Source: a bacterium (GTDB lineage Bacteria > SAR324 > XYD2-FULL-50-16). From it: a stretch of 64,000 nt of DNA. The position numbers and the translations under genes were made by a program. Of this stretch, positions 1-64,000 are shown in pieces. A model generated the notes under the pieces. The model did not search any database, was not told the DNA's origin, and saw nothing but the letters and a program-made list of their open reading frames with translations. The stretch lies in assembly GCA_018830885.1 (NCBI GenBank), contig JAHJRI010000189.1:20632-84631 (forward strand). The letters run 5' to 3'. Position 1 is the stretch's first letter. Each line of letters opens with the position of its first letter.

Positions 1-114
1 AAGCTGGCCGCCCTGTCCCAACTGCTCTCAGAAATTTCGAAAAAACGGGAGCGGATTGAATACATTGATCTGCGGTCCATCCGGGGCGCTGCGATCAAAT
101 ATTCACCTTCCTAG
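1..114 (+). CDS. C-terminal fragment of a CDS entering from the left edge; possibly FtsQ/DivIB-like tail
   Basis: Frame 1 reads KLAALSQLLSEISKKRERIEYIDLRSIRGAAIKYSPS* with stop TAG at 112-114. The 'I.YIDLR' followed by a basic/hydrophobic tail resembles FtsQ C-termini. Only 37 aa are visible. Confidence 0.4.
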   Translation, partial: KLAALSQLLSEISKKRERIEYIDLRSIRGAAIKYSPS

Positions 115-118
115 CCGC

Positions 119-1318
119 TCAGAGACGATCCATCGACTCGATGAACGCCTCCAGTCTCGTTTCCACCTGGGAATCCGAATAGACACGGGGATCGTTCTGA
201 TCCGCTTCGATCACAACGCCGGGTTTGCCTGTGATACGGGTGACCTCTTCCTGCAGTCGATACATACCTAGTGAATAGGGTTTACAGGATCGGTTTGAAT
301 GCATGATAAATCCCGTCAAAGATAATTCATCGATCAATTTGCACAGGTATTTTATTCGCTCTTCAAACCCCAGATTAATATAAGTAAAGAGGTATGATAC
401 AGCCAGTTTTTCATAGACATCATCCGTCTTAAACTCGTCACTGCCGAGTCCGCCCCAGCTGTTGGTATAGGTAGCGACGACCAGTGCGCACTGCTGGGCA
501 TCAAAAAATCCAGAAAGACGCCGCATTTTAAACCAGATGGGCAGATTATCCCAGAGAACCCGATATTTCTCATTGGGAATGGAACCGACTTTTTGACGCG
601 CCAGTTCCGCCACCTCCTCATAAAGAAGGTCATAATAGTCGACACAGGACTGAGTCCCCCTTAATGTAACAATGGGTGCCATATGAATGAATGTGTCCAG
701 ACTGTTAATGGGGGAAGGGATTGTCTTTGCGAGCCCCAATATCTCCTTCCATCGGGTAGATGCTTTCACAGCCATTTCGATGGTCTGCATCATCCGATCA
801 TCATCAAAAGGACGGTTCAGAAAACCCGACAGAAATTTCTCAAGATCCTTGAACTGCATACCCGTGTAATCCACGAGATCCTGTGAAATACCATCATGTA
901 AAAAGGGGGTATCCACAATAAACAGTGGAATGCTGTATTTTCTGGCGATAACCTCATACCACTTAATCACCGTTTTGCAGATATTGGTAGAACAGATCAA
1001 CATCTGCGGTTCCGGTAATCCCCCGATGGGCCCGCCCTTTGAAATATCGGCCCCAAAATCGGTTCTTGCATAGGCACAGATGTCCTGCGAAAACCCTTCA
1101 GCCTCAGCAACCTCCATCATCTCAACGGACTGGTGGGACGAAGCACACATGGCTGCATGGTTTTCAGGGTATACGGGGATGATATCCATGGCGTAAAGAA
1201 ACTCAACGGGTGCCCCACTGGTTACCCAGGCGATGGGTTTTTCTTTTGTCGTTTTTGCCTCAACATAATACTCCGTCATGATCTCTTTCATTTTTGAGAT
1301 CGATTTAAAAGCGGTCAT
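119..1318 (-). CDS. 2-hydroxyacyl-CoA dehydratase / benzoyl-CoA reductase family subunit (HgdB/BcrB-like)
   Basis: 399 aa ORF; 'PIAWVTSGAPVEFLYAMDIIPVYPENHAAMC' N-terminus and conserved cysteines typical of the family; 3 bp from the next family member. Confidence 0.8.
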   Translation of the reverse strand: MTAFKSISKMKEIMTEYYVEAKTTKEKPIAWVTSGAPVEFLYAMDIIPVYPENHAAMCASSHQSVEMMEVAEAEGFSQDICAYARTDFGADISKGGPIGGLPEPQMLICSTNICKTVIKWYEVIARKYSIPLFIVDTPFLHDGISQDLVDYTGMQFKDLEKFLSGFLNRPFDDDRMMQTIEMAVKASTRWKEILGLAKTIPSPINSLDTFIHMAPIVTLRGTQSCVDYYDLLYEEVAELARQKVGSIPNEKYRVLWDNLPIWFKMRRLSGFFDAQQCALVVATYTNSWGGLGSDEFKTDDVYEKLAVSYLFTYINLGFEERIKYLCKLIDELSLTGFIMHSNRSCKPYSLGMYRLQEEVTRITGKPGVVIEADQNDPRVYSDSQVETRLEAFIESMDRL

Positions 1319-1321
1319 ACT

Positions 1322-2467
1322 CTACCCTCCCAGCATTTCACGAAAAGCGTTTATTCTTGTCTCAATGGCATCAAAATTTGTCATGGTCAACTCAATATCA
1401 ATTGAGGTACTTGGTATATGCTCCTCCTTCAAACGGGCCACCAGTTGTGGTGTATCAAAAGCGTCTGGTTCACAGAAGTTAACATACCAGAAAAGGACGC
1501 CATCCGCCCCTGCTTTTTTTACTTTATCCACCAGATATGTATGACGATCCCGTTCTGGATTGTACAGACAACAACAGGGAGCCGGATTGTATAGATACTC
1601 CGCCACACCTTCTACGAGATGACTCACCTTCAGCTCCCCTTTAGAGGCAGACCGCCAGCCATTGGCCATATCATCATCCACAATATCAATTTCATATTTG
1701 TCCAGCATGGTATAAATCTGAATCGGATCAAAAACCAGTCCTGTGTGTATGATTTTTATTCGCTTTCCAGAAGGCGCACTCGCATTCCGCAAACCGTCCA
1801 GCAGGCTCTCCAGCATCGTGTTGTATACCTGTCGTGGCAAAAAGAATCCGGCTTTCATCACAGAATAGAAGTCATGATTTTTAATCAGTCCGGGTTTTTC
1901 ACGGCGGATCTGGTACAACTCCCTTTGAAGTTCCCTGGTATACCCATGCACTTGAGCCGCCTTCTTCAGCGAATCGTCTGTAATGGACTTTCCTGTGATC
2001 GATTCCAAACCCCGGGTCACTGTCTCCAGAACGCTTCTGAGATATGTCCGCCGAGCTTCCGCCGTCTGTGTTATCGGCATGGATAGCTCCAGTGTCGGTT
2101 TTGAGAACAATCCCCGATAGATTTCTCTGAGGTTGATCAAGGTATCGCACAACGACGTAAATGCATAGGCATCCACCATCTCTGCTTTACCACTCAACTC
2201 CAACTCCAGGATCGATCGTGCAACCGAACAGCAAAAAACCTGTAAATGGCTGTCCGCATGGTGTATCGGGAGATTGTTTCCCCAAAGTTGAACGGGATAC
2301 CCACCGGCTGCTTCAATCATCTCCATGGGGAAATAGGCCGGCATCACACCAACCACCGGACGCGCGAGTAACTGTTTATAATGTTTCACTGTCCTGGAAA
2401 CATTCCCAACCACCTCATGAAACGCCGCATACATAATCTGCTCCATTTTAAGTAATTTGTTGGTCAA
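1322..2467 (-). CDS. 2-hydroxyacyl-CoA dehydratase / benzoyl-CoA reductase family subunit (BcrC/HgdB-like)
   Basis: 381 aa ORF; 'PVVGVMPAYFPMEMIEAAGGYPVQLWGNN' plus 'CDTLINL' motifs; tandem with 119..1318. Confidence 0.8.
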   Translation of the reverse strand: MTNKLLKMEQIMYAAFHEVVGNVSRTVKHYKQLLARPVVGVMPAYFPMEMIEAAGGYPVQLWGNNLPIHHADSHLQVFCCSVARSILELELSGKAEMVDAYAFTSLCDTLINLREIYRGLFSKPTLELSMPITQTAEARRTYLRSVLETVTRGLESITGKSITDDSLKKAAQVHGYTRELQRELYQIRREKPGLIKNHDFYSVMKAGFFLPRQVYNTMLESLLDGLRNASAPSGKRIKIIHTGLVFDPIQIYTMLDKYEIDIVDDDMANGWRSASKGELKVSHLVEGVAEYLYNPAPCCCLYNPERDRHTYLVDKVKKAGADGVLFWYVNFCEPDAFDTPQLVARLKEEHIPSTSIDIELTMTNFDAIETRINAFREMLGG

Positions 2468-3839
2468 TACATATCATCCAGATTCTCATTTTTCCCATCG
2501 ACCCTCTACCAATCGACCACTCTTTGTCCGATGCCCAAGGTTATTTACAAATAATAATAGTGGGAAAATCCGTATCTATTCAGCATAAGTCTCGCCATGA
2601 AAACCAGGACCTGTGTGTCATTGAACTTATTCTCGACTGCCATCCATGGCCCCTTTCGAGGACGGTTGTTGACTTCGCCATTCTGGCACCGTTTAACCAC
2701 TCCTAATCCGTTCAATCACATACAGGTCCCGGCTCCCATGGCTGAAAAAGTGGTGAATAGCCTTCCAACGGGCCTACAGCCCGCCTCAATTCTCAAACAA
2801 CAACCGAAAAATGACCGGTTGTTGCTTAAAAGATACAAAAATCCTTTCAATTTAGGTTTTAATCCATTCACAAAGCCCTTTTATTCAGCCCGCAGAGAAA
2901 CGGTTCATAAGACTGCTTATAATAAGAGATGGTTTTTATCGATGTTGGCGCTATCATACAGTTCCATACCCATTCACTCAATATGAAACATTACGGCACC
3001 CTTCATGAATTCCGGACTGAACAGGACGATGGCATTTTCCTGGTTCTTAAACAACTACTTGTTTTTTTTTAAAAATAAATGCAGAATGGTAAAAACAACA
3101 AAAATAACAGTCACATTCTCCTGTTTTAGGTAAAAAGAGCAAATAGTCGGCGACGAAGGTGTAACCTTGCCATCACAAAGCTGTACCGTCCACCAGGGCC
3201 CATTAATCGTAATTCTTTAAATATTACAGCAATTTTAGACCGTTATTCTGTTTTTATAGATTAACATGGCGTAGAGAACATGGACATGGTTGATTCAATC
3301 AAACATCCCTTTAAAAATGAGTAAGTCATTCTAAGAACTGCAGAACAGGCTGCTATTGAATATAATCTTGACGTCACTGTGGACACGAACGATTGCCAGT
3401 CAAGTTCAAACAATGGCTAAAGTTCCCGTACATATCTGATATGTTAACTAATATAGTGCTTGACACCCATCACCTTGTTTCAGACGATCAGCCGGGATGA
3501 CTGGTGAGGCGAGTGAATCTTCATTTGGGCAACCTATCGGTTTCCGAGAACCGCCTGTCTGACAGCAGTAAAAGGTCCCCCCATTGTGGGTTTTGCGTTG
3601 GGTAAGTAGTTGTATTTTTGTTATAAACAACGATAAACAGATGTTAAATTTACTGTTTTACAAATTTAAACCATCGTTGTATGATGTTGCTCAATTAAAG
3701 GTGGAAAAATAGACCCGGTGCATGCAGGGATATTCATGAACAGACGCTGAACGGTTGTCTTAATTTGCAAACGCTGTGCTCAAAAAAATGATAATGATAC
3801 TGTTAGACAGAGCGATTTAACAATCAATAGGACTTTCAG

Positions 3840-4808
3840 ATGAAAAAAATCACCAAAAAAGACAGGGTTGAAAACTATCTTGAAAATCTCATGAAGACAG
3901 ACGGTTTTACAACTGAAAACCTGATGAATATGACAGTATATGATCTTTTTGGAAATGCTGAACTGGAAGGAATTGGTAAAACAACCCTGAGCGGGGCGCT
4001 GAATTCATTTAAGCAGAAATATGGTCTCAAAAAACCCGGAAAGGGAGGATTGATTCCTGTCAAAAATACAAAAAAGGAAAGAGTTGAGCGATATCTCGCG
4101 AAACTGATGAAATCACCGGAGTTCGGGGTTGATGACCTGATGAACCTGACTGTTTATGATCTCTTCGGCAATCTGGAACTGGAAGGGATCGGAAAAACGA
4201 CTTTGAGTAGTGGTATCAGCGCTTTCAAGAAAAAATACCTGAAGATCCAATACAGTAATGAAAATGTTGCCGAGGAGGCCGCTCTTAAAGCTTTAAAAGG
4301 TGAGGATCATGACGATTTCGGCACCGGAGAAGAGTCCGAATCGACGGCCGGTCCGGTAACTGAATCGGACGATGATGATCTGGCGGAAGATGAGAATCTG
4401 GAACTCAGTACCAAGGCAGAAGACGTTTTAGAATCAGAAGAAGAGGCTGACGAAGAGGAAGATGATGAGGAGGAGGATCAGTCCTTTGAAGATGTCTTCA
4501 TTAATGTTATTGGCAAGGGTGATAAAAAAGAGAAAGAAAAACCCAAGGATACTGACCGGAAAAAGAGCGCGAGTCTTGACAGGAAAAAACTGGCTGAACC
4601 CGTTAAAATTGAAGATACATCATTGAATATGTTGAATTATGATGAAATAGCCACCATTAAAACCATGATCAGTCGGTTCAAGACCGGTAAAATGAATATC
4701 GTTCCCCCGGAAAACCTTGAGCTGATAGAGTTGAAACATGCACTGCGACATTTCGGCGTTGATTATAAAACCATTCTGGAACACTATCGAAAAAACGTTG
4801 ATAAATAA
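3840..4808 (+). CDS. Unrecognised protein with two tandem ~60-aa modules, acidic linker and C-terminal domain
   Basis: 322 aa. Repeat 1 'TKKDRVENYLENLMKTDGFTTENLMNMTVYDLFGNAELEGIGKTTLSGALNSFKQKYGLKK' and repeat 2 'TKKERVERYLAKLMKSPEFGVDDLMNLTVYDLFGNLELEGIGKTTLSSGISAFKKKYLK' are 72 aa apart, followed by an E/D-rich region. Confidence 0.85.
   Translation: MKKITKKDRVENYLENLMKTDGFTTENLMNMTVYDLFGNAELEGIGKTTLSGALNSFKQKYGLKKPGKGGLIPVKNTKKERVERYLAKLMKSPEFGVDDLMNLTVYDLFGNLELEGIGKTTLSSGISAFKKKYLKIQYSNENVAEEAALKALKGEDHDDFGTGEESESTAGPVTESDDDDLAEDENLELSTKAEDVLESEEEADEEEDDEEEDQSFEDVFINVIGKGDKKEKEKPKDTDRKKSASLDRKKLAEPVKIEDTSLNMLNYDEIATIKTMISRFKTGKMNIVPPENLELIELKHALRHFGVDYKTILEHYRKNVDK
3852..4244 (+). repeat. 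Tandem intragenic repeat encoding the duplicated module
   Basis: Copies begin at about 3852 and 4068 (T5 and T77 of the protein), 216 bp period. Confidence 0.8.
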
Positions 4809-4883
4809 GACGTCATATCTCCCCCCAGGCAGGGTTTCGGCAATACTTCAACATGCTATCCCTGGAATCGTCGTACAACTGGT

Positions 4884-6245
4884 TTATTGAATCATCTTTC
4901 TGACTTTGCTGGATATGGCAATCCGTCCATCATTGACATAAGATTCATGATTGGAGACGATTTTTGCAGAGTTGTACCGATAATTGACCATCAAACCCGC
5001 AGACTGGCTAAGTCCTCTTGGGGATAAATCCGACTCCCAGTTGATATTCTCGATCTCAGCACCGTTTCCCAAATGAAATCGGGTTACGGGATCAAAAGGA
5101 CGGTTGCGTTTTTTTTCCAGGCAAAGATAATGGGCGCAGAGACGAATAAGTTTGTCTTTTAGCGTTTGACGAATCGAATCACTAAAAAACCACTCATTTT
5201 GCGTCATCAGTTTCAGTTCTGGTTTGGAGAACACAATCGATTCCCGGTTGAGATACTCTTTACTTAACCACTTTAAAAAATTGGGAATCGGAGACAGCGT
5301 ACAATAGTTCTTGATATATGGCATTTCATTGCAGATGGAATCAACGACCTGCTTGATCAGGAAGTTCCCGAAACTGATCCCTTTTAATCCGTCCTGACAA
5401 TTACTGATCGAATAAAATATCGCTGTGTCCGGCTGAGAACTTCTGTTATCGGTCTTTTTTAAACTGAGCAGGGGTTGAATTTTGCTGGCCACGCCTTTTG
5501 TAAATGCCACTTCAACAAATATCAGCGGATCGTTGGGCAACGCAGGGTGAAAAAAGGCAAAACACCTGCGGTCTTCTGCCAGACGTCTTCTCAAATCCCG
5601 CCAACCGGTGATTTCATGGACCGCTTCATAAGTGATGAGTTTCTCCAGAATCACGGCCGGCGTGTTCCAGTCAATCCGTTCGAACTGGAGAAATCCCCTG
5701 TTAAACCAGGCCTTCAATACATGCAGAAAGTCATTGTCCAATGGCTCAAGGGACTTATTCTTTTTCAGTTCCTGCAGCAGGATTTCCCTCATGTCAACAA
5801 TACAAGAGGTTCCACCCGGGGCAATATTGAGCAGGCGAAGCAGATCGAGTCGTGGCGGCTCCACTGCCCGGCTCAGTTTGCCCAAAGTTTCGATTTCCGG
5901 ATTCGCCAGATATTCTTTTGCGGCATTGCTGATTGTTTGAGGATCCGGCGCAAATTTTTCTGAGAGCATCTTTAAAAAATCGATTCTTGCAGGATGATTC
6001 ATCTTGTTGAATGAATCCACAATCTCCTTCGCAAGAGCTGTCCCCGAAGCTTCTCCCCTCCGACTCAGTAAGGTTCTGCACATCTCCTCAATGGAGGTCA
6101 GTGAATGCTTCTTTCCAGGATTTTCCAAATAGTTTCTTCCCAGATCTGCAACAACCTCAAGCATTTGATTCACCCATTCCTGCATAGCCATCTGATTCCC
6201 TCTTCTTGTCAGTTTTGTAGGTAGGCTTTCGAACGTCAAAGTCAA
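4884..6245 (-). CDS. Malonyl-CoA decarboxylase
   Basis: 453 aa; 'CFAFFHPALPNDPLIFVEVAFTKG', 'AIFYSISNCQDGLKGISFGNFLIKQV' and 'TLSPIPNFLKWL' are characteristic of MCD. Confidence 0.9.
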   Translation of the reverse strand: MTLTFESLPTKLTRRGNQMAMQEWVNQMLEVVADLGRNYLENPGKKHSLTSIEEMCRTLLSRRGEASGTALAKEIVDSFNKMNHPARIDFLKMLSEKFAPDPQTISNAAKEYLANPEIETLGKLSRAVEPPRLDLLRLLNIAPGGTSCIVDMREILLQELKKNKSLEPLDNDFLHVLKAWFNRGFLQFERIDWNTPAVILEKLITYEAVHEITGWRDLRRRLAEDRRCFAFFHPALPNDPLIFVEVAFTKGVASKIQPLLSLKKTDNRSSQPDTAIFYSISNCQDGLKGISFGNFLIKQVVDSICNEMPYIKNYCTLSPIPNFLKWLSKEYLNRESIVFSKPELKLMTQNEWFFSDSIRQTLKDKLIRLCAHYLCLEKKRNRPFDPVTRFHLGNGAEIENINWESDLSPRGLSQSAGLMVNYRYNSAKIVSNHESYVNDGRIAISSKVRKMIQ

Positions 6246-6299
6246 CTCAGCCAGGATTGATCAAGCCTGACATTGATTTGATGCCATTTGATATTTCTC

Positions 6300-6452
6300 T
6301 TAAGGACACCTTAATTCATTAAAATGATCGAACTTACAGCACCAAAGGGTTGATCTTTCAAGAAACGCACGAGTCCATCCATGGCTTCCAAGGTTCTTGA
6401 AAGATCAACCCTCTGATACGGACTGAGTTCCATCTAATCAAGGTGCCCTTAA
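6300..6452. repeat. Long imperfect palindrome in the mcd/sir2 divergent intergenic region
   Basis: Inner perfect 18-bp arms gggttgatctttcaagaa (6347-6364) and ttcttgaaagatcaaccc (6394-6411); outer arms ttaaggacacctt (6300-6312) and aaggtgcccttaa (6440-6452), 12/13 paired. Confidence 0.85.
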
Positions 6453-6805
6453 ATAAGCAACATTTCAGCCAATTGAAGGCTATCAGGTGATGCTTAATCC
6501 AAATGGTAGTAACGAATTATATTTTTATTTTCACAAAATGTATAGCATAATACCGTTATGTCTTTTAAAAAACTTTCGATGATAGAATACCCCAAGCGGA
6601 GATATTGATTCAACCAGATTTTCAGTAACGGTGCGGCGCACCACCCTGAGGGGTTTTTGCTCTCGCCCAAGGAGAGAAATCGTGTTATTCTGAGTGAGAC
6701 AGGCTGGCAAAGCTAACAATTCGCGAAAAAGCCCACACACCGGAGAAATCCCTGTCAACTGGTTAACCCTCAGACCCCCTGTTCTGCAAAAAAGATTGAT
6801 ATTCA

Positions 6806-7585
6806 ATGATGGAAGACACAACCTTTTGGAATCAGATAGAACTGGCAGTCAGACTGCTTAAAAACGCCCATCGTATTTTATTTATTTCAGGTGCCGGGTT
6901 ATCAGCGGACTCAGGACTTCCCACCTATCGGGGAGTCAGTGGTCTTTACAATGATAACACGACCCATGAGGGCTTCAGCATTGAAACGGCTCTTTCAGGC
7001 TCCATGTTTAAAAAAAATCCCGCAGTAACCTGGAAATACATCTCCCAGATCGAAGAGACATGCCGGGGAAAATCCTACAATCGTGCTCATGAAGTACTGG
7101 CTCAAATGGAGACGTGTTTCGAACACACCTGTATTCTGACCCAGAATGTCGATGGATTCCACCACAGGGCCGGTTCGAGTAATATCATTGATATACATGG
7201 TAATCTTCACAGTATTGGCTGTACTGCCTGCTCATATCAAACACGAGTCGATGATTACAGCAGACTGGATATTCCGCCAGCCTGCCCCTGCTGCAGTTCT
7301 GTCATGCGACCCGATATCGTCCTTTTCGATGAAACACTGTCAGACCATAAGATCATGTTACTCTCCAGGGAGCTTGAGGCAGGATTCGATCTGGTCTTCA
7401 GCATCGGCACAACCAGCATTTTTCCTTACATCGCACAACCGGTCATCATGGCTTATTACCATAATATCCCCATCATTGAAATCAATCCGACCGCTACCCG
7501 CGTTTCTAAGTTCTGCCATCTGAAAATAGCCGCAACCGCGGCAAAAACCCTGAATGCCATATGGTTGGCGTTTAACCGGACTTAA
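6806..7585 (+). CDS. Sir2-family NAD-dependent protein deacetylase
   Basis: 259 aa; 'ISGAGLSADSGLPTYRG', 'TQNVDGFHHRAG', 'IHGNLH', Zn-binding 'CTAC...CPCC', 'SIGTTS'. Confidence 0.9.
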   Translation: MMEDTTFWNQIELAVRLLKNAHRILFISGAGLSADSGLPTYRGVSGLYNDNTTHEGFSIETALSGSMFKKNPAVTWKYISQIEETCRGKSYNRAHEVLAQMETCFEHTCILTQNVDGFHHRAGSSNIIDIHGNLHSIGCTACSYQTRVDDYSRLDIPPACPCCSSVMRPDIVLFDETLSDHKIMLLSRELEAGFDLVFSIGTTSIFPYIAQPVIMAYYHNIPIIEINPTATRVSKFCHLKIAATAAKTLNAIWLAFNRT

Positions 7586-7660
7586 CCAACATACCCAACC
7601 CGACCGAAAGTCGGAGAGTCCAATATATGATACATCGCTCTGTTTTAATGGACGATATTA

Positions 7661-8563
7661 TTGTCATCAACATTAAACAACCCATACCTGATAAGTCCAA
7701 TGAATGACCTGATACCAGAGCAAATAGTCGACTTCCATGTCCATCTTTTTCCTGATCAGCTGTTCGAAGCAATATGGAAATTCTTCTCAGAACAGTACCA
7801 TTGGCAAATTGTCTATAAAATGTACTATAAGCAATGTATCCAATATCTTCTTCAGAATGGGGTCAGCCACATTGTCTATTCAAATTATGCCCATAGAAAA
7901 GGTGTTGCAGAACAACTGAACCGTTGGAATATCAATGTTTTAAATCAAAACAAAAACCTGTACTGTTTTGCCGCATTTCACCCGGATGATGACAACTGTC
8001 TGCAGATTGCTACGTCCGTTCTGGAACATCCCAGGGTCATCGGCTTCAAATTGCATCATCTGGTACAGCATTTTTATCCAGACGATGAGCGGTTGTTTCC
8101 TCTATATGAGATGGTCATCGAGAAAAACAAACGAATTCTTTTTCATATCGGTAACGGACCTGTTGAAAGTGATCATGTGGGATATAAAAGCTTCATTCCA
8201 CTTCTAAAGCGTTATCCTCAGTTATCTGTTAACATTGCACACCTGGGGGGCAATGAATTTGAGCCGTTTTTTGACCTCCTGAAGGAGCATAAAAACATGA
8301 TGATGGACACATCCTTCTGTTTTTCCAGGGACGACGCCTTTAATTTTAATCTCCATCCGGAAATTCTAGAAAAAAATAAGGACCAGCTGTTGTATGGGTC
8401 GGATTTTCCGAACCTGATCTTCCCCCGGTCTGAAGAGATTGAAACCCTTGCCTCGTTTGAACTCTCTGAGGCTTTTTATCGCCAGTTATTTCGGGAAAAT
8501 GGGAAGCGCCTGTTGGACCGCCATTGCACAGTTGAACAACAGCATGGGGAACAGACAGCTTAG
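7661..8563 (+). CDS. Amidohydrolase-family (TIM-barrel) metal-dependent hydrolase
   Basis: 300 aa; 'VDFHVHLFPDQ', 'GFKLHH', 'FHIG', 'LLYGSDFP'. The first in-frame Met may be upstream of the real start (MNDLIPEQIVDFHVHLF). Confidence 0.8.
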   Translation: MSSTLNNPYLISPMNDLIPEQIVDFHVHLFPDQLFEAIWKFFSEQYHWQIVYKMYYKQCIQYLLQNGVSHIVYSNYAHRKGVAEQLNRWNINVLNQNKNLYCFAAFHPDDDNCLQIATSVLEHPRVIGFKLHHLVQHFYPDDERLFPLYEMVIEKNKRILFHIGNGPVESDHVGYKSFIPLLKRYPQLSVNIAHLGGNEFEPFFDLLKEHKNMMMDTSFCFSRDDAFNFNLHPEILEKNKDQLLYGSDFPNLIFPRSEEIETLASFELSEAFYRQLFRENGKRLLDRHCTVEQQHGEQTA

Positions 8564-8688
8564 CTATTAGAATTCATACCAGCATCACAGAATCTGGATG
8601 ATGCAACCGATATTTCATAAATAAACAGATCCTACCCGTCAGCTTTTTTTCAGTCTGCGGCCGATCTGAAGGCTATGCTGGAGAGATA

Positions 8689-9582
8689 ATGTTTGATTTC
8701 AAGAAAAACGGTTTATGCTATATCAAGGGGGGTCGATATCCTCATTGTCACGCGCTGTTTATTGACGACCATCTCAGGGTCCTGATTGACCCGGCCTGTG
8801 ATGACCGTGTTTTGAAGCGCCTGGCCAGCGAAAAACCCATTGATGTGATTATCAATTCACATTGTCATGAAGATCATTTTCTCAACAATTATCTTTTTCC
8901 GGAAGCGGAGCTGTGGGTCCATGAGAAAGAGGCGCCGATGTTTCGCAGTATTGAAACCCTGCTCGATTCCTGGCTGGATGATGATGAAAAAACAGGACCA
9001 AAGGGTGATGAAACCCTGCAATTCCTGATCAATGATGTCCATTTTAAGGAAAGGGAACCGGACCGGTTGCTGCTGGACAGGGAGTTGATATCGTTTGGAG
9101 ATACACAAATGCAGGTTCTCCATACACCTGGACACAGTCCCGGACATTTAAGCTTTTTCTTTCCGAATGAGAAGGTTCTGTATACGGCAGATCTCGATTT
9201 GGTCGAAGCGGGTCCATACTATGGAGACAAAGCATCCGATATTGATGAGATGATCCATTCCCTGGAACGACTGCTGGAAATAAAAGCGGAAACGTATCTT
9301 TCAGCCCATGGAAAATATGGTATTTATGCAGGTGATCCAAAATATATCCTGCGATACATCGATGTTATCTACCAGCGTGAGAACCGATTGTTGGACGCAT
9401 TGACTCAAAAGCCAAGCACGCTTGAGGAAATTGCGGATTTTGGGATTATCCACGGGAAAAAGAAAATATCAGGTGCATGGGATTTATCGCTATCTGAAAA
9501 GAAGATGATGGCGAAACATCTGGTGCGACTGATCCGGAAGGGGGCAGTCCAGCAGGAAGGCGATCGCTATATCGCTTGTTGA
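8689..9582 (+). CDS. MBL-fold metallo-hydrolase
   Basis: 297 aa; 'NSHCHEDHFLNN', 'LHTPGHSPGHLSFF', 'LYTADLDL', 'SAHGK' metal-binding motifs. Confidence 0.9.
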   Translation: MFDFKKNGLCYIKGGRYPHCHALFIDDHLRVLIDPACDDRVLKRLASEKPIDVIINSHCHEDHFLNNYLFPEAELWVHEKEAPMFRSIETLLDSWLDDDEKTGPKGDETLQFLINDVHFKEREPDRLLLDRELISFGDTQMQVLHTPGHSPGHLSFFFPNEKVLYTADLDLVEAGPYYGDKASDIDEMIHSLERLLEIKAETYLSAHGKYGIYAGDPKYILRYIDVIYQRENRLLDALTQKPSTLEEIADFGIIHGKKKISGAWDLSLSEKKMMAKHLVRLIRKGAVQQEGDRYIAC

Positions 9583-9593
9583 TCAAGAAATTC

Positions 9594-11492
9594 TCATTCC
9601 AGTCCCGGAACGGTCGAAAGCTTTTTTTCCCTCACCGGTTGCGGCAATTTGAAAGAACTGAAGTTTTCCATTTGACTGAGCAGAGAAAGGTCCTCGATCG
9701 GGTTGCCACGCAAATCAAGTTTTCTGAGATGGTTCAAATTAGCCAGGGGCTGGATGTCGATCAACCGGTTTCGCTTCAGATGCAACTCTGACAATGCGGT
9801 CAACGTCTCTAACGGTTGAAGATCCGCAACCTGATTATTGTTCAGGCGCAGCAGTTGCAGCTTTTTCAGTCCAGATAAAGGTTGAATACTGCTGACACGA
9901 TTTCCATCCAATTCCAGCCAGGTCAACCCCACCAAGCTTCTCAGTGGTGTAATATCCTGAATTTGATTATGATGCAGCGATAACACACGCAGATTTGTCA
10001 ACCCTTCCAGCACTGAAATATCATCGATTCGGTTGTGATGCAGCGACAGCATCGTCAGTTTCTTTAATTTATACAGCGGAGAGATGTCACGAATCCGGTT
10101 GCTGTCCAGACCGAGCTTTTTAAGATGCACCAATCCAGCGAGTGGGCTGATATCCTCAATTCTGTTATTATATAAAACCAGACGGGTCACTCTGGTCATG
10201 TATCGCAGTGGGCTGATATCTTCAATCTGTTTGTTATGGATAACAACCATGATCAGTTTGCTCAGCCGTCGGGTCAACTCATTGCAGGAATCTGCTTCCA
10301 GGGAGAGTCCGACCTTTTCTGCCAACACGGATAATGTATAACGTTGTTTTGCATCGGGTTGGCGACACAACGCGACAAATGCCGGTTCGGTTGGTTGGGG
10401 TAGCCGATCGGCATCCTGCCTGATTTTGAATGGCACCTCTATTCGCTGCACGTTCCGGGTTGTTTCAGAACCTTCTGTTCTTTTCGCTATCGACACCGGG
10501 AAGTCGGATTTCATCTCTGGAGACTTGGCTGAATACATCTCATCGACAACAGCTGGACGCTCCTTGCCGATGGTTTCGCCCCTTGGAGATCCGCTCTCTT
10601 CTGTAGACTTCCGGCTGATTGGCGGCAGCTTGTATTGCTGATATGCAGCATGCCGGCGGATCGGGGTCACACTTTGAATCATGTTATCCAAAAGATCCAG
10701 ATATTTCAGACGTCTCAAGCGTTTCAGGGGTGATATATCCTGTATTTGATTATTGTTGAGTGTCAGCCATCGGAGATTTCTCAGATTATCCAGTACTGAA
10801 ATGCCACTGATTCGGTTGTGATCGAGGTACAGTGTGGAAAGCTGTTTCAGTTTTAACAATGATGTAATCTCTGAGATTTGGTTGTTGCTCAGGTACAGGG
10901 TTTCCAACTGTGTCAGATGCTGAACAGCACTGATATCATCGAGCCTGTTGTTCGTCAAAAACAGCTTTGATAGTGACCTGTGACCGGCGATCGGATTAAT
11001 ATCGCTGATCTGGTTGTTATCAAGGGTTAACCACTCCAGTTTGATCAAACTTTCGAGCGGTTTAATGTCTTCAATCTGATTGTGCCCAAGATTCAACCAG
11101 GTTAACCCGGATAAGCCGCCCAGAGGAGTGATCTCTTTTATCTGGTTTTTTTCCAGAGATAAGATTGTCAATTGATCCAATCCCGCCAGAGGGCCCAGAT
11201 CGCTGATCCCTTTGCTGTTAAGAAACAGCTCTGTTGTCTTCTGCAGCTGCTGATAGAGCAATTCGCAGGTTTCAGGTGAAAAGACCATGCTAACCTCAGC
11301 CGCCAGCGCCTTCAGCGTCGTCATCTGGTCCATTGTCGGCGAAACACACCGTTCAATCTGCTCCGAACTGGCATAAAGCAAAGGGTTCCAGCTACACAGC
11401 AGCAGTATCGTCAAAACAACCTGTAAAATCCGACTTCTTGGGCTCATCTGTGTTTTATGTGGGGCGTTTATTGCTCCGGTCAGGTTGACCAT
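9594..11492 (-). CDS. Secreted leucine-rich-repeat protein with two LRR blocks
   Basis: 632 aa; signal-like N-terminus (probable start M16, about 11447: MSPRSRILQVVLTILLLCSWNPLLYA); many ~22-aa LRRs 'L..L.L..N.I.DI.PL..L..'. Confidence 0.9.
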   Translation of the reverse strand: MVNLTGAINAPHKTQMSPRSRILQVVLTILLLCSWNPLLYASSEQIERCVSPTMDQMTTLKALAAEVSMVFSPETCELLYQQLQKTTELFLNSKGISDLGPLAGLDQLTILSLEKNQIKEITPLGGLSGLTWLNLGHNQIEDIKPLESLIKLEWLTLDNNQISDINPIAGHRSLSKLFLTNNRLDDISAVQHLTQLETLYLSNNQISEITSLLKLKQLSTLYLDHNRISGISVLDNLRNLRWLTLNNNQIQDISPLKRLRRLKYLDLLDNMIQSVTPIRRHAAYQQYKLPPISRKSTEESGSPRGETIGKERPAVVDEMYSAKSPEMKSDFPVSIAKRTEGSETTRNVQRIEVPFKIRQDADRLPQPTEPAFVALCRQPDAKQRYTLSVLAEKVGLSLEADSCNELTRRLSKLIMVVIHNKQIEDISPLRYMTRVTRLVLYNNRIEDISPLAGLVHLKKLGLDSNRIRDISPLYKLKKLTMLSLHHNRIDDISVLEGLTNLRVLSLHHNQIQDITPLRSLVGLTWLELDGNRVSSIQPLSGLKKLQLLRLNNNQVADLQPLETLTALSELHLKRNRLIDIQPLANLNHLRKLDLRGNPIEDLSLLSQMENFSSFKLPQPVREKKLSTVPGLE

Positions 11493-11571
11493 ATGCCAGA
11501 TTTATCGGATCCATATGCAGCAGCATCAACGGGCATGATTCCAGTCATCTCTGGGAAACGTTCGGAAATGT

Positions 11572-12738
11572 TTATGGACTGCTTTTCTTTTCTTTCAAGT
11601 CATATCTGAAAACCGACCCCAGTTCCGTGAACAGGTCCCACTCAACTTCGATATCCCTGGGGACATATATGCTGTTGTGGCTTTGATATTGGTAATAATA
11701 GCCTGTGGGTTTGACATGATATTCAATACGCCAGACCCCCAACTCCCTGTCAATGCGAAGATCGCGGCTGGCTTGAATATCGAAAAGAGCATCTCCACTG
11801 ATCCATGTTCCGATCGAGATCTCCCTTGAATCCAAATAAAAAACGGAGATATCCCCCTTCTTTACCCTGACGGTAATCTTCAGCCGCTGGACGCTGGGTG
11901 GTATAGGGAACTTCTGAAATGGATAGTCGATTCGAAATGGGGCACCTGACAGAAAGCGGAAAGACAATGCTGCAACTCCAATCACGATGAGTGACAGCCC
12001 AACTGCATATCGTCGCCGTGAGGGAGAAAATGGGACCTGCTGTTTCAGTTTCTGCTGATATCCGGGAAACCAGAAATAGTATAAAAAATAGCTGATATAC
12101 CAGACCAGGGCAAAAGCCCAGAGAACATCCGACGTAAAATGCCCCCCGGTCATAATTCTGACCAGGCCAAGCCAGACCCCCCAGAACAGGGCCATCAGCA
12201 AGGCCGGGTAACGCATGCCAGGACGTTTTTGTTTCAGCAAAAAATATAGCATGACGAGCACAAAACCAGAGCTGGCATGCCCGCTTGGAAAAGACCTGCC
12301 TTTAAAATTCCTGTCTTTAATAACCAGCACTTTTTGAAATGCATGATGCCCACCCAGTTCCAGGGTGTCTCGGGGTCGGGGTCTCCGCCAGGTATCCTTG
12401 AAAACACCATTTACAACAATGACCGGGCCAATAATAATACAAAGGAGAACAAACAGGGTAATTCCCCGTTTCAATAAAAACCGGGGATGCATGAAAGAAG
12501 CAAAAAAAAGAGACAGCGCCCAGAAAGCGATCACGCCGCTGATATAGGGACCATAAATATAGCTGAAATGAATCAGTACCTTTTTATCTCCCCACCACTT
12601 CTGCTCGATTGGATCATAAAAATGCCGGGAAATACGCAGATCCAGGTCTGTAAAATAGAATACAGCCGTCCCCACAATCAATATCGAAAGAGGAAGCGTA
12701 AGCTCCAGGAGTCTTGCTTTATCTCGAAATAGGGACAT
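11572..12738 (-). CDS. PAP2-superfamily membrane phosphatase
   Basis: 388 aa; 'KDTWRRPRPRD', 'SFPSGHASSGF', 'GGHFTSDVLWA' catalytic motifs plus TM helices. Confidence 0.88.
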   Translation of the reverse strand: MSLFRDKARLLELTLPLSILIVGTAVFYFTDLDLRISRHFYDPIEQKWWGDKKVLIHFSYIYGPYISGVIAFWALSLFFASFMHPRFLLKRGITLFVLLCIIIGPVIVVNGVFKDTWRRPRPRDTLELGGHHAFQKVLVIKDRNFKGRSFPSGHASSGFVLVMLYFLLKQKRPGMRYPALLMALFWGVWLGLVRIMTGGHFTSDVLWAFALVWYISYFLYYFWFPGYQQKLKQQVPFSPSRRRYAVGLSLIVIGVAALSFRFLSGAPFRIDYPFQKFPIPPSVQRLKITVRVKKGDISVFYLDSREISIGTWISGDALFDIQASRDLRIDRELGVWRIEYHVKPTGYYYQYQSHNSIYVPRDIEVEWDLFTELGSVFRYDLKEKKSSP

Positions 12739-12827
12739 AAATCTCTGTCAGTGCCGTTTGCGTGTTTAAGATTTCCCAAAGAAGTCTAGATCCAGAGGAT
12801 AAATGGGATCAGCAATGATAGCAAAAG

Positions 12828-13169
12828 CTATTGATAGTTGATGAACCACTCGGCATAAGTATTTAATAAATCGAAATTTTTTGAACGATTATCAACTGCT
12901 TTCAAATCACAAAGCGGTATCATGGAGAGTCGTTTGTCATCGGCAAGTAGTTTGACTTTCCCCAGGAGTCCGAATAATTCATTTTCTGAATTATTGATCG
13001 CATCCAATTGGTATCTTTCATACTCTCCTGCCGTAACGACCTCACATGGCAGTTTCAGGTTTTCAGATAAAAAAGCAAAAAATGTCTGGATTGTTTCCAG
13101 ACCGACTGTATAATTGTCACAGTCCTTCAATACAGCTGCTACTCTTTCTATCCGGCTGGATTGTTTCAT
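12828..13169 (-). CDS. Small protein with calcium-binding-protein-like C-terminus; function unknown
   Basis: 113 aa; C-terminal 'IPLCDLKAVDNRSKNFDLLNTYAEWFINYQ' resembles a small family annotated as calcium-binding proteins. Confidence 0.6.
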   Translation of the reverse strand: MKQSSRIERVAAVLKDCDNYTVGLETIQTFFAFLSENLKLPCEVVTAGEYERYQLDAINNSENELFGLLGKVKLLADDKRLSMIPLCDLKAVDNRSKNFDLLNTYAEWFINYQ

Positions 13170-13514
13170 TTTTCGTGTCTAATTAGATTAGGTGACAGGA
13201 GTTCTATTCATGGTCGCAGAGATCAGCTTTTTCAGTTAATGCGCCTGGCGGTTTTGGTTTGCCATTTCGGTTTCTTGCCTCGTTCTTTCATTATTCATAC
13301 TAGCGTAAGGTGGTAGAAAAATAAATTATAAAATCGGAACTACCCCTGTTTTATTTCATTTATTCAGCTATTTAGAATAGCAGAACAGAGAAAAAAGAGG
13401 TTGTATGAATAAACGACGCCTGGAATCGATCAATATCTGAAAAGCGAGGTGTTTGACGAGTCCCGTACCCGGGTTTCTGATTACCAAATGGATAGCAATC
13501 TGAAACTGCAGGTA

Positions 13515-14915
13515 TTAGTAATTCTGGTGGGTATCACCAAAGTCACGTTCCTTGTAGCCGGCAGAATCCTCTGTCTTGATCTGACGGCTGATGGTATCAA
13601 TATTCCTGGAATACACTTCGGCGTGTCCGGCCAGATTTCTGATTGTCTGGTGACCGGAGGATGCGCATGGCTTAACGAAGTCAAGATACTTTTTCGACGT
13701 TTCCAGGAGTTTCAGATATGAATCCTGATTGCGCCGAAATATATTTTTATAGGTAATAGCAATAACGGCCTGTTTGAGCAGGGGATGAATATAGATATCA
13801 GTTTTCAGCGGAATCCGGTCCAGCTGATTTTCCTGGATGACATCAATACAATGTCTAAAAACACTGTGTGCCAGCAGATTTAGTTTTTTAGTGAAGTTTT
13901 CAGAACCATCGTTTCGGTGCAACGCCCTGGCAATTTCCAGCAGCGTAATCTTCTGGGCAATAACTATTTTCTGTTTGTAAAGCATACCTTCAGGACGCAC
14001 ATTGGGGATCGCATTTCTTATGTTTTCAACCAGTTGATCCATCATGGGGATTCTGGCAAACAACATGGCATAGGCCATAATAATGGAAACTTCGTTGACC
14101 TTGCCTTTCGAGCTTGGCGCTGATTCATCCTTGAATTTCTCAATGAAGGCTTTCTTAATATCCTCCGCCGTGCATCCAGCCTGCCCATGCCGACTCATTT
14201 TGACCAGTATATCTTTGCTATACTGGTTTATTTGCCTGACTTCATACAGGTTCTCATCAACCAGATGCAGATAATGAGGAATTTCAAACTGTTTGCGAAC
14301 CAGTCTCTGGGCAATGACTTTCGCCTCATTGTTCCCCTCTTTTTGAATTTTTTCCAACTCGGACCTTGGAAACATCTTGAAACGAAGCAGGTATTCCTTG
14401 TATGTGCTTAAAAACCAGGTGGTGTGAAACATGCTTAGCCCGCCGTCTGCCAGCAAAGCCTCACCTATTTTTCTGAGGCTATCCAGAATAATATTTTGTT
14501 TTCCAGTTGTAAGCGCACTGTTTTTCATATCAATAAATTTTATGATACCATCCAGGGCGAGGTAATTGACATCAGCATCCTCGACCATCGCTGACTCCCT
14601 GATTTTCAGCCTGAAAGAGTTCATTTCAGAGATACTCATCGTATCGCCACCCGGAAGATTCGTGCGGTCCTTCCGATTGACATTGGCCAGAAACGAATTA
14701 TGAAAGGCTTTGATCTTTTCTCTCGCCTTAATCAGATCGAATTTCGGCTTCTTTTTTCTTCCCAGAAAGGGACCCCCCGAAAACAGTCCGCCTTTCTTCT
14801 TCTTTTTGTCAGCGTCTTTATCCTTGCGACGGTAAGTATGCATAAAGAAATCCCGGTCCGGAACAGTTCTCTGAATCCGGTGCAACTGCCTCATGATACT
14901 GCTTTCCATTTCCAT
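13515..14915 (-). CDS. Uncharacterised protein, paralog A of a three-member family in this window
   Basis: 466 aa; 'GGLSMFHTTWFLSTYKEYLLRFK' and 'LFARIPMMDQLVENIRNAIPNVRPEGMLYKQKI' match the ORFs at 22980 and 43535. Confidence 0.85.
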   Translation of the reverse strand: MEMESSIMRQLHRIQRTVPDRDFFMHTYRRKDKDADKKKKKGGLFSGGPFLGRKKKPKFDLIKAREKIKAFHNSFLANVNRKDRTNLPGGDTMSISEMNSFRLKIRESAMVEDADVNYLALDGIIKFIDMKNSALTTGKQNIILDSLRKIGEALLADGGLSMFHTTWFLSTYKEYLLRFKMFPRSELEKIQKEGNNEAKVIAQRLVRKQFEIPHYLHLVDENLYEVRQINQYSKDILVKMSRHGQAGCTAEDIKKAFIEKFKDESAPSSKGKVNEVSIIMAYAMLFARIPMMDQLVENIRNAIPNVRPEGMLYKQKIVIAQKITLLEIARALHRNDGSENFTKKLNLLAHSVFRHCIDVIQENQLDRIPLKTDIYIHPLLKQAVIAITYKNIFRRNQDSYLKLLETSKKYLDFVKPCASSGHQTIRNLAGHAEVYSRNIDTISRQIKTEDSAGYKERDFGDTHQNY

Positions 14916-15227
14916 GCTGAATTACCAGTACACCAAAGAATGAAGACGGTTGAGCCCTCCACGGAGAATGCACCCTCCCTGGGGCCCAAAATAAGTAAAA
15001 TACTTATATAATAATACGTTATCTCTCAGGTGAGGACATTATGACAGTATTTATCAAGTTATAAAACGAAAAACACCGTCTTATCTGAAAACCAAACCAC
15101 CAACCATGTGACGGATTCTAACACAGGTGAAGGCGCACGACTTCATCTTTCCGGATCCATCATACGGTGCTGGCTTCATTCTTCATGGGACGGCTGAAGC
15201 CGGGAATGTTTGAGATCAAAATATATT

Positions 15228-15803
15228 TCATTTTCTAAAAAATTTTCTGTCAAATGCCTGGACGACAGGTCTTATCTCACCATCATTCTCTATCTCGACC
15301 TTCTTTGTGGATGGTGTCACCAGCCCTTCTCTGGCCTTCCGGGACGGCTTGTTATCAACGAACACCGGATCCGCTACCAGATCAAAGCCAGGTAGTAATA
15401 TATTGAATTCAAGTGGAATTCCATTCGGATCATAGGTATAGATGGAGTTGATATAACCATGGTCAATAATATCAGATACGGGTAGATCTTCGTTGACGAG
15501 CCGATCCTGCAACATGTGAAGATCTGAAAGTGACTCCAGACAGATCGCCAGATGATCAAAAATAAACGGGCCGGACACCGGTTCGCCGTGTCGTTTGTTC
15601 TTCACCCGCGTTACATCCTGCCATTCAAAAAAATAGATGAGCATCTGGCTGGAAATGGCAAACGCATATTGACGCCCCTCTTCGTTTTGAAAGCCCAAAA
15701 CAAGTTTCAATCCCAGAATATCCCGCCAGTAAGAGATCGTTTCATCCATGTCGGCTGTTGCGAAAGCAACGTGATGAATGGCTGTGAGCTTTGGTTGGTT
15801 CAT
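15228..15803 (-). CDS. VOC (glyoxalase/bleomycin-resistance) family protein
   Basis: 191 aa; 'IHHVAFATADMDETISYWRDILGLKLV', 'DHLAICLESLSDL', 'YTYDPNGIPLEF'. Confidence 0.88.
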   Translation of the reverse strand: MNQPKLTAIHHVAFATADMDETISYWRDILGLKLVLGFQNEEGRQYAFAISSQMLIYFFEWQDVTRVKNKRHGEPVSGPFIFDHLAICLESLSDLHMLQDRLVNEDLPVSDIIDHGYINSIYTYDPNGIPLEFNILLPGFDLVADPVFVDNKPSRKAREGLVTPSTKKVEIENDGEIRPVVQAFDRKFFRK

Positions 15804-15831
15804 GATTTTTTATTGACGTAATTTCATTTTT

Positions 15832-16527
15832 TCACGACTTCAGAGCCATTTGAGCGGCCTTTCTTGCGTGTATGGCTGTGGTATCGAATAAAGGGACGGT
15901 TGTATCTTTCTGGTTCACCAGCAAGGCGATCTCGGTGCATCCTAAAATAACCCCTTCAGCTCCTTTGCCGGAAAGTGCATTGATGATCTTCAGGTATTTT
16001 TGCCGGGATTCAGGCTCAACTTTCCCCAGACAGAGTTCCTCATAGATTATCTGATGCACCACCTTTCGGTCGTTCACCTCTGGTATGATAACATTCAGAC
16101 CGTACTGTTCCTGAAGACGCCCCTTATAAAAATCCTGTTCCATTGTAAACCCTGTTCCCAGTAATCCGACCGTCCTGATATTTTCAGATAATATCACTTC
16201 AGCAGTAGCATCAGCAATATGGAGGACAGGAATACCAATTCCCGCTTCGATTTCTGCCGCGACTTTGTGCATGGTATTCGTACAGATCAGCAAAAAGTCC
16301 GCGCCTGCCTTTTCGACACTCCTGGCCGCATTTACCAGGATCTCCGCAGCTGCCAACCAGTTTTCGGCATGTTGATGTTTTTCGATTTCTGAAAAATCCA
16401 CACTGTAAAGACAGATTTTTGCTGAATGCAGCCCACCGAGCTGGTCTTTGACTGCTTCATTGATTAAACGATAGTACGTCAGCGTGGACTCCCAGCTCAT
16501 CCCGCCCAGCAACCCAATTGTTCTCAT
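15832..16527 (-). CDS. Aspartate/glutamate racemase family protein
   Basis: 231 aa; 'IGLLGGMSWESTLTYYRLINEAV', 'LLICTNTMHKVA', 'GVILGCTEI'. Confidence 0.9.
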   Translation of the reverse strand: MRTIGLLGGMSWESTLTYYRLINEAVKDQLGGLHSAKICLYSVDFSEIEKHQHAENWLAAAEILVNAARSVEKAGADFLLICTNTMHKVAAEIEAGIGIPVLHIADATAEVILSENIRTVGLLGTGFTMEQDFYKGRLQEQYGLNVIIPEVNDRKVVHQIIYEELCLGKVEPESRQKYLKIINALSGKGAEGVILGCTEIALLVNQKDTTVPLFDTTAIHARKAAQMALKS

Positions 16528-16841
16528 AGTCCGCCTTCCTGCTGTTTTATATTAGTATTGTATTTTCTGCGCACGGTGTTGCGGTCTTGATCGACCTTGA
16601 ACCTGAGGTTGAGTTTAGCAAATATTTATCATTCGAGAAACTTGCAAGTTCTAGCGCAGGTAGCACCCTACAGTCACATTCAGATCTTCTAAATGAAAGC
16701 ACTTCACGGTCTTTCAGGACAATGTTTCAATCAATCGTTTGTTGACAAAAGTTTCTTTTTTTCGTTCCATGGATGAGAAACAGTAACTGGCATTAACCCT
16801 TTCCATATCTTCCCATTCAGAAATTCTCATCCGTCATCAAA

Positions 16842-17432
16842 ATGAAAAGAATATGCGTTTTTTGTGGATCCAGCCCCGGTAGCAGGCCGGAATATGCTGA
16901 GGCCGCCAGACACCTCGGAGTCACACTTGCAGAAAACGACATCGGTCTCGTATATGGTGGCGCCGATGTGGGAATGATGGGAGCAATTGCCAGCAGTGTT
17001 ATTGCAACCGGGGGTTCCGTGACCGGGATCATACCAAGGCAACTGGCTGATCAGAAGGTGGCGTTTACCGGGCTTGCAGATCTCAGGATCGTCGACTCCA
17101 TGCATCAGCGGAAAGCATTGATGGAAGCGTTGTCTGATGGATTTATTGCACTTCCGGGTGGACTGGGTACCATTGAAGAGTTTTTTGAAATCTGGACGTG
17201 GGCGCAACTGAATATGCACCGAAAGCCCTGCGGACTATTAAATGTCTGTCACTATTTTGACAGACTGCTCGCCTTTCTCGATCATACTGTTGAAGAACAG
17301 TTTGTTGAAATTGACCACCGCAGGATGATCATCGTCGAGAAAGACCCACTTACACTGATCGAGCGTTTCCGGACCTATCAGCCGCCCGTCACAGACAAGG
17401 CAAAATGGGCCCTGAAAATGAACAATAGCTGA
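16842..17432 (+). CDS. LOG-family (TIGR00730-type) Rossmann-fold protein
   Basis: 196 aa; 'CVFCGSSPGSRPEYAEAA', 'VYGGADVGMMG', 'ALPGGLGTIEEFFEIWTWAQL'. Confidence 0.92.
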   Translation: MKRICVFCGSSPGSRPEYAEAARHLGVTLAENDIGLVYGGADVGMMGAIASSVIATGGSVTGIIPRQLADQKVAFTGLADLRIVDSMHQRKALMEALSDGFIALPGGLGTIEEFFEIWTWAQLNMHRKPCGLLNVCHYFDRLLAFLDHTVEEQFVEIDHRRMIIVEKDPLTLIERFRTYQPPVTDKAKWALKMNNS

Positions 17433-17597
17433 AGACAGGTGAAATATGTCAATTAAATCAGAGACAACTGCTAAGAGCAGTACCCCAGATCCGGGTTCAG
17501 CTGACTTCGCATGAATACACATCGTATTGTAATGTTCACATGTGGGACGATGCCCCTGTGAACCAGCATCACCAGTTCTGATATTTTACTATCTTTC

Positions 17598-18353
17598 TCA
17601 TACAAACAGCATCCAGAGGCAACAACCGCCTGCCAGGGCAAGTACCCTCCAGTCACTGTGTTGGCATGACAGTAAAGGGTCCGTGCGGTTTTCAGAAAAA
17701 CATCGAGCCTCCATTGCATCAACCATTTCGTCCGCTTTTTTAAAAATCCCCTCCATCAACGGCAGGACAAAAATACGGATCCGAAACAGGGGATTCTTTC
17801 TACGGCCGACCGCCCGTGATTGCTGTGCTTCTGCAATTTCAGTCGATAACTCCAGGATCATGGGGATAAATCGGAACATCAGGCTGATCATCAGTGCAAT
17901 CCGCTGACCGGAAATCCATGGAACCGGTTTTAAATACCACTGTATGGCAGCCTTAATCTCCATTGCTCTGGAGGTGCGGATAAAAAGCAGTCCCAGCACG
18001 ACAATCAGAAACAATCGCCAACAGACAAGTCCACCGGCCAGGACACCCTGTTCAGTGATACTGAGGCTTCCTATTGAGAAAAGGGAGACACCCGGTGTGG
18101 TAAAAGAGCGGGCTGTAAAAACAAACAACAGCAATAACAGAAAGAAACGGATCTCCTTCAGTACGCTTTTGAATGAGATATGCAGCTTAATAATAATCGG
18201 TATCAGTATGACGGTTAAGCCCAGCAGGCCCCCGGGATTTGACCGGGCAACCGCGAGATTCACGCCGAGTAGCATCACGAGCTTGAAACGGTTGTCCAGG
18301 AGGTGCAGGAAGGAGTTTCCGGGATGATAGTCAAAAGCAGTTATATGAGCCAT
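17598..18353 (-). CDS. bioN: ECF transporter transmembrane protein (EcfT/BioN-like)
   Basis: 251 aa multi-TM; 'ALMISLMFRFIPMILELSTEIAEAQQSRAVGRRK' EcfT motif region; overlaps the ATPase gene; near bioY and birA. Confidence 0.85.
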   Translation of the reverse strand: MAHITAFDYHPGNSFLHLLDNRFKLVMLLGVNLAVARSNPGGLLGLTVILIPIIIKLHISFKSVLKEIRFFLLLLLFVFTARSFTTPGVSLFSIGSLSITEQGVLAGGLVCWRLFLIVVLGLLFIRTSRAMEIKAAIQWYLKPVPWISGQRIALMISLMFRFIPMILELSTEIAEAQQSRAVGRRKNPLFRIRIFVLPLMEGIFKKADEMVDAMEARCFSENRTDPLLSCQHSDWRVLALAGGCCLWMLFV

Positions 18354-19093
18354 GATCGCAGTCCTTGCCCGTATCTCGATGTACAGGGCTCCCGTATCCC
18401 GTATATTTCAACTTCTCCCATCAGGTCAACCGGTTCTCCACTACGAACAATACGTCCATTTTGGATGACGACCAACCGGTTGACATGAGCAATTACTTTT
18501 TCCAGTTCATGGGTCACAACAATGATAGTATGACCTGTTTCGTGGAGATGGATAATCTGTTGCAGTAATTGACGTCCACCTGGATAATCCAGGTTGGAAA
18601 AGGGTTCATCAAACACCAGAATTCTGGGATTCATTGCAAGTACCCCTGCAATCACCAGACGTTTTTTTTCCCCACCCGAAAGCAGATAGGGCTTCTGATG
18701 TTTCAGATCCTGAAGACCGACAATGTTGAGAACCCTTTCAACGCGCGCATCAATTTCGTCTCGATTCAACCCGAGATTCTCCGGTCCAAAGGCGATATCG
18801 CTCTGAACTGTTTCCCCGACAATCTGCGTATCAGCATTCTGGAAGACCATCCCCACCATCTGTCTCGCTCTTAAGAGGTCTTTCGAAACTGAAAGACCAT
18901 CCAGCAATACGTCCCCGCTGGTCGGCTTTAGCAGACCGTTCAAATGACGACAAAGCGTGGTTTTCCCGGAGCCGTTCGCGCCGGCTATCACAATAAACTC
19001 CCCCGCTTCAATGGAAAGATCTATATTCCTGATACCATAAGAACCATCAGGAAAAACATGGGAGAGATTTTTTATCTGGATCAGGCTCATCAA
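18341..19093 (-). CDS. bioM: ECF transporter ATPase (BioM-like)
   Basis: 250 aa; Walker A 'GANGSGKTT', 'LSGGEKKR', 'ILVFDEPFSNLD'. Confidence 0.88.
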   Translation of the reverse strand: MMSLIQIKNLSHVFPDGSYGIRNIDLSIEAGEFIVIAGANGSGKTTLCRHLNGLLKPTSGDVLLDGLSVSKDLLRARQMVGMVFQNADTQIVGETVQSDIAFGPENLGLNRDEIDARVERVLNIVGLQDLKHQKPYLLSGGEKKRLVIAGVLAMNPRILVFDEPFSNLDYPGGRQLLQQIIHLHETGHTIIVVTHELEKVIAHVNRLVVIQNGRIVRSGEPVDLMGEVEIYGIREPCTSRYGQGLRSWLI

Positions 19094-19192
19094 AATTTAC
19101 ACAGTGTCATCAATTGGAAAAACCCTTCAAGGCCCTGACCTTCACAATTCCAAGGGAAGCGCTTTTGAGACTGGAGTCCGGCAAATTCAATC

Positions 19193-19221
19193 CCCTGTGG
19201 GAGGATTTCCCTTCCACAGGG
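19193..19221. promoter_or_regulatory. Hairpin between bioY and bioM
   Basis: Perfect 8-bp inverted repeat ccctgtgg (19193-19200) / ccacaggg (19214-19221). Confidence 0.5.
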
Positions 19222-19292
19222 CTGCCATAAGCCATCGGGTTTTATCCATTCTCAATCCGGGAACATGGCCGAATTTACGATGGAGAAAAAGG

Positions 19293-19853
19293 CTAGAGCC
19301 TCATCCTTGGCTGCAGTAATCTTGCAATATAGACTGCAGAGGCTATCTTGAGAGCATCTCCGATTAAAAAAGGTAACATACCAACAGCGAATGCCTTCCC
19401 CCATGTCAGGCCAGTCATCAGTTTCAGCCAGGAAACGCCAATTCCGTAGACGATGGCAGACGCCAGAATCATCCCCAGAATATATCCGACCACCTTATTT
19501 CGATAACTGCCGTCCGCTGAGACCCGGAATCCTGCAGAAATGGCTCCTGCCACGATCACAGCAGGAATATAACTCAGCAGGTAACCGCCTGTTGGTCCCA
19601 GCAAATGGGCCACCCCTCCCCGTCCGGCAGAGAACACCGGAAAACCAACCGCTCCCGCGAGCAGATAAATCAAAACACTTGCCGCACCCCATTTCCAGCC
19701 GAGCAATACGCCGGCCAGCAGAACAAACATATTCTGCAGCACAATAGGCACAGGGCCAATTGGAATCGCCATAAAGGCTCCAGCTGATATCAGTGCTGCA
19801 AAAAGAGCGGCATACACCGTTAAACGAAGTTGAGTGGATCTGTCCGTTGTCAT
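19293..19853 (-). CDS. bioY: Biotin transporter substrate-binding protein BioY
   Basis: 186 aa multi-TM; 'AFMAIPIGPVPIVLQNMFVLLAGVLLGWKWGAASVLIYLLAGAVGFPVFSAGRGG'. Confidence 0.93.
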   Translation of the reverse strand: MTTDRSTQLRLTVYAALFAALISAGAFMAIPIGPVPIVLQNMFVLLAGVLLGWKWGAASVLIYLLAGAVGFPVFSAGRGGVAHLLGPTGGYLLSYIPAVIVAGAISAGFRVSADGSYRNKVVGYILGMILASAIVYGIGVSWLKLMTGLTWGKAFAVGMLPFLIGDALKIASAVYIARLLQPRMRL

Positions 19854-19910
19854 CTGTTTTTATGTATTCAGGATTTTCCGTTCCGGGTTGGGAATGGTGG
19901 GCAATCTGTT

Positions 19911-20837
19911 TCAGGGTTGATGAAAACAATCTCCATAGAAGACTTTTTTAACCGTCCCGTCCGGCAGTTCCAGGACCAACGCCCCCGTATTGTCGATATC
20001 GACGGCCTTGCCGTATTGTGTATCCTGGGTTGTAACAATCCGCACTTCCCGACCCAGGGTGATGGTATATTTTTTCCATTCAGTCAGTACGTGATCCAGG
20101 TTTGGTCGGCTGATCTCCTTCTCGAACGCCTCCAAAAAATGTGTCAGGACTTTTTTCCTCGGTATTGTCTTTCCGGTTAAGGTCCTGATTGAAGTTGCAT
20201 TTGGTTCCATATGGGTGGGATCGTTGTTAACATTGATCCCGATCCCGATATTCAGAAATGCAACCCTGTCATCGGAAACCTCCATTTCACTCAGCATCCC
20301 GCACAGCTTTTTTTCATTGACAAGAATATCGTTCGGCCATTTCACGCGAGCATCAATATCAAAATGGCGTTGGATGGTTCTTGCCAGAACCAGTGATGCT
20401 GCAAATCCATAGCGACTCATCAAAGACGGTGGAATCAGCGGGCGGAGGATAATAGTGAAATAGAGACCACCTGTGTCAGAGTACCAGGTCCTGCTCAAAC
20501 GTCCCCTGCCGCTTCGTTGTTTTTCTGCAATAATGACCGTAAAATGGGGGCTTCCTTTGCCGGCCAGTTCCTTTGCAATAGTCATCGTTGAATCTACTTC
20601 ACTGTAATAATGAATATTAGGTTCCCATGTGGGAAATTCCCAGGGGTACAGCGCATCAGGGGAACTCACCAGCTGATAGCCAACAGCAGATGATTCAATT
20701 CGGTAACCCAGCTGCTGCAGTTTTTTGATATGTTTCCAGACACTTACCCTTGAAACACCGAGCCCTTCGCTGAGCTTTTCACCTGAGTAGACGGATTCTC
20801 GGTTCTCCGACAGGATCTTCAGTATTTCCCCCTTCAT
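19911..20837 (-). CDS. birA: Bifunctional biotin-[acetyl-CoA carboxylase] ligase / biotin operon repressor
   Basis: 308 aa; N-terminal HTH 'SGEKLSEGLGVSRVSVWKHIKKLQ', ligase 'AEKQRSGRGRLSRTW', 'VKWPNDILVNEKKLCGML'. Confidence 0.92.
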   Translation of the reverse strand: MKGEILKILSENRESVYSGEKLSEGLGVSRVSVWKHIKKLQQLGYRIESSAVGYQLVSSPDALYPWEFPTWEPNIHYYSEVDSTMTIAKELAGKGSPHFTVIIAEKQRSGRGRLSRTWYSDTGGLYFTIILRPLIPPSLMSRYGFAASLVLARTIQRHFDIDARVKWPNDILVNEKKLCGMLSEMEVSDDRVAFLNIGIGINVNNDPTHMEPNATSIRTLTGKTIPRKKVLTHFLEAFEKEISRPNLDHVLTEWKKYTITLGREVRIVTTQDTQYGKAVDIDNTGALVLELPDGTVKKVFYGDCFHQP

Positions 20838-21074
20838 TTCATCCTACCCTCTGTAACGCTTTATCGAAACTGTTTTGCAGAGAAGCAGCCGTGAGAATTC
20901 ATCCACAGCGCTCCCTACTAATGTGTGCGTTGAAAGATATCTGCATCTGTTTTTCGTTACCCATATGGATAGTCTAGGTTAACGACATAGACACCAAAAG
21001 TCAAATTTCTTATTTAACTGATATTTATACTTTTAATTGGTCATTGCGACTATAGCGTCCCAGGAACGCTTCAA

Positions 21075-21374
21075 CTAGCGACAGGCGGGATTGAGTAACT
21101 CTTTCTTGATGGGTTGATCAAACTTAAGTTCTCCACAGGCTTTCAATGCGGCAATCTCAGCCTCACATGCCTTTACGATACCATTATAATAAACAGACTG
21201 GACAAAAAACTCACACTTCCCGGATTTGCGCACCTGGACTGGTCCGCAGGAATTCACGCAATTGTAGATATATACGCCATTCGAATTCCTGAGAATAAAA
21301 TCGACGGCTTTAACCGGCGGTACAAACATACTGGTCAGGTAAAAAAGCCCCAGCAGAAAAATAATCGGTTTCAT
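21075..21374 (-). CDS. Small Cys-containing secreted protein, unknown function
   Basis: 99 aa; N-terminal signal peptide-like segment; five cysteines in the mature part. Confidence 0.55.
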   Translation of the reverse strand: MKPIIFLLGLFYLTSMFVPPVKAVDFILRNSNGVYIYNCVNSCGPVQVRKSGKCEFFVQSVYYNGIVKACEAEIAALKACGELKFDQPIKKELLNPACR

Positions 21375-21521
21375 CTATATTTCTCTGATTAAATTCAGCA
21401 TCACATGAATCACACGTATCTCTTTGACCAATGGTCTAATTTGAAGACGCTTCAGACCTTATCCGGCCAATCACTAACTCCAATCCCTTTTTTCTTTTAT
21501 TTCCAATATGCTGTATCCCGG

Positions 21522-21914
21522 CTACGCGGTCCCAAACCTTAAATCAATAGGTCGAACAGTCAATTCGCCCAGTCCAAACGAAACATAACGGATAAAAACT
21601 GAATTACTGAATTGGGACTGAATCACGAGGGTTCCCAGGCTTTTTTCAATGACCAGCCTGATTTCTGATTCGCTTAAGGCAGGACTGACTTCTATGGCAA
21701 CCAGATCCTTTAGGTTTCTGATCTGCTCCTGCAGATCATCTGCAAAGCTCTTTTCACCAATCTCCGGTCCCTTAACAAAGATAATGTGGCGACCAAAACT
21801 GTTTTTAAGTGCAATTTGCCGCCTTGAATCATCAAAATCCTCACTCTCCGGACCAATTTTAATTATTTCATAACAGGTGACTTCTTTCTCTTCAACGATG
21901 ACTTTCTTCGACAT
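21522..21914 (-). CDS. Hypothetical protein
   Basis: 130 aa ORF, coding-like composition, no recognised family. Confidence 0.6.
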   Translation of the reverse strand: MSKKVIVEEKEVTCYEIIKIGPESEDFDDSRRQIALKNSFGRHIIFVKGPEIGEKSFADDLQEQIRNLKDLVAIEVSPALSESEIRLVIEKSLGTLVIQSQFSNSVFIRYVSFGLGELTVRPIDLRFGTA

Positions 21915-22259
21915 GATTTCCTCTTGACGTTAGCGTGCTTAAGCTTCTAACCAGCTTTTGTTGGTAGCCAGTGATGGTGTCTTGTTCCAGTCCGTTATCC
22001 TCATAAGCAGCGTCGTCCGCGTTGTTCCCGCCAGACCTGTTTTCGCTTGCAGAAGTCGTCAGACAGATGCGGACTACTCCTTTAATTAATTTGTCGCGAC
22101 TTCACGCAAATCCAAATTGAAGCCACACATTATCGTTCATACCTATCAGAGACAGGATGGGTTTACAACCGTTTTTTTCCCATAATAATATTGCCTTAGC
22201 GCCATTTTCAGCCATCCATAACGCACGTGAACAGCATTTCATCTGGAAATAAATGAGTG

Positions 22260-22931
22260 CTAGCCTGTCTGGATGTTTTTTACTTCTTCAGGCCAGATGG
22301 TATCGAGCGGAGCAACGAAGATCATCCGTTTCCCGCGAACCGGGTGGTTGATTGTCACTGACCTCGCGTGAAGTGCCAGAGCCCTGTTGGGAAATTTTAC
22401 CTTCGAACCATACCTGAAATCTCCGATGATTGGAAATCCTATATGCGCTAACTGAACCCGGATCTGGTGATGTCTGCCCGTCCCCAGTACGATTTCTATC
22501 AGTGAGGTATTGTTGGAGTACAGGATCCGGCGAAACGACAGATCAGCCTCCTTTCCGATTGTTTCGTTTGTTATCCTGCTGTTGACCCCTTCCCGAACGA
22601 TCCGGTTCGAGAGCACACCTGATTTCGGGGGTTTTCCTTCAACCAGAGCCCAATATTTTTTCTCCACTGTTTTCTTGCGGAACTGATCCGACAAGCGACT
22701 GGCTGCCTTGGATGTTTTGGCGAAAACAACCACACCCGAAACAGGACGATCGAGTCGGTGGACCATTCCCAGAAAGACGTTTCCTGGTTTATCAAATGTC
22801 TCCTTGAGATAGTGGCGGGCAGCTTCCAGGAGAGACAAATCCCCGGTGATATCGCTTTGAATCAGTATACCAGCTGGTTTACAGACAACCAGGAGATGAT
22901 TGTCAAGATAGAGGGGGTGGATGGTCAGCAT
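22260..22931 (-). CDS. RluA-family pseudouridine synthase
   Basis: 223 aa; 'MVHRLDRPVSGVVVFAKTSKAASRLSDQFR', 'GRHHQIRVQLAHIGFPIIGDFRYGS', 'ALALHA'. Confidence 0.92.
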   Translation of the reverse strand: MLTIHPLYLDNHLLVVCKPAGILIQSDITGDLSLLEAARHYLKETFDKPGNVFLGMVHRLDRPVSGVVVFAKTSKAASRLSDQFRKKTVEKKYWALVEGKPPKSGVLSNRIVREGVNSRITNETIGKEADLSFRRILYSNNTSLIEIVLGTGRHHQIRVQLAHIGFPIIGDFRYGSKVKFPNRALALHARSVTINHPVRGKRMIFVAPLDTIWPEEVKNIQTG

Positions 22932-22979
22932 GGCATTGACACCATCAGAAACGACTGTGGGGCTTGTTGAAATGCTTCA

Positions 22980-24263
22980 TCAATTGTCTGTCTGGTATCC
23001 ATATTTATCATCTTCCCAGCCATATTCTGCCATAATCATCTGAATTTCAATTTGAAGTTGTCTGGCCAGATCATAGGATCCTTTAATTCGATCTGCGTTT
23101 TCCATAATCCTTTTCAGAAACCTCACCGCTTTTTCCAGCATTCTTTTGTATTCGGGATTGTTGAATAACCCTGCCGATTCCTTGGCGACCCATGCGCCTT
23201 TTAAAAAGGGATCCACTTCATGGGGCTTCGTCAGGGCGCCATATTCAAGTTGCTGAGAAATCAGCAATGAACACCGTTTGAACAACGTTTCCGCTACCTC
23301 TCTGGATTCATCAGGATTCCCCCTGGCCAGGGAAAGCTGGAAATCCGTCACCCCTATCATGGTCCGGATCATGCTTTTTTGCAGGAGCAAGTCCTTTGAT
23401 ACATCGGGTATCGTCGCCAGGATGTCCTTAACAAGGTTTTTTAGAACTGGAATTCTCGCAAACAGAAGGCCCAATGTAATTATCACCAGGATTATATAAT
23501 TGGCTGTTTTTCCAACACCAACCGTTTTCGTTTCATCATGCTGGATAGCGGCGCATGCCTGTCGAATTTCATCTTTGGAAATACAACCGGAAACATAGAC
23601 AGAACCTTTCAATTTTGTATTGAGCATGACCAGTCCACCCAGTTTGTCTTTTACCGACAGTAATGAGGCAATCAACAGGAGTTTTTGCTGCAGTCCGTCT
23701 GATAACTTCCGGATATGCCAGTTAAAATGGCCTGTAATGCTGCTTTGTTCCCGCGAGATCCGCTCTTTGAGATGCTCAAGGTATTTCAGGTAGATTTTTA
23801 TAAACCAGGTTGCATTGTAAATACTGATACCTTCGTTGTGAAGGGCGCTGGCTATTTCAACCAGAGCGCTTTCCAGGATAATGAGTTTACGTTCATTAAG
23901 TCCACTTTGAGCCGTATCGTTAAAGATCTGGATCCCATTCAAGGCTCTGAGGTCAGCAAAATATGGATATTTTTTTATCAGGCGCTTTATTTTTTTCCTC
24001 GGATTGTTTATCTCCTTCTGTTCGGCAAAACGATTCACCTCTTCACGAAGTTCTGTGATATTAGGCATCTTTTTCGGTCCCAGGAATGATCTACCGCTTT
24101 TTTCAGGGTACTTCACATCGGATCCCAGAAACGCGGGGGTATCCGGGATGCGTTTCATCAAAGCATCAAGCTCTTCAATTTTCTGGGCGATCCGCTTGTC
24201 AATATCCTCTTTTTTCCCTTCCTTTGCGGGCGGGGTATCTATTTTATTTTGGGAATTTTCCAT
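22980..24263 (-). CDS. Uncharacterised protein, paralog B of the three-member family
   Basis: 427 aa; 'EGISIYNATWFIKIYLKYLEHLK', 'LLFARIPVLKNLVKDILATIPDVSKDLLLQKSMI', 'EVDPFLKGAWVAKESAGLF'. Confidence 0.85.
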   Translation of the reverse strand: MENSQNKIDTPPAKEGKKEDIDKRIAQKIEELDALMKRIPDTPAFLGSDVKYPEKSGRSFLGPKKMPNITELREEVNRFAEQKEINNPRKKIKRLIKKYPYFADLRALNGIQIFNDTAQSGLNERKLIILESALVEIASALHNEGISIYNATWFIKIYLKYLEHLKERISREQSSITGHFNWHIRKLSDGLQQKLLLIASLLSVKDKLGGLVMLNTKLKGSVYVSGCISKDEIRQACAAIQHDETKTVGVGKTANYIILVIITLGLLFARIPVLKNLVKDILATIPDVSKDLLLQKSMIRTMIGVTDFQLSLARGNPDESREVAETLFKRCSLLISQQLEYGALTKPHEVDPFLKGAWVAKESAGLFNNPEYKRMLEKAVRFLKRIMENADRIKGSYDLARQLQIEIQMIMAEYGWEDDKYGYQTDN

Positions 24264-24525
24264 GGAAAGGTAGGTATGCAGTCGGGTTTCGACTTAATCC
24301 TGTTTTTCTGAATCGTTATTGATTGCTACCGTCAGGATCAGGATCTGAAGCCTGTCCTTTTTTCACGATGCCGCCTGAAAAACTCCTGATTTGACCCTGC
24401 AACCGCTGTCAGGCTTTTGGAGCGAGTTGTTCAGTAATGGTTTATCGATCAAATCGAGTCACTTAAGTGGTGAAATTGCAGGATGCAGAAAATGACGATA
24501 GTCAGCAAAAATAGAGGCTGTTTTC

Positions 24526-26697
24526 TCAGGTCATCCGAATTTTATGTTCAGGTTTGCCAAGATAAAAACCCTGGGAAAAGTCTATCTCCAATTCGCAGAT
24601 TTTCTCCTGTACCGCTTCACAGTGAACAAATTCGGCAATGACCTGTGTTCCGATATCCTTGGCCAGGCGTGTAATCGCTTTCGTAATGGTGTAACTTTTC
24701 ACATCAGTATGGATGTTCTTGATGAATTTTCCATCAATCTTAATAAAATCTGCGTTCAGTTCAAGTAAGCGACTGAAATTAGACTGTTCAGCACCAAAAT
24801 CGTCAATCGCAATCTTACACCCGATTTCCTTGAGCGCTGTTAGTTGTTCCAGTACCTGATCCGAGTCTGTCACACTGATACCCTCCAGAACTTCGAAAAC
24901 AATCTGTTCAGGAGAAATGGCAACTTCCTGAAAGAGTGACCTCATGTATCTGACCAGAAATCCCTCTTTCAAATCATCTTCAGTAATGTTGATAGAAAAT
25001 TCAAATGATGTGTTCTTAAAGATATCAACACTTTTACGGATCATTACCTGGGTCAACTCATGAATCATGCCAACCATTTTCGCAGCATCAAGAAACAGAT
25101 ACGGCGAAACAACCTCTCCGTTTTCAACCATTCTTGACAGACACTCGTACTTCGTTATCAGACCCGTGCGGTTGTCAATGATGGGTTGAAAAAACGGAAT
25201 GATGAAATCGTGCTTCAGTGCTTTCCGGACCCGGTTCATCCAGTGCATATTGGTTTTTTGCCGTTCTTCAACCACCATTTCCTGGGTCAGGATAAATACC
25301 CGATTGCGGCCTCTTCTTTTCGCCTCGATCATCCCCAGATGCGCCTGTTTCAGAACATCCGGGCCACTACCATGGGTCCCAACGATGGTTACCGTAGCTT
25401 GAATGGAGATGCCGCTGCCAAGGACAAAGTTCTGATTAAACACCTTACGATGCAGCTCTCTTGCATGTGCCCCGGCCATTTCCATGGAAGTTCCCCTGAC
25501 CAGCAGGACAAATTCAGCCGATGTTCTACGAAAGAGCAAGCTGTGTTCCGGTTGATTATCATGCAGGAATTGGCCCAGTTTCTTCAGAAGCTCATCACCG
25601 GCCTCAAAACCATAAAAGGTATTGATCTGGGAAAAGTTGTCAAGTCCTATCAACAAGAGGACCAGCTCTTCGTTTTGGTGCAGAACACTATCCAGCTTGA
25701 TTTTGTTAAATAGCCCGGTCAGCTCATCCGTGATCAGTTTCTTTGCAAGTTCCTCTGTTTGTTCCTGAACCCTGTGCTCCAAGGAAAGATTCAGGTCAGC
25801 CAACTCATCTTTTTTTTTCTTCAGCTCTTCTTCAGCCAGCTTTCGATTCGTAATGTCATGGGAAACCGCCTGGATCCCGATAATCACTTTGTTTTGATCA
25901 ACGACAGGTTGCAGGGCTGTCAAAAAACAATACCCTTTCTGGTCAATCCGGAATTCATCTTCATATTGTCTCCCGGCGCCGGTTTTATGGAGTAGTTCAA
26001 AACGTTCTGTAAAAACATCTGACAGGTCTTTTGGTAATATATCTTGAATGCGTTTTTGAGATAAACGATCGGGATCCAACCGGTAAAATGAGATGGCTTC
26101 TTGATTGGCCATCCGCAATCTGCCATTGAGATCGCAATAGATGGCAACTGCACCGATATTGTCAAATAGAAGTCGATGCTTTTCCTCGCTCTTCTTCAGA
26201 TCGGCAAATGTGCGCTCGTGTTCGCTGATTTCGGACTGCAGTTGAACATTGACAACCGTCAACGCGACAGTCTGTTCTTCCAGTTTCAGTCGATTCTGGC
26301 GATTCTCCCTCAACAGGTCTGCTTTCTCGAGTGCTTTTTCAACAGAATGTTCAAGCACTTTCATGTCATAAACGGGTTTTGTTACAAAATCCCAGGCATG
26401 AAGTCTCAGTGCTTCAATGGCATCTTGAATCGTGTTGGTGCTTGAAACCATGATAATCGGCGTTTCCGGGTTCTCTTTCGCCGCAGTTGCCAAAACATCC
26501 AGTCCATTTATTTCAGGCATTCTAATATCCACCAGCATGATATCGGGATCAACCTCTCTGAACCGGTCCAAGCCTTCCTGACCGTTACCGGCAGTAATGA
26601 CAGTATACCCGGAGTCCTCAAAATAGCCGGCAATGCTGTTCAAGACCACCGGATCATCGTCAATTGCCAGTAACTTGATATCGGATCTCTTCCGCAT
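24526..26697 (-). CDS. Response regulator receiver-PAS-(degenerate)GGDEF-EAL protein
   Basis: 723 aa; REC 'LLAIDDDPVVLNSIAGYF..DIMLVDIRMPEINGLDVL'; PAS; GGDEF domain carrying 'RTSAEF' instead of GGDEF; EAL domain with 'YECLSR', 'IDDFGAEQSNFSRLLELNADFIKIDGKFI'. Confidence 0.9.
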   Translation of the reverse strand: MRKRSDIKLLAIDDDPVVLNSIAGYFEDSGYTVITAGNGQEGLDRFREVDPDIMLVDIRMPEINGLDVLATAAKENPETPIIMVSSTNTIQDAIEALRLHAWDFVTKPVYDMKVLEHSVEKALEKADLLRENRQNRLKLEEQTVALTVVNVQLQSEISEHERTFADLKKSEEKHRLLFDNIGAVAIYCDLNGRLRMANQEAISFYRLDPDRLSQKRIQDILPKDLSDVFTERFELLHKTGAGRQYEDEFRIDQKGYCFLTALQPVVDQNKVIIGIQAVSHDITNRKLAEEELKKKKDELADLNLSLEHRVQEQTEELAKKLITDELTGLFNKIKLDSVLHQNEELVLLLIGLDNFSQINTFYGFEAGDELLKKLGQFLHDNQPEHSLLFRRTSAEFVLLVRGTSMEMAGAHARELHRKVFNQNFVLGSGISIQATVTIVGTHGSGPDVLKQAHLGMIEAKRRGRNRVFILTQEMVVEERQKTNMHWMNRVRKALKHDFIIPFFQPIIDNRTGLITKYECLSRMVENGEVVSPYLFLDAAKMVGMIHELTQVMIRKSVDIFKNTSFEFSINITEDDLKEGFLVRYMRSLFQEVAISPEQIVFEVLEGISVTDSDQVLEQLTALKEIGCKIAIDDFGAEQSNFSRLLELNADFIKIDGKFIKNIHTDVKSYTITKAITRLAKDIGTQVIAEFVHCEAVQEKICELEIDFSQGFYLGKPEHKIRMT

Positions 26698-27027
26698 AGT
26701 CTTTTTTGCTCGTCAGAGTCAGTGATGATTCGGGAAATGGCTGGGGGTGATTTTGGATCTAGGCTGGATGATAATTCAATGCGCTTTTAGAAAGGCATTG
26801 TGATTCTCTCCCCCTCTGGGTAGTCGACCCAATTATCCGCTTCGTTTTCCAACCGGACAAAGTGCATTTGGTCAATTCATCCGGGTTGTGAACAAAGGGG
26901 TGCACTGCATGTTGTCTTTCAGAACACCCTAGCACGATAATTGATCATCGTAAATGGGTTGGTAACTTTCCTGCTTCCCCCGGAGAAGGACTTTTTTTCT
27001 GCCGAATATTGAGATCTGCAGAATTAA

Positions 27028-27057
27028 GTGGAACGTGTGCTGGAAAAGACGTTCCAC
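27028..27057. repeat. Perfect 9-bp inverted repeat
   Basis: gtggaacgt (27028-27036) / acgttccac (27049-27057). Confidence 0.6.
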
Positions 27058-27119
27058 CCAATAAAGCGGGGTATTCAGAAACCGTGCAAGGAGACGCCAC
27101 GATCTAATTACTGCGATCT

Positions 27120-27539
27120 CTACTTTACGGCAACAACAGGACAGTGAGCAGATAGGATAACGTGCTGGGCAGTCGATCCAAAAAAGAACTTACCGACTTT
27201 GGACTTTTTTTCTGTTCCGAGAATGATATGATCAACCCTTTCCTGTTCAGCAAAAAAAACGATGTTTTCGGCAACGGTAAGGTTGTTTGAAGGCAGCATT
27301 TTTGTTTCGCAACTCAGGCTATCGATCTTGAGAAAATTCTTTGCGTATTCCAGTATTTTCTCAGCATGGCCAAGATCATCCAGATGTTTTTCTTGATCAT
27401 TTTCAAGAGCTGTTACGGCAATGACATGGGCATTTAAAGCTTTTGCGTACTTCAACGTGAGTTCCAGCGCTTTTTTCGCAATATTTGACCCATCATAACA
27501 AACCATTATTTTCATGCTTCCTCCTCTCTCTCGTTTCAA
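27120..27539 (-). CDS. Universal stress protein family
   Basis: 139 aa; 'MVCYDGSNIAKKALELTLKYAKALNAHVIAV', 'DHIILGTEKKSKVGKFFFGSTAQHVILSAHCPVVAVK'. Confidence 0.92.
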   Translation of the reverse strand: MKRERGGSMKIMVCYDGSNIAKKALELTLKYAKALNAHVIAVTALENDQEKHLDDLGHAEKILEYAKNFLKIDSLSCETKMLPSNNLTVAENIVFFAEQERVDHIILGTEKKSKVGKFFFGSTAQHVILSAHCPVVAVK

Positions 27540-27588
27540 TGTCCTGGTGCGATTCCCGTTCTGAGTGTATTTAGCTGCTTATCTGAGC

Positions 27589-27624
27589 ACTGATATACAA
27601 TTTTTCCTTCTATTGTATATCAGT
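27589..27624. promoter_or_regulatory. Perfect 13-bp inverted repeat upstream of the universal stress gene
   Basis: actgatatacaat (27589-27601), 10-nt spacer, attgtatatcagt (27612-27624). Confidence 0.7.
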
Positions 27625-27648
27625 TTAGTAATTTAGATAGGGTGAATT

Positions 27649-27829
27649 GTCAAGTCTTTTGGATTCAACCTGTTGTTATTTTGCAAATTATTACATGTCC
27701 CCGAATGGTTATTACCAGACGGGTGTCAAGTCAACTGTCTCAGATCGGGACCAGCAGCCAATGGGGGAGATGGTCGCGTTATGGTTGCCCTGATCTCTGT
27801 GCAATCAAAGCGACATTCAAGACTTGACA
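27649..27829. mobile_element. Possible small non-autonomous element bounded by 11-bp terminal inverted repeats
   Basis: tgtcaagtctt (27649-27659) and aagacttgaca (27819-27829); no ORF of note inside; internal gtgtcaagtcaac resembles the terminus. Confidence 0.4.
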
Positions 27830-27834
27830 TGACA

Positions 27835-30339
27835 CTAGCGTAAAATCTCTTCAAAACGGATGATATCCTTTCGCAGGGCAAACACCACCGTATCCAGGGC
27901 GATATCCTCTGAGTAGGCGTACAATCGGCACATATTGCTGAGTATGTTTTCCATCATATCGTGAATCGTTGTGCTGTACTGGCTCATGCGTTCAGGACTG
28001 TTCTTCTGATGAAAGAAGGCATTCTTCAGTTGCTCGGGATTAATACCTTCATCCACCTTTCGATGGGATAGCAGCAGACCGTATTCACTGGCAAAACATT
28101 TCAGAAAACGGTCTTCTCTGGAAGCGATAATCGATTTGTTTTCTTCCAGTTTAATCTCATTCTGGCTTTGGCATTTTAAAAACTTCTGGGCCATCTCTTC
28201 CCGTGTTTTCTCCGTATCCTTTTCCGAGTCAATGATAACCTCTAATGCCTGCATGAAGTTGATATCCGGTTTCTCAACCTTCTGTCCCGTTTGAGGATCT
28301 ACAAAGGAGAATTTGGGTACCATAATATGGGAAAAGGCCTTATTCTGGACCGCACTATTGAGGAGTGCATATTGAATATAACGCCTTAGATCCAACTCTA
28401 TCTGCAGAGGATCACGGTCGACCGTACAGACCGTGATCTCGTTTTTCAGGATCGCATAGTAAAGATTCCGCACAACATCCACCAGATTCCTGAAGTGCCC
28501 GTAATTTCCTATGCCTTCAATATCGCTCTCTTCTGTTGTATACCCATAGCGCATATAGGGAACCGGTGGTCTTTCTTTTTTGATGGTGTCATCTGTTGCC
28601 AGCCAGTGATGCAATTCAGGTCCCTCATCAATGATTCGACTCAGCTGTTTGAGAAAAATACCAACATGAATTTTCCTTCCATCAGAATGAACGATGGTAT
28701 TCCGCATGATATTCTGGAGTTGCCTGACCGAGATACCACTGATGCCTTCATTGGGGAAATGCTCGTTCCAGAGCACCCGCATGAATTCATTGTCAATCAG
28801 TTGCAACTGGTCATTGGTGAAAAGGCTGCTTTCCCTCAAATGAACAGCACGGGGGTGGGCCACAATATAGCTGGAAAAGGACGCTGCATCAAAGCTGTTC
28901 AGATTCATCCGCATCATTTCATTATGAAATGGATGCCAATGGGGCAGTTCCTGAATGGTGCGCACTGGATCTTCACTGTGTGCCGCGTAGATATACAATT
29001 TCTGTTCGGGTGTGATGGAATGATAGAGCTTTTTTTTCTCTTCACTCCAGTTCTCGGGCAGGTTCTTGCGGACCGGCGGCAGCAAGCGCGTTAAGACCGA
29101 ATAGTAGGCTGCAATTCTCAATAGATTGGGATCGACGTCATATTGCTCCCGCATATTGGACATATCCCGTCGCAGAATATCCATTTCCGAGTTTGCATCC
29201 AGAAGGTAATTGACCGGTACGCGCTCAATGCGGTCCAGGAGTTTAGAAGAATCCAGTTTTTTATCGAGATTTTTCATCTCCTCAATGTTGGTTGTTATCA
29301 CCACTGTATTGTCAACCGATGCCTGGGTTGACTCAACTGAGACCTTCCCGCTCCCAAGCAACATGAGCAGGGGTTTATAGTCCCTCTCCTTGGAACCGTC
29401 ATCCAGACCGAACGCATCATGAATATGCAGTATGCCCCGATTGGAATCAACAATGGCGCCATCGTATCGATAAAGTATTTTCCCTGGCATATGTTCATTC
29501 AGAATCGTGGCGTTCTCAGCATCCAGAAAAACGGGATTGGCTCGGGCCCTTAGATAACTCGTATCATCGATATTGGAAATACCTTTTGCCTGGGATGTTG
29601 AGAACTCAATCTCCTCGATGCGGATATACTCCTCCAGGATTTCGTAAAGGGATCTTTCCTTGTTTCGGGGATTCTGCATCAACGCTTCCAATATATCCAG
29701 CGTCCGCTTATCCAGTGTGGCATTCTGGTAGAAATTCGGAATCAAGACCTCTTGCTGTTTTCCAGCCTGTCTTTTGATAAAATCGAACACCTCTTTCCGG
29801 GGATGAATAATCTGCCCGTCGCTGCGCTGCATTGTCACCGGAATGAGAAGAACAGGGTTGTGATGAAACTGGGAACGGATTTCGATAGTTCGTCCCTGCT
29901 TATTGGAAAAGCTGAAATAGAATGTATACAGTCGGACAGACTTTTGTTTGGTATATTCCTCCAGAGCTCTGACAATCAAGTCAACAATATTGGTTTTTCC
30001 GGATGCCGGTGGTCCTACCAGGACAATACCGCGATTTAGACTGGCTTCATTGTCGAAAGACTCGATAACGTCCACGATATGCTTGATGCAATGTTCCTGG
30101 CCAAAAACCGCATTGATCCCGTTTGAAAAGAGATCTTTGAATACATTATAGCTGAGAATGGGTTCCCCACTCCGTACCACGATCTCAAACCCGAAATACT
30201 TGATGGCATCGGATATCAAAGATGATGATGTGTGAAGATGGGCATAGGGATCTGAAACAACATCATTCATAAAATCAGAAAAGTGTAGGCTTTTTTTCTT
30301 CTGTCCTGCTAACAGTTCCCTGAGGTTCAGTGTTTCCAT
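27835..30339 (-). CDS. PrkA-like AAA+ protein (long variant)
   Basis: 834 aa; Walker A 'GIVLVGPPASGKTN'; PrkA-like core 'AVFGQEHCIKHIVDVIESFDNEASLNRG...'; next to SpoVR, DUF444 and a second PrkA-like gene. Confidence 0.75.
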   Translation of the reverse strand: METLNLRELLAGQKKKSLHFSDFMNDVVSDPYAHLHTSSSLISDAIKYFGFEIVVRSGEPILSYNVFKDLFSNGINAVFGQEHCIKHIVDVIESFDNEASLNRGIVLVGPPASGKTNIVDLIVRALEEYTKQKSVRLYTFYFSFSNKQGRTIEIRSQFHHNPVLLIPVTMQRSDGQIIHPRKEVFDFIKRQAGKQQEVLIPNFYQNATLDKRTLDILEALMQNPRNKERSLYEILEEYIRIEEIEFSTSQAKGISNIDDTSYLRARANPVFLDAENATILNEHMPGKILYRYDGAIVDSNRGILHIHDAFGLDDGSKERDYKPLLMLLGSGKVSVESTQASVDNTVVITTNIEEMKNLDKKLDSSKLLDRIERVPVNYLLDANSEMDILRRDMSNMREQYDVDPNLLRIAAYYSVLTRLLPPVRKNLPENWSEEKKKLYHSITPEQKLYIYAAHSEDPVRTIQELPHWHPFHNEMMRMNLNSFDAASFSSYIVAHPRAVHLRESSLFTNDQLQLIDNEFMRVLWNEHFPNEGISGISVRQLQNIMRNTIVHSDGRKIHVGIFLKQLSRIIDEGPELHHWLATDDTIKKERPPVPYMRYGYTTEESDIEGIGNYGHFRNLVDVVRNLYYAILKNEITVCTVDRDPLQIELDLRRYIQYALLNSAVQNKAFSHIMVPKFSFVDPQTGQKVEKPDINFMQALEVIIDSEKDTEKTREEMAQKFLKCQSQNEIKLEENKSIIASREDRFLKCFASEYGLLLSHRKVDEGINPEQLKNAFFHQKNSPERMSQYSTTIHDMMENILSNMCRLYAYSEDIALDTVVFALRKDIIRFEEILR

Positions 30340-30345
30340 ACCCCC

Positions 30346-31995
30346 TCATGCGCTTATGGGTTTTTCCGATTTTTTCATCTGTTCGATGACCTGCTCAAAT
30401 GTCATCTCCGGCACATTCTTTTCAGAGAGCCGGTTATTCGAATAGGTAAACAGAGAGCCCCCACTGACAAGGGATACAGCCCCTTTCCAGATATAGTGAA
30501 TGTTCCGGAGTGTCGGCCGGATCCAATCCTTGCGTAGTTTTTTGCCGTCATTTCTGTGCAAAAGCAATAAGCCACCATCAATGAAATCGGTATCAATGAG
30601 ATATATCCGTGGGCGCTGGAAATGGGTAAAAAACATCAACATCTCTTCTTTGACAAGTCGAGGATCAATCCAGACAAATTGGGAATCGTCCCGGATGATT
30701 GTCTCCTTGTTCAATCCCAGCATGTTGACATACATTTTCGGTATCCTGTTCAGGTAAAATGCTTCCACCAGCTCTTCCGACAGAAACCGCCTCAGAAACT
30801 CATAATCCGTAATGGTTCTTACCAAGTGTTCCATGGCAGCCACAGGCTCTGTTCTGGCTGGTTTCTTCCAGGTCTCTTTCTTGTGTTGATCGGTCTCCTC
30901 AATAAATTCCAACTCTACCTTACCATCCCGATAGAGTTCTTCGATGTGATTCCAAAGATGGTAGCCGAGGTGGTAGGGATTGCGCATGAAGAAAGGACGT
31001 GGCGAGCAGACCCCCGAAAATACTCTTGCATAATCGATAACCCCCTTGACCGCTTTTTCCGCAAACAGTTTCAACATGATTTTCTTTTCCCAGTACATAG
31101 CCCAGCCCTCATTCATGATCTGCGATCGAATGACAAAATCATGGGATGAATGGGAGACATACATATAATCCAGAATCGCCTTTTCAGCCCTGCTTGTCGG
31201 GGCATAGCGGCAGAGAAAGCCCAGTATGTCCTGACAGGGTCGGTAGAGTCGGAACCCTTTGCGGCTGATCTGTTCCTGATGATCCTTTTTTTTCTGTTCC
31301 TTTTCCCAGGCAACTTCCACCGAATCATACTGCAGCAGAACATCCATTGTGTATGAATAAGGCCTCATGAGCTTTGGCGTGGGACTGTCGTTCTCAACCG
31401 ATTCAGCCTCCTTGTACCGAAAAGAATCGTCTTCGACAGAATGGGCAAGATTATGCTGAGAGTGAGGAGCAATCAGTGGTATGACAGATTCCGCAGCGTT
31501 CCAGAACTGAATGTAGTTTTTTTCTCCCATCTGCTGCTGCCCCATATTGACCTTTTTCACCAAATGCATCACATACTCGGTTCGATCCGGATTTGAGTCC
31601 TGCAGCACGTTTAACTCTGAAAACTCACAATGTCCCACCACATGCGCCATCACTGAAGCCTGCATCATGGGTGAATTACTGTTGTTCAGATAGGCATAGG
31701 CGGGGTTGCCGGTCTGGACGACCTCATAGTAGAGGCTGGATTCCTGACCTGTTTCAATATTGAATTTTTTAGTCACCATGCGTTTACCCTCCCAAATATT
31801 CACAGGACTGGTCGGGTAAACATGTTTTTCCAGCAGCGAGGCGAATTCAATACGATCCAGAATAAAAAACCGTATTTCAGGCAGGGTTCGCCCCATGTCA
31901 TTGGCGTGCCAAATAACACGGGATTCCAATTCGTGGAGTACAGGATCCGTTTTCACTGGTTTCATAAGCTGACTCCAAATAAAATCATCCTTCAA
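30346..31995 (-). CDS. SpoVR family protein
   Basis: 549 aa; 'YEVVQTGNPAYAYLNNSNSPMMQASVMAHVVGHCEF', 'NEGWAMYWEKKIM', 'NPYHLGYHLWNHIEEL'. Confidence 0.9.
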   Translation of the reverse strand: MKDDFIWSQLMKPVKTDPVLHELESRVIWHANDMGRTLPEIRFFILDRIEFASLLEKHVYPTSPVNIWEGKRMVTKKFNIETGQESSLYYEVVQTGNPAYAYLNNSNSPMMQASVMAHVVGHCEFSELNVLQDSNPDRTEYVMHLVKKVNMGQQQMGEKNYIQFWNAAESVIPLIAPHSQHNLAHSVEDDSFRYKEAESVENDSPTPKLMRPYSYTMDVLLQYDSVEVAWEKEQKKKDHQEQISRKGFRLYRPCQDILGFLCRYAPTSRAEKAILDYMYVSHSSHDFVIRSQIMNEGWAMYWEKKIMLKLFAEKAVKGVIDYARVFSGVCSPRPFFMRNPYHLGYHLWNHIEELYRDGKVELEFIEETDQHKKETWKKPARTEPVAAMEHLVRTITDYEFLRRFLSEELVEAFYLNRIPKMYVNMLGLNKETIIRDDSQFVWIDPRLVKEEMLMFFTHFQRPRIYLIDTDFIDGGLLLLHRNDGKKLRKDWIRPTLRNIHYIWKGAVSLVSGGSLFTYSNNRLSEKNVPEMTFEQVIEQMKKSEKPISA

Positions 31996-32023
31996 CAGAA
32001 TTCAGGCTCAGAACCAATTGCCA

Positions 32024-33091
32024 TCACTCCTGACCAGGTTCAGCAAACAGTTTTTTGATGGTCAGGACCGTGTCCGAATTGGAGCGGTACCGACTCAAAC
32101 GGACGATCCGGTCAAACACAAATTCCTTCTCCAGTTCCACAATCAGTTTACTCCACTGGGATGGGAAAACCTCAACAACCCCAATCCGGTTGAAGACCGG
32201 GCAGATATCCTCTTTCAGAATCTGGACGATTTCCTGGCCATCCGATCCGAAAATCTCTCCATCCCCAAAATAGAACCCGTAAAAATTGGTTGTCCCGGTA
32301 TCGTACTCTCCGAAGGCAATCTGGTATATCAACTCAAATACAATGGCCGCCCGAGTGCCTCCAATATTCCCGACCTGATAAAACTCATTTTCCTGAACTT
32401 CATAGGCCTTCACATCGTGGACAAAAAACCGGTGATCCACATTCCGCGCACCATAGTTGAAATCCAGCCAGTTCTTGATAAAATTAACCATCTTTTTCTC
32501 TGACGCCAGCCGCTGCCCATAGGTGGAGTAGGAGATATCCCCCATATAAAACACAACCGCTTTGAACCGGGGTTTTTCAACCCGCTGCGGGACCTTGAAC
32601 CGTTTATCCCTTCTCAGGAACTGGATATCATACCTCCCCTGGGCGGGAGCATAGGTTCCTGTCCCGATACTGGTGCGAAGCGACCGCTTGAAGGTTCTTT
32701 TCTTATCCAGGATCACACCTACCGGAGCAAAGGTTCTGAATTCGTATGAGACCTCTTTGATCTTGCCTTTCCCTTCCTTTGTCAAATTAGGTAACCTGAG
32801 TTTTTCCGCCAGCAGTGCCATAAACTTGTTAAAAGGAAGATTAAAGCGAATTTTCCCCCCCTCTCTGCCCGGACCCTGACCACCACCGCCCTGTCCCTCG
32901 CTGCCATCACCATAGGAAAAGGTTGGGACGACAATGTCATCTATCTCAACAATAATTTCGCTTCCCCGATCACCCAAAGTATCAAGATTTCCTTCATTCA
33001 GGATTTCATCGATCATATCCGAGACCTTCTCGTCGATAAAATCGTTGAACACACCCTCCGATTCATTCGAATTGATTTTATCTTCCTGCAT
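32024..33091 (-). CDS. DUF444 / YeaH-YhbH family protein
   Basis: 355 aa; vWA-like 'FYMGDISYSTYGQRLASEKKMVNFIKNWLDFNY', 'RFFVHDVKAYEV', 'GGTRAAIVFELIYQI'; Gly-rich linker. Confidence 0.88.
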   Translation of the reverse strand: MQEDKINSNESEGVFNDFIDEKVSDMIDEILNEGNLDTLGDRGSEIIVEIDDIVVPTFSYGDGSEGQGGGGQGPGREGGKIRFNLPFNKFMALLAEKLRLPNLTKEGKGKIKEVSYEFRTFAPVGVILDKKRTFKRSLRTSIGTGTYAPAQGRYDIQFLRRDKRFKVPQRVEKPRFKAVVFYMGDISYSTYGQRLASEKKMVNFIKNWLDFNYGARNVDHRFFVHDVKAYEVQENEFYQVGNIGGTRAAIVFELIYQIAFGEYDTGTTNFYGFYFGDGEIFGSDGQEIVQILKEDICPVFNRIGVVEVFPSQWSKLIVELEKEFVFDRIVRLSRYRSNSDTVLTIKKLFAEPGQE

Positions 33092-33185
33092 TTGACCATC
33101 CTGTTATCTGTCACCAGCTCCCGTCATCATCAGGTTGTGAACGACCATCCGATAGGGGTGTGACCCGCGATTTTATCCGATCTCA

Positions 33186-35408
33186 TTAAGTAACAATACT
33201 GGACGCATTTGCTGTAATACTCAGTGCCTGAAAGGCACATTTCCCGCAGTATCCTTTGGTCTCGATCAGATACTTAATCGTTTCGTTCAGGTGCTCCTGC
33301 TCCTTGACATGAATATTGGCAGCGCTGGTGCCACTTTTTATCCAACCCAGCAGTTTCATGTTTTCACTGGCCTTGAATTCGTTTTCAAAGACATATTTCT
33401 TAATGGCACTTTGATAAGAGGGCTCATCCGATAGCAGGACGGCAAAATTGACACTGGCAATGGCATCGCTCAGTTCTTTTCTGAAAACATCCCGGTCTGG
33501 AATCCCCAGGTACTGCTCAATGGCCTGCATGAATTTCTCGTCCGGTTGGACATCCATCTGGGTCACATCATGCTTGACTTTGGCACTGTGGGCGTACGCC
33601 CGGACATGATCCGCATACTTTTTCCAGGTGGTTTCGATTACCGAATCATCCCTCAGAATGGCACTGTAGACATCACTGGCGATCTGACCGAAAATCCAGT
33701 TTTTGGCCTGAGGGGTAATTTTTTCCACATAATGACTTAATTTGGTTTTATCCGTCGCAAAAATTTCCTTTAAGGCGTGCTCCAGCCTTACATAAAGATC
33801 CAACGGAGTCACACAGGGGTTTTGCAGGGCAATGGAGGTCAGCATGGCATGATCTCCGGATTCTTCCCGAAGTTTGTTGACGTTGGCGGCATACTCACTG
33901 ATCTGAAAATGGTCGGTATACTCGACCACATTCTGGATAAACCGGGGATCCAGTCCGAAAGTTCCCTCTGAGGGCCTGACGTATTCAAATTCTTCCAGAA
34001 TCATTTTTGCCATATTATTATCCACCCCACTGTCCGCTCTTCCAGCATAAATCAGGGCTTTTTGCAGCAGAGAGAGATTTTCATTCTGCTTTGATCCGTA
34101 AAGCCTGGACATGACCGCGACAAGACTCAAAAATGCCAGACTGTGGGGCGCAATATGCGCCTGGTGCTTTTTCTTTTTATTCCATGCCCGGACCTCATTG
34201 GAATAGGTAAAGGCATATATCTGCTGTTCCTGTTTATAATCCACAGACAGAGGCATTTCGATGAATGTCGTCCGCGATCGCAGTGCTTCAAAAGTCGGAT
34301 TTGACATGAACATGTTGAATTCATGAAAGTTGGTATGCCCGATAATTACCCCGTTAAAGGGTATGGGAGACTGGCCTTCCGGCTTGAAGAAACGGTCCTG
34401 GGTGGCAAACAGCAATTCATACAGAAATTTATCAGACAGTTTCAGAATTTCATGAATTTCGACAAATCCATTGGCACCGGCGCACAGTTCCCCCTTGTAG
34501 TCATGAACCAATGGGTGGGATTCACTGCCAAAGCGGGGTAATAGACTGTAGTCGATGTTTCCAACCAGTGAACCAGCCTCCTGGCTCTTCTCATCCCTGG
34601 GTGTGTAGGATCCGATCCCGCTTTTAGTCCGGGCATCAAAAATCATCCGTTTCACTTTTAAATAGGGGATCAGGTCAGGAAAAGAGAGTCTTTTAGCCCG
34701 CAGAAAATCTTTAATCACAAAATCCGTAAAAGGAGAGATCAAGCCATCAATCTTGATGGCAAACTCATTGTCATAGTGAGGATGGCGTTTCAACCATTTA
34801 CTGATCGCCTTCTTATCAACGGCCTGCATCAACTCTTCGGTCAGTTTCCCCCGGATCGCCTGTGGAATGACCAGCAGGGGAGATTCGAAAAGCGGCGCCT
34901 GCAGATAGTAGATATCCTTTTCCTTGAACAGAGCCTTATCTTTCAACCGTTCATCCACTGTCGGGATCAGAAGAAAATAGGTTTTGCCCTCTTCAGACAG
35001 GGAATAACGGTTTAAAGCGATCTTGATACCGTCCATGGATCTGGATTTTGCAGATCCAGGAGGACCGAGCAGTATCCAGAGTCTTTTGGATGATTCGAGT
35101 CCTCGGCTGGCATTGTGAATCTTTTCAATCAGGTTTTCCTTGGCCTTTTGCTGGCCAAACACCACAAACGGACCGACCAGATCCTCACTTTCAAAAAACC
35201 GATAGGTATGTTTGACCGGTTTTCCCGCACTCATGGCATGCTCCACCCCTTTGGACAGGATCATGTCGTGCATCAGCTGGGTTGAATTCCTGGAAATCCA
35301 TGGCTCTTTTTTAACAAGTTCCAAATAATCCTCAAAAGAGATCACCTCTTCAGCCACCTCTTCCTGTTCCGTTGATTTCTCCATCAGACTGGTTAAGATT
35401 TGTTTCAT
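33186..35408 (-). CDS. PrkA-family serine protein kinase (AAA+)
   Basis: 740 aa; 'FVVFGQQKAKENLIEKIHNASRGLESSKRLWILLGPPGSAKSRSMDGIK', 'GANGFVEIHEILK', C-terminal 'GYCGKCAFQALS'. Confidence 0.87.
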   Translation of the reverse strand: MKQILTSLMEKSTEQEEVAEEVISFEDYLELVKKEPWISRNSTQLMHDMILSKGVEHAMSAGKPVKHTYRFFESEDLVGPFVVFGQQKAKENLIEKIHNASRGLESSKRLWILLGPPGSAKSRSMDGIKIALNRYSLSEEGKTYFLLIPTVDERLKDKALFKEKDIYYLQAPLFESPLLVIPQAIRGKLTEELMQAVDKKAISKWLKRHPHYDNEFAIKIDGLISPFTDFVIKDFLRAKRLSFPDLIPYLKVKRMIFDARTKSGIGSYTPRDEKSQEAGSLVGNIDYSLLPRFGSESHPLVHDYKGELCAGANGFVEIHEILKLSDKFLYELLFATQDRFFKPEGQSPIPFNGVIIGHTNFHEFNMFMSNPTFEALRSRTTFIEMPLSVDYKQEQQIYAFTYSNEVRAWNKKKKHQAHIAPHSLAFLSLVAVMSRLYGSKQNENLSLLQKALIYAGRADSGVDNNMAKMILEEFEYVRPSEGTFGLDPRFIQNVVEYTDHFQISEYAANVNKLREESGDHAMLTSIALQNPCVTPLDLYVRLEHALKEIFATDKTKLSHYVEKITPQAKNWIFGQIASDVYSAILRDDSVIETTWKKYADHVRAYAHSAKVKHDVTQMDVQPDEKFMQAIEQYLGIPDRDVFRKELSDAIASVNFAVLLSDEPSYQSAIKKYVFENEFKASENMKLLGWIKSGTSAANIHVKEQEHLNETIKYLIETKGYCGKCAFQALSITANASSIVT

Positions 35409-35758
35409 AGCCGCCCCATTTTAGCAATTTTACTTTAAGTTGGTTTAAAGCCAAGCATCCACCGGAAAGCCTCGAAGTGACTTTATCTTCCCTTTCCTGA
35501 CTATAAAACTGTAACAGGCTAGCAATAACCAATTCCATTAAACGCTGAGAGAACCCCGAAATTTATTGTCGCCTAAAGGATATCACAAATCGGCATAGAC
35601 ATAAAGGAAAAAGACAATCTGTAAAAGCGGTACTTCAAAGAAAGAAAGGGAACTACAGAGGATTATGGATTTTTTGAGGTTGGCTCATTGCCAGGCAAGG
35701 AGGTTGCATTCTTATTTTCATCTTTCATGCAATAAGAAAAATAAGAAATGGAAAGACC

Positions 35759-35950
35759 ATGGAACACAAACTTAACTCCTATTTTTGCTACCTGAATCAG
35801 GGAGATCCTGTTGTAGTGGAAAAAGAACCGGAAAATTTCAGACAACTCCCATACAACTATACCATGCACTGTCCGACTCCGGAGATTGCACAGATGGCGT
35901 ATCGTACCAATCTCAAGATAATGGAGTGGCGGCTGAAAAAAGCCAGGTGA
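35759..35950 (+). CDS. Possible small protein, unknown function
   Basis: 63 aa ORF with a purine-rich (ggaaag) stretch before the ATG, in an otherwise empty intergenic region. Weak support. Confidence 0.25.
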   Translation: MEHKLNSYFCYLNQGDPVVVEKEPENFRQLPYNYTMHCPTPEIAQMAYRTNLKIMEWRLKKAR

Positions 35951-36111
35951 CTGGGTACCAGCAGTCCTTTCAGATTTCAGATCATCCAAAGGGGGCGTTT
36001 ACGAATGATGCTTCTGAAAGATACCTTGTGTTTCTCTTTTGTGCCGCACAGAAGAACACAGCTTAAGGAAGCAGGCAGTTGGTTTTACGGAGAAATGTCA
36101 AGAGGTGATTC

Positions 36112-36870
36112 TTATACGGCAGGTTTGATGGCTCCCAGATAGGCCTGTTGAACCATGTTATCAGATAACAGCGCTTTTCCTGTGCCCTCAAGCAACACGG
36201 ATCCTGTTTCCAGCACATATGCGAAGTTCGAACTCTGGAGTGCCAGTTTTGCATTCTGTTCCACCAGCAGGATGGTGACCCCCTGCTGATTCAAATCTCT
36301 TATAATTTCAAAAATATCCTTTACTATTTTGGGAGCTAATCCCAGGGATGGCTCATCCAGCAGAAGCAGTCGTGGTTTAGCCATCAGAGCGCGCCCGATT
36401 GCCAGCATTTGTTGCTCCCCACCACTGAGTGTGCCCGCAAATTGACCTGCCCGCGCTTTCAAGATCGGAAAAATATCAAACACCCGCTCCCTTGATTCTT
36501 CAACCAGTGTCCGGTTTTTTCGACTTTTGAAGACATAGGCGCCTAAATTCAGATTATCCAGCGTGGAAAGTGATGCAAACAGCTGTCTTCCTTCCAGTAC
36601 ATGTGAAATTCCCAGGTTGACGATGCTGCTTGGAGACAGGGCAGAAATATCACGTCCGTTGAAGCGGACCCCACCTTCAAAATCCCGAATCAACCCCGAA
36701 ATGGACTTCAACAATGTCGATTTTCCGGCACCGTTTGCCCCAATAATGCTGACAATCTGTCCCGCATCCACTTTCAGAGAGATATTATCAAGAGCCTTCA
36801 GGTTACCATAGAAGACTCGTATATTCTTTACTTCAAGCATTGTCGATCTCTCCTCCCAGATACGCCTCAA
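36112..36870 (-). CDS. livF: Branched-chain amino-acid ABC transporter ATPase LivF
   Basis: 'IIGANGAGKSTLLKSISGL', 'LSGGEQQMLAIGRALMAKPRLLLLDEPSLGLAP'; probable start at MLEVKN (36840). Confidence 0.92.
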   Translation of the reverse strand: MRRIWEERSTMLEVKNIRVFYGNLKALDNISLKVDAGQIVSIIGANGAGKSTLLKSISGLIRDFEGGVRFNGRDISALSPSSIVNLGISHVLEGRQLFASLSTLDNLNLGAYVFKSRKNRTLVEESRERVFDIFPILKARAGQFAGTLSGGEQQMLAIGRALMAKPRLLLLDEPSLGLAPKIVKDIFEIIRDLNQQGVTILLVEQNAKLALQSSNFAYVLETGSVLLEGTGKALLSDNMVQQAYLGAIKPAV

Positions 36871-37639
36871 TCACCTTGGGGTTAGATTGAATCTCTGCCG
36901 GGGTTCCTTCAGCGATTTTCTGCCCATGGTTTAAAACCAGAATTTCATCTGAAATATCCATGATCAGCTTCATATCATGTTCAATCAGCAAAACGGCAAT
37001 CCCACGCATCTGTATCTGCTCAATGATGCGGGAGACTCTTTTGGTGTCTGATTCATTCAACCCCGCCGCTGGCTCATCCAGACAGATCAGATCCGGCTGA
37101 GTGGCCAAACCCCTTGCGATTTCCATCAACTTCTGGTCCCCCAGGGGAAGGCTGGAAGCTTCTTCATCAGCCTTATGCTCCAGGCCAATAAACTCCAGGA
37201 GTTCCATGGCCTCATCCCGAATACGGACCTCCTCCCGACGTACTTTGGGCAGTTTGAGTCCGCACTCGAAGAAGTTTGTAAACATGTGATTATGCCTGCC
37301 TACCATGACGTTTTCAGCCACTGTCATTTTCTTGAAGGTCTCAACATGTTGAAATGTTCGTGAAATACCGATCTGGGACACCCGATGGGGGGGAACATGA
37401 TCCAGGAAATGCCCCTTGAACTTGATAGTCCCCCGATCTGCCTCGATCAAACCGGTTATCACGTTGAGCAGCGTACTTTTTCCAGCGCCATTGGGCCCGA
37501 TAATGGCTTTAATGATGCCCGGTCTGAGTTCAAAGCTCACCCCTTTCAGTGCGGCAAGACCTCCAAAAATGACATCGACGTCCTTGACACGCAGAATCAT
37601 CCATGGCTTGAAATTATCCATGAAAGCAACCTTCGACAA
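36833..37639 (-). CDS. livG: Branched-chain amino-acid ABC transporter ATPase LivG
   Basis: 'IIGPNGAGKSTLLNVITGL', 'GISRTFQHVETFKKMTVAENVMVGRH', 'LICLDEPAAGLNESD'. Confidence 0.92.
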   Translation of the reverse strand: MSKVAFMDNFKPWMILRVKDVDVIFGGLAALKGVSFELRPGIIKAIIGPNGAGKSTLLNVITGLIEADRGTIKFKGHFLDHVPPHRVSQIGISRTFQHVETFKKMTVAENVMVGRHNHMFTNFFECGLKLPKVRREEVRIRDEAMELLEFIGLEHKADEEASSLPLGDQKLMEIARGLATQPDLICLDEPAAGLNESDTKRVSRIIEQIQMRGIAVLLIEHDMKLIMDISDEILVLNHGQKIAEGTPAEIQSNPKVIEAYLGGEIDNA

Positions 37640-37719
37640 GCACTACCATTTTTTTTCTCCTATAGGGCCCATGCTGATCCGGATGATACGGAACCACCCT
37701 CATCCGGTTTTGATTCTCT

Positions 37720-38904
37720 CTATTCGGCCAGTGCCCAGGTTCCGTTCTTAACAACCACCATGTTGTACGCGGTTTTGTCCAGGCCATTGTGATCATCTGC
37801 AGACATATTGAAAACCCCGTGCTGACCAACAAACCCTTTTGTATTTTCAATTTCGTCTCTGATTTTTGCCTTGTCACCACCGACCTTTTCGATTGCCTTC
37901 AGAACCAGGTTCAAAGAGTCCCAGGCATGACCACCAAAGGTTGAGACCGCTTCATTGTATTTTCCCTGGTACTCATTCAGGTATTCCATGGTGACTGCCT
38001 TCTGAGTATGATCGGCAGGCAGCAATCCTGCGATATTAACCGCTCCCAGGGGCACCAGAACGCCCTCAGCCGTTCCAGCTGCCAGCTCGACATTCTTCAG
38101 ACTGCCAAACCCCGCACTCTGCACCAGTTTGATATTGACCATTCCCAGATCCTTCCAGTTTCTAACGACGGTGACCTGTGTCGGACCCACTGACCAGTTG
38201 ATGATAGCCTCTGGGCCGAACGATTTGATTTTTGTCAGTTGAACGGTCATATCGGTATCCTTGGGGCCATATTTCTCTTCAGCCACAATCTCCAGAGCAT
38301 ATTTGGGTGCCAGACGGATCATCTCCTCCCGGCCGCTTGCGCCATATCCAGTCGTCACCGTCATCAACGCTATTTTCTTGATACCTTTTGCAACCAGATA
38401 GGTGTAGATCATGTCAACCGCCTGACTGTCCGACTGGGCGACCTTGAAGACCCATTTGTAAGGTTTGCCTGTCTCGTCATTATGCACGATCTTGTAACTC
38501 AGCGCACAGGAAACCAGGGGGGTCTCATTTTTTTCGGCCAGGGGAATCACGGCGATCGAGTTTCCGCTGGTTGAAGGCCCGATTACAGCAAGCACGTTGT
38601 CTTTTGTCATCAGTTTTTTAACATGCAGAGAGGCTTTCGTCGCATCCCCTTCAGAGTCCATGACGATCAATTCAACCTTTTTCCCGTTAATGCCGCCATT
38701 TTTATTGACCCTCTCCACAATCATTTCAGCCGTCTTTTTTTCCGGTTCACCGAGAAATGAGGCCCCCCCTGTCACCGAAAACACTGCCCCGATTTTATAC
38801 GTTGCGGCATCGCCATCGGTTTTCTTGTCACAGGAAGAAAGAGCAAACACAGACAACATCACTGCAGCGATCAATACCGACATCCTTGCACAAATCTTTT
38901 TCAT
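37720..38904 (-). CDS. Branched-chain amino-acid ABC transporter substrate-binding lipoprotein
   Basis: 394 aa; lipobox 'LSSC'; 'IGAVFSVTGGASFLGEPEKKTAEMIVERVNKNGGINGKKVELIVMDSEGD'. Confidence 0.92.
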   Translation of the reverse strand: MKKICARMSVLIAAVMLSVFALSSCDKKTDGDAATYKIGAVFSVTGGASFLGEPEKKTAEMIVERVNKNGGINGKKVELIVMDSEGDATKASLHVKKLMTKDNVLAVIGPSTSGNSIAVIPLAEKNETPLVSCALSYKIVHNDETGKPYKWVFKVAQSDSQAVDMIYTYLVAKGIKKIALMTVTTGYGASGREEMIRLAPKYALEIVAEEKYGPKDTDMTVQLTKIKSFGPEAIINWSVGPTQVTVVRNWKDLGMVNIKLVQSAGFGSLKNVELAAGTAEGVLVPLGAVNIAGLLPADHTQKAVTMEYLNEYQGKYNEAVSTFGGHAWDSLNLVLKAIEKVGGDKAKIRDEIENTKGFVGQHGVFNMSADDHNGLDKTAYNMVVVKNGTWALAE

Positions 38905-39014
38905 AGCACCCCCTGAAATTGAATAGATGAAGAATCAAAAGTGTTAAAACAGACAATTAAATCAAACAACCGTCCCTCTTCTTACCATCAAGCCCTTTAA
39001 AATGATCGATTATG

Positions 39015-39989
39015 CTAGCCCACGAAATATTTTTTTGATACTGATACGAATCGGGTTACCTTCTGCGGCAGGCTGATCATGCCATCCGGCAAAAAAATGG
39101 TAACCAGTAATAATATCATACCGTAGACAAGAATCTCAAACTCTTTGAACATCTCCAACCATTCAAAGCTCAGAAAAGAGATCAGAACAGCTCCCAGGAT
39201 CGCGCCCCAGATACTATGCATGCCACCAATGATTATCATCAGCAGCAGTTTGATCGAAAAGGAAAGATCAAAGGTGCCGGGGCTGATGAAATTGATGAAG
39301 TGGGCATACAAACTGCCGGCTATCGAGGCCAGCACAGCTGAATAGATAAATATTTGAATCTTATAAAACGAAACATTGACCCCCATGGCGTATGCCCCGG
39401 TTTCACTGGTATGTATTGCTCTGAGTGCCCTTCCGAGTCTTGAGTGAATCAGGTTCACCGAAAACAGGAAAACAGCGACAACAATACTCCAAACCAGGTA
39501 GTAATATTTTAACTCAGTATCAAAGGAAAAGCCGAAGAGTGACAATCCTGGAATGCCCCCCATCCCATCCGGACCACCGGTCACGTTCCCCTCTTCACTA
39601 AAAACAATAAAAATGACAATTCCAAAGGCCAGCGTGGCCATTGCCAGATAATGCCCCTTCAATTTCAGGGCCGGGGTCCCAATCAAAACAGCGATAATAA
39701 TTGTTGCCACAACACCGACAGCCATGCAGAACCAGGCATTCCAATGGTACTGAACCGTCAGAATACCGGAGATATAGGCCCCGATTCCAAAAAAGGCAGC
39801 ATGCCCGAGTGAAATTTGCCCGGCATATCCCATCAGCATGCTGAGACCGATGGTAATCAATGAGTAAATACCTGCAAAAACCAGTACATCAAGATAATGA
39901 GCGATGCCAGGAAAAGACTGAATGATCCATGGCGTTATCAGCAGCAGACATACAAACAGGATACGACTTCTCTTTTTTATCCGAAACAT
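39015..39989 (-). CDS. livM: Branched-chain amino-acid ABC transporter permease LivM
   Basis: 'GYAGQISLGHAAFFGIGAYISGIL', 'TGGPDGMGGIPGLSLFG', 'GGMHSIWGAILGAVLI'. Confidence 0.92.
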   Translation of the reverse strand: MFRIKKRSRILFVCLLLITPWIIQSFPGIAHYLDVLVFAGIYSLITIGLSMLMGYAGQISLGHAAFFGIGAYISGILTVQYHWNAWFCMAVGVVATIIIAVLIGTPALKLKGHYLAMATLAFGIVIFIVFSEEGNVTGGPDGMGGIPGLSLFGFSFDTELKYYYLVWSIVVAVFLFSVNLIHSRLGRALRAIHTSETGAYAMGVNVSFYKIQIFIYSAVLASIAGSLYAHFINFISPGTFDLSFSIKLLLMIIIGGMHSIWGAILGAVLISFLSFEWLEMFKEFEILVYGMILLLVTIFLPDGMISLPQKVTRFVSVSKKYFVG

Positions 39990-39992
39990 GGC

Positions 39993-40895
39993 CTAGAATT
40001 TCTTTAACTTGGCCACTGTTGCATTACCAAGCAGCCCTGAGGGTTTAATAAACAGAAGAATCAGCAATACGATCAGGGCAAATGCATCTTTATACCCGGA
40101 AGAGATGAAACCCGCTCCCATGGATTCAATCAAACCCAAAATCAAACCACCGAGTATAGCACCCGGGAAACTGCCCAGTCCGCCAAGAATGACTGCTGCA
40201 AAACCCTTAACAGCCAGCATTGCCCCCCGGTCATACTCCATTAACGCGAGTGGTGTCACACCGATACCGGCAACGGCACCAATCGCAGCACTCAGTGCAA
40301 AAGAGAATAAAACCATGTGATTGACATTGATTCCAACCAGTTTTGCCGCCTCCGGATTATCAGCGCATGCTTTCATGGCTTTTCCGATAATATTTCGCTC
40401 AAAAAACAATGTCAGAACCAGCACGATGACAACCAGAAAACCCATGATCCAGAGAGCCTGGGGCAGTATGACCGCTCCCAGGAAAGAGATTGGATTCCGC
40501 CCGGAAAACGCTGGCAGGTCATAGGGATCCTTGCCCCAAATGAACATGGCCGTTCCTTTCAAAATCATGGACGCAGCAATTGTTGCGATGATCAGCGTCA
40601 TGACCGAGGGTTGCCTGATCGGCCGGATTGCCAGCCTGTCGAATAGAACCCCAATGAGAAACACAATCAGAAGCGTCAAGAAAAAAGCCAGGATCGTCGG
40701 AATTGCAAGCGTCACCTGTAAAAATACCATAATCAATCCACCCAGCACGACAAACTCCCCCTGAGCCAGATTAATAATTTCAGTGACGTTGTAAATGATA
40801 TTAAATCCCACTGCAATCATGGCGTAGATACTGCCTACCGTCATCCCGGTAATCAGATACTGAATCAGCTGACTTATTAAAACCGTGTTATCCAC
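39993..40895 (-). CDS. livH: Branched-chain amino-acid ABC transporter permease LivH
   Basis: 'GSIYAMIAVGFNIIYNVTEIINLAQGEFVVLGG', 'AVILGGLGSFPGAILGGLILGLIESM'. Confidence 0.92.
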   Translation of the reverse strand: MDNTVLISQLIQYLITGMTVGSIYAMIAVGFNIIYNVTEIINLAQGEFVVLGGLIMVFLQVTLAIPTILAFFLTLLIVFLIGVLFDRLAIRPIRQPSVMTLIIATIAASMILKGTAMFIWGKDPYDLPAFSGRNPISFLGAVILPQALWIMGFLVVIVLVLTLFFERNIIGKAMKACADNPEAAKLVGINVNHMVLFSFALSAAIGAVAGIGVTPLALMEYDRGAMLAVKGFAAVILGGLGSFPGAILGGLILGLIESMGAGFISSGYKDAFALIVLLILLFIKPSGLLGNATVAKLKKF

Positions 40896-40937
40896 TGCGC
40901 GCCCGTTTGAAAGGAATAGATAAAAAATAAAGTGGTA

Positions 40938-41387
40938 TCAGGCAAAAAAATCTTTCTCAATGATCTCAATTTCTACTTCCTGTAAAGCCTGCAATGCATT
41001 TCGAAAATCTTTTTTCCCAACCTTGAATATTAAAACCCCGACATCCTGCTCTTTATATGCATATGTATATGAAATATTGATATCCATCTGACTTAGTTTT
41101 TTTACTACCGTGTTAAAACTGCCTATCCGATCCTTCATCTTAACGGCAAAGACCTGGTTTTCTCTCACAGTGAAGCCTGCTGCCGACAATGCGGTCTTCG
41201 CCCTTTCTGTGCTCTCCACAATCAGTCTTAAAATTCCAAAATCAGTTGAATCAACGAGCAGAAGTGATTTAATAGAGATCTCTTCATCTGCCAGAATAGA
41301 CGTGATCTCAATCAACTCACCTTTCTTGTTTTCCAGAAAAACAGACAACTGTTTTATTGTATACCGCTCCATTTCAGCCTTTTTCAA
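40938..41387 (-). CDS. Tandem ACT-domain protein
   Basis: 149 aa; 'YTIKQLSVFLENKKGELIEITSILADEEISIKSLLLVDSTDFGILRLIVE' and a second ACT unit 'VFAVKMKDRIGSFNTVVKKLSQMDINISYTYA'. Confidence 0.88.
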   Translation of the reverse strand: MKKAEMERYTIKQLSVFLENKKGELIEITSILADEEISIKSLLLVDSTDFGILRLIVESTERAKTALSAAGFTVRENQVFAVKMKDRIGSFNTVVKKLSQMDINISYTYAYKEQDVGVLIFKVGKKDFRNALQALQEVEIEIIEKDFFA

Positions 41388-41477
41388 TTTTAGGAACGCA
41401 TGGCTCCTTTCGTTTCAAACCCATGCAGGAGTCGTCCAGTTAAAATCGGGCATGACACGACCGGCAGTAAAATCGTA

Positions 41478-41501
41478 GTTTGGATGTTAGGACATCCAAA
41501 C
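41478..41501 (-). terminator. Candidate intrinsic terminator of aroB
   Basis: Perfect 10-bp stem gtttggatgt/acatccaaac with 4-nt loop, downstream of the aroB stop; minus-strand reading is followed by tacgatttt. Confidence 0.5.
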
Positions 41502-41554
41502 TCAGAAACCGGCTTCTGTTTCTCTGGTCCGGGCGAACACATCCCCGGTGATGC

Positions 41555-42667
41555 TTAAGCCAGTTTCAGAAGGGCACCGGTCTGAAAATAAGCCTGCAAG
41601 TTATCCCATAGACTTTCCGACGATATTCTGTCAAAAATCCGCGCCTTTCCGATTCCTGTTAAACCGATGAATCGTATGCCTTCATCACTGAATTTTTTAT
41701 CAACTTCGATAATCCGGATAAACTCATCTCGGGTAACCGGAGGGATCGTTTTCATGATACCCAGCGAATACAAATGATCATGAATAATTCTGAAGTCCGC
41801 TTCATCCAAAAAACCCTGCTGAAAGGACCACCAGGCAGCATAGTCCATTCCGATGATCACTGCCTCACCGTGGAGAAACTGTTTATAATTAGTATGGGTT
41901 TCCAGAAAATGGCCAAGGGTGTGACCAAAGTTCAAGATGGCACGCTGACTGGTCTCCTTTTCATCTGCTTCAACCACGCGAGCCTTGACTTCACAAGATC
42001 TGAAGATGGATTCAATGAGCAACTCTTCATCCGATTTCAATTCGTTCAGGTTTTTATGATTGAGAAGCTGGAATAGATAGGGGTCCCGAATAAAGCCATG
42101 CTTGATCAATTCAGCATACCCTGCGATAAACTCTCTTTCAGGCAGTGTTTTAAGGAAATCCACATCGACAATTGTCTGAAGCGGTTGTTTAAACGCCCCG
42201 ATGAGGTTTTTGCCCGCTTTGTGGTTAATACCGGTTTTCCCGCCGATTCCACTGTCAACCTGGGAAAGCAGTGTTGTTGGTATCTGGATATAGGCTATGC
42301 CCCGCATAAAAGCCGAAGCGGCGAATCCGGCAATATCCCCGATGACACCGCCCCCAAAAGCAATGAGAATACTCTTTCGATTTGCCTTTTTATCCACAAG
42401 AAAATCAAAAATCCGTGATACTGTTTCCAGCGTTTTATACTGTTCTCCATCCGGCAGTATCAAACACTCAGATTCAAGTTTCTCGGGCAGAAATGTCTGT
42501 TCGAATTCGGGGTAGAGCGCATGCAGCGTGCTGTTGGTTACAAGAAAAATCCGCTTTTCAGAATAATTGAGAAAGTTATCCTTCAGGACGCTGCTTAAAA
42601 TCTGACTGCCTATTTTCACCTGATAGCGGTAACTGTTGCCAGGCAGGTCGATATGAATTGTTTTCAT
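41555..42667 (-). CDS. aroB: 3-dehydroquinate synthase
   Basis: 370 aa; 'LPDGEQYKTLETVSRIFDFL', 'AFGGGVIGDIAGFAASAFMRGIAYIQIPTTLLSQVDSGIGGKTGIN', 'LNFGHTLGHFLE'. Confidence 0.96.
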   Translation of the reverse strand: MKTIHIDLPGNSYRYQVKIGSQILSSVLKDNFLNYSEKRIFLVTNSTLHALYPEFEQTFLPEKLESECLILPDGEQYKTLETVSRIFDFLVDKKANRKSILIAFGGGVIGDIAGFAASAFMRGIAYIQIPTTLLSQVDSGIGGKTGINHKAGKNLIGAFKQPLQTIVDVDFLKTLPEREFIAGYAELIKHGFIRDPYLFQLLNHKNLNELKSDEELLIESIFRSCEVKARVVEADEKETSQRAILNFGHTLGHFLETHTNYKQFLHGEAVIIGMDYAAWWSFQQGFLDEADFRIIHDHLYSLGIMKTIPPVTRDEFIRIIEVDKKFSDEGIRFIGLTGIGKARIFDRISSESLWDNLQAYFQTGALLKLA

Positions 42668-42801
42668 TCGCTCTTAAGAGTTAGATTGACCGCCAGTCCG
42701 ACGGACGTTTTGGAACATCGAATGGAAAGTCTTATCCCGCTTGCCTCCCAAAGCAGTATTGCCATGAAAGGTTACAGGAGACGGATGACTGCCCGCGGGG
42801 T

Positions 42802-43077
42802 TCAATAGGTAATTAAAAAAGATAACAGGGAATAATCCAATGGGGCTTCCGTCACCAGAACATTTTCAACCCTCGCCAAAGGAGACCCTTCCCAGCACCA
42901 TTGAATAAAGAAGTCAATGTCCTGCATGTTGCCTTGAGCCCTGATTTCAACACAGCCGTTGGGAAGATTTCGCACGGATCCTTTTAAACCAAGACTTTGC
43001 GCTTTCCTTCGTGTATATTCTCTGAAGAAGACTCCCTGCACGATGCCTTCAACCAGTACCTGCACGTGTCGCTCCAT
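42802..43077 (-). CDS. Acylphosphatase
   Basis: ORF 42802..43158; the likely start is internal M28 (CAT at 43075-43077): 'MERHVQVLVEGIVQGVFFREYTRRKAQSLGLKGSVRNLPNGCVEI'. Confidence 0.88.
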   Translation of the reverse strand: MERHVQVLVEGIVQGVFFREYTRRKAQSLGLKGSVRNLPNGCVEIRAQGNMQDIDFFIQWCWEGSPLARVENVLVTEAPLDYSLLSFLITY

Positions 43078-43534
43078 CGCTTTACCTGTAAAGTCTTTAC
43101 CTGGGGTTACTTCACAGCTATTCCCAACTGATGCCCAGTTATCATAAACCAAAGACATAAAAAAGAAAACAGACAGTGGTCAAATTCTTCTGACAAGCGG
43201 TCAAAAATCAGATCAAAACTGTTGTCATCAGAAATATCCTGAATTATGGAACTGTCCGACCGAAGGGAGGACAAGTCGACGCCAGCTATATTGGATGGGT
43301 TAATTCTTGAAAGAGATACGCTTTTCGAGTATAGCCGACAAAGTGCGCTCAACCCCTGTACAGTCCCTTTTGATCATCCTTGCGGATAAAATGAATCCTG
43401 TAATTGAGAATGGCTGTTGACTGAACCCGGACATTTTTTCTTTTCAAAGCCACAAAAACCCAATATAATGCCATGAATAAGCGGACCTCCACCGCTTAAC
43501 CGAAATTTAAACACATTCATGTTTACTTTCCCAG

Positions 43535-44824
43535 ATGGCGAATACCGCAAATCAATCCGATTCAGACATTATCGCAACCGAAGAAACACAAGAAAACAAG
43601 ACAAAACAGGTCAGTACGTTTGAGGTCAGCCCCGAGACAATCAAAAAAATTAAAGAGGCACTTACGACGCCCATACCTGGCAAAGATGAATTCTGGTTGA
43701 TCGAACCCATTGTCACCCCCGACAAGTCCGGTAAAAAGATCCTGGGAATATTCAAGAAGAAATCCATCAGCCCCGAAGAGCTAAAGGACCTTCGAAAAAC
43801 ATCGATCCAGTCCCCTGGAAACACCCGGGCAAAGATCCAGAAACTGAAGAAACAATATCCGAACAACGCCATGCTGTATATGCTGTCTGCGATCTGTACC
43901 CATGGCATGTTGATGAATTCGAGCAACCAGCGAGAGGTCCTGAGAGGTCTGAAACTGGCAACCAAGGAAGCGGCCATCAGTGTTATCAGTAACGGAATCA
44001 GCGTTTATAACTGTGAAAATTTTTTCAGGATCTATTTTACATTTCTGGACCGTTTAAAGCGGTTTCAACTCAAAAACCTGGAAACAGTCAAAATGGACCC
44101 GCGGCTGGAAAGCTATAAAAATCAGCTGATGCACGCCATCCAGACGGTGGATCAACTCTCGAGCGAAAAAAACCGGGTGTTCAATGTTTTGAATCATCTG
44201 AAAAAAAAGCTGAAGTCTTCTCAATATATTGTGACTTTTGATTTTACCAGGATCAGGGAAGCCATTCGCCATATTGAAAACGGCAATGCCAAAGAACGGG
44301 TACTAACCGGCACAGCGGCAGAAATTATCGCCTATATTTATGCGTTGACGGTCTCGTTTGCAAGGACCCCTGCGCTATGGAGTCTAGTTGATGAAATTCT
44401 GAAGCTGTTTCCGGATGCTGCCAGAAACCTGCTGATTCGAAAAATCTCCATCAGTTCAGTCCGCAATTTTATGAAGTTCAAGCTGGCGGCCATAGAGAGT
44501 GACAGGGACAATATGGCCAAACTGGGCAAATTGATCCTCAAGGAAAACATGCTCGGCGTCCAGAAACTGGAAGGGCAGTCCCTCTATCAGTCTTATGAAA
44601 CCGACCCGTTTTTCAACATTGCGTTTATCGCCGAACTGTCAGTCGGGCTATATAAGGATGATGATCACCGAAAGATTATCGATACCGCAATCAGCGCTAT
44701 CGGATCCCTGATAAAGCGGGATATGTCCAAAAACCATGTTTTTACGGAATCCGCAACCAATCATTCCCATAAACTCGTTGGTTTGAGAGACGGTGGAGCG
44801 TCTCCCAAGGACCGTATAGTCTGA
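43535..44824 (+). CDS. Uncharacterised protein, paralog C of the three-member family
   Basis: 429 aa; 'NGISVYNCENFFRIYFTFLDRLKRF', 'SFARTPALWSLVDEILKLFPDAARNLLIRKISI', 'ETDPFFNIAFIAELSVGLY'. Confidence 0.85.
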   Translation: MANTANQSDSDIIATEETQENKTKQVSTFEVSPETIKKIKEALTTPIPGKDEFWLIEPIVTPDKSGKKILGIFKKKSISPEELKDLRKTSIQSPGNTRAKIQKLKKQYPNNAMLYMLSAICTHGMLMNSSNQREVLRGLKLATKEAAISVISNGISVYNCENFFRIYFTFLDRLKRFQLKNLETVKMDPRLESYKNQLMHAIQTVDQLSSEKNRVFNVLNHLKKKLKSSQYIVTFDFTRIREAIRHIENGNAKERVLTGTAAEIIAYIYALTVSFARTPALWSLVDEILKLFPDAARNLLIRKISISSVRNFMKFKLAAIESDRDNMAKLGKLILKENMLGVQKLEGQSLYQSYETDPFFNIAFIAELSVGLYKDDDHRKIIDTAISAIGSLIKRDMSKNHVFTESATNHSHKLVGLRDGGASPKDRIV

Positions 44825-44831
44825 CTCACAC

Positions 44832-45857
44832 CTATTCCATTTCCCGCTCTATGATGTGTGCCAGCGCATCAACCCAGGCTTTTTCCGAATTGAGTGACGG
44901 AACCAGGGTTAGTCTTTGACCACCGTGCTTCAGAAAACGGTCCCGCTCCTCCACCTGAATTTCTTCAACTGTCTCCAGACAATCCACTGTAAACGAGGGG
45001 CAAAAAACCAGCAGATGCCGTACACCTTCCTCCCCCAGTCTTGAGATGATCTCACTGGTATACGGTCCAATCCACTTAGCGCGTCCCAGACGGGATTGAA
45101 ACCCGACACTGTAATCCGATTGATGAATCCCCAGCGCATCAGCGATACTTCGGGCGGTTTGAAAACACTGCGCCCGGTAACAAGCATGATTTCTGCTGTC
45201 TAGCTTGTCGCAGCAGACTTGAGAGGTTAAACAGTGGGTTTCGGAATGATCGGCTTTAAGAAGGTGGCTTTCCGGCAGACCATGAAAACTGAACAGGATA
45301 TGATCCGGGTTTTCACGCAGATAGCTCTCTGCCCTGCTGGCCCAGGCACTGATAAATCCAGTCCGTTCGTAGAATTGGGGCAGGACTTGAATCCGTGGAA
45401 ACACCGTCCACGATTTTATCGTCTCAAAAAAAGCTTCCAGAATTGAACCGGTTGTTGCAGATGCATATTGGGGAAACAGAGGGATGACAAGCAGATCAGA
45501 AATCCCGGTCTGTTCAATTCGTTGCAGGGCTTCTCTGAGTGAGGGCTTGCCGTAACGCATCGCCAACTCGACCTTGTATTCCGGCCCCAACTTTTGCGAG
45601 AGCGCATCGACCAAATCCCGACTGTGTCTGATCAGCAAAAAACCTTCTTTCTCGTAGATTTTGGCATATTTCGGGAGAATCGCTGCCGGCCGAAAAGGGA
45701 GGATAAACAGGTAAAGAATCAGCCAGCGGATTGCAGCCGGCATATCCATTACCCTGGGATCAGACAGAAATTGTTTCAAATATGCCCGGATAGAGCCGGT
45801 TTCGGGCTTTTCAGGGCTTCCCAGATTAACCAGCAATACGCTCTTATAAAGCGACAT
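44832..45857 (-). CDS. hemH: Ferrochelatase
   Basis: 341 aa; 'VLLVNLGSPEKPETGSIRAYLKQFLSDPRVMD', 'LFSFHGLPESHL', 'SVGFQSRLGRAKWIGPYT'. Confidence 0.96.
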   Translation of the reverse strand: MSLYKSVLLVNLGSPEKPETGSIRAYLKQFLSDPRVMDMPAAIRWLILYLFILPFRPAAILPKYAKIYEKEGFLLIRHSRDLVDALSQKLGPEYKVELAMRYGKPSLREALQRIEQTGISDLLVIPLFPQYASATTGSILEAFFETIKSWTVFPRIQVLPQFYERTGFISAWASRAESYLRENPDHILFSFHGLPESHLLKADHSETHCLTSQVCCDKLDSRNHACYRAQCFQTARSIADALGIHQSDYSVGFQSRLGRAKWIGPYTSEIISRLGEEGVRHLLVFCPSFTVDCLETVEEIQVEERDRFLKHGGQRLTLVPSLNSEKAWVDALAHIIEREME

Positions 45858-46042
45858 CGAATTCCTGTATATGTTTATTTGGGCCTGTTTTCAGAAGTTC
45901 TCCCTGAAAATCGATGATTGATATGAATTTAAACCATGGTTAGACTGTTTCTCTCTCTTTACCGTTTCAAAATCAAGTTGAAAAGACAGCAATGTCCGGT
46001 TAGGTTTTTGCACTCCATTAAAGACCTTTTGTCAACCGTTCC

Positions 46043-46162
46043 GTCAAGGGGCTACCGATTTAAAACATGAGGTGCGAGGCTCGCAGCACCGAACTGAAAC
46101 CATCCCTGGTGTTCCGGGAAAACGTCCTGTTTTCCCGGGTTTTAAAGCGCTAGCCCCTTGAC
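46043..46162. repeat. Nested palindromic element (outer 24-bp stem enclosing two hairpins)
   Basis: Outer gtcaaggggctaccgatttaaaac (46043-46066) / gttttaaagcgctagccccttgac (46139-46162), 22/24 paired; inner tgcgag/ctcgca within 46071-46090; inner ccgggaaaac (46114-46123) / gttttcccgg (46129-46138), perfect. Confidence 0.85.
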
Positions 46163-46209
46163 TCCACTGAAAACCGCGATTAATTGGACCTGAAGTTCAA
46201 AACAATGAT

Positions 46210-46266
46210 GTTGAAAAGCAGGTTATGGATTAATTGGGATTCATGCTGGTATCCCCTGTTTTCAAC
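46210..46266. repeat. Imperfect hairpin adjacent to the nested palindrome
   Basis: gttgaaaagcagg (46210-46222) / cctgttttcaac (46255-46266), one bulged base; inner gggat/atccc. Confidence 0.6.
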
Positions 46267-46363
46267 TTTTCATGGTGACGTATTCCTGCTGGTTCTGATA
46301 TCATAAGCTTCATTGTACAGTTTTTACCTGTTATAAAATTAACACCAAAAAAAAAGAGTCAAA

Positions 46364-46822
46364 ATGACCGAAGATCTATTGTTGGATGCTAAATATGCAT
46401 TTGCACAAGGGAATTTCGAAGAATGCATTCAGGGTTTTGATAAAATCCTGGAGAAGGAGCCCGAGAATCTCATCGCCCTTTTTACCAGAGGCTCCGCAAA
46501 ACTCCGAATCAAGGACTTTCTTGGGGCTATCAAGGATTTCACCAGCTACATCGAAAAAAACAAAACCAATGAAAAGGTTTTTTGCAGTAGAGGCAACGCT
46601 TTTCTGGCTTTAGACAGGACGGATGAGGCCATGACAGATTTTCAGCGTTCTATCGACTTGAATCCCCAATACCCAACGGCTTATTTCAGCCGCAGTGAGC
46701 TTTTTTTGCGTCTCAATGAACAGGAACAGGCGGATGAGGACAAGTTTCTCGGAGAGCAGCTGCAGCGTCAAATCGCTCAAGCCTATTACGAAACGCAGGG
46801 CATCATGTACCAGAATTTTTAA
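46364..46822 (+). CDS. Tetratricopeptide-repeat protein
   Basis: 152 aa; 'AKYAFAQGNFEECIQGFDKILEKEPENLIALFTRGSAKLRIKDFLGAIKDFTSYIEKNKTNEKVFCSRGNAFLALDRTDEAMTDFQRSIDLNP'. Confidence 0.9.
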   Translation: MTEDLLLDAKYAFAQGNFEECIQGFDKILEKEPENLIALFTRGSAKLRIKDFLGAIKDFTSYIEKNKTNEKVFCSRGNAFLALDRTDEAMTDFQRSIDLNPQYPTAYFSRSELFLRLNEQEQADEDKFLGEQLQRQIAQAYYETQGIMYQNF

Positions 46823-47062
46823 AGCACCACTTATTACAAAAACGCCAACAGGGGTCCGTTCGATTCCGTTTTCTAAAGCGGCGGGAATACTGGAAGCGGT
46901 GGAAGGGAAACCGACATTCGCCCTGAGTCACGATACTGGATGAGATACGTTCTCCGGTAGCCATCCGTGTCTGGTATGAAGCTGTTTCCGTTCAGACACG
47001 CTTCCCGGATTTTTATTCCAATCCTCAAACCAGCCTTTTACCACCCAATATTATAAAAGATC

Positions 47063-47935
47063 ATGGCCGTATTACAACTTGGCATACCCAAAGGGAGTCT
47101 GCAGAAAAGTACAATTGAAATATTTGCTAAAGCCGGTTATAAAATAACGGTGAGCGCGCGTTCATATTACCCTGTCATTGATGATGTCGAAATTGAGTGT
47201 ATGTTGATCAGGGCACAGGAGATGGCGAGATATGTAGAAGAGGGAATCCTGGATGCAGGGCTGACTGGACATGATTGGATTATAGAGACAGGCGCCCAGG
47301 TTGAGAAAGTGACAGAACTGGTTTACGGAAAAGTGGGGAAAAATCCCCTGCGGTGGGTTCTTGCAGTCCCTGAAGATTCTGAAATAAAAACCATCAAGGA
47401 TTTGAACGGAAAACGCATCGCCACAGAAGTGTTAAATATGACCAGAAACTATCTGGCTGAGCATGATGTTGAAGCAAATGTGGAATTCAGCTGGGGTGCC
47501 ACCGAAGTAAAACCACCAAAACTCGCAGACGCGATCGTTGAAATTACCGAAACAGGTTCCTCACTGAAGGCCAATCGACTGCGGATTCTCGATACGGTCT
47601 GTATATCAAATACCTGGCTGATAGCAAACAAGGCGTCCTGGCAGGACGCCTTCAAACGGAAAAAAATTGAGCACCTCTCCCTGCTATTGAAATCGGTTCT
47701 GGCTGCCGATAATCGGGTCGGGCTGATGATGAATGTCCACAAAGACAAGATGGATGACGTCATCCGGATACTGCCTGCTTTGAATAAACCCACGGTTTCC
47801 GCTTTGATTGATTCTGACTGGGTCGCATTGAATACGGTGATCAAGGAAAAAACGGTCAGAGAAATTATCCCCCAGTTGCTTGAGCGGGGTGCAGAAGGAA
47901 TTATTGAATATGCTTTGAACAAGGTTGTTGAATAG
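47063..47935 (+). CDS. hisG: ATP phosphoribosyltransferase, long (HisZ-independent) form
   Basis: 290 aa; '[21 protein letters not shown]', '[12 protein letters not shown]', '[12 protein letters not shown]', '[22 protein letters not shown]' plus C-terminal regulatory domain. Confidence 0.96.
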
Positions 47936-47980
47936 TCCGTCCCGCTGATTCATCCGCTGCGGTTCCAGGATCGGTTTTAC

Positions 47981-49057
47981 CTACCTGGAACCGGACGTCT
48001 CTTCATGCTGCTGCCAGATCTCCTGCAACGCCTGGATCATGCCAGAAAGATGTGCATACCGTTTCAGACTGGGTTGGGAGCGGAATAATCCTGAAAGCTC
48101 TTTCAGCGTCGGTGAAATACTGGCATAAAAGTCCCTTTTGCCTTTGACCCCATAAAGATATCCATATGAGCCCAAAGATCGCAACCGTCTCAAGACAACA
48201 AAATAGAGAAATAGTTCCTGATATCTTTCAAAACTCAAAGGTGACGACGATTTCAACAGACCAAAGTAGTAACTGACAAGAGAATCCCGCATCGGCTCAT
48301 TCAGACCCGACCTGGATCCATAGAGAAGCGATGCCAGGTCATAGAAGCAGGGTCCGAGAAAGGCTGATTGATAATCAATAAACCAGGGAGCACCGTCCAG
48401 CCACATGATATTCCTGGCTTGAAAATCCCGATACACAAAATAGTCAGTCGCCAGATGTGAGAGCTGATCAACCAGTATTGCCTGTAGCTCATACCTGACA
48501 GCTTGATTCAGCAGGGACGAAAATCCAAACCAGTCCATAAACGCCGATTTGAAATAGTCCAGATCGGTCTGATAAACGGACACATCCATTTTTCTCGTCA
48601 GCAAGAATTCTGTCAGAATTGGTGGTAATCCCCGCTGAATCCTGAATAGGCAGTCAAGCACCAGCTGGTAGGCAGCAATGATCTCCTGGTGTCTGTTTTC
48701 CCTGTTCCAGACTGCGACTTTTTCAGCCAGGGTATATGGACCCAGATCCTGCATGAGATACGCGGTCTCTTTTGCATTGATTGTAAAAAGGTGGGGAACG
48801 GGCAGACCGGTTTCCTGAAATTTTTTCGTCAGCAGGAAGAAATCTCTGTTTTCAGACACATTTTGATGAATGACACCGACAATGGAGGATTGCTGGTCTT
48901 TCATCAAATGGATCCGGTAAATACTGCGATCGGACCCATCGCCCTTGAGCGGTTCTATCTTTGAGACAGTTGTGTTGAAATAGTCTTCAGCCAGTATAAC
49001 AAGATCGGCATATCCATCGGGGGGTCTTAATTTTTCCATCGAGGCTTTTTCAACCAT
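47981..49057 (-). CDS. Aminoglycoside phosphotransferase/choline kinase-like phosphotransferase
   Basis: 358 aa; 'YFVYRDFQARNIMW' catalytic loop, 'PWFIDYQSAFLGPCFYDLASLLYG'; likely start M7 (49039). Confidence 0.82.
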   Translation of the reverse strand: MVEKASMEKLRPPDGYADLVILAEDYFNTTVSKIEPLKGDGSDRSIYRIHLMKDQQSSIVGVIHQNVSENRDFFLLTKKFQETGLPVPHLFTINAKETAYLMQDLGPYTLAEKVAVWNRENRHQEIIAAYQLVLDCLFRIQRGLPPILTEFLLTRKMDVSVYQTDLDYFKSAFMDWFGFSSLLNQAVRYELQAILVDQLSHLATDYFVYRDFQARNIMWLDGAPWFIDYQSAFLGPCFYDLASLLYGSRSGLNEPMRDSLVSYYFGLLKSSSPLSFERYQELFLYFVVLRRLRSLGSYGYLYGVKGKRDFYASISPTLKELSGLFRSQPSLKRYAHLSGMIQALQEIWQQHEETSGSR

Positions 49058-50256
49058 CGCACCGGGTTAACCGCTCTTTTATTGTATCTCATTTCGAAGT
49101 AGAAAAGAGAACGCTCTTCAACCTTGTCATAGGCGACATTCCCCAGCACATACCCCTGTTCAATCACATCGTCCACCAGAACGAAAAGTTCCCCCAGATT
49201 ACCGTATACAGACAAACTGCCTTTGCCGTGGTCGAGGATCACCAGGCTTTGATACCCCCTGAAGGGTCCTGCCCAGACAACTCTCCCACTCAAAATGCTC
49301 CGAACGGGTTCATCGGCTGCCGTTTCGACCAATATACCCCTTCTGAACATTGTATAAAAAGGTGATTGTTTTTGACCGTAGGAATGCACAACCTTGCCGC
49401 GAACCGGTGACGGGAGTTTATTCCTTTTTGAGTAAAAACCTTGAAATTGCTTGGTTTTTTCTTGATTTTCCTTCTTGACAGTCAAAGAGTAAAGTGTGTC
49501 ATTCAGTTGTTCCAACTCGACCTGGATCTCACGCAAATACCTGACATGGGCAGATCGATCGGTTCTAAGATGACCCAGGTAGGTGACCTGCTGCTGCCTC
49601 TCGAATTCCAGCAATTTTTTAACCGCTTCTTCGTTTACCTGAAGATCAGCTAGATCGAGATGCTGGTTTTTCAGCCGGTCATTTTCTTCCTGCAGGTGGA
49701 TCAGGTTTTGATTGTATCGCTCCAGTAGTTCGATATCGACCCGGGCGCTGCTTTGAAGAAGCTTCTGGTTTCGAAAGTAGTGCTCGAATGAATTCAAGCC
49801 TATAAACAGGGTCATTTTTCTTGCCTGCCGGACATAGAACAGCGCCAGCAGTTGCTGGTTGATCTCTTTTTTATCTTCCCCGATCCGGACTTCCAAGGTC
49901 TTGATTTTTAGCCCTGTTTCGTCAATCCGGTTCCTCAGAAGATCCTGGGCCTCTTTCAGTCGCGCCAGTTTCGTCTCTGACCGTTCAATATTCTCACCAA
50001 ATGTTTTTAACGCTTCCAGCACCCGTTCAGTTCTCTTTTCTGCAATGTTTATCTGAACCAGCGTTTCCTGTCTTTCGTTTGTCAGTCTCTGTTTTTCAAT
50101 GTTTCTGAGACGAATCTGGCGCTCGAAGGTATCCTGGGATTGCGGGCAGGCTTCGAACAGGGGAAAAAGAATGAAAGATACAATGAGGACTGCTTTAAAA
50201 GCAGGGTAGGTTAAAGCAAGGTTCTTCATCCAGGCTTCGGACCAGAGCATGATCAC
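49027..50256 (-). CDS. EnvC-like coiled-coil/LytM (M23) murein hydrolase activator
   Basis: 409 aa; signal-like N-terminus, long coiled coil, C-terminal M23 fold 'PVRGKVVHSYGQK..GILVETAADEPVRSILSGRVVWAGPFRGYQSLVILDHG'; downstream of ftsEX. Confidence 0.88.
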   Translation of the reverse strand: MIMLWSEAWMKNLALTYPAFKAVLIVSFILFPLFEACPQSQDTFERQIRLRNIEKQRLTNERQETLVQINIAEKRTERVLEALKTFGENIERSETKLARLKEAQDLLRNRIDETGLKIKTLEVRIGEDKKEINQQLLALFYVRQARKMTLFIGLNSFEHYFRNQKLLQSSARVDIELLERYNQNLIHLQEENDRLKNQHLDLADLQVNEEAVKKLLEFERQQQVTYLGHLRTDRSAHVRYLREIQVELEQLNDTLYSLTVKKENQEKTKQFQGFYSKRNKLPSPVRGKVVHSYGQKQSPFYTMFRRGILVETAADEPVRSILSGRVVWAGPFRGYQSLVILDHGKGSLSVYGNLGELFVLVDDVIEQGYVLGNVAYDKVEERSLFYFEMRYNKRAVNPVRWLKKPRWKN

Positions 50257-50259
50257 CGG

Positions 50260-51147
50260 CTAAACATCGAGGTGCTTGATGATTTTATTTGTTGCCAGTA
50301 GTGCAGAGCACAGACCCAGCAAGATAAAAGTCAGAAACAGGTTTCCCATCTCCAACGGGGAGAAAAACCGGACGATTGCCCGGATGGAATAGGTAGCTTT
50401 ATTAAAAGTGATCCCGGCGATAACGAAACTGTAAAGAAAATAGATGATTCCCAGAGATAGAAAATAACTGACAACCGCAATCAGCATGCCCTCCATTAAA
50501 AAAGGCCACTTGATGAATCTGGCGGGGGCTCCCAGGATTTTAAGAATTTCGATCTCCTTGCTTCTCATGCGGATCCCGATATGAATGGTATTATAGATAA
50601 TCAACACCACGCAAACGATCAACAGGATAATGAGAAACAGACCCACAAAATTGGCGATATTGAAAAACGTATTGATCTGGTCACGGGTTTCCCTTCCTGT
50701 AATCACATCCTGGACACCCGGCATCGCCTGCAATTGGCTGAGTTCGTCCGTTGAGAGCGGTCCGGATCGATCCAGGACAAATTCGATGATATTGGGAAAC
50801 TTTGGAAAATCAATCTTTTTAAATATCTCCTGCGCCTCGTTAAAACTTTCTATGAGCTGTTTTTTTGCTTCTGCCGACGAAATCTCCTCTAAAGCACCGA
50901 CATCCGGAAGGCTTTTGATAAAAGAGGCTATCTTTTGCTTGTCCGGGTTGCTGATCGGCTCTGTCAAAAATATTGAGTAGTGACTTTTTCGAAACGCCAG
51001 TTGTGTCAGATGAATGAGATTGAGATAGACAAGAATAAAGGTTCCCAGAATAACCAGCGAAAAGCTGGTCATGAGAATACCGGAAAGAACCGCCGAATAG
51101 TCTTCCCGGAGATTTTCGATTGTCTGGACAAAAGCTGTGACGATCAT
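50260..51147 (-). CDS. ftsX: Cell division permease FtsX
   Basis: 295 aa; four TM helices, 'TIHIGIRMRSKEIEILKILGAPARFIKWPFLMEGMLIAVVS'. Confidence 0.93.
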   Translation of the reverse strand: MIVTAFVQTIENLREDYSAVLSGILMTSFSLVILGTFILVYLNLIHLTQLAFRKSHYSIFLTEPISNPDKQKIASFIKSLPDVGALEEISSAEAKKQLIESFNEAQEIFKKIDFPKFPNIIEFVLDRSGPLSTDELSQLQAMPGVQDVITGRETRDQINTFFNIANFVGLFLIILLIVCVVLIIYNTIHIGIRMRSKEIEILKILGAPARFIKWPFLMEGMLIAVVSYFLSLGIIYFLYSFVIAGITFNKATYSIRAIVRFFSPLEMGNLFLTFILLGLCSALLATNKIIKHLDV

Positions 51148-51177
51148 TTCTGCTTAACTGTCAAGGGAAACTGAAAA

Positions 51178-51852
51178 TCAATGAACTTCAATCAAACAGG
51201 ATTGCTTCAGAAGAAGAATCCGTCTTTTATGCGCTTTCAACAGATTGATATCATGTGTTGCGACAATAACGGTAATCCCTTCGACATTTAACAGCGTTAA
51301 CATATCAAAGATACGACCTGCCATTTTCTGGTCCAGATTCGCAGTCGGTTCGTCAGCCAGGATCAGTTTGGGTGAATGTACAGCCGCCCGCGCAATTGCG
51401 ACCAGTTGCTGCTCTCCCCCGGAAAGGCTCCTGACTTGCTGTTTCAGGATATTGTCAATCTTCAGTTTCGATGCAATATCCTTTATTTTAATCTCTTTGG
51501 TATTTCGGGATATGCCATTTATCTGAAGTGGGATGGCAATATTGTCCTCGGCGGTTCTTTTCTCCAGCAGTTTATAGTCCTGGAAAATCATCCCGATGGA
51601 CCGCCGGTGACGGGACTTTTCGTCTCCCACCATTGCCGTTACCTCAGCGCCATTGAAGGTGATCGAGCCGCTGTCGGGCTTTTCCAGCCCGAGCAGCAAT
51701 CGAAAAATAGTCGATTTACCGGCTCCGCTAACTCCTGTCAGGAATGTGAACTCCCCTTTTGAAATTTCCATGTCAATGTTGGAGAAGATGGGTTCTTTTC
51801 CCATGAAGCTTTTTTGAACCCCTCGAAACGCTATCAACGGTTTTTTTTGCAC
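51178..51852 (-). CDS. ftsE: Cell division ATP-binding protein FtsE
   Basis: 224 aa; 'GVSGAGKSTIFRLLLGLEKPDSG', 'SLSGGEQQLVAIARAAVHSPKLILADEPTANLD'. Confidence 0.93.
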   Translation of the reverse strand: MQKKPLIAFRGVQKSFMGKEPIFSNIDMEISKGEFTFLTGVSGAGKSTIFRLLLGLEKPDSGSITFNGAEVTAMVGDEKSRHRRSIGMIFQDYKLLEKRTAEDNIAIPLQINGISRNTKEIKIKDIASKLKIDNILKQQVRSLSGGEQQLVAIARAAVHSPKLILADEPTANLDQKMAGRIFDMLTLLNVEGITVIVATHDINLLKAHKRRILLLKQSCLIEVH

Positions 51853-51975
51853 TTGGTTTGCCTATATTCACTCCCGGTGGGATCATACCGTCTGGTTTGA
51901 GCTATCCGTAAATCTTCCCGGAGAGATAATCTTTGCACGCTTCACATGTCAATGGCTATTCTGACACAGGCTTTA

Positions 51976-53796
51976 TCAATCATTCAACTTCAAAATCGCC
52001 AGGAACGCTTCCTGAGGCACTTCCACGGACCCCAGCTGTTTCATCCTTTTTTTTCCTTTTTTCTGTTTCTCCAATAATTTTCGTTTTCGAGAGATGTCCC
52101 CGCCATAGCATTTGGCCGTGACATTCTTTCGCAGCGCACTGATGGTTTCTCTGGCAATGACCTTGCTGCCGATTGTCGCCTGAATAGCAATCTCAAACAT
52201 TTGACGGGGAATCAACTGCTTGAGCTTCCGGGCGAGTTCCCTGCCCTTAAAATAGGCTTTCTCTCTGTGAATAACCACGGAGAGAGCATCAACAATCTCT
52301 CCATTCAGGCGAATATCCAGTTTGATGAGATCGGCTTTACGATAATCGATTAATTCATAATCAAATGACGCATACCCCTGTGTGAGCGATTTGAGTTGAT
52401 CAAAAAAATCATAGATCACTTCATTCAATGGAAATTCGTAATGCAGTGAGACGCGATGCTTGCTGACGTAATCCATCTGCTTCTGAATGCCCCGTCTTTC
52501 CAGCGCCAGTTTCATTACCCGCCCGACGTAATCACTGGGGATAATAATATTTCCCTTGATAAAGGGCTCTTCGATCATGGTGATCTCTGTCGGCTCGGGG
52601 AGCTGGCTGGGATTCTCGATTTCCATGACCCCACTGGACTGGGTATGCACCCGATATATCACTGAAGGCGAAGTGATCAGCAGGCTCATGTCAAACTCTC
52701 TTTCCAGTCGCTCCTGAACGATCTCCATATGAAGCAGCCCCAAAAATCCACAACGGAAGCCGAAACCGAGAGCGGCTGACGTTTCCACTTCATAGGTAAT
52801 GGCTGAATCATTCAGCGCTAGTCGACCCAATGCTTCCTTTAAATCATTGAAATCCTTTGTGTCAACCGGATAAATACCACTGAAGACCATCGGCTGCACT
52901 TCCGCGTAGCCGGGTAGCGGATCCTTGGCCGGTCGCGCCGCCAGTGTAATTGTATCCCCGATTTTAACATCACCGATGTTTTTAATGGATGCAGCCATAT
53001 AGCCGACTTCACCCGCATAAAGCTTTTCCACTTCCTTTTTAAAAGGGGTAAACTTACCCATTTGCGTAATCTGGTAGTCCTTGCCGGTCCTCATGAACCG
53101 AATGATACTATTGTCATTCAGCGCTCCGGTGACAATCCGGAACAGCGTTACGATGCCCAGATAGGGATCAAACCATGAATCAAACACCAATGCCCTGAGT
53201 TCGCCCTTTGGGTCCCCCTTTGGAGCCGGGACAAGCTGGACAATCTGTTCCAGGATCTCTTTGATGCCCTTGCCGTATTTAGCACTGGCCCAGACCGCTT
53301 TTGAGGCATCCAGTCCGATAAGGTCTTCAATCTCCGCAACAACCCGCTCCGGTTCTGCAGCTGGTAAGTCCACTTTATTGAGAACCGGGATGATCTCCAG
53401 ATCGTGATCCAACGCCAGATAGACATTTGCCAGCGTCTGGGCTTCAACGCCCTGAGCCGCATCCACGATCAGCAGGGCACCTTCACAGGCAGCAATAGAG
53501 CGCGAGACCTCGTATGAAAAATCGACATGTCCCGGTGTATCAATCAGGTTCAGTTGATATGTCTCACCATCCTCACTGATGTATGGCAGTGAAACGGTCT
53601 GGGCCTTGATCGTAATGCCCCGCTCCCGTTCTATATCCATACTGTCGAGAAACTGGTTCTGGCTCTCCCTCGCAGTCAGCGCACCCGTATACTCCATGAT
53701 ACGGTCGGCAACCGTAGACTTTCCGTGATCGATATGGGCAATGATACAGAAATTTCGGATTCTTTGCTGATTATACTCAGTTTTCACGGACCTCAA
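51976..53796 (-). CDS. lepA: Elongation factor 4
   Basis: 606 aa; '[28 protein letters not shown]', '[15 protein letters not shown]', C-terminal '[37 protein letters not shown]'. Confidence 0.98.
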
Positions 53797-53826
53797 TATT
53801 GGAATGATGATAAAAAAAAATCATTG

Positions 53827-54324
53827 TTATCGACCGATTCGCATCCCGATTTTTCCGGTACGGATGGATTCCAGTACAACGAATGACTGCAGATCTTCAA
53901 ATACCAGATCAATTTTCTCCTCGGTACCCGAAAACTCGACAACGAGTACTTCATCCAGTGAATTCAACATCCTGGCGCCGTAAAGGTCGACCAGCGCATT
54001 GATTCCGGCAGATGATTCGATGTCATAGACCAGCTTGACAATCGCAAATTCCCTCATGACCGCGTTTTTCCGATCAAGATGTTCTGTTGTCAGAATATGA
54101 ATCAGTTTCTGGGACTGTTTGCGGATCTGTTCAAGGACGGTGTCATCTCCACGGACAACGATGGTAAAACGGCTGATACCGTCCTTGTGGGTTCGGCCAA
54201 CCGTCAGGCTGTCAATGTTATAGCCTCGTCTTGAGAATAGTGTCGAGATTCGGCTTAGAACACCTGGAATATCTTCAACTTCAATGGCAATGATATGTTT
54301 TTTTTCTTTTTCTTCTTTTTCCAT
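53827..54324 (-). CDS. ilvH: Acetolactate synthase small subunit
   Basis: 165 aa; 'VEDIPGVLSRISTLFSRRGYNIDSLTVGRT', 'LVYDIESSAGINALVDLYGARML'. Confidence 0.95.
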   Translation of the reverse strand: MEKEEKEKKHIIAIEVEDIPGVLSRISTLFSRRGYNIDSLTVGRTHKDGISRFTIVVRGDDTVLEQIRKQSQKLIHILTTEHLDRKNAVMREFAIVKLVYDIESSAGINALVDLYGARMLNSLDEVLVVEFSGTEEKIDLVFEDLQSFVVLESIRTGKIGMRIGR

Positions 54325-54460
54325 AACTGTTTCAATCCTGCCATGGTGGATGAATAAGCGCCTCGTTTCACGAGGATCTGAAACAAAGCGTTTTAATGAT
54401 AAATCAGGAAATGATGCATCTCATGGAACAATGAGCTGGGTCGATCCAGCTCGTTCTATG

Positions 54461-56134
54461 TCATGATGCTTTGGCATCCCATGACAGATGCGAGGATTTG
54501 GAGATATTTTCCAGGTTGAAATCGATGATGGTTGGTCGTCCGCTGGAAATTGCGCTCTGCATCGCCGATGTGATCTGATTTTTATGGGTTACTTCCATAC
54601 CCACACCTCCCATGGCTTCCGCAAGTTTTTTAAAACTGACAGACCGACCCAGATCATGAACCGTATACCGGTCCTGGTACAGGGAGTGCTGCAATTCCCG
54701 AATCATACTCAAACGATAATCGTTGACGATAATGACTGTTAGTGGAACCTGGTTTTCGACCGCTACAGAAAACTCCTGCATATTCATCATGAAGCTGCCG
54801 TCACCCGATATGCTGACAACCGGAACATCCGGCTCTGCAAACCAGGCTCCGATGGCTGCCGGCAGACCAAAACCCATTGTCCCAAGTCCTCCTGAAGTCA
54901 GCAGTGGCAGGTGCAGAGGATTGGTGCAGAAATGGTTCGCCCACATTTGATGTCTTCCGACATCAGTACTGATGTTCAACTTCATGTCAAATGCGGAAAG
55001 TCTGGAAAATATATCCTCCATGATTTCTGCTTCATCGCGAACCGACAATTTCGTCTTCTTACTGAGAGAGGTGACCCAGGGTTTTTCTTTTGAAAAAGGC
55101 TTGCTGGAGATTCTGTTGTTCATGTCCGTCAGAACCTCCTTGATATCACCCACAATGGGAATATCCACCCTTGTGTTCTTGCCAATCTCCGCAGGGTCAA
55201 TATCTAGATGGATGATCGTTGCGTTTTCTGCAAAAACAGGTCGTTTGACAAAAGAGCGGTCCCCGAGTCGTGTCCCCATCATGAAGATGACATCCGCCTC
55301 CCTCGCCAGAACCTTGTTCGCCTTGCTGTTACCATGCGTTCCAATCATCCCGACAAAAAGCGGGTCATCGTTTGGAATTACACCGGTTCCCATCAGGGTT
55401 CTCACCACTGGAATCTGGGTCGCGTGAATGAAGTGCAGAAATTCCGAGACGGCGCCGGATAGAACGATCCCTCCGCCAAACAGTATCAGGGGTCTTTCGG
55501 CTTTGCTGAGCGCTTTTAAAGTCCGCTTGATCTGTCCTACATTCCCTTTGATGGTGGGTTGATATCCCTGCAGACGAATCTCATGGTTAAACTCGTGGGG
55601 AAACCGTGCTTCGAGCACATCTACGGGAAGATCTATCAGAACAGGTCCTTTTCGACCTGAGTTGGCGATATAGAAAGCGGATTCAACAGCCGGAATCAGA
55701 TCCTTTTCGTATCGGATCAGTTCATTGTGTTTCGTCACCGGCATGGTGATGTTAATGCAGTCGACCTCCTGAAAAGCATCTGTGCCGATCAGACGACGGG
55801 CGATCTGACCCGTCAGGGCTACCAGGGGCGTTGAGTCCAGCATGGCATTGGCCAGCCCGGTTACGAGATTGGTGGCACCAGGCCCGGAAGTGGCGAGGCA
55901 GACCCCCGGTTTTTTGGCCACCCTGGCATACCCGTCTGCCATATGGGCAGCTCCCTGTTCGTGCCGAGCCATGACATGACGAATGGGCGAATTTTTCAAT
56001 TGATCATAAATTGGAAGATTCGCCCCTCCCGGATAACCGAAAATAACATCAACCCCCAGATTTTCGAGCGCTTGCACCAATGCCTGGGCACCCGTAATAC
56101 CAACGGGCCGATTTTTTTTTGGTTGTGACGACAT
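54461..56134 (-). CDS. ilvB: Acetolactate synthase large subunit
   Basis: 557 aa; 'GAQALVQALENLGVDVIFGYPGGANLPIYDQL', 'RHEQGAAHMADGYARVAKKPGVCLATSGPGATNLVTG', 'SGDGSFMMNMQE'. Confidence 0.96.
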   Translation of the reverse strand: MSSQPKKNRPVGITGAQALVQALENLGVDVIFGYPGGANLPIYDQLKNSPIRHVMARHEQGAAHMADGYARVAKKPGVCLATSGPGATNLVTGLANAMLDSTPLVALTGQIARRLIGTDAFQEVDCINITMPVTKHNELIRYEKDLIPAVESAFYIANSGRKGPVLIDLPVDVLEARFPHEFNHEIRLQGYQPTIKGNVGQIKRTLKALSKAERPLILFGGGIVLSGAVSEFLHFIHATQIPVVRTLMGTGVIPNDDPLFVGMIGTHGNSKANKVLAREADVIFMMGTRLGDRSFVKRPVFAENATIIHLDIDPAEIGKNTRVDIPIVGDIKEVLTDMNNRISSKPFSKEKPWVTSLSKKTKLSVRDEAEIMEDIFSRLSAFDMKLNISTDVGRHQMWANHFCTNPLHLPLLTSGGLGTMGFGLPAAIGAWFAEPDVPVVSISGDGSFMMNMQEFSVAVENQVPLTVIIVNDYRLSMIRELQHSLYQDRYTVHDLGRSVSFKKLAEAMGGVGMEVTHKNQITSAMQSAISSGRPTIIDFNLENISKSSHLSWDAKAS

Positions 56135-56146
56135 ATCCCCTACCGA

Positions 56147-59100
56147 CTAATCCAGTTCAAGGTCTTCGTCGATATCGTCCTGAATCAATTCCATTCCGAC
56201 CAGTGGCGCAACTTCTTCCTCTTCGTCCTCCAATGCAAACTTATCCCGGTATGAATAGTTCATTGTCGTATTAAAGCCGGTCCCAGCCGGGATCAATCGA
56301 CCGATAATGACGTTTTCCTTCAACCCATGAAATCGATCGAGCTTCCCATTAATGGAGGCTTCGGTTAAAACCTTGGTGGTTTCCTGGAACGAAGCTGCGG
56401 AAAGAAAAGAATCGGTACTGAGTGCCGCCTTGGTGATCCCCAGCAGCATTGGTTCACCGATTGCGACCCTTAATTCCTCTTCGATCAGCTTTTTATTGGT
56501 TTCATCCAGTTTTGTCTTGGAAACAGGTTCACCAATTAAAAATGAAGAGTCTCCCGGATCAATGATCCGTACTTTGCGCATCATCTGTCTGGAAATGACC
56601 TCAATGTGCTTGTCGTTGATCTTGACCCCCTGGAGGCGATACACTTCCTGGACCTCATCCACCAGGAACTTCTGCAGCTCTCTGACCCCTTTCACCCTGA
56701 GAATATCGTGAGGATTGGGAGATCCATCTGTCAGCGGGTCCCCCACCTTGATGTAGTCACCCTCAACCACAATCACATGCTTTCCTTTGGGTACAAGGTA
56801 TTCCTTGGGTTCGCCGACTTCCGGTCGAATAATGATGCGCCGTTTTCGGCGCAGATCCTCGCCAAATTCCACAATCCCGTCAATATCGGAGATCTGACTG
56901 GGGTCCTTCGGTGAACGGGCTTCGAACAATTCAACCACCCTTGGTAAACCACCCGTGATGTCCTTGTTTTTAGTCGTCTCCCTGGGGACACGGGAAAGGA
57001 CGTCACCGGGGAAGACCTCATCGCCCTCTTCGACCATCAATTCCGCCTTGTTGGGCAGATAGAAACCAGGATGAATTCTGTCGTCAGACCGTTTCAATTC
57101 CTTCCCGGTCTTCGTGTTCCTGAAGACAATTCTCGGCTTGAGATCCAGATCCGGGGTTTCCACGATCACACGTCGTTCATATCCCGTATCCTCAGCTTTC
57201 TGCGTCTTGAGGCTTTTGCTTTCAATGATATCCTCAAATTTCACTTTCCCGTTAATATCGCAAATGATCGGCATGGAGAAAGGATCCCATTCAGCAGCCC
57301 TGTCGCCTTTCTGAACAACATCGCCTTCCTTGAAGTTGATCTGAGCACCGACAGGCAGCAGGTGTTTGTCCACTTCCCGTCCGTCATCGTTGAGAATTGT
57401 CAGTTCGGATTTTCTCGATTGCAGAATCATGATACCATCCCGGTTGACAACGGTCCGTGCATCTCCCAAATGAAGTGTGCCCGTATTTCTAGCTTCCCAG
57501 AAGGTTGCTTCGACTTTTCGACTGGCGGTTCCACCAATGTGAAAAGTCCGCATGGTCAACTGGGTTCCCGGCTCTCCAATCGACTGAGCTGAGATCACAC
57601 CGACCGCTTCACCGATGCTCACAGGTTTTCCACGCGACAGATCCCGACCGTAGCAGCGGACACAGATGCCCTCTTTGCATTCACAACTGAGGACAGAACG
57701 GATCTTAATTCTTTCCACACCTGCATGATCAATGATATCAAGATGTTTTTCCGAAATCATTTCGCCGCCGGGTACAATCACCTCTTTAGTGAATGGATCG
57801 ACCACATCTTCCACTGAAAAACGACCTAAAACCCGCTCTGTCAGTTTTTGTATCACCTCTCCGTTCTCTAGCAATGCCTCAACCGTGATCCCTTCTGTCG
57901 TGCCGCAATTCTCTTCAGTGATGACACAATCCTGCGCCACATCTACCAGTCTTCTGGTGAGATAACCGGAGTTCGCAGTTTTGAGAGCAGTGTCAGCCAA
58001 GCCTTTTCTGGCGCCGTGGGTTGAAATAAAATATTGGGAAACATCCAATCCTTCCCTGAAGTTCGAGGTAATCGGTGTTTCTATAATCTCACCGGTTGGC
58101 TTGGCCATCAATCCCCGCATACCTCCCAGTTGCCGGCTTTGATGCTCTGAACCCCGAGCCCCGGAGTCTGCCATGACAAAAATCGGATTCGGCATCGGCA
58201 AGCCATCGTCGCCAATGGTTTCAGCTGTCATGGCAACCCGCATGGCCTCACCCACTTCATTGGTCACTTTTGACCAGATGTCAATGACCTTGTTGTATCG
58301 TTCACCATCGGTAATAATTCCACCATCATGCTGCAACTGAACCTTCTCCACTTCCTTGAGGCCTTTATCAATCAATTCCTCCTTGCTTTCAGGAATCACC
58401 ATATCCATCACACTGATGGAGAATCCAGCCTTGGCAGCCTGTTCAAAACCCAGCGCCTTGAGATCATCCAGCATCTTGACCGTTTTGACGTTGCCAGCAG
58501 TACGATATGCATGGTCAATCAGTATCTCCAAATCCTTTTTCTTGATCAGTCGATTCACCGAATTGAATTCGATCTCTTTCGGAATCGCATCATACAGCAG
58601 GACGCGACCGGTGGTTGTCTCGACCATTTTATCGCCAATTCTCACTTTGATTTTTGCCTGCAGGTGGATCAGGCCATGATCGTAGGCAGACATCACCTCT
58701 TCAAAATCAGCAAAATATTTCCCCTCACCTTTTGCCCCTTTACAGATTCTGGTGACCCAGTAGATGCCAAGCACCATGTCCTGTGTGGGTGACATGACAG
58801 GTCTGCCCGTTGCAGGAGAGAGAATATTGTTGGTCGCCATCATCAGGACCCGCAACTCCATCTGAGCTTCGATGGAGAGTGGAACATGCACCGCCATCTG
58901 ATCACCGTCAAAATCCGCATTGAATGCGGTACACACCAGGGGATGGAGTGTCACGGCTTTTCCTTCAATCAGCACCGGTTGAAATGCCTGAATCCCCAGG
59001 CGATGAAGCGTCGGTGCCCGGTTGAGCATGATGGGGTGTTCCACAATGACAGAATCCAGCGCTGGCCAGATTTCCGGATCATGATTCTCCACCATCTTTT

Positions 59101-60295
59101 TGGCCACCTTGATGGTCGTCGTATGTCCCTTTTCAATCAGATAATTAAAAATGAAAGGCTTAAACAGCTCCAGTGCCATCTGCTTGGGCAGACCACACTG
59201 GTTCAGTTTCAGTTCCGGACCCACCACAATAACCGTTCTTCCGGAATAATCCACCCGTTTCCCCAGCAGGTTCTGGCGAAAACGACCGCCTTTCCCCTTC
59301 AGTGAATCACTCAGGGATTTCAATGGTCTCTTGTTCGTTCCCAGAATCGGGCGACCGCGACGCCCATTGTCAAAAAGCGCATCCACCGCTTCCTGCAACA
59401 TCCGTTTTTCATTCTTGACGATAATCTCGGGTGCATTCAGGTCCATTAACCGCTTCAACCGGTTATTCCTGTGAATCACCCGTCGGTAGAGATCATTCAG
59501 ATCACTGGTGGCAAACCGCCCCCCTTCCAATGGAACCAGAGGCCGCAGTTCCGGGGATATGACCGGGATAACATCCAGAATCATGTTGGCGGGCTCAATA
59601 CCGGATTCCTTGAAGGATTCAACCACTTTGAGTCGTTTGATGATTTTTTTACGTTTGGCTTCCGATGTAATATCCCCCAGTTCATCCCGCAGGGAATTAC
59701 TGAGATCGTCAATAGCCAGCTCCTCCAGCAGTTCCTTGATTGCTTCGGCACCCATTTCTGCCCTGAAGTCCGGATAGGTTTCGGCCAACTCCCGATATTG
59801 GACCTCTTCGATAATCTCAGCATGTTCGATATCCGCGCCACCGCTGTCCAGGACAACGTATGCGTCAAAGTACAGCACCCGCTCGAGATCCCGGAGGGTC
59901 ATGTCCAGAATATTGCCGAGACGACTTGGCAGTCCCTTTAGAAACCAGACATGGGAAACCGGACAGGCCAGCTTGATATGCCCTAACCGTTCCCGTCTCA
60001 CTCTGGAGTGAATCACTTCAACACCGCACTTTTCACAGGTAATTCCCCTGTGCTTCATCCGTTTGTATTTTCCACAAATACATTCGTAATCATTGACCGG
60101 ACCGAATATCTTTCCACAAAACAGCCCATCTCTTTCCGGTTTGAAGGTTCTGTAATTGATGGTTTCCGATGATTTTATCTCGCCATGAGACCAGGAAACA
60201 ATATCTTCTGCTGAGGCGAGACTGATTTTTACTGCAAAATAGTCTTGTGGATCGATAATTTCGGATTGATCTAGTTTATTCAAGGATACCTCCAA
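56147..60295 (-). CDS. rpoC: DNA-directed RNA polymerase beta' subunit
   Basis: 1382 aa; catalytic '[16 protein letters not shown]', Zn-finger '[23 protein letters not shown]', second Cys cluster '[16 protein letters not shown]'. Confidence 0.99.
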
Positions 60296-60443
60296 GATTT
60301 TATTTGGATATGAATGGAAGATCTGTTAACTCTTGTGTATCTTGCTTTTTCATATAGTGATAGTTCTAAGCCGGAACCGGATGGGCAACCCCGCTTTACC
60401 GGCCGATAAGCCACATTTCTGACCGATTTCGAATCGCGTCGTG

Positions 60444-63400
60444 CTAAACGTCAACCAGAAATCCCTCTTCCTTTATCAGGGCAAAATCCAGACAAAGCGA
60501 TTTCAGTTCGTTAATCAATACTTTAAACGATTCGGGAATCCCCATTTTGATGTTATAGTTCCCTTTGACGATAGATTCGTAAACTTTGTTTCTACCCGGC
60601 GTGTCATCGGATTTGACGGTCAGCAATTCTCGCAGGGTATATGCGGCGCCATACGCTTCCAGCGCCCAGACCTCCATTTCTCCGAATCTCTGTCCCCCAA
60701 ACTGAGCTTTTCCACCCAGAGGCTGCTGCGTCACCAGGGAGTATGGTCCGATTGAACGGGCATGCAATTTATCGTCAACCAGATGATGAAGTTTTAACAT
60801 ATAGAGATACCCCACGGTGATTTTCTGTCCGAATAAATCCCCTGTCCGACCATCACGAAGGGTCATCTGTGCGTCCCTGTTCAGGCCGGCCTTCTCCAGA
60901 AGATCTTGAATATCCTTCTCCTTCGCACCATCAAAAACAGGCGTGGACATATAGACCCCCCCCCTGAACTTCTTGGCAAATGCCTGCATCTCTTCATCGT
61001 TCAGAGAGTCAATATATTCAGAGACAAACTTTGAACTGAAGATATCTTTGATATACGTTCGGATCTGGTCGATCGGGGCCACCCTTTCGATCATTTTATT
61101 AATGGCATTGCCAAGCCCTTTTGCAGCCAGACCCAGATGGGTTTCCAGGACCTGTCCAACATTCATCCGTGAAGGGACACCCAGTGGATTCAATACAATA
61201 TCAACCGGGGTGCCATCTTCCATATAGGGCATATCTTCGGGGGCAATGATTTTCGAAATAACGCCCTTGTTGCCATGCCTACCTGCCATTTTATCACCCA
61301 CAGACAGTCTCCTTTTCATGGCTACAAAAACTTTAATCACCCGAATCACGCCTGGTTGAAGATCATCTGTGCGGCTCTCCCGTTCTTTTTTGGATTCATG
61401 GATATTGTCCAGGAGTTCAATCTGGGAGGATGCATTGTGCAGCATAACATGCAGATCGTGGTTGAGTTCCGTATCAGCAATATTAATATCCATCCAGGTG
61501 CTGATCGGCAGTTTCTTAAAGGTCGCTTCAGATATTTTTTCTCCGGCCGCAATGAGCACTTCATGTGTCTCAGGTGAGACAAGATTGTAGACCAGCGGAT
61601 GTGCCTCCAGGATGGGCAGTAGCTTGGCGATCAGATTGGATTTGACGATTCGAACCTCATCCCGGTAGTCGTGCTCGATTTTGACCAGAATGGCGGCCTC
61701 AATCTCTTTGGTCCGTTCATCCTTTTCAACCCCACGACGATTGAAAACCTTCACATCAATGACAACCCCTTCTATTCCCTGACTCACTCTCAGTGACGTA
61801 TCCCTGACATCACCCGCCTTTTCTCCAAAAATGGCGCGTAACAGTTTCTCTTCGGGATTCAACTGCATCTCACCCTTGGGTGTTGTTTTTCCAACCAGAA
61901 TGTCGCCTGCTTTCACATAGCTGCCGATGCGGATGATACCGGAATCGTCCAGATTCCGCAGTGCATATTCACTCATATTGGGGATATCCCGCGTGATGAG
62001 TTCCTTGCCCAGCTTTGTATCTCTGGCCAGAACTTCAAACTCTTCAATATGCACGGAAGTGAACCGATCTTGATGCAGCATCTTCTCGCTGACCAGAATT
62101 GAGTCTTCATAGTTGTATCCACGCCACGGCATGAATGCGACCAGTACATTCTGTCCCAGGGCAAGATCACCATTATCACAACTTCCACCGTCAACCAGGA
62201 TCTGCCCGGCTTCAACCCTGTCCCCAATCGAAACGATCGGTCGCTGGTTGACGCAGGTATTCTGATTGGAACGCTGGTACTTTCTCAGATGATAGATATC
62301 CACATTGGCTTCGATCACAGTCCTGTCAGCTGCCAGATCCACCTCCGCTTCGACGACGATACGGTCCGCATCTACCCGGTTGACGTAACCTGACCGCTTG
62401 GCAATAATACACGATCCTGAATCCTGAGCCACCTGGTACTCGATTCCCGTGCCCACAAAAGGAGCTTCCGGTTTGACGACCGGAACCGCCTGACGCTGCA
62501 TGTTGGACCCCATCAAGGCCCGGTTCGCATCGTCATGCTCCAGAAAGGGAATCAGAGATGCAGCAACCGAAACCAGCTGTTTCGGTGAAACATCCATGTA
62601 CTCGATCTCCTCCTTGCGGATCATTTTGAATTCGTTGTCATAGCGGGCTTTTACCAGATCCCTTACCAGTTTATGATTCTTGTCCAGTAAAGCGTTGGCC
62701 TGGGCTATCTTGTAATTCCCTTCGTCGATGGCAGTCAAGAAGTGAATCTCGTTGGAGACGTTGGTCTCCTGCACTTTTCGATAGGGGGTCTCGATAAACC
62801 CGAATTCGTTCAAACGGGCATAGGTGGCAATGGAAGAGATCAACCCGATGTTGGGTCCTTCAGGTGTTTCAACCGGGCATATCCGACCATAATGGGACGT
62901 ATGCACATCCCGCACTTCAAAACCGGCCCTTTCTCGGGTCAAACCACCGGGTCCCAGTGCGCTTAACCGGCGTTTGTGGGTAATTTCAGAAAGCGGGTTG
63001 GTCTGATCCATAAACTGGGACAACTGGCTGCTGCCGAAAAACTCGTTGATTACGGCTGAAACCGGTTTAGAATTGACAATATCGTGCAGCATCATGTTTT
63101 CCGTTTCCTGCAGCGACATTCTCTCCTTGATGGCACGTTCCATGCGAACCAGACCGATCCTGACCTGGTTTTCCAGGAGTTCGCCCACGCCCCTCACCCG
63201 ACGGTTTCCGAGATGGTCGATATCATCAATCGTTCCTCCGGCACCATCCTTGAGTCTCAAAAGATACGCGACAACCGCCAGGATATCTTCATTGGTCAGG
63301 ATCGTTTCACTCAGATCGTTTTCAAGGTTCAGTTTCTTGTTGATTTTCATCCGACCAACTCTGGAAAGATCGTATCTTTCCGGATTAAAAAACATATTCT

Positions 63401-64000
63401 TCAACAGATTTTTGGCGACTTCCAAGGTCGGCGGATCACCCGGTTTCATCTTCTTGTAAATCTCAATCATCGCCTCCTGTGGATTGTCCACCTTGTCGGC
63501 TGCCAGGGTGTTGCGGAAGGAAGTTCCGATTGTCTTGTTGCCGATAAAGAGCAGGGTCACTTCCTCAATTTTGTTGGCAATCAACTCCTCCAGGGCCTCT
63601 TTTGTAATCGGCTGGTTGTTCTGAACGATCATTTCACCATCTGCACTGAAAACATCCTGCAGGGCATACCGCCCCAGAATATCTTCGGCGTTGGTCGGAA
63701 TCTCCTTGATCCCGGCTTCCTGAATCTTCCGGACAGAGGCCTTCGATATCTTCTTACCCTGTGCCACGATCAACTGCTTATTGGCTGGATTGGTGATGTC
63801 TTCGATAGCCCGCTGATTCTGGGAAGACTGAGGATCAAAATATTTTGAAAACTTCCGCTTGCTTTCATCTTCTGAAAAGGCATTTTTCAGAATAACCGTT
63901 TCCGTGTAATAAAACCGGTTCAACAACTCAGGACCGGAATATCCCAGTGCCTTTAACAACACAGTCGCCAGAAATTTCCGTCGTCGGTCGATCCTTACAT
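60444..64000 (-). CDS. rpoB: DNA-directed RNA polymerase beta subunit, N-terminus beyond the window
   Basis: The listed ORF starts at 63962 from a GTG, but the frame stays open to the right edge ([29 protein letters not shown]), so the gene is truncated by the window. Confidence 0.98.

Follow-up and report, generated by a model that had tools for sequence, protein, structure and literature searches.

The window analyzed here, a stretch of 64,000 nucleotides, comes from a genome of 7.4 Mb in 496 contigs (hereafter the window genome). It carries a strongly structured element between hemH (PF00762) and a TPR gene, which is where the original prediction had placed it. These two genes form a divergent pair, and the site is therefore a promoter-side region and not a 3' end. 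The 24-nt arms of the expected outer inverted repeat are present, 92% complementary and 72 nt apart, as are the short palindrome tgcgag-g-ctcgca at 46073-46085 and the perfect 10-bp hairpin (Table 1). The degree of structure was not overstated either, since the fold beats every shuffle, with z = -4.84 on the plus strand and z = -7.19 for the exact element on the minus strand. The limits first given (46043-46162, 120 bp) delimit a genuine structure but are too narrow, because they enclose only the internal core of a larger repeat unit, a 224-bp MITE with outer terminal inverted repeats (TIRs) and a target-site duplication (TSD).

Table 1. Parts of the element and a second core in the window, in window coordinates
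Feature	Position	Strand	Basis or remark
Whole MITE (vehicle A)	45987-46210		Dispersed-copy flank comparison, TIR scan, element lengths, TSDs
Left TSD, TTGAAAAGA	45978-45986	+	8/9 identical to right duplication
Right TSD, TTGAAAAGC	46211-46219	+	9 bp, the duplication length of the vehicle A family
Left outer TIR, CAGCAATGTCCGGTTAGGTTTTTGCA	45987-46012	+	Inner 22-nt pattern repeated in the genome
Right outer TIR	46196-46210	-	Sister-copy comparison; ~10 bp (CCTAACCGGA) deleted here
Core outer stem, 3' arm on minus strand	46043-46066	-	Inverted repeat, 22/24 paired
Core outer stem, 5' arm on minus strand	46139-46162	-	Inverted repeat and minus-strand fold
First minus-strand hairpin, CCGGGAAAAC-AGGAC-GTTTTCCCGG, GGA in loop	46114-46138	-	Sequence, core comparison, minus-strand fold
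Second minus-strand hairpin, ACC-AGGGAT-GGT, GGA in loop	46099-46110	-	Sequence and alignment of diverse cores
Subfamily-specific insert with third palindrome, tgcgag-g-ctcgca	46068-46094	-	Interrupts or replaces conserved ATTCATGCG
Second core copy in the window, shortened	6336-6422	-	Covariance model R1, 45.0 bits, E 9e-10

On the minus strand, the core consists of an outer stem around two hairpins whose loops each bear GGA and are 22 nt apart; in the window copy, the loops are AGGAC and AGGGAT. The second hairpin is absent from the minimum-energy fold of this copy, and its stem covaries in relatives (TCC/GGA, ACC/GGT, TAC/GTA, CCC/GGG). An additional 27-nt hairpin that disrupts ATTCATGCG marks the derived subfamily to which the window copy belongs; this insert, which holds the third palindrome, occurs in ~11 copies (136-bp type) and is missing from the 113-bp type. 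Covariance model R1, built for the core, gives the window copy just 23.4 bits, in a shifted register. By descent, the copy in this divergent promoter region is a derived member of the family, though it may itself be inert. In the shortened core at 6336-6422, the outer stem is CAAAGGGTTGATCTTTCAAGAA, both hairpins are merged into one, and no MITE outer ends were recognized.

The surrounding MITE and its mobilization

Comparison of the flanks of dispersed copies showed that sequence conservation extends beyond the 120 bp to the outer ends CAGCAATGTCCGGTTAGG...CCTAACCGGACATTGCTG. The unit in the window is thus a short noncoding element with TIR CAGCAATGTCCGGTTAGG, shortened on its right side, and it is flanked by TTGAAAAG(A/C) on both sides. 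It is not single copy: BLASTN against the window genome found dispersed relatives, including ~10 near-full copies at 92-96% identity, the 113-bp-type subfamily at 77-80% identity, and many partial copies, frequently at contig ends. Core-bearing sister copies are mostly 207-235 bp long. Allowing up to 3 mismatches, the genome contains 57 occurrences of the inner 22 nt of the TIR, whereas a reversed-pattern control yields 0. Nine-base-pair TSDs at least 8/9 identical accompany 10 of 20 own-genome pairs, compared with 0.3% in a control that paired flanks taken from different copies.

The same ends also carry other sequence. Seven elements in two family relatives have these ends around other interiors, and all seven have perfect 9-bp TSDs. 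Three loci in each of the relatives G011 and G018 combine vehicle A outer ends and perfect 9-bp duplications with very different interiors, from which it follows that the ends mobilize several unrelated cargoes. Three further loci in the same genome as the window hold small elements with similar ends and a different interior (TGTCCGATGTAAAACTTTTTCAG), apparently another MITE family.

One TIR copy (C297:9281) directly adjoins a decayed IS4-family transposase gene, on a contig that stops before the other TIR. This decayed gene is likely the source of the moving enzyme. Vehicle A resembles IS4-family insertion sequences in this similar TIR and in duplicating 9 bp, and differs from them in having only the outer ends in common; a search of the bacterial family of the window genome found no intact autonomous parent. 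Plasmid relatives of the C297 transposase are distant IS4 members. The vehicle A MITE has no match in plasmids or phages, nor does the core motif in viral contigs.

One core in several vehicles and genomes

Weak core matches and a 22-nt core motif, which occurs at 190 places in the window genome at up to 3 mismatches and at none in controls, led to further MITE families in that genome. In vehicle B, the ends are GGGTGCACCAAAAACATGTG and the duplications are 8 bp long, matching at 7/8 or better in 11 of 12 elements. Vehicle C is bounded by GTAACTATTCAGC and likewise has 8-bp duplications, in 18 of 23; the copies counted include some in contigs of the "Deltaproteobacteria" MAGs co234_bin29 and CG_2015-17. 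The core architecture is common to all three vehicles, whereas their ends are unrelated and their TSDs measure 9, 8, and 8 bp in A, B, and C, respectively. The core thus occurs in at least three MITE families whose ends are unrelated, and model R1 detects at least 150 family members in the window genome. Ends of the A and C types occur too with no core detected, and some C elements hold a divergent core that the pattern missed. Within the window, positions 2572-2760 show vehicle C ends (GTATCTATTCAGC ... GGTGAATAG), seemingly without a core, and resemble a 193-bp element seen elsewhere (L035).

Beyond this genome, a 21-nt apex pattern found 67 stretches in GTDB genomes, where well under one is expected by chance. 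The carriers comprise mainly Gammaproteobacteria MAGs, strain 005FR1, Marinimicrobium, Marinibactrum, Desulfuromonadales, co234_bin29, and CG_2015-17. Among 98 relatives, R1 matches 6 of the 10 genomes of the family to which the window genome belongs and 0 of the 88 others, so the spread is patchy. In GC-rich gammaproteobacterial genomes, the core is free-standing, without MITE ends, and TSDs around these copies did not rise above control. Most lie about 20-35 nt beyond stop codons; counted against codon-scored genes, as were the contexts of own-genome copies, 27 of 50 have convergent neighbors and 2 of 50 divergent neighbors.

Several arrangements were seen among these copies. Strain 005FR1, Marinimicrobium, and the JAUHYP MAG have outward-facing inverted core pairs ~85-130 nt apart (L278-L283), each core with its own stem sequence, and after the pair at L279 comes a clear intrinsic terminator. 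A subset of gammaproteobacterial cores, at four loci, has a longer first hairpin (e.g., GGGCGCCGATGACCCGGCGCTC) and has lost the GGA loop. A wider outward-facing pair, 2.4 kb apart in a Gammaproteobacteria MAG (G004:C4), was considered as the bounds of an autonomous element and rejected, as it encloses small open reading frames only, none of them transposase-like. Between these two TwoAYGGAY matches (G004:C4:32700-36100), the small frames look by eye like a HicA/HicB toxin-antitoxin.

Bacterial MITEs with comparable features include QMITE1 and QMITE2 of Coxiella, which span 150-400 bp and have TIRs, TSDs, and a strong hairpin, and sRNAs have been reported from QMITEs (PMC5896051). Unlike such MITEs, the present elements share one structured core across vehicles with unrelated ends, and that core is also found outside MITEs in other phyla. 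A literature search for this element, by sequence string and by CsrA together with MITE, found nothing.

Covariation and strand asymmetry of the core

Neither of the two outcomes that would have spoken against the original prediction, a single copy and a lack of covariation, was obtained. In an alignment of 36 diverse cores, the outer stem varies almost everywhere yet remains paired around an apex that hardly changes, with changes on both sides at 32 of 32 pairs of the outer helix. Over the 37-pair structure, 92% of cells are paired (53.5% when shuffled), and the covariation score is 0.82, against 0.20 when shuffled and at most 0.29 when the partner is moved by one column. A caveat is that cores were found through their apex and their stems trimmed for complementarity, yet a stem of this kind was present in 100 of 110 cores. 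The aligned cores indicate that the stem is maintained by compensatory change across phyla.

The minus-strand loops include AUGGAU, AGGGAU, AUGGAC, and AGGAC. GGA is retained by 39 of 44 cores in the first loop, which lies outside the search key, and 39 of 44 have the two GGA motifs 22 +/- 1 nt apart. The near-invariance of ATTCATGCG elsewhere in the family arises partly by construction, as ATTCATGCG is in the search key.

The two strands are not equivalent. In the minus-strand (window) sense, non-Watson-Crick stem positions across 44 independent stems comprise 25 G-U and 4 A-C (p = 1e-4), under a mismatch scoring that favored neither strand. Such an excess of G-U over A-C on one strand suggests selection on RNA. 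A transcription-linked C-to-T artifact is made less likely as its cause by the counts of 7 versus 2 where both neighboring genes run antisense. A point against the explanation favored below is that, in same-direction gene contexts, the sense orientation of the core is not preferred (9 versus 12). With the one-strand tolerance of G-U as its main support, the pattern points to RNA, and not DNA alone, as what is under selection.

It is also conceivable that the element is purely selfish DNA, i.e., an ordinary MITE whose palindrome has no RNA role, whose arms are corrected by template switching, and whose likeness to TwoAYGGAY reflects common descent only. Own-genome copies, which have TSDs, are often deleted internally, and occupy all intergenic contexts without clear bias, would suit this account, as would the loss of the conserved ATTCATGCG from the window copy. 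However, arm-to-arm correction predicts as many G-U as A-C intermediates, which is not the ratio observed; loop sequences and spacing are preserved while stems change; and the core is found between unrelated ends as well as with no MITE ends at all. We regard this account as doubtful, though worth serious consideration.

Alternatively, the core might have begun as a gene 3'-end device, either a bidirectional terminator or an mRNA-stabilizing hairpin, that MITEs captured later. The GC-rich gammaproteobacterial copies, about 25-35 nt after stops, mostly convergent and free of TSDs, are what such an origin would lead one to expect. Against it, a symmetric hairpin needs neither a fixed asymmetric apex nor a G-U bias on one strand, and the window copy sits between divergent genes without a U-tract; taken together, these points make the 3'-end origin unlikely. 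An intrinsic terminator at the window locus is not supported in its own right, because the genes are divergent, no T-run follows the stem, and the only terminator-like match, a weak one of 5 bp, is near shuffle expectation. Of the original label "MITE/REP-type repeat," the MITE half stands on defined TIRs and 9-bp TSDs, whereas a REP/BIME-type element moved by a RAYT (Y1/HUH) transposase is highly improbable: the copies are palindromic, intergenic, and at times in outward-facing inverted pairs, but no Y1_Tnp was found in the genomes G001, G002, and G003, which hold 148, 42, and 53 copies, and the TSDs and TIRs of vehicles A, B, and C instead fit DDE transposition.

Relation to TwoAYGGAY and putative recognition by CsrA

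TwoAYGGAY (RF01731) has stood since 2010 as a candidate RNA without an assigned function. It shares Rfam clan CL00106 with CsrB, and CsrA has been proposed as its binder from motif matches (Gardner and Eldai, PMC4333381). The interior of the MITE belongs to a covarying, RNA-like family related to TwoAYGGAY, in keeping with the earlier mention of a structured RNA. Both have an outer stem around two hairpins with A(U/G)GGA(U/C) loops, an arrangement found here at the level of the family, and RF01731 matches core-bearing genomes in the minus-strand orientation. Its best scores are 51.8 bits in the Gammaproteobacteria MAG G004, the only one above the threshold of 43, followed by 38.9 bits in 005FR1 and 34.5 (about 35) bits in the window genome. 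The window copy and most other copies score below threshold; the window copy has no match to RF01731 at E<=10, and a search of the window and 12 loci at Rfam gathering thresholds gave no matches. In E-value mode, the window yielded only a snoRNA match, which was taken as chance. The present family also differs from TwoAYGGAY: its motif is dispersed at high copy number, it contains the conserved ATTCATGCG, its long stem covaries, and in this genome it travels as MITE cargo.

With CsrB/RsmY-type sRNAs, which sequester CsrA, the core family shares GGA or ANGGA in paired hairpin loops, and core variants such as UACAGGGAUGUA resemble the published CsrA consensus RUACARGGAUGU. Unlike those sRNAs, the core offers two putative sites per unit in many dispersed units and not in one sRNA gene. 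The window genome encodes csrA (C131:32609-32767, E 1.6e-26), as do 9 of 11 hosts overall; it was not found in the other 2, one of which is apparently a 68%-complete MAG. Judging from the paired GGA loops and these csrA genes, binding of the core by CsrA is plausible. The conserved, unpaired ATTCATGCG counts against a CsrA explanation, as CsrA binding gives no account of it.

Taken together, we favor, with a probability of roughly 0.6, a nonautonomous MITE with a two-hairpin, RNA-like cargo that is kept as a putative CsrA/RsmA-docking transcript. Under this explanation, copies would be moved in trans by transposases that recognize only the outer ends, which for vehicle A would be an IS4-type DDE transposase. 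The core would be retained since its putative transcript could adopt a three-way-junction fold that exposes two GGA loops at a distance of 22 nt, and these loops might form the docking site for a CsrA/RsmA dimer. Once transcribed, a core copy could sequester CsrA as a sponge or serve as a CsrA site within a 3' UTR.

What is added to earlier knowledge is a TwoAYGGAY-like core common to unrelated MITE vehicles and to free-standing 3' hairpins and bearing strand-specific marks of selection at the RNA level. The occurrence of TwoAYGGAY relatives as high-copy repeats, MITE cargo, and free 3' hairpins gives a tractable route to its function. A bolder picture, offered tentatively and rather unlikely in its entirety, is that of a hitchhiking RNA: a double hairpin, putatively bound by CsrA, would pass from one unrelated MITE vehicle to another and from phylum to phylum, selection on the RNA strand would preserve it, and it would supply well over 100 docking sites in a single genome. 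If CsrA binds the core, transposons would be spreading the docking site of a global regulator; and if the hitchhiking picture is true, a mobile element would titrate or rewire the posttranscriptional regulation of its host.
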